Shown in pieces: positions 1 to 35,541 of a stretch of 35,541 nucleotides of DNA. The translations under genes were made by a program, and so were the position numbers. The notes beneath the pieces were generated by a model that worked only from the letters and a program-made list of their open reading frames with translations, did not search any database and was not told the origin of the DNA. This DNA is from Candidatus Bathyarchaeota archaeon (GTDB lineage: Archaea > Thermoproteota > Bathyarchaeia > Bathyarchaeales > Bathycorpusculaceae), in NCBI GenBank assembly GCA_003601605.1, contig PIXZ01000006.1, forward strand, positions 1 to 35,541, written 5' to 3'. How positions within the stretch are numbered: the stretch's first letter is position 1; every line of letters starts with the position of its first letter.

Positions 1-113
1 AATTGCTTTACAAAAATAATTTAAACGGCTAATTTTCTTGCTCTAGGGCTCTCCATTAAAGAAATTATCAGAAACTGCTATACATTTTAGCGGCCAGAGA
101 TCTTCTAGGCGTT

Positions 114-536
114 TCACTCGGCAAGTAGATTCTGATCGCATAAGGGACACTTTTTGAGAAATTTTATCCTTTTAGACTCTCCAACCTTTCCAGCCCTCGC
201 TCCATTAAAAACCGTCATCCATATGCTTCCGCATTTCCTGCAAACATAAGTTGGCATCCCGCCCTTCTTCCTAGCCTGCCTATAAGAAACACAACCCCAA
301 AAAGTTACTGCTGCAATAGCTAAAAGAAACGAACCTGCAACAATCCTTAAAAAAGTCCAGTAAGGAACAGCCCAGTCAACACTGAAAACAAGGTTATAAC
401 TATAAAGAGTGTTGTTCACAAGCCAGTCCAACTCCCACAGCATAATAAGCCCGAAGACCAAAACTCCATCGATTAACAAAAACGGTGCAAGAACATATTT
501 GCTTCTAGACTCCAATAAGCCTACACCCAAAAACAA
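114..536 (-). CDS. Two-TM membrane protein with C-terminal zinc ribbon
   Basis: I do not recognise this 140-aa protein as a named family. It has two hydrophobic segments (about residues 16-35 and 62-83), then a basic stretch, then a four-cysteine zinc-ribbon pattern: CRKC at 99-102 and CPLC at 130-133. This suggests a membrane-anchored protein with a cytosolic metal-binding knuckle. It lies 36 nt downstream of the secreted C39-like protein on the same strand, so the two may be co-transcribed. The start is probably TTG at 536 without a strong ribosome site, so the exact N-terminus is uncertain. Function is not inferred. Confidence 0.6.
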   Translation of the reverse strand: MFLGVGLLESRSKYVLAPFLLIDGVLVFGLIMLWELDWLVNNTLYSYNLVFSVDWAVPYWTFLRIVAGSFLLAIAAVTFWGCVSYRQARKKGGMPTYVCRKCGSIWMTVFNGARAGKVGESKRIKFLKKCPLCDQNLLAE

Positions 537-572
537 TTAGACCATACACAATAAAAGCCTTCTTAAACCGCC

Positions 573-3221
573 CTAAAAGATGTTAGGGAAACCCCCTCGG
601 AATAGAAACATGGGAAGCCTCCAAAAACGCCAAAATGGATTTATAAAAACTATAACTCTCGCGGTTCCAGCGAAAACAGTGCCATCCTTAAACCTGCCAT
701 TCACCACCAAACAAACTCTCCCTACAAAAACTCCCGCCTTCCTAATTAAACTGATTACCGCCTTCCTTTCAAACTTAACTATCAAATATCGGCTTCCCCT
801 AGCCCTGCTGACAACCTCCCCAGCAACAGTGCCATTCAACATCAAACTGGACAAGTCCACATCCTTCGCCCTATAACCTTCAGGAAGCTCTATAACACAA
901 ATCACCCATCTGCCCCTGCTCCTCAAAATCAAAAATCCAGGGAAAAACGTAACCCTTACACGAACTATGCCTATAGGAGCCCAAATGTTCGTTTCTGAAA
1001 TAACTATTCTGTAAAACAAATGGGTCCTATAACCTTCCTCAACACTAATATACCAAACATCGAATTTTTGCTCGCAAAGAACACCGCTGACCCTATCCCA
1101 CACCAACAATAGCTCTCCAACCATCAGATACCTAGAAGGAACACTAACGTTCATCTTCATAACCACACAGTTAACCTCCCTCTCCAAACCCGCATAGAAA
1201 GCAGCAACTGTCAAGTTTATCTCCGGCGAATAGGGATTCAAGTAAACCTTATCACCAACGGTAAGGTTGGCTCCGATAATTGGTCCATAAGGCACTTGCA
1301 CACCATAGACAGTTTGCCCAGTAGAAACGTCCAGCCAAGAAACACTAGAGATTTCCGTCCCATTCTCATAGCGCACAACACTCTCATAAGTAACGTTTGT
1401 GCCAGTAATCGAAAGAACCTTTAAAAGAAAATATTTGGTTTCAAAAATGTCGCCCGGAGGCGGTGTTATAGGCGGTTCAGGATCATCAGTTGAAAACTCA
1501 AAACTCACATTGTATTTTGCCCAATCCCCCTCCTTAACGCCAACAGTCCGCGAAATAATCTCCAAAACTCTAAAAACGACGGTGTCTGAAGTGTTTGAAG
1601 CCAAATCCAACGCTAAAACCGTGTAGTTTCCTGGAGGGACATCAGGGACCCTAAAGCTGGTTGACCAACTGCCACTACTATACGCCTCTGTATTAGCCAC
1701 ATTCAAATTGTCGAAGTAAATGCCAACTTTACCATAGGCTGTTGCTCCATCCCCTCTGATAAAAACAAGAGTGCCAGGATATCCCTCCGTAGGCGAAATA
1801 TACCATATCTTTATCTGAACAGGCTGAAGAGGCAAAACTTTAAACTTTGTAACATCACTTTTCAATGTGCCGTTGTCAACCACAAAAACATTGTAGTCTC
1901 CAGGCGAAACATCCGGCACGTTAAAAGCTATAGACCAAGAACCATCCATGTCTGCAACCGTCCAGCCAACAGTCATATTCGCTATCAAAGTAACATTTTC
2001 CTCAGTTGATGTCTGCTCAGAACCGATTACAACAATCGTCTGGTTCACTGGGCCGCTCAACAATGCAACAACCGTTCCGTTAGGAGTAGCCCCTCCGCCG
2101 AAAACAGCAACTTCAGTTCCAGGTGCACCTTCAGAAGGCTTAATATCCGATATGTAAATTTGCGAAGCAACTTCAGCACTTACAAAGCTTGAAGAAAATC
2201 CCCCAATCCTATCCACATAATAATAACTCGGCCCAACATCAGGTTTTTCTCCCACAAAACCGTCAATTTTACCCTCTGCCTCAACCGACACCGAATAGTT
2301 TCCAGCACGCTCAGCTTTAACCTTCCAAGAAACCGTAACTCCACCGCCCGGGAAAATCTCTCCAATACTCTTCTCTACACTTTCATTCTCTGCCAAAACC
2401 AAACCTTCAGGCAAAATGATCGTTGCGTTACAGAAAGAAGCTTCATAACCGCTGCTTGGAATCGGCGGAGGACAAACATACGTTATATGCGCCCTAACGG
2501 TGAAAACTTCGCCAACATAAACCGTTATAGGCGCTTCAATTTCCACTTTCCAAGGAGAAACAAACAGGCCCCAATAACCAGAATAACTCCACATTTCATC
2601 GAAAAACGTATAGTTCATCGCCAAGTTTGGACCGCCAAACTCTCCACCCCACGCAACATTATTCCATGGATCATGCAGGAAAACGTGCGTCTCATTGTAT
2701 CCTACAGCAACCCTGTAGTGGCCGTAAGGCTCGCCGGGAACCCACCTCATAAGCAAAATCATCGGAAAATCCATGTCTATAATATCCTTCAGCTGCTCCA
2801 AACTCATACTGTACATTTCAAAAGCGCCGTAACCAAGCTTTCTAGCAGTATATCCTGTAATGTTTTCAGCCATCTCGCTGCCCATGGAGGTGCTTACGTT
2901 ACTGAAATGGGCAGCCCTACGCATTTCATCAGTATAAGTCACGTAAGGCACTGTCCGCGCAACCTCGGCAATCTCAAACTGGGAAACATTCTCTCCAAAA
3001 TAATCAAAAACCATCTGAAGAGCCGCTGGACCACAATAGTAAGTTTTTACTTGATAATAGAACGGAACATCAATGTAATGTTCTCCACCAACTATAATAG
3101 TCTCCCTAACCCTAGAGGAGTCAACAAAGACTTCCATAACATCTGTTAAACCTGCTGGGAGAAACAGAAGACCAACTATAATAAGGGCAAACACTCTGAA
3201 TTGGCAACGCTGACTAGACAA
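573..3221 (-). CDS. Secreted C39-like papain-fold protein with TIG-like repeats
   Basis: An 882-aa exported protein. A signal peptide (residues about 8-26) precedes a peptidase C39-like domain: the catalytic Cys is at 63 in YYCGPAALQM, a His at 168 in GHYRVAVGY, and an Asp at 184 in LHDPW. This is the Cys-His-Asp layout of the C39_2 papain-like fold. Then come beta-rich regions, including two repeats of the form ISP/KPSEG-PGT (about 355-460 and 474-555) that resemble IPT/TIG Ig-like domains. No C-terminal TM anchor is visible. The likely role is extracellular peptide cleavage or bacteriocin-like processing, but the substrate is unknown. The TTG start is supported by a strong GGAGGAAGGAG ribosome site four bases upstream and a TATA box at 3260-3267. 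Confidence 0.8.
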   Translation of the reverse strand: MSSQRCQFRVFALIIVGLLFLPAGLTDVMEVFVDSSRVRETIIVGGEHYIDVPFYYQVKTYYCGPAALQMVFDYFGENVSQFEIAEVARTVPYVTYTDEMRRAAHFSNVSTSMGSEMAENITGYTARKLGYGAFEMYSMSLEQLKDIIDMDFPMILLMRWVPGEPYGHYRVAVGYNETHVFLHDPWNNVAWGGEFGGPNLAMNYTFFDEMWSYSGYWGLFVSPWKVEIEAPITVYVGEVFTVRAHITYVCPPPIPSSGYEASFCNATIILPEGLVLAENESVEKSIGEIFPGGGVTVSWKVKAERAGNYSVSVEAEGKIDGFVGEKPDVGPSYYYVDRIGGFSSSFVSAEVASQIYISDIKPSEGAPGTEVAVFGGGATPNGTVVALLSGPVNQTIVVIGSEQTSTEENVTLIANMTVGWTVADMDGSWSIAFNVPDVSPGDYNVFVVDNGTLKSDVTKFKVLPLQPVQIKIWYISPTEGYPGTLVFIRGDGATAYGKVGIYFDNLNVANTEAYSSGSWSTSFRVPDVPPGNYTVLALDLASNTSDTVVFRVLEIISRTVGVKEGDWAKYNVSFEFSTDDPEPPITPPPGDIFETKYFLLKVLSITGTNVTYESVVRYENGTEISSVSWLDVSTGQTVYGVQVPYGPIIGANLTVGDKVYLNPYSPEINLTVAAFYAGLEREVNCVVMKMNVSVPSRYLMVGELLLVWDRVSGVLCEQKFDVWYISVEEGYRTHLFYRIVISETNIWAPIGIVRVRVTFFPGFLILRSRGRWVICVIELPEGYRAKDVDLSSLMLNGTVAGEVVSRARGSRYLIVKFERKAVISLIRKAGVFVGRVCLVVNGRFKDGTVFAGTARVIVFINPFWRFWRLPMFLFRGGFPNIF

Positions 3222-3259
3222 AACACTCCTTCCTCCAAAATAATTATTTTCCAGAAACG

Positions 3260-3267
3260 AATATAAA
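3260..3267 (-). promoter_or_regulatory. TATA box of the C39-like gene
   Basis: On the minus strand the sequence GGTTTATATTCG lies about 40 nt upstream of the TTG start of the secreted C39-like gene, with GGAGGAAGGAG between. The spacing fits an archaeal TATA box with a short leader. The rest of 3222-3360 shows no other feature. Confidence 0.5.
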
Positions 3268-3360
3268 CCTATAGTTTAGAACAGCGAAAGATTGCTTCTC
3301 ACCTCATTTAGGGTCTAATACCCAATCATAGCAGTGACAATAGCGTTGTTCTGACAGCCA

Positions 3361-4548
3361 TTAGTTCGTTGTGGCAGTTTTTCCCATTAAAATCCTTGTT
3401 TTAGCAGGTTCCTCCACCTTGCTATGAACCTTATGCGCCAGTTTCTCAATCAACCGTTTTTCCACTACGAATTTGCGAAGAAGATTGACGTATCCCTTAT
3501 GGTTGTAAACCCATCTTCCTTCCTTAAAACATTGAAACGGGATAATTTCCCTTGCTGAATTGTCAAGATCTTGTATCACATAGTAATAGCTTTCAAGAAT
3601 CCCCTCTCTGACAAGCTTAGACAAAGCTTTCAGAAACGTTCTGAACTCAGACCTCGGAAAATATAGATAAGCGTAGATCTTGTTTTCACCCAAGATTTTA
3701 CCCAACGTCTTCACAAAAGGTTTATCCAGCAACGTGGAGGTGAATTTCGCTAGTTTTTCAAACTCGTCAAAGTTGAATATAAAAAAGGAAAACTCTGAGT
3801 CCTCACCGAAGTGAAAAATGGTTACCCTAAAGCTTTCCAAAAGTCTTCGGCCTAGAATATGCCTGTAGTAATGATAACCTACTAACTGAGGTGAAATTCC
3901 CAATTTTTCCGCCAGTCTTTTAAAACTGACCGCGGCGTTCTTCTCAAGCTCTTTTATTAGAAATACGTCTATTTCATCAGCCTTTACCGAAACTTCAGGC
4001 TCAGCGAGAAGAGGAAGCGAGCTTGCATCTGCGCTTTTGACTTCTTTAATCCATTTTTCCCAATCGAAATTCCATGTTTTTGTTCTCTCATCAAACCATT
4101 TGCACAACACGGGAGTAGGGTGAAAAAAGGATGTCCAAAAAACTTGTATTCTCCTAGCCAACCCCGCTCTTTCTATTTCACTGATAAACTGTTCAAATTG
4201 GCAGCATCTTTCCCTAGGTATTGGAAATATTCCAACACACCCTTCAAACATTCCATAACATCTACCTAAAAAAGTCCAAAAATCGTTGATTTTCAGCGCG
4301 TCAAGAAGGACATTTTCATATCCGGGGACGGCTTCTGCAAACACAACGCCAGTAACAAGTCCTAAATTTGCATGGCAAACATTTACATGGAATCTCAAAA
4401 AAGATTGAGAGTAGATGCGCTTAATCCTCTTGCGCAACGTTTCCGTCGGGATTTGTAGTTTCCTTGAAACTTTGCTTATGTTTCTTGGCCCATAAAACGC
4501 CAAAGTCTCGATTGCTTTCAGATCAGCCAAGTTAAGCTTCCTGTTCAT
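3361..4548 (-). CDS. Double winged-helix transcriptional regulator
   Basis: A 395-aa protein with two helix-turn-helix segments of AsnC/MarR-like appearance. One is at residues about 8-50 (ISKVSRKLQIPTETLRKRIK) and the other at about 193-235 (KRLAEKLGISPQLVGYHYYR). Each is followed by an alpha/beta region, so the protein looks like an internal duplication of DNA-binding plus sensor modules. Such long double-HTH regulators are common in uncultured TACK archaea, but the regulated genes are not known. An AGGT ribosome site lies eight bases before the ATG. A small secreted-peptide gene lies 65 nt upstream on the same strand and is a plausible partner or target. Confidence 0.7.
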   Translation of the reverse strand: MNRKLNLADLKAIETLAFYGPRNISKVSRKLQIPTETLRKRIKRIYSQSFLRFHVNVCHANLGLVTGVVFAEAVPGYENVLLDALKINDFWTFLGRCYGMFEGCVGIFPIPRERCCQFEQFISEIERAGLARRIQVFWTSFFHPTPVLCKWFDERTKTWNFDWEKWIKEVKSADASSLPLLAEPEVSVKADEIDVFLIKELEKNAAVSFKRLAEKLGISPQLVGYHYYRHILGRRLLESFRVTIFHFGEDSEFSFFIFNFDEFEKLAKFTSTLLDKPFVKTLGKILGENKIYAYLYFPRSEFRTFLKALSKLVREGILESYYYVIQDLDNSAREIIPFQCFKEGRWVYNHKGYVNLLRKFVVEKRLIEKLAHKVHSKVEEPAKTRILMGKTATTN

Positions 4549-4613
4549 AACTAACTACCTGCTGTAATAGACTTGTTAGGCATATCTGCTTTTAAAATTT
4601 TAACATGCTCCTA

Positions 4614-4790
4614 CTAAGTGGCTGTAGGATCGTCTACTGGTCCTCCACCGGTTGGCTCAACAATGTTGAATAAAGATGTAAGCGATGTTGTCCTAAAATT
4701 ATTTGGCGCAATGCTTATACTTATCAAAGCTATGGTGGCGGCTGAAGCGAAGAACAGCAGGAACAGCAACAAAACAGCTTTTAATTTCAC
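4614..4790 (-). CDS. 58-aa exported small protein
   Basis: A short gene with a GTG start and an excellent ribosome site (GGGGGTGA, five bases before the start). The product begins MKLKAVLLLFLLFFASAA, a clear signal peptide or single TM helix. It continues with a Ser/Thr/Asn-rich stretch and ends in a Gly/Pro/Asp-rich tail, EPTGGGPVDDPTAT. No domain is recognised. It precedes the double-HTH regulator on the same strand with a 65-nt gap. It could be a secreted peptide, a pilin-like small subunit or a membrane-anchored signal; none of these can be chosen from sequence alone. Confidence 0.6.
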   Translation of the reverse strand: MKLKAVLLLFLLFFASAATIALISISIAPNNFRTTSLTSLFNIVEPTGGGPVDDPTAT

Positions 4791-4894
4791 TCTTTCACCC
4801 CCTGCTTTTGTTTTTTCATCTCAAAAGTAGAATATTTAGGTGAAAATAAAAAAACTTATATGAAAATAGCTTATAGAACTTACTTCTACTTGGG

Positions 4895-5218
4895 ATGGAA
4901 GTGACAGACGCATCTACCGACGTTTATCTAAAAATACTTGAATGTGTTGATTCAGCATTAGGAAAGCTTGGTGAAAGCGTCAAAGAGTCCATATACTACC
5001 ACCTTAAAAGGGATTTCATGTTAGGAAAATCTAAAATTCCGCGAGAACCTGAAGTTTTTGAAAAAGCGTTAACTTCGATTTTTGGGAAGGAAGGATACAA
5101 AGTTATAGAAAAAATGATTTTGACAGAAATTAGAAAAAAGTTTCAAGTTGAAAACGGTTTAAACCTTATAGAAGCAGTTAAAGTTCTAGAAAATCCTAAA
5201 CCGCTTAAAATGCACTAA
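4895..5218 (+). CDS. Small helical output-domain-like protein (NitrOD5-like)
   Basis: A 107-aa acidic, helical protein with the pattern CVDSALGKLGESVKESIYYH early on and KIPREPEVFEKAL later. This resembles the archaeal NitrOD5-type output domain seen at the C-terminus of some archaeal signalling proteins. The assignment is from memory of the family pattern and is tentative. Here the domain stands alone. TATA-like sequences (CTTATATG, CTTATAGA) lie 25-40 nt upstream and the leader appears very short. It is transcribed divergently from the small exported protein, so the two share a promoter region at 4791-4894. Confidence 0.6.
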   Translation: MEVTDASTDVYLKILECVDSALGKLGESVKESIYYHLKRDFMLGKSKIPREPEVFEKALTSIFGKEGYKVIEKMILTEIRKKFQVENGLNLIEAVKVLENPKPLKMH

Positions 5219-5229
5219 ACTTGCAGCTT

Positions 5230-6480
5230 CTATACCACAAGGCTCAGCACAACTCCGGCGGTTAAAGGAACCGTTAAGTTATCGTTTAACGGCAAGGGCA
5301 AACTCTCAACCAACATCGCCACAGCAGCACCCGCCAACGCCTTCAAAGGATTTACAAAGAATGTGGCTCCCAAAAAACCAAAGAAAAAACCAATAATTGA
5401 ACCTTCCAAGGTTTTTCCTTTATTAAAAGGCAACTTCCTCTTTCCGACAATTCTTCCAAGTATTGCGGCTGCACTGTCTCCGAAAGCGAATATAGCAATA
5501 GCTGCACTGCTTACCGGAGCAGAGAATAACAGTAAGACAAGCAGTATACCTAAAGCGAAAAATATGGGGGCTGTACCAAACTCGTAAAGTTCCACATTTG
5601 TGGCTGCATGACGAATTACTGAAGAAACTATAGCCACGTTCTTCCCTTCCATCATAGCCAACTGGGAGATAGCATACAGAAAAGTTACAATAACAATTAA
5701 AAGGGCTACAGTGTATTGCCCCATCAAGCTGGAAAGAAAAGGAATTGTGAAAGCGCAGGCGTGAATAATCTCTCGAATAATCTCATTCTTAGATGGAAAA
5801 ACTCTCCTCCTCGGCTTTTCACCCCCTATCAAAGAGAGAATTTCAATCAGCCTCCCAGTTACCGCATGATCCGCTTTCATGCGAATCACAAAGTCTGGAT
5901 TAAAACCTATTTTCAGCATCTCCGGAAGCAGTATCGGCGCATTGTTCCGGTCGTCAACAACCACAACACATCTTTCCGGACCTAACCTTTCTGTTTCCAA
6001 AATCTTTTTTAAAACCAGAAGCTTCCCGTGACGTTCTATAACCTCGCCAGAAACCTCGCCTGTCACAACCCCGTTTTTTGTTTCCAAATTGAAACCAAAG
6101 GCATAATCAGCCTTAAGCCTTGTAGCCAAATCTTGAACAACAACATTTGGCAGTCCGGAACTTATTAAAGCCGTTTTCCAGCCTTCACTCCTCAGTTTTT
6201 CAAAAACTTCTTCCACGTCAGACATTAACGGAATTGTTCTGAAAAGTTGCAGAAGCTCTTCCATTTTGAAACCTCTAAAAAATCTAAATACCTTTTTTAG
6301 AGCAGATTTTAACGAGATAAAACCTAATCCGTAGAGAATTCCGTAAAAAACTATTTTTAAAAACTGTGAAAAACCCAGTTTTCTGCCTACTTCAAACAAC
6401 AAGTAACGATTTTTAGGAATTAACACGCCTTCAACGTCGAACACTACAAGTCCAGGTTTTTCCCCATTTAACACAGCCAA
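5230..6480 (-). CDS. HAD phosphatase fused to polyprenol/phytol kinase-like membrane domain
   Basis: A 416-aa fusion. Residues about 15-215 are a SerB-like HAD domain: motif I VVFDVEGVLIP, motif II SSGLP, a Lys in ERHGKLLVLKK and the acidic motif VVVVDDRNN. The second motif I acid is Glu rather than Asp, so activity may differ from that of classical phosphatases. Residues about 235-416 contain six or seven hydrophobic helices with FGDSAAAILGRIVGK and NKGKTLEGSIIGFFFG, the signature of the SEC59/DGK1/VTE5 polyprenol, dolichol or phytol kinase family. A role in isoprenoid-lipid phosphate metabolism at the membrane is inferred. The start is TTG with an upstream GAGAGGATGG purine tract. Confidence 0.75.
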   Translation of the reverse strand: MAVLNGEKPGLVVFDVEGVLIPKNRYLLFEVGRKLGFSQFLKIVFYGILYGLGFISLKSALKKVFRFFRGFKMEELLQLFRTIPLMSDVEEVFEKLRSEGWKTALISSGLPNVVVQDLATRLKADYAFGFNLETKNGVVTGEVSGEVIERHGKLLVLKKILETERLGPERCVVVVDDRNNAPILLPEMLKIGFNPDFVIRMKADHAVTGRLIEILSLIGGEKPRRRVFPSKNEIIREIIHACAFTIPFLSSLMGQYTVALLIVIVTFLYAISQLAMMEGKNVAIVSSVIRHAATNVELYEFGTAPIFFALGILLVLLLFSAPVSSAAIAIFAFGDSAAAILGRIVGKRKLPFNKGKTLEGSIIGFFFGFLGATFFVNPLKALAGAAVAMLVESLPLPLNDNLTVPLTAGVVLSLVV

Positions 6481-6639
6481 TTTCCATCCTCTCTTAATCG
6501 TAGTCTAATCCTTATAACAATTGAACCTTTACTCGCACCATTTGCCCACCTCAACGAAACGCTTTGAGAAATTATTAAAATTTTGAACTAAAAACTCAAA
6601 AATTTTGGCTGTTTTACAAATGAAAACCACTATTAGAAA

Positions 6640-7146
6640 TCATTCTTCCGCCAAATACTCCTTCAACGTCCTAAACGTAAGATGCCTATACTGATAAACA
6701 TCCTTCAAACTAGCCAAAAAACTCCCCATAACATCCGTATTAACAGTCTCCATTTTCAAATCTCTCATAAACTGAACAAACTCCGCATAATCCCTATGCA
6801 AAGACACAACAATACCATCACTACTAAAGCCTTCACCCCTAAGAGCCATAACAATGTTCGGATGTTTTTCGAAGAAAGCTTTTCCACGGCTTCTAATCTC
6901 CTCAACCTTCTCCATCTTCGTTTCTGGACGAATCTTAATAAAAGTAAAAGCCACAATCTCCAAACCAATCTTCGAAAACTCCGGAATCACTGTATACTCC
7001 CTTACAAAACCGTTCTTCTCAAGCCAACCCCGAGCCCGAGTAACCGTAGGCTGCGAAACCCCCAAAGCCCTAGCAAACTCCCGGTCACTACGCTTACAAT
7101 TAGCAATCATCTCCAAAAGCAACCTCTTATAAACATCCTTCAACAC
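6640..7146 (-). CDS. Lrp/AsnC-family transcriptional regulator
   Basis: A 168-aa protein. An N-terminal helix-turn-helix (SDREFARALGVSQPTVTRAR, residues about 19-38) is followed by an alpha/beta ligand-sensing region resembling the AsnC/RAM domain (VAFTFIKIRPE and onward). This organisation is typical of archaeal Lrp-like regulators, which bind DNA as oligomers and respond to small metabolites. The start is GTG at 7146 or TTG three bases later; GGAGTG lies upstream. The 160 bases between this gene and the HAD/kinase fusion downstream hold no other gene. The effector cannot be predicted. Confidence 0.8.
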   Translation of the reverse strand: MLKDVYKRLLLEMIANCKRSDREFARALGVSQPTVTRARGWLEKNGFVREYTVIPEFSKIGLEIVAFTFIKIRPETKMEKVEEIRSRGKAFFEKHPNIVMALRGEGFSSDGIVVSLHRDYAEFVQFMRDLKMETVNTDVMGSFLASLKDVYQYRHLTFRTLKEYLAEE

Positions 7147-7250
7147 ACAAACACTCCATCTGAATCAGAATAAACCTTTACACTCAAAACATATTAAACC
7201 TTTTGAAAAGAAAGCTTTTAGAAGCCACCGCCCTTTTATTCTGAAAAGAA

Positions 7251-7338
7251 GCCGGGATGGCGGAGCGGATAACGCGCAGGCCTTGAGAGCCTGTGGCCTT
7301 TCGGGGCCGCGTGGGTTCAAATCCCACTCCCGGCGCCA
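7251..7338 (+). tRNA. tRNA-Ser(UGA)
   Basis: A complete type II tRNA. The acceptor GCCGGGA pairs with TCCCGGC. The anticodon stem CAGGC/GCCTG holds loop CTTGAGA, which gives anticodon TGA. There is a long variable arm (GGCC/GGCC), T-arm GTGGG-TTCAAAT-CCCAC, discriminator G and encoded CCA. The long variable arm and G73 are those of archaeal serine tRNA. No intron is needed. Its 3' end is echoed in two degenerate copies further downstream. Confidence 0.95.
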
Positions 7339-7422
7339 AAATTGAAACATTTTTACTCTTCTTTTAGGAAATATGTCTAAGATAAGCCTAAAAGCGAACT
7401 GAGTTGCTCTTCCTTTCGCCAA

Positions 7423-7617
7423 GATGATGAACGCGGAGAGAACTCTAACGATAGAGTTATAGTGAGGGTTTTAAATTCTTAGTTTTCTGCGGGCACATTA
7501 ACCATAGCCTTTTATTAATGTCAGCGGAGAGATGACGAGAAAGGGGAGTTCTCCGAGATGCAGAAGCTATGGAGAATGTAAAGGTCTTAGGAAAACTGTT
7601 GGTGAGGGCTAAATTCA
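7423..7617. other. Gene-free stretch with short inverted and direct repeats
   Basis: No convincing ORF. A perfect 7-bp hairpin with a 4-nt loop lies at 7441-7458 (AACTCTA-ACGA-TAGAGTT). The 9-mer GCGGAGAGA occurs twice (7433 and 7524). A CGGAGA/TCTCCG inverted repeat spans 7525-7555. It could be a small RNA, or the 3' untranslated region of the HExxH-protein gene that converges on it. Nothing fits a known RNA family. Confidence 0.3.
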
Positions 7618-8655
7618 TTAACACCATCTGTTAACTATTAGTCTTAGCTCTTCAAGCAACGAATTCTCAAGTTTCTCTTCTTCTTTAGCGGCTATATTGT
7701 ACAAGTCGAAGAAATCGAATGGTTGCTTCACAAGATTAATAATCCGCTTCTTAGGTATATCCGAACTTTTATCCATCACCTTGACCATATAGCCTGACAG
7801 AAAATGCCCCGGTGGCAACCCGGCTCCAGACGTATCCACACTTAAATTGTTAAACTCTTTTCTTACTTCTTCAACTGGTTGGTGTTTCTCGCAAATCCAA
7901 CGTAAGAGCTTCTGCAAATGCCTCAGTAGTTTAGGTTTGTCTTTCTCCAATTTTCTTACAGCCTCATTATGCGCTTCTGCGCCCTCCGAATCTTTCACAA
8001 CACTAATTGCCATAGGTGAAGTGTACCAATTTGCAAGACCTTCTGTAACAAAGTAAGTGAATAACGATGCCAAAATTCGACCGTACTCGTGGGAATTTTT
8101 CAAAGCTTTGAGCTTCATGTTCTTTTCTAACCAATACATTGCTCCTACATGATGAAATTCGTGCGCGAGACCACTACATATTTCAGGAGTAAATTCTATC
8201 ATGAAAATGCTAAAGAAAACTTTGCCTGGTCGCATCATCCCGGTGTTGAATGGGTCGAGCGTAATGTAAATGTCTATGTCGATTGGTGTTCCTTCTGGAA
8301 GATGTTCTAACGCAAGATTTACATATTCTTTAAATGGTAAGGTTAATGCACGTTTAAGTCGTGATTCAAACATTTCCAGTTTATCCATATTTGCCGCCGA
8401 AAGCAGGCCCCTTTGAAATATAGATAGATACTCATCTTCGGTTGGGAGGGATGGATTCATCAGTATCTTCTTTAACTTTTCTTGAAATTTAGGTATGAAC
8501 TCTGCATAAGCATCAATCCATGTGCAAAATGTCTTGTCCTTGAAAGCTATTTCCAAAATTTTCCCAGTTTCGCCTTCAGCCCTGTATCCGCCTTCCCGTA
8601 CATAAGCCTTCAAATAATCAATCATTATTCGTGCAACTTGTCCAGTAACTTTCAT
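7618..8655 (-). CDS. Predicted gluzincin-type zinc-peptidase-like protein (DUF5700-like)
   Basis: A 345-aa soluble protein. It carries an HExxH zinc motif (LAHEFHHVGA, His165-Glu166-His169) and, about 36 residues later, an acidic residue in FVTEGLANWY (Glu205) that fits the third ligand of gluzincin metallopeptidases. The layout matches the DUF5700-type family of predicted zinc-dependent peptidases. No signal peptide or membrane helix is visible, so it is probably cytosolic. The ATG has a strong AAGGAGA site. The gene lies between tRNA-Ser and a degenerate copy of that tRNA's 3' end, which suggests an acquired segment. The substrate is unknown. Confidence 0.7.
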   Translation of the reverse strand: MKVTGQVARIMIDYLKAYVREGGYRAEGETGKILEIAFKDKTFCTWIDAYAEFIPKFQEKLKKILMNPSLPTEDEYLSIFQRGLLSAANMDKLEMFESRLKRALTLPFKEYVNLALEHLPEGTPIDIDIYITLDPFNTGMMRPGKVFFSIFMIEFTPEICSGLAHEFHHVGAMYWLEKNMKLKALKNSHEYGRILASLFTYFVTEGLANWYTSPMAISVVKDSEGAEAHNEAVRKLEKDKPKLLRHLQKLLRWICEKHQPVEEVRKEFNNLSVDTSGAGLPPGHFLSGYMVKVMDKSSDIPKKRIINLVKQPFDFFDLYNIAAKEEEKLENSLLEELRLIVNRWC

Positions 8656-8734
8656 TGGTTATCTCCTTCTCGTGTTAACCATATAGAGGTTGGATAACTT
8701 CAATTTTACTGGTATCATTTGCTTGAAATAGGGG

Positions 8735-8783
8735 CTCAAATAAGGATTTAAACGTAGGTTTGAACCTATTCCCCGGCGCCAAA
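8735..8783 (+). repeat. Degenerate tRNA-Ser 3'-end-like repeat, copy 1
   Basis: The core AGGTTTGAACCTATT followed by CCCCGGCGCCAAA resembles the T-arm/acceptor 3' end plus flank of tRNA-Ser (22 of 30 bases match 7312-7341). It shares the exact 15-base core, the preceding ATTTAA and the GCGCCAAA end with the copy at 11561-11610. There is no matching 5' half, so this is not a functional tRNA. It may be an old attachment-site remnant. Confidence 0.5.
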
Positions 8784-8846
8784 TTTGCACAAGTTTTGTT
8801 TATTGTTTGTTAAATATGGTCAGCAGGTAATAGCGAGTTAGTAAGC

Positions 8847-8854
8847 TTTATATT
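8847..8854 (+). promoter_or_regulatory. TATA box of the ECF S-component gene
   Basis: GCTTTATATTGG lies about 45 nt upstream of the ATG at 8895, with the purine-rich GGGCGG immediately before the start. The spacing implies a leader of about 20 nt, too short for a riboswitch. Confidence 0.45.
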
Positions 8855-8894
8855 GGTGTTACTTTCTATCTGATTTGTAATACGGGCGGTTAAT

Positions 8895-9446
8895 ATGAAT
8901 GTTCAAAGTAATCGCGGATTTTTGAAAACGGTGGATGTGGCTCTCATAGGAGTTTTTAGCGCTATGTGGATAGTTCTTCATTTGTATTTTGGACCATTAG
9001 GTTTTCAACTGCTTCACCTGCCAATCTTCTGCGACATTTCAGCGTTCCTTACACTTATAATAGCTGTGTGGATTATAGGAAAATTCGGCGGAGCCTCTAC
9101 GATTGGAATTATCGGTTCGCTAATAGTGTTAGGCATCAGATCTGCGCCGTTCCAAATTGGGTTTCTTGTCTCAGCAATAATTTTTGACGTTCTCTGCTTG
9201 GCGATAAGACATAAACCGTTAAAAGGAACGATAAACGTGCTGGCTCTTTCTCTGTTTACCATAATATCTGCTTACATCGCTGGAATAATAATTGGAGTAT
9301 TGTTTATGACAGGTGGCGTATACTGGGCTTTAACCTTCTGGGGCGGATGGCATGCGTTTGGGGGTCTACTCAGCGTGATTATTGCCTTACCGATAATAGG
9401 TGCTTTGGAAAAAGCAGGGGTTAGAACACTTAAAGGCGAAACCTAA
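8895..9446 (+). CDS. ECF transporter S-component-like membrane protein
   Basis: A 183-aa integral membrane protein with about six hydrophobic helices and almost no soluble region. The N-terminal pattern VDVALIGVFSAMWIVLH and the overall size resemble substrate-binding S components of energy-coupling-factor vitamin or metal transporters. The EcfA/EcfT energising module is not in this window, which is normal for group II systems with a shared module. It is followed by a BioB/HmdB-like radical SAM gene 82 nt downstream on the same strand, so the substrate may be related to that enzyme's pathway (inference). Confidence 0.7.
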   Translation: MNVQSNRGFLKTVDVALIGVFSAMWIVLHLYFGPLGFQLLHLPIFCDISAFLTLIIAVWIIGKFGGASTIGIIGSLIVLGIRSAPFQIGFLVSAIIFDVLCLAIRHKPLKGTINVLALSLFTIISAYIAGIIIGVLFMTGGVYWALTFWGGWHAFGGLLSVIIALPIIGALEKAGVRTLKGET

Positions 9447-9528
9447 CAAGGTCCAAGAAAGGTGAAAGTTCCTGTTATTTTAGCAGTTATAGATATGAAT
9501 TCATGCAAAATTTTAGGGAAGGTCGTAA

Positions 9529-10563
9529 TTGGAACTAAATAGAATCCTCGAAAAAGCCTTGGGAGAGCCACCAACACGAGAGGAAACCCTGCTACTTCTC
9601 CGAAAGGTTCAGGGTTACGATAAGCTTTTAAAACTTATTAAAACAGCTTCGAGGGTCAGAAATGATGAAATAGGGCAAGCCTTCAAGTTCGACGGGTTCA
9701 TGTGGCCGGTGACTCCTTGCACTACTTCGCCACCATGCAGATACTGCGGCAGATCTGCTGGCTTATGGGGGCTTGACAACCCCCTAACCCTAGACGAGAT
9801 AGAAGTTGCTGGAAGGTTCATGAAGGAAGTAGGGTTAAAGCGAATTGGACTTGGTGGCGGAACAGTATGGACCGGCGCTGGCAAGTATATCACCGAAGCG
9901 GTAAGAAGGGTTAAGCTGGCTGCGCCATTTGATGTTTGGGTGAACATTGGGCCGTCGCTTAACCGCGGGGACCTAGCTAAGTTGAAGGAGTTAGGAGTCA
10001 CTGCAGTAGGCAGCAGTATTGAAACAATAAATCCTACAGTTTTCAAGGAAGCTAAACCTGGTGATAGCCTAGAAGCAAGGCTGAAACTTGCAGAGGAAAT
10101 AATGAGGGTGAATTTGGGTTTCTTCAGCATAATGATGGTTGGAATAGACAGCAGCTATGAGGATTATGTCAAACATATTTTCTGGCTTAAACGTTTCAAA
10201 AACCTAACACTATTAACTGTGTCAGGTTTTAACCCTATACCTGGAACACCGTTTGAGAACAGACCGCCAGCAAGCCCGCTTGAAGTCGCCAAAGTGATAG
10301 CTGTAGCGAGACTTACACTAAGGACTCCTGACATATCGTTCGGCGGTGTGATGATTGACTGGAGGCTTCTGCCCTTAATGATAATGGCTGGTGCGAACAG
10401 AACATTCCATCTCGGATGCCACGTCCATAAAATAGGCTCAGAATATCAACAACGCTTACTAAAGATGATAGCGGTTAGAAGGCATGGAAACATAGAGTTT
10501 GTGAATATGTTGCCATTAACAGTTAACATCATTAAAGAGCTTGAGATGGAAGCAGATATATAA
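9529..10563 (+). CDS. BioB/HmdB-like radical SAM protein with CX5CX2C motif
   Basis: A 344-aa radical SAM enzyme. The N-terminus (MELNRILEKALGEPPTREET) looks like biotin-synthase-type proteins. The iron-sulfur motif is CTTSPPCRYC (Cys64, Cys70, Cys73), i.e. CX5CX2C instead of the usual CX3CX2C. That spacing is known from HmdB/HcgA, a BioB-like radical SAM protein associated with the iron-hydrogenase (Hmd) cofactor. A TIM-barrel-like succession follows (IGLGGGT, GSSIETI, GFNPIPGTPF). No hmd or other hcg gene is visible here, so the true substrate is open. The start is TTG with a GGGAAGGT site. Confidence 0.75.
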   Translation: MELNRILEKALGEPPTREETLLLLRKVQGYDKLLKLIKTASRVRNDEIGQAFKFDGFMWPVTPCTTSPPCRYCGRSAGLWGLDNPLTLDEIEVAGRFMKEVGLKRIGLGGGTVWTGAGKYITEAVRRVKLAAPFDVWVNIGPSLNRGDLAKLKELGVTAVGSSIETINPTVFKEAKPGDSLEARLKLAEEIMRVNLGFFSIMMVGIDSSYEDYVKHIFWLKRFKNLTLLTVSGFNPIPGTPFENRPPASPLEVAKVIAVARLTLRTPDISFGGVMIDWRLLPLMIMAGANRTFHLGCHVHKIGSEYQQRLLKMIAVRRHGNIEFVNMLPLTVNIIKELEMEADI

Positions 10564-10659
10564 GAAGACGTTTTCTTGCCAAAATCGGTTTGCTAGCATT
10601 AAAAGTTAGCTTTTGAACGAGTTTCATGCTTCTTTGTGTGAAATTCGCTTCGCCCCTGC

Positions 10660-11469
10660 CTATTTAAATTTTAGAGAACCTGTATGCTTAAAATAAATCT
10701 TAATTGGTTTATTGAATTTTTTACTCAATTTTTTAATTTCCATTTCCTTTTTAAACCAAAATTCCTTTGATAACTTTTTATATTTATGTTCTAATTCAGG
10801 AAAATTCTTTTTTATTGCTTCAAAAACTTCTTTTCTGCATGGATTTAGATTTAAATCCTCAAACATAAATAAATCAACAAATGGCGAAACTTGCTTAAAA
10901 ATTTCTTTTAAATCTGTTAAGTAGGGGAATATTGGACCTACAAAAACGTAAGTATGAAATCCTTCTTGTTTCAGTTTCTTCAAAGCCTCTAATCTTGTGT
11001 ATGAACTTGGAGAAAATGGCTCAAATACTCTTTTGACATTTTCATCTAAAGTCGTTATGGTTAGACCTAGCTCTATGTTTTTGAAGCGTTTAAATAAATC
11101 AATGTCTCTTGTGATTAAATCAGACTTTGTCAAAATTGATAGTTTGAGATTTTGGTTTAAGTTTTGAAGAACTTTCCTTGTTAATTGATACTTTTTATCA
11201 ATTGGTTGGTATGCGTCTCCGCCAGTACATAAAATAGCTGTTCCTTCTTTGTCCTTGCTTTCTTTAGCAACCAATTCTGGCGCATTTATTTTTACATCAA
11301 CAAATTCTCCCCACTTCTCTTTTTGTTTTCTCCACCTGCAAAGAAATTTCAGATAACAATAAATGCATCTATGAGTGCAGCCACGATAATAATTTATACC
11401 CCAATCAGCACCTGGAATTTTGGTTTTATGTATTACACTTTTTGCTTTTATTTCATATATTTTAACCAT
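10660..11469 (-). CDS. SPL-like radical SAM protein (COG1533 type)
   Basis: A 269-aa radical SAM protein with the canonical CTHRCIYC motif (Cys31, Cys35, Cys38). GADWGINYYRGC precedes it, as in SplB-like COG1533 proteins, and ILCTGGDAYQPID follows. The biochemical role of these DNA-photoproduct-lyase-like proteins outside spores is mostly unknown. The gene is strikingly AT-rich and lysine/phenylalanine-rich compared with its neighbours. It lacks the GGTGA-type ribosome site used by most genes here, although an AT-rich TATA-like element about 30 nt upstream would suit a leaderless transcript. Its composition, and a tRNA-3'-end remnant just upstream, suggest horizontal acquisition. Confidence 0.8.
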   Translation of the reverse strand: MVKIYEIKAKSVIHKTKIPGADWGINYYRGCTHRCIYCYLKFLCRWRKQKEKWGEFVDVKINAPELVAKESKDKEGTAILCTGGDAYQPIDKKYQLTRKVLQNLNQNLKLSILTKSDLITRDIDLFKRFKNIELGLTITTLDENVKRVFEPFSPSSYTRLEALKKLKQEGFHTYVFVGPIFPYLTDLKEIFKQVSPFVDLFMFEDLNLNPCRKEVFEAIKKNFPELEHKYKKLSKEFWFKKEMEIKKLSKKFNKPIKIYFKHTGSLKFK

Positions 11470-11560
11470 AACTAAGAATAAGCAAGCAAGTTATTTTAAT
11501 CATAGCATTTTGGCGGGGCTCTATGAACTTTCGGTGGCTCCGCTGGTTCGGGTCTAACTA

Positions 11561-11610
11561 CTCGCACAAGAATTTAAGCCGAGGTTTGAACCTATTTTCC
11601 AGCGCCAAAA
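11561..11610 (+). repeat. Degenerate tRNA-Ser 3'-end-like repeat, copy 2
   Basis: Shares AATTTAA, the exact core AGGTTTGAACCTATT and the end GCGCCAAA with the copy at 8735-8783, and more weakly resembles the 3' end of tRNA-Ser. It lies between the AT-rich radical SAM gene and the carboxyltransferase promoter. It is not part of a foldable tRNA. Confidence 0.5.
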
Positions 11611-11645
11611 TTTTATCCTTTAAACGCTGTAAACTTTAACTTTCG

Positions 11646-11654
11646 TTTTATATA
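11646..11654 (+). promoter_or_regulatory. TATA box of the carboxyltransferase operon
   Basis: CGTTTTATATACTCG is followed about 40 nt later by the ATG of the 12S-like gene, with a GAGG ribosome site between. This is a well-placed archaeal promoter for the four genes that follow. Confidence 0.55.
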
Positions 11655-11692
11655 CTCGTTTAGAAATATACCAACAACTTGAGGCGCGTAAG

Positions 11693-13261
11693 ATGACAAC
11701 AGTTAAAGAACCCACCGTTGAAGAGAAGATTAAACGTTTACGCGAAATGCGAGAACGGGCAAAACTTGGCGGCGGACAAGAACGCATCGAAAAACAGCAT
11801 GCGAAAGGCAAGCTAACCGCCAGAGAACGCATCGAACTTTTACTTGACCCTGGAAGCTTTAACGAGTTAGACATGTTTGTTGTCCACCAGTGCACCGAGT
11901 TCGGCATGCAAGACCGCAAAATTTTAGGCGACGGAGTAGTAACAGGCTACGGCACAATAGACGGCAGACTAGTCTACGTTTTCAGCCAAGACTTCACAGT
12001 TTTCGGCGGTTCCCTAGGCGAAATGTTTGCAAAAAAGGTTTGCAAGCTTATGGATCTAGCCCTAAAAACCGGCGCGCCAGTCATAGGCATAAACGATAGT
12101 GGAGGGGCACGCATCCAAGAGGGTGTTGCAAGCCTTGCTGGATACGGCGACATTTTCTTCCGCAATGTTATAAGCTCTGGTGTTATACCGCAGATAAGCG
12201 CCGTTATGGGGCCTTGTGCAGGCGGAGCCGTTTACTCTCCAGCAATGACGGACTTTATAATAATGGTGGATAAGACAGCTCACATGTTTATCACTGGTCC
12301 AGACGTTGTTAAGGCTGCTTTGGGGCAGGAAGTTACTTTTGAAGAGCTCGGCGGCGCCATGGTTCACAGCACAACAAGCGGTGTCGCCCATTTCATAGCG
12401 AAGGATGAAGAGCACTGTATTCAAATTATTAAGAAGTTGTTGAGCTACTTGCCGAGCAACTATCTGGAAGACCCGCCTGCAGTAGAGCCTACAGACAACC
12501 CGAACAGAACAGACGATTCTCTCGCGGAAATTCTCCCAGACGACCCAGATAAGTCTTACAATGTTAAGGAAATAATAACCCGCGTGGTTGACAACGACGA
12601 ATTCTTCGAAGTACAGGCTCTTTGGGCGCCAAATATTGTTATAGGATTTGCACGTTTAAACGGCAAACCTGTAGGCATAGTCGCAAACCAGCCAGCCCAC
12701 TATGCAGGCGCCTTGGACGTAAACAGCAGCATGAAAGCAGGCAGGTTCATACGGTTCTGCGACTGCTTCAACATCCCAATAATCACGTTTGTTGACGTGC
12801 CAGGCTTCCTTCCAGGCTTAGACCAGGAACACGGCGGAATAATCCGTCATGGCTCCAAACTTTTATACGCCTACTGCGAAGCCACAGTGCCGAAAATAAC
12901 CGTTATTTTACGAAAAGCCTATGGAGGCGCCTACGACGTTATGGGCAGCAAACATTCTGGCGCGGACATAAACTACGCGTGGCCCACAGCTGAAATCGCT
13001 GTTATGGGACCACATGGTGCCATAAACATAATCTTCCGTAAAGAGATTGCTCAAGCCGCAGACCCAGAGCAGAAGCGTTTAGAGCTTGTAAGCGAATACC
13101 GTAAGAAGTTTGCTAATCCGTATGTGGCTGCTCAGAAAGGCTACATAGACGAGGTGATAGAGCCTGCGGAAACCAGACCCAAACTCATAAGCGCTTTGGA
13201 AAGCTTAAGCACAAAACGCGAGCCTCGGCCTTCGCGGAAGCACGGAAACATACCATTGTAA
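11693..13261 (+). CDS. Methylmalonyl-CoA/propionyl-CoA carboxyltransferase subunit (12S/PccB-like)
   Basis: A 522-aa acyl-CoA carboxyltransferase, the usual length for PccB, MmdA and transcarboxylase 12S. Two crotonase-type halves are visible. The N-terminal half has [19 protein letters not shown] and [12 protein letters not shown], motifs for the acyl-CoA oxyanion hole. The C-terminal half has [20 protein letters not shown] and [18 protein letters not shown] for the biotin side. The protein moves a carboxyl group between biotin and propionyl-CoA/methylmalonyl-CoA. It heads an operon with a 5S-like carboxyltransferase and a biotin carrier, but no biotin carboxylase is seen, so a transcarboxylase or decarboxylase role is more likely than an ATP-driven carboxylase. 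Confidence 0.93.
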
Positions 13262-13283
13262 ATTTTCTAAGGACACGTATAGA

Positions 13284-14105
13284 ATGGAAAGCAAGCTTCC
13301 CCCAATTACGAAAAGTAGACTGATATCTGATTTAAAGAAGCTTGGAGTATCCCCAAGCGACACCATAATGCTTCATGCTTCCGTTAAAGCAATAGGCTGG
13401 ATTGTAGGTGGTCCAGACGTTGTTATACAAGCATTGCTGGACGTGCTTGGCGAAGAAGGAACCTTAATGATGTATGTGGGATGGGAAGACTCACCTTGGG
13501 AAGCATCCTTTAGCATCGCTGAATGGCCTGAAGAATGGCAAAAAGCATATCGTGAAGAATTTCCGCCTTTCAATCCAGTAACATCTCGGGCAAATAGAAA
13601 GTGGAGCATACTAACCGAATATTTACGCACGTGGCCAGGAGCCTATAGAAGTGCCAATCCTGAAGCTTCATGTGCAGCTGTGGGCGCCAAAGCCAAGTGG
13701 CTGACTGAAAACCATCCATTACAATATGGGTATGGACGTGGCTCTCCATTAGCTAAACTTTGCGAAGCAAAAGGTAAGGTTTTGCTGCTTGGTGCTCCTT
13801 TCAGTTCTATAACGCTTTTGCATCATGCTGAACACTTAGCTAAGGTGCCCAACAAGCTTGTGGTGCGTTACAAGGTTCCAATTTTACAGAATGGTAGAAA
13901 AGTGTGGGTTGAAGTGGAAGAGTTTGACACTTGCGGAAACGTTTTGCCAGATACTGAAGAATATTTTGAGGCTATTCCCCGCGAGTTTCTGGCTTCTGGC
14001 AAAATGCGTTCCGGCAAAGTTGGAATGGCGCAGTCCTATTTTTTTGATGCTGCCGAATTTGTAGAATTCGCTGTTAAGTGGCTTGAAAGGAAATATGCAA
14101 ACTAA
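13284..14105 (+). CDS. AAC(3)-family N-acetyltransferase-like protein
   Basis: A 273-aa protein of the Antibiotic_NAT/AAC(3)/YokD fold. Recognisable parts are LHASVKAIGWIVGGPDVVI near the start, a NPEASCAAVGAKA segment and LLLGAPFSSITLLHHAEHLA near residues 170-190, with the conserved His/Glu cluster. Family members transfer acetyl from acetyl-CoA to an amino group, but the substrate of archaeal members is unknown and resistance should not be assumed. It sits 22 nt after the 12S-like gene and 78 nt before the 5S-like gene, inside the carboxyl-transfer operon. That is unusual and suggests either a CoA-linked function or an insertion. Confidence 0.85.
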   Translation: MESKLPPITKSRLISDLKKLGVSPSDTIMLHASVKAIGWIVGGPDVVIQALLDVLGEEGTLMMYVGWEDSPWEASFSIAEWPEEWQKAYREEFPPFNPVTSRANRKWSILTEYLRTWPGAYRSANPEASCAAVGAKAKWLTENHPLQYGYGRGSPLAKLCEAKGKVLLLGAPFSSITLLHHAEHLAKVPNKLVVRYKVPILQNGRKVWVEVEEFDTCGNVLPDTEEYFEAIPREFLASGKMRSGKVGMAQSYFFDAAEFVEFAVKWLERKYAN

Positions 14106-14183
14106 CCATTATAGATTAATAAGAGCTTCACCATTTTCAATGCATCAACAAGAACCGTAAAAATACTAGGGGGTAGCGAATTT

Positions 14184-15719
14184 ATGACCCCGAAACCAGT
14201 TAAAATCACAGACACCACATTCAGAGACGCGCATCAAAGCCTCATGGCAACAAGGATGCGCACAGATGCTATGCTGCCTATAGCAGAAAAAATAGACCAA
14301 GTAGGCTTCTTCTCCATTGAAATGTGGGGCGGTGCAACCTTTGACGTTTGCATACGCTATCTGGCTGAAGACCCTTGGGAACGCATACGCGTATTAAAAC
14401 GGCACATAAAAAATACGCCTTTTCAAATGTTGCTTCGCGGACAAAACGTGGTGGGCTATCGCAATTATCCAGACGATGTTGTCATAAAATTTGTGGAAAA
14501 AGCAGCTGAAAACGGCATAGACATCTTCCGAGTTTTCGACGCCTTAAACGATGTTCGCAACATGGAAGTAGCCATAAAAACCATCAAAAAATGCGGAAAA
14601 CACGCTCAAGGAAGCATCTGCTACACCATAAGCCCGGTTCACACAATCGAATACTATGTGGATGTAGCTAAAAAACTTGCAGAGCTGGAGTGCGACTCCA
14701 TATGCATAAAAGACATGGCAGGCATGCTTGCACCCAAACCCGCCTACGAACTCATAACCACGCTGAAAAAAGAGGTAGGGTTACCCGTGCATCTGCATTC
14801 TCACAGCACAAGCGGCATGGTTATGATGACTTATCTCCGCGCATGCGACGCGGGCGTAGACATACTTGACACAGCCTTTTCACCTCTTGCTTGGGGAACA
14901 TCCCAACCGCCCGTGGAATCCGTTGTGGCAGCTTTGAAAGGAACACCCTACGATACGGGCTTAAACTTGGAGCTGCTCCACGAAATCGCAGAATACTTCC
15001 AAGAACTCCGTGAAAAATACTATGACCCGCTTAAGCTCATCAACCCAAAATCCGAACGCGTAGACCCCTCAATTCTAATACATCAAATCCCAGGCGGCAT
15101 GTTCTCCAACCTGTTGGAACAGCTTAAAGAACAAAACGCCCTCCACAGACTAAAAGATGTTCTGGAAGAAGTTCCCATAGTGAGAAAAGAGCTCGGTTAC
15201 CCCCCTCTTGTAACACCCACAAGCCAGCTTGTAGGAATACAAGCAGTTTTTAACGTGCTTTCTGGAAAACGCTACAGCATAGTGCCGAAAGAAGTTAAGG
15301 ATTACGTGAAAGGCTTTTATGGTAAGCCTCCAGCACCCATAGATGAAAAAGTGAAAAAGCTGATTATAGGCGATGAAGAACCCATAACATGTCGCCCAGC
15401 AGACCTTCTAGAACCAGCCTTAAATAAAATACCGGAAGAGGTGAAACCCTACATAGAAAGTGAAGAAGATAAGCTGACACATGCGCTTTTTCCACAAGTA
15501 GCCCTAGAATTCTTTAAGAAAAGAAAAGCAAAACGGGAAGAGGCAAAAACTGGAATTCCGCCAGAGAAAATCGCTGAACTGGAAGAAGCTGCTGCTGTTT
15601 CAGTAGCCATCGCCGCTTACCTTGCAAGTTCACGAGGAATAAAGGCTTTAATACCAGTAAGAGCAAAAGGAACAGTTTCTCCATGGGTTTTAGCTGGAAG
15701 ACAAAGCCTAACCGAATAG
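14184..15719 (+). CDS. Carboxyltransferase 5S/OadA/PycB-type with OadG-like C-terminal tail
   Basis: A 511-aa protein. The N-terminal HMGL-like barrel begins DTTFRDAHQSL, with the metal-binding Asp in RDAHQ. It continues with EMWGGATFDVC, an active-site Lys in CIKDMAG and the metal-binding histidines in HLHSHSTSG, then a conserved carboxylase domain up to about residue 450. It transfers carboxyl between biotin and pyruvate/oxaloacetate. It lacks the fused biotin domain of methanogen PycB; the carrier is a separate gene six bases later. The last 45 residues (AVSVAIAAYLA ... SPWVLAGRQ) resemble the cytosolic tail of OadG/MmdD from sodium-pump decarboxylases. No beta subunit is encoded here. Confidence 0.9.
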   Translation: MTPKPVKITDTTFRDAHQSLMATRMRTDAMLPIAEKIDQVGFFSIEMWGGATFDVCIRYLAEDPWERIRVLKRHIKNTPFQMLLRGQNVVGYRNYPDDVVIKFVEKAAENGIDIFRVFDALNDVRNMEVAIKTIKKCGKHAQGSICYTISPVHTIEYYVDVAKKLAELECDSICIKDMAGMLAPKPAYELITTLKKEVGLPVHLHSHSTSGMVMMTYLRACDAGVDILDTAFSPLAWGTSQPPVESVVAALKGTPYDTGLNLELLHEIAEYFQELREKYYDPLKLINPKSERVDPSILIHQIPGGMFSNLLEQLKEQNALHRLKDVLEEVPIVRKELGYPPLVTPTSQLVGIQAVFNVLSGKRYSIVPKEVKDYVKGFYGKPPAPIDEKVKKLIIGDEEPITCRPADLLEPALNKIPEEVKPYIESEEDKLTHALFPQVALEFFKKRKAKREEAKTGIPPEKIAELEEAAAVSVAIAAYLASSRGIKALIPVRAKGTVSPWVLAGRQSLTE

Positions 15720-15725
15720 AACGGT

Positions 15726-16295
15726 GTGAAAGAGTTGCCAGCCTACGAAATCTTCATCAACGGAAAACCGCATAAAATAGAGCTAACAAAAACAGGAGAA
15801 AAAGCTTTTACGGTTAAAATAGACGGAAAAACAGTAAAAGCAGAACTTCCAACAGAAAAGCTTGATTTGGAAGAAAACGTTTTCCCCATAAAAATAGACG
15901 AAAAAACATACGCAATAAGGCTTCCGAAAATCGAAAAAGGAAAAATCTTACCAGTAAAAGTTGAAGAAGCAACATTTAAAGCGGAAATAAAAACACCAGT
16001 AAGAAAAGCCGTTGTAACAGCTTATGAACCAACCGTTACTACGCCAATAAGAAGACCAGCAAGCGTTCAACAGCCAATCGCGGAAGGCACCGTAACCGCG
16101 CCTATGACAGGAAAAATCCTTTCAATCAAAGTGAAGAAGGGCGACGCTGTAAAAGCTGGGCAAATCCTCTGCATATTGGAAGCAATGAAAATGGAAAATG
16201 AAATCACAGCCTCAAAAGCTGGAACCGTCCGCGAAGTCTACGTCTCTGAAGGCTCCTCAGTAAGCGAGGGAGAACCCCTTTTCCTAATAGACTAA
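15726..16295 (+). CDS. Biotin carboxyl carrier protein (1.3S-like)
   Basis: A 189-aa carrier with a C-terminal biotinyl domain. The motif EAMKMENE places the biotinylated Lys at residue 155, exactly 34 residues from the C-terminus as in transcarboxylase 1.3S. A Pro/Thr-rich hinge (about 95-118) precedes it. The N-terminal 90 residues contain four similar beta-hairpin units starting at residues 7, 28, 53 and 75 (for example [14 protein letters not shown] and [14 protein letters not shown]), an unusual leader domain. The GTG start at 15726 is used here; TTG at 15735 has a better-spaced GGTGTGA and may be the real start. Its stop overlaps that of the convergent mutase gene. Confidence 0.9.
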
Positions 16296-17971
16296 AAGAT
16301 GGACGGCGGCTTATACTCGCCGAAAACTTCTCGCAAAGTGTCGCAAATCTCTCCTAAAGTGGCATACTCTTTAACAGCGTCTATCACAAAAGGCATAAGA
16401 TTAACGTCTTCCCTTTCCGCAGCCCCACGCAACCTGCTTAATGCTTCTTTAACTTTTGCTTGGTTTCTCTGCCTTTTAATCTGGTTCAAACGTTCAATAA
16501 GAGCCTTCTCTATTTCAGGGTCTATCCGCAAAATCTTTATCGGAGCCTTCTCTTCAGAGACAAATTTATTCACTCCCACAATTATCCGCTCCTTAGACTC
16601 CACAGCCTTCTGAAAACGGTAAGCGCTTTCAGTAATTTCCTTTTGCATAAAGCCCCTTTCAATGGCTGCCACAGCCCCGCCCATCGCGTCAATCTCCTCT
16701 ATGTATTTTAATGCTCTCTCCTCAATTTCTTTTGTCAAATACTCAACATAGTAAGAGCCTGCAAGAGGGTCAACGGTATCTGCAACACCGCTTTCATAAG
16801 CGATTATCTGCTGAGTTCGAAGCGCCACTGTAACAGCTTCTCTGCTTGGCAAGGCATAAGCTTCATCAAAAGAGTTTGTGTGCAAAGACTGGGTTCCACC
16901 CAAAACAGCCGCTAACGCCTGCAAGGCTACCCGCACAATGTTATTGTAAGGCTGCTGGGCAGTGAGAGAAACCCCCGAAGTCTGAGTGTGAAAACGCAAA
17001 ACCCAAGAAGAAGGCTTTTTCGCACCGAAACGTTCCCGCATAATCCTCGCCCACAATCTTCGCGCAGCCCTAAACTTGGCAATTTCTTCAAAAAAGTTGC
17101 TATGAGACGCAAAAAAGAAAGAAAGCCTACCAGCAAATCGGTCTAAATCTAAACCTCTGTCAATGGCAGCCTGCACATAGGCAATAGCATTAGCAAGGGT
17201 GAAAGCAACTTCTTGCACAGCGGTGGCTCCAGCCTCTCGAATATGATAGCCGCTTATGCTTATAGTGTTCCATCTTGGCATGTGCCTAGAACAATACTCA
17301 AAAATGTCAGTTACAAGCCTCATAGAAGGCTTAGGCGGGAAAATATACATGCCCCGCGCCACATATTCTTTCAAAACATCGTTCTGAACGGTTCCCCCAA
17401 GCTTAAACTGGTCAACTCCCTGCTTGTTCCCAACCGTAACGTACATGGCGAGCAAAACCATGGCAGGCGCATTAATAGTCATCGAAGTCGTAACTTTGTC
17501 TAGGGGTATGCCGTCAAAAAGAATTTCCATGTCCCGCAAAGTGCTTGCACTAACGCCTACCTTGCCTACTTCACCCTTAGCCATAGGATGGTCACAATCA
17601 TAACCCACCTGTGTCGGAAAATCGAAAGCCACGCTCAACCCCATCTGACCCTGCTCCAGCAAATATTTGAAACGCTGATTCGTTTGCTCCGCCGTTCCAA
17701 AACCAGCATACTGCCTCATAGTCCAAAATCTCGCCCTATACATAGTAGGATAAACACCACGAGTGAACGGGTATTCGCCTGGAAACCCTAAATCTCGCAA
17801 ATAATCCATCTCTGCGACGTCTAAGGGCGTGTAAACACGGGCGACTGCGATGTCGGAGCTTGTGGAAAATCCGCCTCTTTCAGAAATTCTTTCAAGACTT
17901 TTAGCTACAGTTTCTTTCTCCCATTTCTCCTTACATTCCTGAATTTCTTGAAGCCTTTTTTCGTCAAACAC
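16292..17971 (-). CDS. Methylmalonyl-CoA mutase large (catalytic) subunit
   Basis: A 559-aa protein equal to the substrate-binding barrel half of methylmalonyl-CoA mutase, with [37 protein letters not shown] and [16 protein letters not shown]. The C-terminal B12-binding domain is absent, as in archaeal split mutases, so a separate cobalamin-binding subunit must exist elsewhere; none is seen in this window. It interconverts succinyl-CoA and methylmalonyl-CoA. The GTG start has an AGGTGG site seven bases upstream. It converges with the biotin carrier gene with a four-base overlap of stop codons, and its context strongly links it to the carboxyl-transfer module. Confidence 0.93.
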
Positions 17972-18098
17972 TTGAAGCCACCTAAAATTAGACTGTTCGG
18001 GGAGAATAAAAGAATTATCGGCGGAAGGAAACGAACAAAATAAATAGCAAGGCTAAATTTAAACTAGAATAAGGGTTAAGCCTTCGGAGGTTTCCCTT

Positions 18099-18389
18099 TT
18101 GAAAGTTAAGGTAGAATATCTTGGGCATGTAAAAAACATAATTGGCAGTCAAAGAGAAGAGGAAATCGAGCTTAAAGAGGAAGCCTCCATAACAGATTTG
18201 CTGAACACGCTCTCTGAAAGATACGGGGAACCCTTCAAAAAAGCTATTTACGAACCAAAAGACACAGACGTAAAAGCAAACTACATAATCACTGTTAACG
18301 GTTACCTGCTAAACCAACTGAAAGGCATCGCAACCAAACTTAAACACGGAGACCACGTGATTTTGCTGCCTATCGTAAGCGGCGGATAA
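18099..18389 (+). CDS. MoaD/ThiS-family ubiquitin-like sulfur carrier
   Basis: A 96-aa beta-grasp protein ending in VSGG, the C-terminal di-glycine that is adenylated and thiocarboxylated in MoaD, ThiS and archaeal SAMP proteins. It may supply sulfur for molybdopterin/tungstopterin or tRNA thiolation, or act as a protein modifier; sequence alone does not decide. The TTG start is preceded by GGAGGT at ideal spacing. It is transcribed divergently from the mutase and precedes an M24 peptidase by under 60 nt. Confidence 0.85.
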   Translation: MKVKVEYLGHVKNIIGSQREEEIELKEEASITDLLNTLSERYGEPFKKAIYEPKDTDVKANYIITVNGYLLNQLKGIATKLKHGDHVILLPIVSGG

Positions 18390-18444
18390 AGGCAAAAGTT
18401 TTAGGCTAGAAAACAGAAAACTCCTCCTTCTACAGGTGAAAAAA

Positions 18445-19518
18445 TTGAATAGATTAAAAACCTTAAAACAGTTAGCCTTTGAAAAGAAAGGTTTTGACGG
18501 ATTCCTAATCACCAACGAAGCCAACATGCTATACATGACCGGTTTTCCAGGCGCAGCATGCATACTAATCCCCGAAAAAGGCGACAACATACTATACGTT
18601 TACAATGTTAATTATGAGCAAGCCAAAGCCGAAGGAAAAAGTTTCCATATTGAACTTGTGAAACGCAACGAAAACCTGATGAAAAAAGTAGCCTCGCAAA
18701 CTCTAAAATTCAAAATCAAAAAATTAGCCATAGACGCTTTAAACCATGAAAATTACCGCAGTTTAGCAAAAAACCTCAGAGGCAAAACAAAACTAAAAAT
18801 TCAAGGCAAGCTTTTGTGGGAACTTCGAAAAGTCAAAGATGAAAAGGAAATAGAACTAATGCGAAAAGCAGGAGAACTCACAAGCCAAGGAATGAAAACC
18901 GCCTACGAAACAATCAAACCCGGAATAAAAGAATACGAAGTGGCAGCAGAAATCGAGTATGCAATGCGCAAAGGCGGCGGTTGGGGAACAGCCTTCGACA
19001 CCATAGTGGCTTCAGGCGCACGCTCAGCCTTCCCCCACGGAGGCTGCACAGACAGAGAGATTCGCAAAGGAGACCTCGTCGTCGTCGACATCGGAGCAGT
19101 CTATCGCTACTACTGTTCAGACATGACTCGAACAATTGTGGCTGGAAAACCCTCGCAAAAACAGAAGAAAATCTACCAAATAGTCAAGGAAGCACAAGCA
19201 AAAGCCTGTCAAGCCGTAAAACCCAAAGTGAAAGCAAAATACGTGGACGAAATAGCTCGAAAAATAATAGAAAACGCTGGATACGGCGAATATTACGTTC
19301 ACGGCTTAGGCCACGGAGTAGGCTTAGAAGTTCACGAACCACCAACACTGAACCCGGAAAGCAAAGACAAGCTTGCTATAGGAAACGTTGTTACAATAGA
19401 GCCGGGCATATACCTGCCAGGTTTCGGAGGCTTCCGCATAGAAGACACTGTGCTCGTGCAAAAACGTAAAAGTGAAAAACTAACAAAGGGACCCTACACT
19501 TTGGAGGCTCAACCATAA
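18445..19518 (+). CDS. M24-family Xaa-Pro aminopeptidase/dipeptidase
   Basis: About 357 aa. The N-terminal creatinase-like domain (DGFLITNEANMLYMTGF) is followed by the pita-bread catalytic domain with the five metal ligands: Asp in VVVDIGAVY, Asp in CSDMTRT, His in HGLGHGVGLEVHE, Glu in TIEPGIYLPG and Glu in RIEDTV. It probably removes N-terminal residues next to proline, or cleaves Xaa-Pro dipeptides, in the cytoplasm. TTG at 18445 is chosen because GGTGA lies five bases upstream; an in-frame GTG at 18436 is the alternative. It is probably co-transcribed with the MoaD-like gene. Confidence 0.88.
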   Translation: MNRLKTLKQLAFEKKGFDGFLITNEANMLYMTGFPGAACILIPEKGDNILYVYNVNYEQAKAEGKSFHIELVKRNENLMKKVASQTLKFKIKKLAIDALNHENYRSLAKNLRGKTKLKIQGKLLWELRKVKDEKEIELMRKAGELTSQGMKTAYETIKPGIKEYEVAAEIEYAMRKGGGWGTAFDTIVASGARSAFPHGGCTDREIRKGDLVVVDIGAVYRYYCSDMTRTIVAGKPSQKQKKIYQIVKEAQAKACQAVKPKVKAKYVDEIARKIIENAGYGEYYVHGLGHGVGLEVHEPPTLNPESKDKLAIGNVVTIEPGIYLPGFGGFRIEDTVLVQKRKSEKLTKGPYTLEAQP

Positions 19519-19568
19519 ACCAGTTTAAATAGGCTTTGCAACATAAATAATCCTTGAGGAATGCTATT

Positions 19569-20141
19569 TTGGAGAACGCGGCTGTCATAATTGTTGACAT
19601 GCTTAACGATTTCGTTACTGGAGATTTGAAATGTGAAAGAGCCAAAAACATAATCCCAAACCTTAAGAAGCTTATAGAAGCCGCCCGCAAACAAAACGTC
19701 CCAGTCATATACAGCAATGACGCCCATTATCCACATGACTTCGAAGTTGTCCATAAATGGGGGAGACACGCAATAAAAGGCACAAAAGGAGCAGAAGTAA
19801 TCCCAGAACTGAAACCCACCGAAAAAGATTTCATTGTTGAAAAACGCACTTACAGCGGCTTTCACGAAACAGGATTAGACCCACTATTAAGAAGTCTATA
19901 CAATGGTGAAGGCGTAAAAACCGTTATTCTAGGCGGACTTCACACCCACATATGTGTACGGCACACGGCTGCAGACGCGTTTTTCCGAGGATACAAAATA
20001 ATAATAGCCAAAGACGGCGTAGAAGCCTTTACGCAGGAAGACCATGAGCAAGGATTGAAGTATTTAGAGTATGTTTACAACGCAAAAATAATGACAGTAG
20101 ACGAGATTATAAAAGAATTAAGCGCGAAAACTGGTGGCTAA
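19569..20141 (+). CDS. Isochorismatase-family cysteine hydrolase (nicotinamidase-like)
   Basis: About 190 aa with the family's catalytic triad: Asp in VIIVDMLNDF, Lys in VEKRTYSGF and Cys in THICVRHTAADA. The sequence SNDAHYPHDFEVVHKWG supplies metal-binding-type residues (Asp, His) as in nicotinamidases. The likely reaction is amide hydrolysis, perhaps nicotinamide to nicotinate, but relatives have varied substrates. TTG at 19569 with GAGGA eight bases upstream is preferred to the in-frame TTG at 19554. It follows the M24 peptidase by 50 nt. Confidence 0.85.
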   Translation: MENAAVIIVDMLNDFVTGDLKCERAKNIIPNLKKLIEAARKQNVPVIYSNDAHYPHDFEVVHKWGRHAIKGTKGAEVIPELKPTEKDFIVEKRTYSGFHETGLDPLLRSLYNGEGVKTVILGGLHTHICVRHTAADAFFRGYKIIIAKDGVEAFTQEDHEQGLKYLEYVYNAKIMTVDEIIKELSAKTGG

Positions 20142-20285
20142 TAGTAAACGCCAAGCCAATACAAACTTTCTTCATGGAAACAGAGAAATTCAAGGAAGAA
20201 ATAAGGCAAGCAGCAAGCTAAAACGGTTGAAAATGCCTTTTTTCAGAATTATTTCAGAGTTTATAATTCGATTTTTAAGGAAAAG

Positions 20286-20293
20286 TTTAAAAG
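20286..20293 (+). promoter_or_regulatory. TATA box of candidate ncRNA
   Basis: AAAAGTTTAAAAGC gives a purine-rich BRE followed by a TATA-like TTTAAAAG. Its centre is about 30 nt upstream of the beginning of the long stem at 20322, the spacing expected for an archaeal transcription start at the foot of the hairpin. Confidence 0.45.
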
Positions 20294-20317
20294 CAACATA
20301 TTACGGAATATTGAAGA

Positions 20318-20416
20318 ATGTGTGAGGGGAATGGTGGGTTAAATTTTTCTCCCTTCTCTCCTTTCTCCCCTCGTAAGCGAGTCCACCATTCTCCTCACGA
20401 ACACTTTTAGGTTTTT
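20318..20416 (+). ncRNA. Candidate structured small RNA with pyrimidine-rich loop
   Basis: A 16-bp stem forms between 20322-20337 (GTGAGGGGAATGGTGG) and 20383-20398 (CCACCATTCTCCTCAC), with only one G-U pair. The enclosed loop holds an uninterrupted 29-nt pyrimidine tract (20344-20372) overlapping a small inner hairpin CTCG-TAAG-CGAG (20370-20381). A TATA box lies at the right distance upstream, and T-runs at 20404-20407 and 20412-20416 could end the transcript. It lies in a 426-bp gene-free gap. I do not recognise an RNA family. The CU-rich loop is complementary to GGAG-type ribosome sites, so a translational role is conceivable. Confidence 0.55.
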
Positions 20417-20567
20417 GATTACTTATAGCTTGTGGAAAAATCTTCTATACAATTTGTTAAAGTTAATACTGCCCTTCTATTACCGAATTTTTCAAAGTTT
20501 TAAAAAATTATGCCTGTAAAACTTAAAATATCAACAATTACAGCAGTATGCCTAGGTGGACATAGCA

Positions 20568-21047
20568 ATGGTTAAAATACTTGTTGTTTATGACTCTGGT
20601 ACTGGTAATACGGAGAAGATGGCTTTTGCGGTTGCTGAAGGCGCCAAACAAGTAAACGAAGTTGAAGTGGTTGTTAAACGAGTAGATCAAACAAGTCTCG
20701 ACGATTTGTTGAATGCTGAGGGGATTATTATGGGTTCTCCAACATATTATGGGCAGATGACTGCAAAACTTAAGGCGTTAATTGACGAATCGGTTGAAAT
20801 TCACGGAAAACTTGAAGGAAAGGTAGGTGCAGCTTTCACAAGCTCTGGCGGAACAGCTACAGGCGCAGAAACAACCCTGCTTTCTATACTGGAAGCCATG
20901 TTAATCCACGGAATGATAGTGCAGGGAAAAGCCCACAACAAACATTATGGTGCAGCAGCTGTCGGTTCTCCAAACGAAAAAGAAATTGAATCATGCAAAG
21001 AGCTTGGAAAACGAGTTGCAAAATTAACTTTAAAACTAAACAAGTAA
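20568..21047 (+). CDS. Flavodoxin-like protein
   Basis: A 159-aa flavodoxin-fold protein. The N-terminal strand and FMN-phosphate loop VVYDSGTGNTEKMA are clear. GSPTYYGQM and TSSGGTATGAETT correspond to the isoalloxazine-binding loops. It may be a short-chain electron carrier or an NAD(P)H:quinone oxidoreductase relative; archaeal homologues are also linked to anaerobic redox metabolism. The ATG at 20568 is favoured because AGGTGG lies at good spacing upstream; an in-frame GTG lies 12 bases earlier. Confidence 0.88.
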   Translation: MVKILVVYDSGTGNTEKMAFAVAEGAKQVNEVEVVVKRVDQTSLDDLLNAEGIIMGSPTYYGQMTAKLKALIDESVEIHGKLEGKVGAAFTSSGGTATGAETTLLSILEAMLIHGMIVQGKAHNKHYGAAAVGSPNEKEIESCKELGKRVAKLTLKLNK

Positions 21048-21054
21048 AATAGAA

Positions 21055-21129
21055 TGGGCCCGGGGCGATTTGAACGCCCGACCAACAGGTTATGAGCCTG
21101 TCGCTCTAACCTAGCTGAGCTACGGGCCC
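21055..21129 (-). tRNA. tRNA-Met(CAU), elongator type
   Basis: On the minus strand: acceptor GGGCCCG/CGGGCCC, D-arm GCTC...GAGC, anticodon stem ACAGG/CCTGT with loop CTCATAA (anticodon CAT), T-arm GGGCG-TTCAAAT-CGCCC and discriminator A. CCA is not encoded and no intron is present. The G1-C72 pair and the overall form suggest elongator Met; tRNA-Ile2 with CAU cannot be wholly excluded. A TATA-like CTATTTAAA at 21156-21164 is about 30 nt upstream of the 5' end. Confidence 0.92.
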
Positions 21130-21249
21130 CTTTTTCAGAGGCATTCAATAATATGCTATTTAAATTTTAATTTAAACGTTTTCTGCTTAAGATGCGTGAA
21201 AGATTTAAAAGTTATTCGCGGTTTAATAACTGTTTTTGGGGAGAAATCT

Positions 21250-21534
21250 ATGGAACTGAAGGTTTTTACGCTTCCTACTTGTCCCACTTGTCCAGTAGCT
21301 AAGAAGTTGGCTTCTGATATTGCTAAAAAGTTTGGCATCGCCTTTAAAGAGGTTAACATGGCTACTGAACAAGGATTAAAGGAAGGTTTAAGCTATGATA
21401 TTCAGAGCACTCCAAGCATAGTTATAGATGATGAAGTTATAGTTAGGGGTAGGCTTGTTTCTAGAGAGAGGTTAGAAGAAGAGGTTAAGAAGAGAATAAA
21501 GCGATGGAAAGAGAGAGCCTCGGCTGAAATTTAG
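21250..21534 (+). CDS. Thioredoxin/glutaredoxin-like protein
   Basis: A 94-aa thioredoxin-fold protein with the redox motif CPTC (Cys11 and Cys14 in TLPTCPTCPVAKK) and the conserved cis-proline in QSTPSIVIDDE. This small archaeal glutaredoxin-like type is usually reduced by thioredoxin reductase. The ATG at 21250 has a GGGGAGA site five bases upstream, so a longer reading frame starting about 54 bases earlier is not needed. The flavodoxin lies upstream, across the tRNA-Met gene on the opposite strand. Confidence 0.85.
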   Translation: MELKVFTLPTCPTCPVAKKLASDIAKKFGIAFKEVNMATEQGLKEGLSYDIQSTPSIVIDDEVIVRGRLVSRERLEEEVKKRIKRWKERASAEI

Positions 21535-21547
21535 CGAAAAGGCCATA

Positions 21548-21952
21548 ATGCTTATCTGTTTTTGGGCCTTATGTGTGTTTGAGAGAAAGCCTTTGCAAGA
21601 AGCTAAAAAAGCCGTGGTAATTTTTCATTATGTTGAGAAAATAAAATCTAATCTTATAATTGCTGTGAGCATGTTGGAAGTTTTGGAAACTCTCGATGAT
21701 ACTGGAATTGTTGGCGGAGAAAAGCTTATGGTAGCCTATTTCAATGCTTTAATCCGCGAAGTTAACATTGCAGCAAATGCTTCAGAAGCACAAAATTTTC
21801 ACAAAGTGACCGAGAAGCTTGAAGAAGCCGTGGAACAAACAAAACAGCACAACTATGGTAATGCTATTAGAGTTGTTTCTGAAGCCATATCCTTAACTAC
21901 AACCGATGGAAGCCGAGCAGCCGAAATCCTAAAAGATAAAAACCTAATCTAG
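21548..21952 (+). CDS. Helical protein of unknown function
   Basis: A 134-aa predicted all-helical protein that I do not recognise. The N-terminal dozen residues are hydrophobic (MLICFWALCVF), but the rest (from VEKIKSNLIIAVSMLEVLET) looks like a helical bundle with a TKQHNYGNAIRVVSEAI segment. The ATG has AAAAGG five bases upstream; a later TTG (LQEAKKA) is an alternative start. It lies 13 nt after the thioredoxin-like gene, so probably in one transcript, and its last nine bases overlap the convergent Ogg1 gene. Confidence 0.6.
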   Translation: MLICFWALCVFERKPLQEAKKAVVIFHYVEKIKSNLIIAVSMLEVLETLDDTGIVGGEKLMVAYFNALIREVNIAANASEAQNFHKVTEKLEEAVEQTKQHNYGNAIRVVSEAISLTTTDGSRAAEILKDKNLI

Positions 21953-22834
21953 GCTGTGTGTGCGTTCGTAGTGGTAAAGGTATTCTTGAGCATATCCAGC
22001 ATATTCGCCAAAATAGTTTCGCCCAAAAGAATTTATCTTTTCATATTCTGATTTTGTAAGTCCCTTTTTGTTTGAAACTTTGTTCACGAAATCCTGTGGA
22101 AAATGGGTTGCATAATATTTTAGAATCACACGTTTTATCCATACGTCCACGGGAAAAGCCTCAAGCTTTCCAAGAGAGAAAAGCAGAACGCAATCTGCGA
22201 CTTTTAGGCCCACTCCTGGAAAGGTTAACAATTTGTTTCTAGCTTCTTTGCATGATAGTTTTCTTAAACATTTAAAGTCGAAACCAGTTTTGCATATTTC
22301 CTTAGCTGTTTTAGATATGTATTCTGCTCTGTAGCCAAGACCGCAACTAGCTAATTCCACTATTGTTGCCTTTGCCAGTTTTTCTGGCGATGGAAAAGTG
22401 TAAAAACTGTAACTGTCCAATTCCAGTTTGTCGCCGAATTTTCTGCAAAGAGCTGTTAGCATCTGCTTTACTGCCTTGATGTTTTTGTATGTTGCGCAGA
22501 TGTAGGAGATTAGGCATTCCCAAGGGTCTTGCCGAAGAATTCTTAAACCTTTAAACTCTTTAACAGCTTTTCTAATAATTTCATCCTTGCCAATTTGCGA
22601 TAGGATTTTTGTTAAATCCTCGTTTAACCCAAAGTAGTTTTTAATAAAATCTGCGCTTGCATTTTCAAATTCAAGTCCTCTGCCTTTTTGCTGTATTTTT
22701 AGAACTTTATCGGAGACAACGCCATACCACCATTCTCCCCGCTTTTCCCATCTAAAAGCTTGTCCGCAACAAAGAGTGAAATCCAAATTAAAAGGGTTAG
22801 ATGTGCTGAGAGCAATTTTCATCTGGTTTTTCAC
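21944..22834 (-). CDS. ogg1: 8-oxoguanine DNA glycosylase/AP lyase (Ogg1-like)
   Basis: A 296-aa protein of the HhH-GPD superfamily. The N-terminal OGG domain shows CCGQAFRWEKRGEWWYGVV, like the eukaryotic CGQSFRW signature. The helix-hairpin-helix plus catalytic region is LLTFPGVGLKVADCVLLFSL, with the Schiff-base Lys in GLKVADC, and the catalytic Asp lies in AFPVDVWIKRV. It excises 8-oxoguanine and nicks the abasic site in base-excision repair. It begins two bases after the EF-2 stop on the same strand, so the two are probably co-transcribed. The start is GTG at 22834 or an in-frame ATG 12 bases inside. Confidence 0.9.
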   Translation of the reverse strand: MKNQMKIALSTSNPFNLDFTLCCGQAFRWEKRGEWWYGVVSDKVLKIQQKGRGLEFENASADFIKNYFGLNEDLTKILSQIGKDEIIRKAVKEFKGLRILRQDPWECLISYICATYKNIKAVKQMLTALCRKFGDKLELDSYSFYTFPSPEKLAKATIVELASCGLGYRAEYISKTAKEICKTGFDFKCLRKLSCKEARNKLLTFPGVGLKVADCVLLFSLGKLEAFPVDVWIKRVILKYYATHFPQDFVNKVSNKKGLTKSEYEKINSFGRNYFGEYAGYAQEYLYHYERTHSLD

Positions 22835-22836
22835 AG

Positions 22837-25055
22837 TTAGGCTTCGTCTATAAATCTGCTTGGCTTTGGAATTTCAGGCGGCAAACCTCTTCTTTCACGT
22901 ATCTGTTTTATAACTTCGGCAGCCACGTTTTCCGGTGCCTTCTCCCAATGGTCGAAAGTGCACTGCCAGAAGGCATGACCAGATGTTGCAGAACGCATTT
23001 CCGCAGACAAACCGAAGGTTTCAGCAACTGGAATGTAGCCCGTAATCATTGTTAAGGCGCCTTTCTGTCCCGAGCTTAATATTCGTCCGCGTTTCCTTGT
23101 TATTATGCTTGAGCATTCACCTACCCATTGAGCGGGGACGGATATGCCAATCTTGTAAATTGGTTCCAAAAGCACTGGTTTCGCGGTTAAGAAAGAGCCG
23201 AGTATAGCTCGTCTTATGGCTGGCATTATTTGTGCTGGTCCACGGTGCACGGGGTCTTCGTGAAGCTGGGCGTCCATGAGCTTTATTTTTACGCCTCTTA
23301 TTGGTTCTTCGCATAATGGTCCTGCTTGGCATGCCCAACGGAAACCTGCAATAATCATTTCTCTTGCTTCGCGGAGATACTGAATGCCCTTTGTCAAATC
23401 TATCATTATGTTTCTATGTTCCTCCAAAGCCCAAATGTTTCGAGCTTCCTCTGTCGGCCATTTTGCTTGCTTGTAAAGCACGTTGCCCATTCTTTTACGT
23501 CCCATTTCCTCGGCTAATTCGCCTTTCTCTATCAATTCTATAACAGTCTCTTCTAAAGGCTCAACTTGCACCCAGAACCTGTTATGCTTGTTTGGACTTT
23601 TCGCCATAGCCACAATGCCCTTGTCTGAAACACTTTCTCTGTACATTACTATTGGGCGAGAAGTTACTATGTCTATTCCGCCACCATAATCGCGTAGAAA
23701 CTTGACTGCAATTTCTAAGTGGAGCTCGCCCATGCCGCTCAGCAAGTATTCGCCTGTTTCCTTGTTTATGGTAGTAACAAGATTTGGGTCTTCTATGGAA
23801 AGCCTATTCATAGCGTCCACTAGACGCGGCAAATCTTTAGGATGCTTCGGCTCTATTGCTATTGTTACCACCGGTTCTGAAACGTACTTTATGCGTTCAA
23901 AGGGAACCATAACATCTTTATGCGCCACGTCCACAAGGGTTTCGCCTGCCCTAGCCAAATCCAACCCTAACAAGGCAGCTATGTTGCCAGCAGTTATCTG
24001 GTCGACAACTTCGCGGAAGGCTCCCATATACATGGAAACCTGTTGTATTCTATGCGCCCCTTTTTTGCACCCACAAGATAGACCTGATCGCCACTTTTCA
24101 CTGAACCTGAAAAAAGTCTGCCAGTGGCCACCAAACCAGCCTGTGGATCCATTTGAGCTAGGGTTATACACATAACTGTGGGTCCGTTGTCTTCGCAGTT
24201 CAGCATGGCTTGACCTATTTCCGAGTTTATGTCGCCTTTCCAGATTTTCGGCAATCGATATTTTTGTGCTTCTATGGGGTTTGGCATGTTTTTATTTTTA
24301 ACTACCATGTCTAATATGGCGGTGTGTAGTGGAAGCAGTTGCGGTAGGGCTTGATACTCCTCTTTCTTGTAGGCTTCCACAATATCTTTGAATTTTATCC
24401 CTTTCTGTTGCGCAATGTTTAAGGTGAAACCCCACTTGTGAAGAGCAGAACCAAAAGCAACTGTTTCTTTTGCCGGGTCAACTCTCCACCTATCCTTAAA
24501 CTCCGGCTCTCCATAAATGTCAATTAAATTGTTAAAATCACGGATTATGCGGATAAGCTTTTTCTGAATTTCATCCGGATTAAGCTTCAACTCTTTAATT
24601 AGCCGGTCAACCTTGTTTATAAAAAGAACTGGTTGCACCCTTTCTTCAAGAGCTTGACGTGTAACAGTTTCTGTTTGAACCATAACCTCTTCTACAGCGT
24701 CTACGACAACTACTGCCCCGTCAATGGCACGAAGTGCCCTTGTTACTTTTCCTGTAAAGTCTACGTGTCCCGGCGTGTCAATAAGGTTGATTACGTACGG
24801 GGTTCCTTCCATCTCATGTAAAAGCGATATGTTAGCAGTTTTTATTGTGATTCCTCTTTTCTGTTCTTCTTCCAAGTAGTCAAGGGCTCTTGCTTCTCCG
24901 GCAATGCGAGGCGATAATAGTCCAGCTTCAGCCAGCAGAGAGTCTGTCATGGTTGTTTTTCCATGGTCTATGTGGGCTATTATTCCAATGTTACGTATGT
25001 TCTCTTTTTTACTCATGAGTTTGAGTATTTCTGCAGTTTGTCTAAACTTCGGCAT
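22837..25055 (-). CDS. fusA: Translation elongation factor 2 (aEF-2), interrupted by a -1 frameshift
   Basis: Archaeal EF-2, the GTPase that drives ribosomal translocation. The upstream frame (25055 down to a stop at 23994) carries [14 protein letters not shown], the GTP-binding motifs [17 protein letters not shown] and NKVD, and domain II up to VYLVGAKKG. The downstream frame carries [12 protein letters not shown] and the rest, including [16 protein letters not shown] with the diphthamide His, ending at 22837. The frames join only if the reading frame moves back one base near 24060. Joined length is 739 aa, the normal size of archaeal EF-2. The cause may be a missing base in the A6G4 run, a real mutation, or recoding. 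Confidence 0.93.
24060..24066 (-). other. A_AAA_AAG slippery heptamer at the EF-2 frame junction
   Basis: Read on the minus strand in the upstream frame, the codons are GCA AAA AAG GGG, so the heptamer A AAA AAG sits in the exact X_XXY_YYZ phase of -1 slippery sites. Slipping back one base gives GGG GCG CAT AGA ATA CAA CAG, which restores the EF-2 sequence GAHRIQQ. A 9-bp hairpin (GGTTTCCAT-GTAT-ATGGGAGCC) begins 19 nt after the heptamer, further than the usual 5-9 nt. Confidence 0.6.
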
Positions 25056-25157
25056 TTTTGCAACTCCCCTTTCAACAGAGCAGTCTTCTCCTATTAACTT
25101 TACGATGCCAAATGGCTTTTAGCAAAGCTTATTTTGCTTGTCATAAGATGGTAAGGT

Positions 25158-25166
25158 TGTTTATAA
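25158..25166 (+). promoter_or_regulatory. Probable TATA box of the radical SAM/kinase pair
   Basis: GTTTATAAATAAC lies about 70 nt upstream of the ATG at 25232. It supports a start downstream of the longest possible reading frame, which would run back into the EF-2 5' region. Confidence 0.4.
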
Positions 25167-25231
25167 ATAACATTGATGTGAACTTTAATTCGTACATAAC
25201 ATTCAACTGGATACATAGGTCTGATGAACTC

Positions 25232-26302
25232 ATGAGATACTCGGTTAAGGGTTATTCCCTGAAAAATTTTCTGAAATGCTCGATTAGAAATTTTGTTTTT
25301 AAGAATCCAACGCCTTTTCTGCTAAGTTATGAGATTACTCAACGTTGCAATGCAAGATGCAGCTTTTGCGGCTATTGGAGATTAAAAAATCCGTCTTTGG
25401 GTTTGCCTTTAGATAAGATTAAGAAGATATTTAATGACAGCTATGATTTAGGCTGTGTTATTTCCATAATAACTGGCGGAGAACCACTGTTAAGGAAAGA
25501 TATCCCAGAAGTTTTCAAACTTGCCAAACAAACAGGTTTTTCAACAGTTCTCTTAACGAATGGCTATCTGCTTTCTAAAAGGATACATGAAATGCATAGG
25601 TTCGTTGATTCCATTAATGTAAGCATAGACTTTCCAGATGCCCGTCATGATAAAATTAGAGGCTTACCCGGCTTGTTAAACAAAACCATCGAAGGCATAC
25701 GATTAGCGCGAAGGTATGGAATTGCTGTTAACATAAACTGTGTTGTAACCGCCCAGCACAGCCTAGAAGACATCAGAAAACTGCTTTTTATGGCAAAGGA
25801 GCTTGACACAACAGCGTCTTTTGAGCCGGTTTTTGAGACACCAGTTTCGGAAGGGTCAATTTTGGGAAGCATGAGTAAGGAAGATGCTAATTTGCTAAAA
25901 ATACGCGACTGGAGTTTTGTAAGACGTTTTACCGAAATGCTTCTTTATTACAAGAAAAATGGGTTTGGAAAAACCGTGCTTAACACGGACGCGTTTCTTA
26001 ATATAACCCGAGAAAAAAGAGATTACACGTGCTATCCGTTCTCTACACAGTTGGGTATAGGCTACAATGGTGACGTAACTTCAATGTGTGTATTGGGGGT
26101 GCCTAAAGGATATCTTGGTAACGCCTTAAAACAGAATCTTAAGGAATTGTGGTATTCTGAAAATGCAAGAGCGCTTAGAGAGAAGTATAGAAACTGTAAA
26201 TTAGCAAGCAAGTATGGCTGCTATCTTCTCTGCATAACTGAACCCTCTTTACTCTTTACGCATCCCTCGGTTTTTCTTGAGTATGTGAAGAGGGTAATTT
26301 GA
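25232..26302 (+). CDS. Radical SAM protein with SPASM-like C-terminus
   Basis: About 356 aa from the ATG at 25232. The N-terminal radical SAM core has EITQRCNARCSFCGYW (Cys39, Cys43, Cys46), followed by IITGGEPLLRKDIPEV, LLTNGYLL and INVSIDFPDARHDKIRG. The C-terminal part contains further cysteines in YTCYPF, TSMCVLG, NCKLASKYGCYLLC, reminiscent of SPASM or twitch auxiliary cluster domains used in peptide or cofactor maturation. The substrate is unknown. Its stop overlaps the start of the downstream kinase-like gene (TTGA), so the two are translationally coupled. An open frame extends upstream to 25058, but a TATA box at 25158 argues for the shorter protein. Confidence 0.82.
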   Translation: MRYSVKGYSLKNFLKCSIRNFVFKNPTPFLLSYEITQRCNARCSFCGYWRLKNPSLGLPLDKIKKIFNDSYDLGCVISIITGGEPLLRKDIPEVFKLAKQTGFSTVLLTNGYLLSKRIHEMHRFVDSINVSIDFPDARHDKIRGLPGLLNKTIEGIRLARRYGIAVNINCVVTAQHSLEDIRKLLFMAKELDTTASFEPVFETPVSEGSILGSMSKEDANLLKIRDWSFVRRFTEMLLYYKKNGFGKTVLNTDAFLNITREKRDYTCYPFSTQLGIGYNGDVTSMCVLGVPKGYLGNALKQNLKELWYSENARALREKYRNCKLASKYGCYLLCITEPSLLFTHPSVFLEYVKRVI

Positions 26303-27066
26303 GAATCGAGGATGCTGCATTGAAGATACCAATCCGAGAACTAGAAAACAACCCCTATGCATCAATAATATGCTATCCAAAACTCGCTAAAACTGAATTA
26401 AGAAAACGCTTAAAGGAACTGCAGAAGTTGAAGGTTTACGCATTAGAGTTTAGCGGTGAAAAAGAGGCTTTTAACATTCCAGTTTTGGGTAAAGGATGCG
26501 TCGGCATAGTTGTCATAGCCTATGTTGACGGAGAAAAGGCGGCTTTGAAGATTCGTAGGGTTGATGCTGACCGTTTTAATATGCGGATGGAAGCGGAAAT
26601 GCTAAAAAAGGCGAACTCGGTTGGTGTTGGACCTAAGCTTTTAGGTTTTAGCAAAAACTTCCTTTTAATGCAGTATGTGGAGGGAGACCTGCTTCCAACA
26701 TGGCTTGAAAAAACGGTGGAAAAGATGCGAGTAAAAATGGTGTTGCGTGAAATTTTGGAGCAGTGCTGGCGTTTGGACATGGCGGGGTTAGACCATGGTG
26801 AATTAAGCCATGCGCCAAAACATGTGGTTGTAAATGGCGAAGACAAGCCGTTTATACTAGATTTCGAAAGTGCAAGCATTAATCGTAAGCCTTCAAATGT
26901 GACTTCCATATGCCAATTTCTCTTCATTAGCGGGCTTGTGGCTGAAAAGGTGGCTGAGAAAATCGGTGTAAGAGAAAAAAAGACAATAATTGAGGCTTTG
27001 AGAGTTTATAAGGCTGATAAGAGGCGGGAAAATTTTGAGAAAATATTGGCGGCTTGTGGTCTTTAA
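26299..27066 (+). CDS. Predicted Ser/Thr protein kinase-like (COG2112 type)
   Basis: A 255-aa protein with kinase-fold landmarks: glycine-rich loop VLGKGCVGIVVIAY, ATP-binding Lys in AALKIRR, a catalytic-loop-like GLDHGELSHAPKHVVV and a metal-binding Asp in FILDFESAS. This matches the archaeal COG2112 'predicted Ser/Thr protein kinase' family. The usual catalytic Asp (HxD) is replaced by Glu in HGEL, so phosphotransfer is uncertain. The TTG start overlaps the stop of the radical SAM gene, with GAGGGT upstream, indicating coupled translation. It may regulate or process the same substrate. Confidence 0.78.
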   Translation: MRIEDAALKIPIRELENNPYASIICYPKLAKTELRKRLKELQKLKVYALEFSGEKEAFNIPVLGKGCVGIVVIAYVDGEKAALKIRRVDADRFNMRMEAEMLKKANSVGVGPKLLGFSKNFLLMQYVEGDLLPTWLEKTVEKMRVKMVLREILEQCWRLDMAGLDHGELSHAPKHVVVNGEDKPFILDFESASINRKPSNVTSICQFLFISGLVAEKVAEKIGVREKKTIIEALRVYKADKRRENFEKILAACGL

Positions 27067-27245
27067 ACTATGTAACTTGGTTTTCTATCACGTTTATCCG
27101 TTCTTTTCAGTTTCTCAATTCCTAATTCTCTGACAAGCTGTGAAAGGTCAAGCCAAGTTTCGATTTGAAGCTGTTTTGCTACCCTCTTCTTTTCATAAAG
27201 TAGAGGAATAAAGTCTACAAATATCCATCCGAAAGCCTCGGTCAA
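27063..27245 (-). CDS. Small basic protein of unknown function
   Basis: A 60-aa protein that I do not recognise. It has a hydrophobic/aromatic N-terminus (AFGWIFVDFIPLL), a middle amphipathic region (TWLDLSQLVRELGIEKLKR) and a very basic tail. The TTG start has a strong GGGGGAG site seven bases upstream, and a TTATAAAC element lies at promoter distance, which supports a real gene. The stop overlaps that of the convergent kinase-like gene by four bases (TTAA). Confidence 0.5.
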   Translation of the reverse strand: MTEAFGWIFVDFIPLLYEKKRVAKQLQIETWLDLSQLVRELGIEKLKRTDKRDRKPSYIV

Positions 27246-27331
27246 CTCCCTTCTCCCCCTATTATAAAAACTAAACTTCGGCTGTTTATAATAGCATATG
27301 TAAAAATACGATAGAAGAAAATTCTATCAAA

Positions 27332-28417
27332 TCATGTTACTATTTCGTTAACCCTTTTCTCTTTCACAGCATTTTTTATTTCTAAAGCTATCCTTCTTCC
27401 CATATACATTTTTTCGCCATACCTCAAATAGGCGTAAGGCGATGTTCCTATTCCAACGTTTGTCCCAGCCACTATACGGGCTGAAATTTCAAAAGTGTAT
27501 ATTTCCAAACTATCCGTAATCACAGTTTCCAAACAAAACGGCCCTATAATCCCTGGAGGCGCTATCTCCTTTGAGGCTTTTACCACGTTATCACCCATTC
27601 GAATTAGTTCTGGAAGAAGGGACTCTCTAAGCGTAATCGGAATGTTACCTACTATGGTGTAGGTGGGATTGATTCCTATTTCCAGTTGTTCTTCTGCTGG
27701 AATTCTCCCAATAGTGTCCACAGCTGACTCATAACGTCTATCCACTCCAAGAAATTCCACATCGTTCCCTATGATTGAGGAAAAGTAGTGGGGGTAAACG
27801 TTTACGCCGAGGATATACTCTTGTAAATGTATCCGAGCAACATCTCCTTTACCAAGAAGACCGCGTTTAATCATTTCATTAACCTTTTTTTGGAAGGCTT
27901 TAGGAGAATTTGCCAGAAAATATCCCTTTCCACCCTTCGCCCCGGGAAGTTTAGCAATAACAAGCGTATCTATTTCTTCTGGTTTTTTAAAAGTTCTCGG
28001 AAGCTTAAGTCCAGCTTTAGATAGCCATTTTTTCTGTCTTTCGCGGTCTGCCTCCCAGTGGAGAAGCTGCCGGTTTCCTAACATAGGAACGTAGAGTCTA
28101 TCTGTTATTTCTTCTGTGCTTAGATAGGCTGTGAAAGAGCCGTGGGGAATTAGAACCGTGTTTAATTCTCGAAGTTTTTCTTGAATTTTATCCTTTAGTA
28201 GTTCGCTGAAATTTTCTACAAATATTATTTCGTCTGCTAAAGGAAATTTTTTGTATATTATGGCGTCGCTTTTTTTGCAAATACTTACTGTTTTGAAACC
28301 TTCCTCTTTCGCTCCTTTGAAAATGTTTAAAGCCGAGTGAGAGCCTAACGTCCCTATTGCCAACTTTCCCAAATCATACTTTCTCAATATTTCAGCTATC
28401 TCTTCTCTGGTTATCAT
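27332..28417 (-). CDS. purP: PurP, formate-dependent FAICAR synthetase (canonical copy)
   Basis: A 361-aa ATP-grasp protein. It has the family N-terminus TLGSHSALNIFKGAKEEGF, a glycine-rich ATP loop AKLPGAKGGKGYFLA and the C-terminal motif EISARIVAGTNVGIGTSPY. PurP converts AICAR, formate and ATP to FAICAR in archaeal purine synthesis, replacing the formyltransferase half of PurH. This copy keeps the glycine-rich loop. Its ATG overlaps the TGA of the upstream paralogue (ATGA), so it is the last gene of a tight purine operon. Confidence 0.9.
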   Translation of the reverse strand: MITREEIAEILRKYDLGKLAIGTLGSHSALNIFKGAKEEGFKTVSICKKSDAIIYKKFPLADEIIFVENFSELLKDKIQEKLRELNTVLIPHGSFTAYLSTEEITDRLYVPMLGNRQLLHWEADRERQKKWLSKAGLKLPRTFKKPEEIDTLVIAKLPGAKGGKGYFLANSPKAFQKKVNEMIKRGLLGKGDVARIHLQEYILGVNVYPHYFSSIIGNDVEFLGVDRRYESAVDTIGRIPAEEQLEIGINPTYTIVGNIPITLRESLLPELIRMGDNVVKASKEIAPPGIIGPFCLETVITDSLEIYTFEISARIVAGTNVGIGTSPYAYLRYGEKMYMGRRIALEIKNAVKEKRVNEIVT

Positions 28418-29511
28418 GTCACTATTTCCCCAAGTCTATCCTCTTTAACCGCTCTCTTTATCTCCATAGCAACTCTTCTTCCAGGACCCACCTCTGTTCC
28501 ATACTTGTATTTCATATATGGCGAAGTAGGCTCCACACAAGGGCATCCGGGGACGCGGGGGCTGACGTCGAAGACGTAGAATTTTAACTCTTTTGTCATG
28601 GCTCCTTGAAGGGCGAACAATCCTATTATTCCAGGCGGGTATTCTTCCTTGCAAACTTTTACGAAGCGTTCCCCAGCTTCAAATATTTTCTCTATTTGGC
28701 TTTCTCTCATTGTTACACCTAAATGTCCTATCTCAATGTTTTGGGTTGCGATTCCAAGTTCTAACTGTTCCGCTGCTGGCAAGTCTAGGACTCCATCCAA
28801 GTCTGTTTGGATTCTTTTATCAAATCCTAGAAGGTCGATTTCGTCGGTTAAGGGCGACCAGAAAAAGTTTGCATTAAACTTTGCTCCTATAACATATTCT
28901 TCTATGGTGGCTTTCTCTAAATCTTCTCGGCTGATTATTCCTTTTCTCACACGGTCTTCAGCTTTTTTCTCGAATTCTTCTGGAGAAGAGGCGTAGAAAA
29001 AGGCTCTTTCTATTTTTCTTTCTTTTTCTGGAACTTTTACAATTGCTAAGCAGTCTATTTCTTTGTAAGAACCGAAGCTTTTAGGTGTTGGTATTCCAGC
29101 TTTTCTCAGCAGGTAATACTGGTTTCTAGGAAAGTTGCGCTCTTCAATTTTAAGCATGTAACGGTTGCCCATGATTGGCACGCTAAATTTTTCTTCGATG
29201 TTTTCGTATCCCACATAGACGGAGAAAGAGCGGTTTGGCACAAATACTGTGCCAAGTTCGACGAGTTTTTGCAGGTTGTCTTCTCTTACGACATCGGAGA
29301 ACTTGTCAAGAAGTAGAACGTGGTCGAATAAGTTTCTGTAGTAGATTGTATATGTTTTTTCGCGTCCTTTCTGGCATACAACGACGGTTTCGAAACCTTC
29401 CTGTTTAGCTCCGTGGGCAATTTCAAGGGCTGAATGAGAGCCTAACACGCCTATTCTAATGTTTCGTGGACTGTATTCCGAAATTATGTTTCTAATTTTA
29501 TTTCTAATCAT
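28414..29511 (-). CDS. PurP paralogue with altered ATP loop
   Basis: A 365-aa paralogue of the adjacent PurP: VLGSHSALEIAHGAKQEGF, VPIMGNRYML, AAEQLELGIATQN and a similar ATP-grasp half. The glycine-rich loop AKGGKGYF is replaced by KVPEKERKIERAFFYA, and the C-terminal segment reads DVSPRVPGCPCVEPTSPY. It therefore resembles the divergent PurP-like group (MJ0815 type) whose reaction is not settled. It may form a heteromer with PurP or act on a related substrate. It is flanked by four-base ATGA overlaps with purC upstream and purP downstream. Confidence 0.85.
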   Translation of the reverse strand: MIRNKIRNIISEYSPRNIRIGVLGSHSALEIAHGAKQEGFETVVVCQKGREKTYTIYYRNLFDHVLLLDKFSDVVREDNLQKLVELGTVFVPNRSFSVYVGYENIEEKFSVPIMGNRYMLKIEERNFPRNQYYLLRKAGIPTPKSFGSYKEIDCLAIVKVPEKERKIERAFFYASSPEEFEKKAEDRVRKGIISREDLEKATIEEYVIGAKFNANFFWSPLTDEIDLLGFDKRIQTDLDGVLDLPAAEQLELGIATQNIEIGHLGVTMRESQIEKIFEAGERFVKVCKEEYPPGIIGLFALQGAMTKELKFYVFDVSPRVPGCPCVEPTSPYMKYKYGTEVGPGRRVAMEIKRAVKEDRLGEIVT

Positions 29512-30566
29512 AGATTTTCCTCCAAATATTTTCGATATTTTTCTATAACTTCTGCAAGAGTTGGCGTCTCAAACAGTTGGCGATTTGTTAACTCGTTGGC
29601 AGCAGCCATATACATTTCACTTATTAGCCTTTTAAGCCGCTGGTCTAGTGGCGGCGGCTTTGACCTGCAAATGTTTCTCCAATCTTTTATCCCTTGAGCC
29701 TCTGCTTTTCTCTTTGCTTCTTCCACATCCTTATACCATTTTGTTTTCCGATAAAACTTTCTGGCTACCTCTTTGCTTACATGAAGTCCACTATAGGTAA
29801 ATCGGCATTCATCCAGTGTTCCGACAACATCCACAACCATAAGTCTCCTCTCAGGGTCGAAAGCTAACTCTATTTTTCCATCCTCATTCTCTAAACCTGC
29901 CCTAGAAGCAACCGCAGTGATTATATCGTTTACTTTCGTAAGAACGTTTTTCATTTCTTCAATTTCGTTGTCTGTTAAGCCAGCAATTTTTTGCGCTTCC
30001 GCCCAAGTGACATAACGGTCTGTCTCCTCAAGTTTTGTGCTTACGTCGAATATTGGCTTTGAAAGTTTTTCACCTGGTTTTGGATAATGGTCTAGTCCTA
30101 AATCTTTTAGGGTTATTTTGCCTTGTGCAAGTCTCTTAAAAACTGAGGAGCCTTCTGGTAGTCCGTTTCTGTAGATTATTTCCAATGGGATAAGGTAATT
30201 TTTAAGGTTGGGAGTAAACATGCTGTAATCGTATCTAAACTTCTCGTTTTCTCTGTAAATTTTAGGTCTAATAACGTTTACAAGGTTAAACTCCATAACG
30301 TTTGTCGGCTGTTTCAACTCTTCAAAAGTTACAATTTTTCCTTCTTTCGTGACTAATCCTCTATAGTGGGTTTTTATGTCTTTTTCTTCAAGTTTTTCAA
30401 AGCAATAGGCTCCCATGAGGCATAGGGCTGCGCCTTTGCCTTGAATGTGGTCTGGCATTTCTCCCCAGTCAAAAACTGAATACCTATCGGAAAAGTGGAA
30501 TCTTCCAACACCCATCTTATCTTTCGTTGGCTTTTTAATCACTTCTAAATCTTTCACGCTGCCCAT
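29508..30566 (-). CDS. purC: SAICAR synthetase (PurC)
   Basis: About 352 aa. Recognisable PurC features are GVGRFHFSDRYSVFDWGEMPD near the start, the VMEFNLVNVIRPKIY core, RNGLPEGSSVFKR and FDPERRLMVVDVVGTLDECRF. It joins aspartate to CAIR with ATP to form SAICAR. It is longer than bacterial PurC (about 240 aa) because of an extended C-terminal region, as in many archaeal forms. The ATG at 30566 with GGCGGA upstream is preferred; the longer frame would overlap purE. It follows purE by 16 nt. Confidence 0.88.
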   Translation of the reverse strand: MGSVKDLEVIKKPTKDKMGVGRFHFSDRYSVFDWGEMPDHIQGKGAALCLMGAYCFEKLEEKDIKTHYRGLVTKEGKIVTFEELKQPTNVMEFNLVNVIRPKIYRENEKFRYDYSMFTPNLKNYLIPLEIIYRNGLPEGSSVFKRLAQGKITLKDLGLDHYPKPGEKLSKPIFDVSTKLEETDRYVTWAEAQKIAGLTDNEIEEMKNVLTKVNDIITAVASRAGLENEDGKIELAFDPERRLMVVDVVGTLDECRFTYSGLHVSKEVARKFYRKTKWYKDVEEAKRKAEAQGIKDWRNICRSKPPPLDQRLKRLISEMYMAAANELTNRQLFETPTLAEVIEKYRKYLEENL

Positions 30567-30582
30567 GACTTTTCCGCCTATT

Positions 30583-31056
30583 TCAGCTTTTAACAGACTC
30601 GTCGGCTTTCTCAACTTCTCTTTTCTTTTCTAACTGATATTCTCTAACCCGTTTCGCTAGTTCTTCATCTTCTAAAGCGAAAATTTTTGCAGCAGCAATA
30701 GCTGCGCCTTCTGGTTCGATAGTTACTAAGGAGCCTATTCCGCTGGGAACCCTAAGTGAAGAGTATATGTCTGCTCCAGCGAATTTTTCGGAGTATGGTG
30801 GACAAGCAATTACAGGCTTCGAAGTATGTGCATCTACGAAAGCGCTTAAAGCGTTAGACCTGCCTGCCACGGTAATGTAAACAACCTTTTCATTTTCGTA
30901 TTCTTTAAGGATTTCCAGAACTTTCTCTGGAGTTTTGTGAGCAGAAGCAACGCGGAATTTGTAGTCTATGCCGAAAGCTTTTAGATAATCTGCTATTTTT
31001 TGGCAGAACTCCATGTCCCTTCCTGAACCCATAAGCAATACAACTTTTTTGCTCAT
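30583..31056 (-). CDS. purE: N5-CAIR mutase / AIR carboxylase (PurE)
   Basis: A 157-aa protein with the PurE core: LLMGSGRDMEFCQKIADYL, VASAHKTPEKVLEIL, ITVAGRSNALSAFVDAHTSKPVIACPP and VPSGIGSLVTIEPEGAAIAAA. It catalyses the carboxylation/rearrangement that yields CAIR in purine synthesis; whether it is class I or II is not settled here. No purK is visible in the window. It is the first gene of the purine cassette, with GGTGA five bases before the ATG. Confidence 0.88.
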   Translation of the reverse strand: MSKKVVLLMGSGRDMEFCQKIADYLKAFGIDYKFRVASAHKTPEKVLEILKEYENEKVVYITVAGRSNALSAFVDAHTSKPVIACPPYSEKFAGADIYSSLRVPSGIGSLVTIEPEGAAIAAAKIFALEDEELAKRVREYQLEKKREVEKADESVKS

Positions 31057-31151
31057 TTTTTCACCAAACTTCTACACTTCTTAAAGTCTGTGCCAACTAA
31101 TTAAATTTTTAAGCATGAGTTTTTCTTCAGTTATTTCGGGGGAACGCAGCT

Positions 31152-31463
31152 ATGTCTTTCCGTAAGAAACGAAGCTTAACAGACGAACTTTTCGGAGACT
31201 CTTTATTTGGCGATATAGACAGGTTTTTTGAGGAATTGCCGAAAAGTGGGTATTCCATAAGTGTTGTGCAAACTCCTGAAGGAACGAAAGTTCGAGCGAA
31301 GGTCGGAAAAGATACAGATGTAGACATGCTTAAGAGACAGCTTCAGCAGCAGTATCCCAATGCGGAAATAGAGATAGAAGGTGGCAGAAAAGAGCCTTTG
31401 ATTCGAGAAGTTTCCACAAAAAGCCTGAAAAAGGAAAATGAAGAGAACGAAAATCACGATTAA
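31152..31463 (+). CDS. Conserved small acidic/basic archaeal protein
   Basis: A 103-aa soluble protein. The N-terminus RKKRSLTDELFGDSLFGDID is followed by a short beta region SGYSISVVQTPEGTKVRAKV and a segment DVDMLKRQLQQQYPNAEIEI, then a charged tail. Similar small proteins occur in archaea without known function. GGGGGA lies seven bases before the ATG. It shares the divergent promoter region 31057-31151 with purE, and its stop overlaps the convergent gene by four bases (TTAA). Confidence 0.65.
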   Translation: MSFRKKRSLTDELFGDSLFGDIDRFFEELPKSGYSISVVQTPEGTKVRAKVGKDTDVDMLKRQLQQQYPNAEIEIEGGRKEPLIREVSTKSLKKENEENENHD

Positions 31464-31693
31464 CTTTGCCCTTCACTCTGCTTTTCCATTTTAGTAAACT
31501 TCAGCCTTATCAACACCATTGTGATTGCGAGCAAACCAATGATAAACCCTAAGGAAAAAATCATAAAACCCGCTGCAAAATCCATTTCCACAGAAACTAA
31601 GGCGACTGCAAGCATACCCGCCAAAAAACCAGCTATAAAAATGACAAAACCTAACACTATAAAACCGCTGATGAAGCCCTTTTCAATAGGCAT
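31460..31693 (-). CDS. Small two-TM membrane protein
   Basis: A 77-aa protein with two hydrophobic helices (about 7-31 and 40-62) joined by a short VSVEMDFA loop and ending in a charged tail. I do not recognise a family. The four-base overlap with the convergent 103-aa gene, and the clear transmembrane pattern, support it as real. Confidence 0.6.
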   Translation of the reverse strand: MPIEKGFISGFIVLGFVIFIAGFLAGMLAVALVSVEMDFAAGFMIFSLGFIIGLLAITMVLIRLKFTKMEKQSEGQS

Positions 31694-31821
31694 CGGTTAA
31701 GCCAATTCCTCCTTGATTAGTAAACCGTTATATCAAATGCCTTTTCTATTAAAAGTTTCTACAATAGTCTCTGATAAGAAAAGAAAATAAGGATTAACAA
31801 CTTTCATTAATTCCAGTCAGT

Positions 31822-31939
31822 GGGGTAGTCGTCTAGCTTCCAGAAATCTGGGTATCTTGGTCCAGTTCTGGCTAGAGTGGTCAAGGATACCAGCCTGGGG
31901 CGCTGGCGGTCCTGGGTTCAAATCCCAGCTACCCCACCA
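31822..31939 (+). tRNA. tRNA-Pro(GGG) with D-loop intron
   Basis: After removing 39 nt the tRNA folds perfectly. The acceptor is GGGGTAG/CTACCCC and the D-arm GTCT...GGAT, with A14, G18-G19 and A21 present. Anticodon stem CCAGC/GCTGG has loop CTGGGGC (anticodon GGG). The T-arm is CTGGG-TTCAAAT-CCCAG, the discriminator is A, and CCA is encoded. Without the excision the D-arm is far too long. A D-loop intron, rather than one at position 37/38, is a noncanonical archaeal tRNA intron. Confidence 0.9.
31837..31875 (+). other. Predicted 39-nt tRNA-Pro intron in the D-loop
   Basis: The intron is bounded by a repeated CTAG, so the cut sites are ambiguous by up to four bases. The arms CCAGAA (31840-31845) and TTCTGG (31866-31871) are complementary and bring the splice sites together, as in the bulge-helix-bulge structure recognised by the archaeal splicing endonuclease. 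Confidence 0.7.
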
Positions 31940-32039
31940 CAAAATTTCAATCTGAACGGCTTGCAATCGCAATTTTACAATTAAACCGTTATAATATGGC
32001 ATAATGCTTTTTAATGTCTAATAAAGTGTTTAAGGTCCG

Positions 32040-32783
32040 GTGTCTCCAAAATTGAGTCTAGCTGTAGAAGCCGTTAACGTGGTTAAAGTTTTCGGCGACA
32101 TTCATGCACTAAACAAGCTAAGTTTTAAGGTTAAACCCAGCGAGATTTTCGGGCTTATCGGCCCTAACGGAGCTGGGAAAACAACCGCCTTAAGAATTGT
32201 TTCCACCTTGTTATTGCCTACTTCTGGAACTGTCCGTGTTTTCGGTTTAGACGTTGTTGAAGAGGCGGCGGAAGTGCGTAAAATTATAACTTATCTTCCT
32301 GAAGAGGCTGGAGCTTACCGGCATCTTTCTGGTTGGGAGTATTTAGAGTTTATGGCTAAGTTTAACGCTAAGGATGAGAGCGAATTGCGTAGAATGGTTG
32401 AAGAGGCGGCTGAAATTACTGGTTTAGGTGAGCGTTTGAAGGATAAGACTAAGGGTTACAGTAAGGGTATGAAGCGGCGGCTTCTCGTTGCTAGAGCTTT
32501 GATGACTAGGCCTAAGCTTGCGGTTTTAGATGAGCCTACAAGCGGTTTAGATGTTTTGCACGCTTTTCATGTTAGGGAAATTATTAAACGGTATGTTAAG
32601 GAGCATGGTGTGACTGTTCTGCTTTCAAGCCATAACATGCTTGAAGTTGAGCATTTATGCGATAGGGTGGCTTTGCTTAACAAGGGCAAAATTGTTGCGG
32701 AAGGAAACCCAAAAGAATTGAAGGAAAAGTTTGACAGTGCAAATCTTGAAGAGGTCTTTGCAAAGGTGGTTGGACTTGCTTAA
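32040..32783 (+). CDS. ABC transporter ATP-binding protein (NatA-like)
   Basis: A 247-aa ABC ATPase with Walker A GPNGAGKTT, signature-like YSKGMKRRLLVARAL (a variant of LSGGQ), Walker B LAVLDEPTSGLD and the switch His in LLSSHNMLEVEHL. This is the NatA/DrrA type that pairs with ABC-2 permeases for export. It is partnered with the permease gene that overlaps its end by eight bases. GTG at 32040 is preceded by AAGGT; a TTG 12 bases in is an alternative. A TTATAATA promoter element lies about 50 nt upstream. The exported substrate is not evident. Confidence 0.9.
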   Translation: MSPKLSLAVEAVNVVKVFGDIHALNKLSFKVKPSEIFGLIGPNGAGKTTALRIVSTLLLPTSGTVRVFGLDVVEEAAEVRKIITYLPEEAGAYRHLSGWEYLEFMAKFNAKDESELRRMVEEAAEITGLGERLKDKTKGYSKGMKRRLLVARALMTRPKLAVLDEPTSGLDVLHAFHVREIIKRYVKEHGVTVLLSSHNMLEVEHLCDRVALLNKGKIVAEGNPKELKEKFDSANLEEVFAKVVGLA

Positions 32784-34071
32784 AGGCTTCTTCAACATTC
32801 TCATAAAAGAGCTTAAGGAACTTGTAAGAGACCCGAAAATACTGCTTGGAATGATAATAGTTCCATTAATAATATTTCCTGTTTTAGGCGGGATTATGAG
32901 TTATTCAGTACAGACAGCCCAAGAACAAGCTCAAAAGGCTACAGTCTTAGTCATAGACAATGATGGAGGAAAATGGTCTCAAGAGTTTGTTAATCTGCTA
33001 AATTCTACAGCTAAAGTTTACGTAGAAAAAAACGTAACAAGTCTTACTGATGAAGTAGTTCAACAGCTGCTTTCTCATTATAATACTACACAGATAATCG
33101 AAATCCCAAAAGGCTTTAGCGAAAACGTAACCCAACACCTTAATGTCAACTCCACAATAACCGCTACTTTGAAATTTTACGGCGTCTTCACTGGAAGCGG
33201 AATCTTTGAAGGCATAGGCGCTTCACTAATCGACAACTTAGTACACCAATTTAATAGAATTCAGGCTCCAGACATCGTGCTTACTGAAAAATCATCCATT
33301 ATTAAAGGCGAAATCAAACAAGGTGTAGACCCAGCGTCGCTTTCCGGTTTAATGATGTCCCAGTCCATAGCCCTACCAATAACTATTATGATTTTGTTGC
33401 AGGTTGCTATGCAGATTGCCGCAACTTCCGTAGCAATGGAAAAGGAAGAGAAAACTTTGGAAACCTTGTTAACGTTGCCCATGGACCGTTTCGCCATTCT
33501 TATGGGAAAATTGTCAGGCTCTATCATCGTGGCCGCTGTTGGCGCCTTAGCCTTTATGATAGGCTACAACTACATGCTCTTTTCCTTCACCATGCAGATT
33601 CCAGCAGAAATATCCGTAGATTTAGCTTCTCTAGGCTTGGTTCCTTCGCTTTTCGGATATCTACTTTTGGGAATTTCGCTTTTTGTCACTCTGATTTCTG
33701 CTTTAGCCCTAGCTGTTATTATTTCTGCTTTTGCAGAGGACGTGCGAGGCGCCCAGTCTCTTGTTGGCTACATTTACCCAGTGATTTTCATCCCAGCCCT
33801 CGCCTTGATGTATCTGGACATTAGCTCTTTACCCTTCGCTTTACAGATGGTTTTCTACGCTATTCCCTACAGCCACCCAATCATAGCTTCCAAGGCGGTG
33901 ATAATGGGCGACTACTGGACTGCCATTTTCGGCATAGTTTACGTTGCTGTCTTCACAATAGTTTTGATGTATGCTGCTTCACGCTTATTTGCCACAGAGA
34001 AAATTCTAACAGCGAAGTTGAAGTTTAAGGGATTAAGAAGACGTAGAAAAAAGACTGAAGAAGAGTTTTAG
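32776..34071 (+). CDS. ABC-2 type transporter permease (NatB-like)
   Basis: About 431 aa. One N-terminal TM segment (LLGMIIVPLIIFPVLGGI) is followed by a large extracytoplasmic domain of about 170 residues and then five hydrophobic helices from TIMILLQVAMQIAATSV onward. The motif MEKEEKTLETLLTLPMDR is characteristic of NatB/ABC2_membrane_3 permeases. TTG at 32776 is chosen because AAAGGTGG lies six bases upstream within the ATPase gene; longer starts would overlap it more. Together with the ATPase it forms an exporter of ions, drugs or lipids; which one is unknown. Confidence 0.88.
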   Translation: MLKGFFNILIKELKELVRDPKILLGMIIVPLIIFPVLGGIMSYSVQTAQEQAQKATVLVIDNDGGKWSQEFVNLLNSTAKVYVEKNVTSLTDEVVQQLLSHYNTTQIIEIPKGFSENVTQHLNVNSTITATLKFYGVFTGSGIFEGIGASLIDNLVHQFNRIQAPDIVLTEKSSIIKGEIKQGVDPASLSGLMMSQSIALPITIMILLQVAMQIAATSVAMEKEEKTLETLLTLPMDRFAILMGKLSGSIIVAAVGALAFMIGYNYMLFSFTMQIPAEISVDLASLGLVPSLFGYLLLGISLFVTLISALALAVIISAFAEDVRGAQSLVGYIYPVIFIPALALMYLDISSLPFALQMVFYAIPYSHPIIASKAVIMGDYWTAIFGIVYVAVFTIVLMYAASRLFATEKILTAKLKFKGLRRRRKKTEEEF

Positions 34072-34083
34072 TAAAGTTTTTCA

Positions 34084-35220
34084 TTGCAAGTAGCAAAACT
34101 ATTTGTGGCGTGTTTCAAATTGGGGATTCAACAAATTGAAATATACCGTGTAAACCTAGCCTATAAAGAACCCTTCAGAATTGCTCCGGGCGCATCCACT
34201 GAAAGCCGCAATATTATCGTAAAAATACTTACAGATTATGATGTTGTAGGTTGGGGTGAAGCTTCACCTTCAGAAAGGGTGACAGGTGAAACTCCAGAAA
34301 CCGTGGTTAAAGTTCTCGGTAAAATTGCTCCAAAACTACTTGGCAAGTGTCCTTTGAGAATAGAGCAAGACGTCGAGCTTATGGACTCTCTTGTTAAGGG
34401 GAACCCCTCAGCTAAAGCTGCCATCGACATCGCTTTGCATGATATTCTTGGAAAAACAGCCCGCAAACCTCTCTTCATGCTGATGGGTGGTTACCGCACA
34501 GAAGTTTTAACAGACATAACCCTAAGCATAAAATCGCCCAAGGAAATGGCTAGAGACGCCGTAAAAGCCGTTAAGAAAGGGTTCAAGGCTTTAAAAGTGA
34601 AAGTCGGCGTCAACCCCACGGAAGATTTAGAGCGTATAAAAAGGATTCGCGAGGCAGTCGGCGAAAATATAGAGTTAAGGATTGACGCAAACCAGGGATG
34701 GACACCTAAACAAGCCGTAGAAGTATTAAACAAAATGGAAAAGTTTAACATCGAATTTGCAGAGCAACCAGTTCCAGCGGAAGATTTGAAAGGCTTAATC
34801 GAAGTTAAGCGAAACTCGCCAATACCCGTAATGGCTGACGAAAGCGTTCACTCACCTGAAGATGCTTTACGCCTAATACAAGCCGAAGCCGTGGATTTGA
34901 TAAACATTAAGCTTATGAAAAGCGGGGGAATACTGAAAGGAAGAAAAATTGCTGCTATAGCAGAAGCTGCTGGAATACCATGCATGATTGGATGTATGGG
35001 CGAATCAGATATAGGCATAGCTGCGGGAACTCATCTTGCCGCAGCAGTCAAAAACATTCAATACGCCGATTTAGACTCTAACCTTCTCCAAAAAGACAAA
35101 CTCGTGAAAAAAGGCGGAATCAAAGTTAAAAACTCGATGAGAATTTTTCCTAAACAGAATGGTTTAGGCATAAAAGTAGATGATAAACGTTTGAGTAATC
35201 CTATCAGAATTTTTGCATAA
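34084..35220 (+). CDS. Enolase-superfamily dipeptide epimerase-like (muconate-lactonizing subgroup)
   Basis: About 365-378 aa. The catalytic residues of the MLE/dipeptide-epimerase subgroup are visible: KxK in ALKVKVGV, metal ligands Asp in RIDANQGW, Glu in FAEQPVPA, Asp in MADESVHS, and the second-face Lys in INIKLMKSGG. Relatives include L-Ala-D/L-Glu epimerases; an epimerase of dipeptides or a related o-succinylbenzoate-type reaction is likely, substrate unproven. The start is uncertain: TTG at 34084, GTG at 34105 or TTG at 34120 all lack a clear ribosome site, and the family N-terminus fits the later ones. It follows the ABC permease by 12 nt. Confidence 0.85.
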   Translation: MQVAKLFVACFKLGIQQIEIYRVNLAYKEPFRIAPGASTESRNIIVKILTDYDVVGWGEASPSERVTGETPETVVKVLGKIAPKLLGKCPLRIEQDVELMDSLVKGNPSAKAAIDIALHDILGKTARKPLFMLMGGYRTEVLTDITLSIKSPKEMARDAVKAVKKGFKALKVKVGVNPTEDLERIKRIREAVGENIELRIDANQGWTPKQAVEVLNKMEKFNIEFAEQPVPAEDLKGLIEVKRNSPIPVMADESVHSPEDALRLIQAEAVDLINIKLMKSGGILKGRKIAAIAEAAGIPCMIGCMGESDIGIAAGTHLAAAVKNIQYADLDSNLLQKDKLVKKGGIKVKNSMRIFPKQNGLGIKVDDKRLSNPIRIFA

Positions 35221-35249
35221 TGTGGTAGAGGCTTCAAGAGCGACTGATG

Positions 35250-35269
35250 GTATACAAAAGTATACAAAA
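35250..35269 (+). repeat. Tandem 10-bp direct repeat, operator-like
   Basis: GTATACAAAA occurs twice in perfect tandem. Each unit contains the palindrome GTATAC and is one helical turn long. It lies about 10 bp upstream of the TATA box of the next gene, a position typical of archaeal activator or repressor sites. Confidence 0.5.
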
Positions 35270-35280
35270 CTTTAGCTAAC

Positions 35281-35290
35281 TTATTTATAC
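35281..35290 (+). promoter_or_regulatory. TATA box of the cohesin-like gene
   Basis: CTAACTTATTTATACATC lies about 55 nt upstream of the ATG at 35342, with GAGGAGAATAGGAG ribosome-site purines between. The leader would be about 30 nt. Confidence 0.5.
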
Positions 35291-35341
35291 ATCTATTCTA
35301 GAAAACACATTTGCTGAAAAGATAGAGGAGAATAGGAGAAA

Positions 35342-35541
35342 ATGAAGAAAATTGCAATAGTTACTTCGATAGTGGTAGGTATACTGTTAGTGTCAATTTA
35401 CGCGTCAACAATTAGCACAAGCGCAATTTACAGTAAAACTTCGACAGTACTTTTCGTAGACCCACCCTCTGTTTCTCAACCTGTAGGCTCCACATTTACA
35501 ATTTACGTTAAAGTCTCAAACGTGGTTGATCTCTACGGTAT
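35342..35541 (+). CDS. Secreted cohesin-like protein, partial (cut by window end)
   Basis: Only the first 66 codons are visible. The product starts MKKIAIVTSIVVGILLVSIY, a signal peptide, then reads VLFVDPPSVSQPVGSTFTIY followed by VKVSNVVDLYG. The latter pattern matches the beginning of cohesin-type beta-sandwich domains (DP..s...vGs.F.v.v.v.nv.dLyg), found in archaeal surface proteins as well as cellulosomes. The remainder, and any dockerin or anchor, lies outside the window. A double operator-like repeat and a TATA box lie upstream. Confidence 0.7.
   Translation, partial: MKKIAIVTSIVVGILLVSIYASTISTSAIYSKTSTVLFVDPPSVSQPVGSTFTIYVKVSNVVDLYG

Follow-up and report, generated by a model that had tools for sequence, protein, structure and literature searches.

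Does a free-standing hairpin in the DNA of an archaeon represent an RNA gene, from which strand would it be read, and what could its long pyrimidine loop be doing? The question is raised by a locus at 20286-20416 of a contig from a member of the Bathyarchaeia, uncultured sediment archaea that form a large group; the whole stretch of DNA that was analysed, 35,541 nt long, is called the window here. A preliminary description had read the locus as a complete small transcription unit of no family known to it, made of a TATA box, a stem, a loop with 29 consecutive C/U, an inner CTCG/CGAG hairpin and T-runs after the stem. All of these parts are present in the sequence at 20286-20416, and for the TATA box, the stem and the pyrimidine loop it is their conservation among relatives that gives decisive support. 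The inner hairpin (20370-20373 with 20378-20381) and the T-runs 3' of the stem can also be located, but neither is conserved among relatives. In turn, a strongly conserved 3' element at 20422-20448 had not been described. The hairpin is very probably a genuine and hitherto undescribed gene for a small RNA in Bathyarchaeia, with the following features.

20280-20293, + strand: BRE and TATA box of the small-RNA gene, GAAAAG TTTAAAAG, with TTTAAAAG itself at 20286-20293
20313-20319, + strand: predicted transcription start region, placed by the usual archaeal TATA-to-start spacing
20322-20337, + strand: 5' arm of stem P1, supported by covariation
20344-20372, + strand: pyrimidine loop of 29 nt with the core CUCCCUUCUCUCCUUUCUCCCC, near-invariant among orthologues
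20383-20398, + strand: 3' arm of stem P1, supported by covariation
20422-20448, no strand assigned: conserved 3' element CTTATAGCTTGTGGAAAAATCTTCTAT, containing the dyad TRGAA-N5-TTCYA at 20433-20447

The stem comprises 16 bp including one G-U and encloses a loop of 45 nt, inside which lies the run of 29 pyrimidines, the longest of the window (the second measures 17 nt). The hairpin folds with -35.5 kcal/mol in RNAfold (z -2.95), and 1 of 200 shuffles folds equally well. A scan of the 35.5-kb window for perfect stems of at least 11 bp with loops of 12-60 nt returned no rival hairpins; this strict scan also omits the small-RNA hairpin, because the G-U breaks its stem. The conserved unit runs to about 20448. 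At the gathering cut-off of Rfam 15 only tRNAs match in the window, and the small-RNA locus itself scores best with unrelated models, for the most part miRNA, and stays far below the cut-off. The locus thus belongs to no family in Rfam, in agreement with the preliminary description. Among the tRNAs, a weak tRNA-Pro at 31870-31936 (+), at 29.2 bits just at the cut-off and with ARAGORN support, may be a degenerate or short tRNA.

Searched as DNA, the locus has homologues in many genera within the window's family. An alignment of 19 of these sequences (A1), taken together with its flanks, shows conservation in three blocks, namely a GAAAAGTTTAAAAGCAAC box upstream, the hairpin with its CUCCCUUCUCUCCUUUCUCCCC loop, and, beyond a variable spacer, the 3' element CTTATAGCTTRTGGAANAATCTTCTAT. 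The loop core CUCUCCUUUCUCC hardly varies among orthologues. A search for compensatory changes had been proposed as a check, and it shows a stem that covaries among relatives that retain the pyrimidine loop. In P1 both sides have changed in 5 of 15 pairs, with 96.8% of cells paired; for P1 and P2 together the figures are 6 of 21 pairs and 96.7%, compared with at most 61% in slid controls for the whole structure. With a covariance model the RNA was detected in 29 genomes from 17 genera of the window's family, f1 (E<=4e-10), several copies per genome being found. Diverged copies occur in two other families of the same order, f4 and f6 (L285-L289); their stem sequence differs, in f6 completely, while fold, loop core and 3' element are kept. 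The exact loop 21-mer is present in 20 contigs among 84,980 species genomes, in archaeal records only, 18 of them named Candidatus Bathyarchaeota or Bathyarchaeia and 2 'uncultured archaeon', a distribution that by itself makes the window almost certainly bathyarchaeal. One small-RNA copy (L069, contig C11 of genome G021) carries a two-unit 3' element, lies beside a terminase-like gene and is possibly proviral.

Since a palindrome folds on both strands, the strand has to be tested separately. For this, each genus was represented by one hairpin and the outside families were added; the TATA test covered 22 aligned loci. Read on the + strand, the stem wobbles are G-U in 22 cases and A-C in 2, an A-C corresponding to a G-U on the minus strand; counted by lineage, 13 favour the + and 1 the minus strand (sign test p=0.002). 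A perfect 8/8 archaeal TATA box stands 28-39 nt before the stem in 18 of the 22 loci on the + strand and in none of them on the minus strand; shuffles match at a rate of 6%. Similar boxes are found in the window upstream of tRNA-Met and tRNA-Ser. From the wobble bias and the restriction of the TATA box to the + strand we infer that the functional product is the RNA read from the + strand, which bears the pyrimidine loop and has a predicted 5' end at 20313-20319. The idea of a complete small transcription unit is supported. The second function that had been considered for it, an RNA mimicking rRNA or the Shine-Dalgarno (SD) sequence, is disfavoured because the functional strand bears an anti-SD loop.

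The loop is not confined to this stem. Its 13-mer CTCTCCTTTCTCC was counted 69 times across 23 related genomes, compared with 2 occurrences of the reversed pattern, and exact loop copies number 1-5 per genome. Many of the 13-mer copies sit in hairpins with unrelated stems, and part of them are sRNA-like, with their own box and 3' element. As the same loop recurs with unrelated stems, the loop and not the stem is, judged by this recurrence, the working part. Hairpins with the same loop lie behind MIT-domain ATPase genes, behind MetE-like genes (L093, L112) and before fructose-bisphosphate aldolase genes (L071, L084); the latter two we take to be such genes from the starts of their proteins. The loci L107, L080, L247, L249, L252, L269, L280, L291-L293, L299 and L301 share one conserved hairpin, with the stem GGTTTGGAGA/TCTCCAAACC and a related CU loop, and in L080 and L107 it stands just behind the gene of the MIT-domain, Vps4/CdvC-like ATPase. 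In some genomes without the small RNA the ribosome site of the ATPase gene itself is GGAGAAAGGAGAGAG (L244, L292), so that the 5' and 3' parts of the ATPase mRNA could pair with each other.

What might such a loop bind? It is complementary to GGGGAGAAAGGAGAGAAGGGAG, and a complementarity to purine-rich ribosome sites had been pointed out before. It proves to be statistically specific, and it is strongest for a linked and conserved gene, for which the relevant features are as follows.

27063-27245, minus strand: gene of a 60-aa protein with a TTG start, best predicted target by duplex rank, 6.7 kb from the RNA
27246-27260, minus strand: ribosome site AGGGGGAGAAGGGAG of this gene, complementary to the loop as judged by duplex energy
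27312-27326, minus strand: dyad TAGAATTTTCTTCTA upstream of the gene, which recurs across genomes

The predicted duplex of AGGGGGAGAAGGGAG with the loop reaches -30.6 kcal/mol, the strongest among 32 window genes (mean of the other 31 -13.0, sd 5.2 kcal/mol), and 0 of 200 shuffled loops did as well at this site. The 60-aa protein (LTEAFGWIFVDFIPLLYEKK...QLQIETWLDLSQL) has no match in Pfam; its gene is present in 39 of 91 genomes of the family and, where both are on one contig, lies about 3-14 kb from the RNA. In relatives that have the RNA, 8-16 nt at the ribosome site of this gene are still complementary to the loop, with a perfect 16-nt loop match in four genomes (G036, G097, G098, G015). 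Over 24 genomes that have the RNA the complementary run averages 11.7 nt, compared with 6.3 for the reversed loop, and in 14 genomes without detected RNA it averages 8.1 nt (Mann-Whitney 2.4e-5 against the carriers, a p-value that ignores kinship and, like the others given here, is optimistic because the genomes are related); the genomes being incomplete MAGs, a lack of detection does not equal proven absence, and the start codons are predicted. Three genomes (G111, G112, G019) carry the RNA, yet their duplex is no better than with shuffled loops, and two without detected RNA (G029, G016) still have long loop matches.

Other genes point in the same direction. Among 19 genes chosen by the 3' element alone, 7 have a loop match of at least 9 nt in the 30 nt before the predicted start, compared with 19 of 507 in a background that partly came from loci fetched for the motif (Fisher 1e-5); with the reversed loop it is 0 of 19. 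In several genomes the ribosome site of TFB mRNAs is GGAGAAAGGAGA. This 12-mer outnumbers its reversal by 111 to 9 in genomes with the RNA and by 37 to 6 in those without; both counts also contain the hairpins and, for most genomes, an unrelated conserved locus. A long antisense target of the 21-nt loop was sought in the RNA's own genome, an only 80% complete MAG, and none was found with up to 3 mismatches. Part of the loop match may be ordinary SD bias, since GGAGAAAGGAGAG is a strong SD form and adjoins start codons in IMG/VR contigs. The 17-mer matches in IMG/VR mostly look like strong ribosome sites on unrelated viral contigs and lack the 3' element, and a provirus or phage origin was rejected on these grounds. 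The GGAGAAAGGAGA-bearing locus L240 was dropped as a target because it is also present where the RNA is absent. At L240:700-840 (contig C4 of the same genome) an unannotated, conserved, structured-looking region holds CCGTCATCGAGGAGAAAGGAGAAGGCTTCGAAAACGGAAA inside a GGAGGAC/GTCCTCC frame and lies near a putative cysteinyl-tRNA-synthetase-like gene. Such a locus exists about once per genome, even without the small RNA (also L250, L258, L263, L268, L273, L281, L283 and others), has no match in Rfam and may be another new ncRNA.

The 3' element connects the RNA gene with several of these genes. With one mismatch allowed, it is found in 1-11 places per genome, RNA copies included, whereas the reversed pattern gives no hit. 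At sites other than the RNA copies it stands in most cases directly beside TATA boxes, pointing into genes, most of which code for secreted or membrane proteins with signal peptides; its orientation there is opposite to that at the RNA gene. A putative secreted/membrane regulon with ATAGAAGATTNTTCCAYAA directly upstream of TATA can be collected from L163, L169, L171, L172, L175, L193, L194, L202, L210 and others. Upstream of the 60-aa gene a dyad of the TRGAA-N5-TTCYA type is present in 25 of 30 genomes, compared with 4.2% of random 120-mers (one mismatch). The element could serve as a transcription-factor site, form a hairpin of 6 bp in the RNA, or do both. Its position beside the TATA boxes of protein genes led us to drop the reading as an RNA hairpin only. 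Since the 15-bp dyad is shared by the 3' end of the RNA and the promoter regions of the putative targets, its distribution suggests a transcription-factor site, and with it one regulator, common to both. On the RNA gene the element may act as a roadblock, as an antisense promoter, or as a 6-bp hairpin in the RNA.

The main copy is embedded in a syntenic order of M24 peptidase, isochorismatase-type hydrolase, RNA, flavodoxin-type protein and thioredoxin-type protein. The RNA is not simply a leader of the flavodoxin gene, because it persists in a close relative (G005, L011) from which that gene is missing. A flavodoxin leader or riboswitch was rejected on this ground and because the flavodoxin leader has no complementarity to the loop; its duplex with the loop (-7.5 kcal/mol) is weaker than with shuffled loops.

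We propose, with a probability of roughly 0.6, that the loop of the RNA base-pairs with purine-rich ribosome sites and thereby prevents translation. Transcription from the + strand, beginning about 5 nt ahead of the stem, would yield a trans-acting small RNA, in which the stem would serve as a scaffold that keeps a long, single-stranded CU-rich loop open. This loop would form 10-17 bp with ribosome-binding sites, pairing would block 30S binding, and less translation would result. The linked 60-aa gene is the leading candidate target; the mRNAs of TFB and of several secreted proteins come second. Transcription, pairing and repressive effect are all predictions from sequence. A more doubtful extension is a two-layer switch, in which one factor at TRGAA-N5-TTCYA would activate the 60-aa and secreted-protein genes from beside their TATA boxes and, bound at the 3' end of the small-RNA gene, stop that RNA by a roadblock or an antisense transcript. 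If true, one site would couple target transcription to release from the anti-SD RNA.

Several other readings have to be weighed against pairing. The loop might be shown to an RNA-binding protein, for example of the KH, Sm or exosome type, making the RNA a sponge or an RNP scaffold and its SD match a by-product of SD bias. The nearly letter-for-letter constancy of the loop core, also in hairpins beside unrelated genes, would suit this, as would several copies per genome; we nevertheless consider it unlikely, because complementarity in the genes with the 3' element and in the 60-aa gene is enriched beyond reversed and shuffled loops. On the opposite strand, the 3' element and a TATA-like CTATAAG could form a promoter for a transcript whose purine-rich, SD-like loop acts as a decoy of the regulon leaders. 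Orientation and spacing of the element are indeed those of the secreted-protein promoters, whose leader motif the loop would carry. Such a transcript is disfavoured by the wobble count of 22 to 2 and by a canonical TATA box on the + strand only; moreover, in L062 and L072 the + box is retained although the element is missing, and at other loci the CU loops have the same sense as the flanking genes, all of which makes the decoy very unlikely.

A termination or 3'-processing signal, its CU tract read by the archaeal termination factor aCPSF1/FttA, is less likely still. Some hairpins with the same loop do stand just behind genes (MIT-domain ATPase, MetE-like), but 1-5 exact loop copies per genome are far too few for a general signal, and the main copy, with a promoter of its own, is separated from the upstream gene by about 180 nt. 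The multiple copies, one of them beside phage-type genes (L069), could finally also fit a palindromic mobile or DNA-level element, MITE-like and without RNA function; with a main copy that is syntenic across genera, and with compensatory changes and a G-U bias that are RNA-level signals, we regard this as extremely improbable.

Pairing of a CU-rich loop with ribosome sites has precedents. In the open literature we searched, no small regulatory RNA was described for Bathyarchaeia, nor was this RNA; the anti-SD logic is known from bacterial sRNAs, and what is new is the RNA family and its wiring. Among archaea, sRNA162 of Methanosarcina mazei masks a ribosome-binding site (PMC3510493). Masking of this kind is predicted for the bathyarchaeal RNA from its specific complementarity; the methanogen RNA pairs via an unstructured linker, whereas here pairing would occur via a presented loop. 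LhrC1-5 of Listeria and other Firmicutes sRNAs with a UCCC motif are multicopy RNAs whose CU-rich single-stranded sites bind the SD region and block translation (PMC4132741). The bathyarchaeal RNA is likewise multicopy with CU-rich single-stranded sites and follows a similar logic, with pairing that is so far predicted; LhrC is bacterial, has three short redundant sites and a validated target, lapB, and no homology is indicated. Similarly, the alpha-r14 sRNAs of rhizobia (NfeR1 and relatives) hold an ultraconserved anti-Shine-Dalgarno motif unpaired in hairpins with very different stems (PMC10746234). A constant anti-SD loop on divergent stems is common to both, as a working principle and not as homology: alpha-r14 RNAs are defined by CCUCCUCCC in three hairpins, while the archaeal RNA has one main hairpin with a 29-nt CUCCCUUCUCUCCUUUCUCCCC tract, no CCUCCUCCC, and a shared 3' dyad. 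At this locus the control of translation by an RNA could be put to a direct test in a deep archaeal lineage, where it would have arisen convergently to the LhrC and alpha-r14 systems of bacteria.
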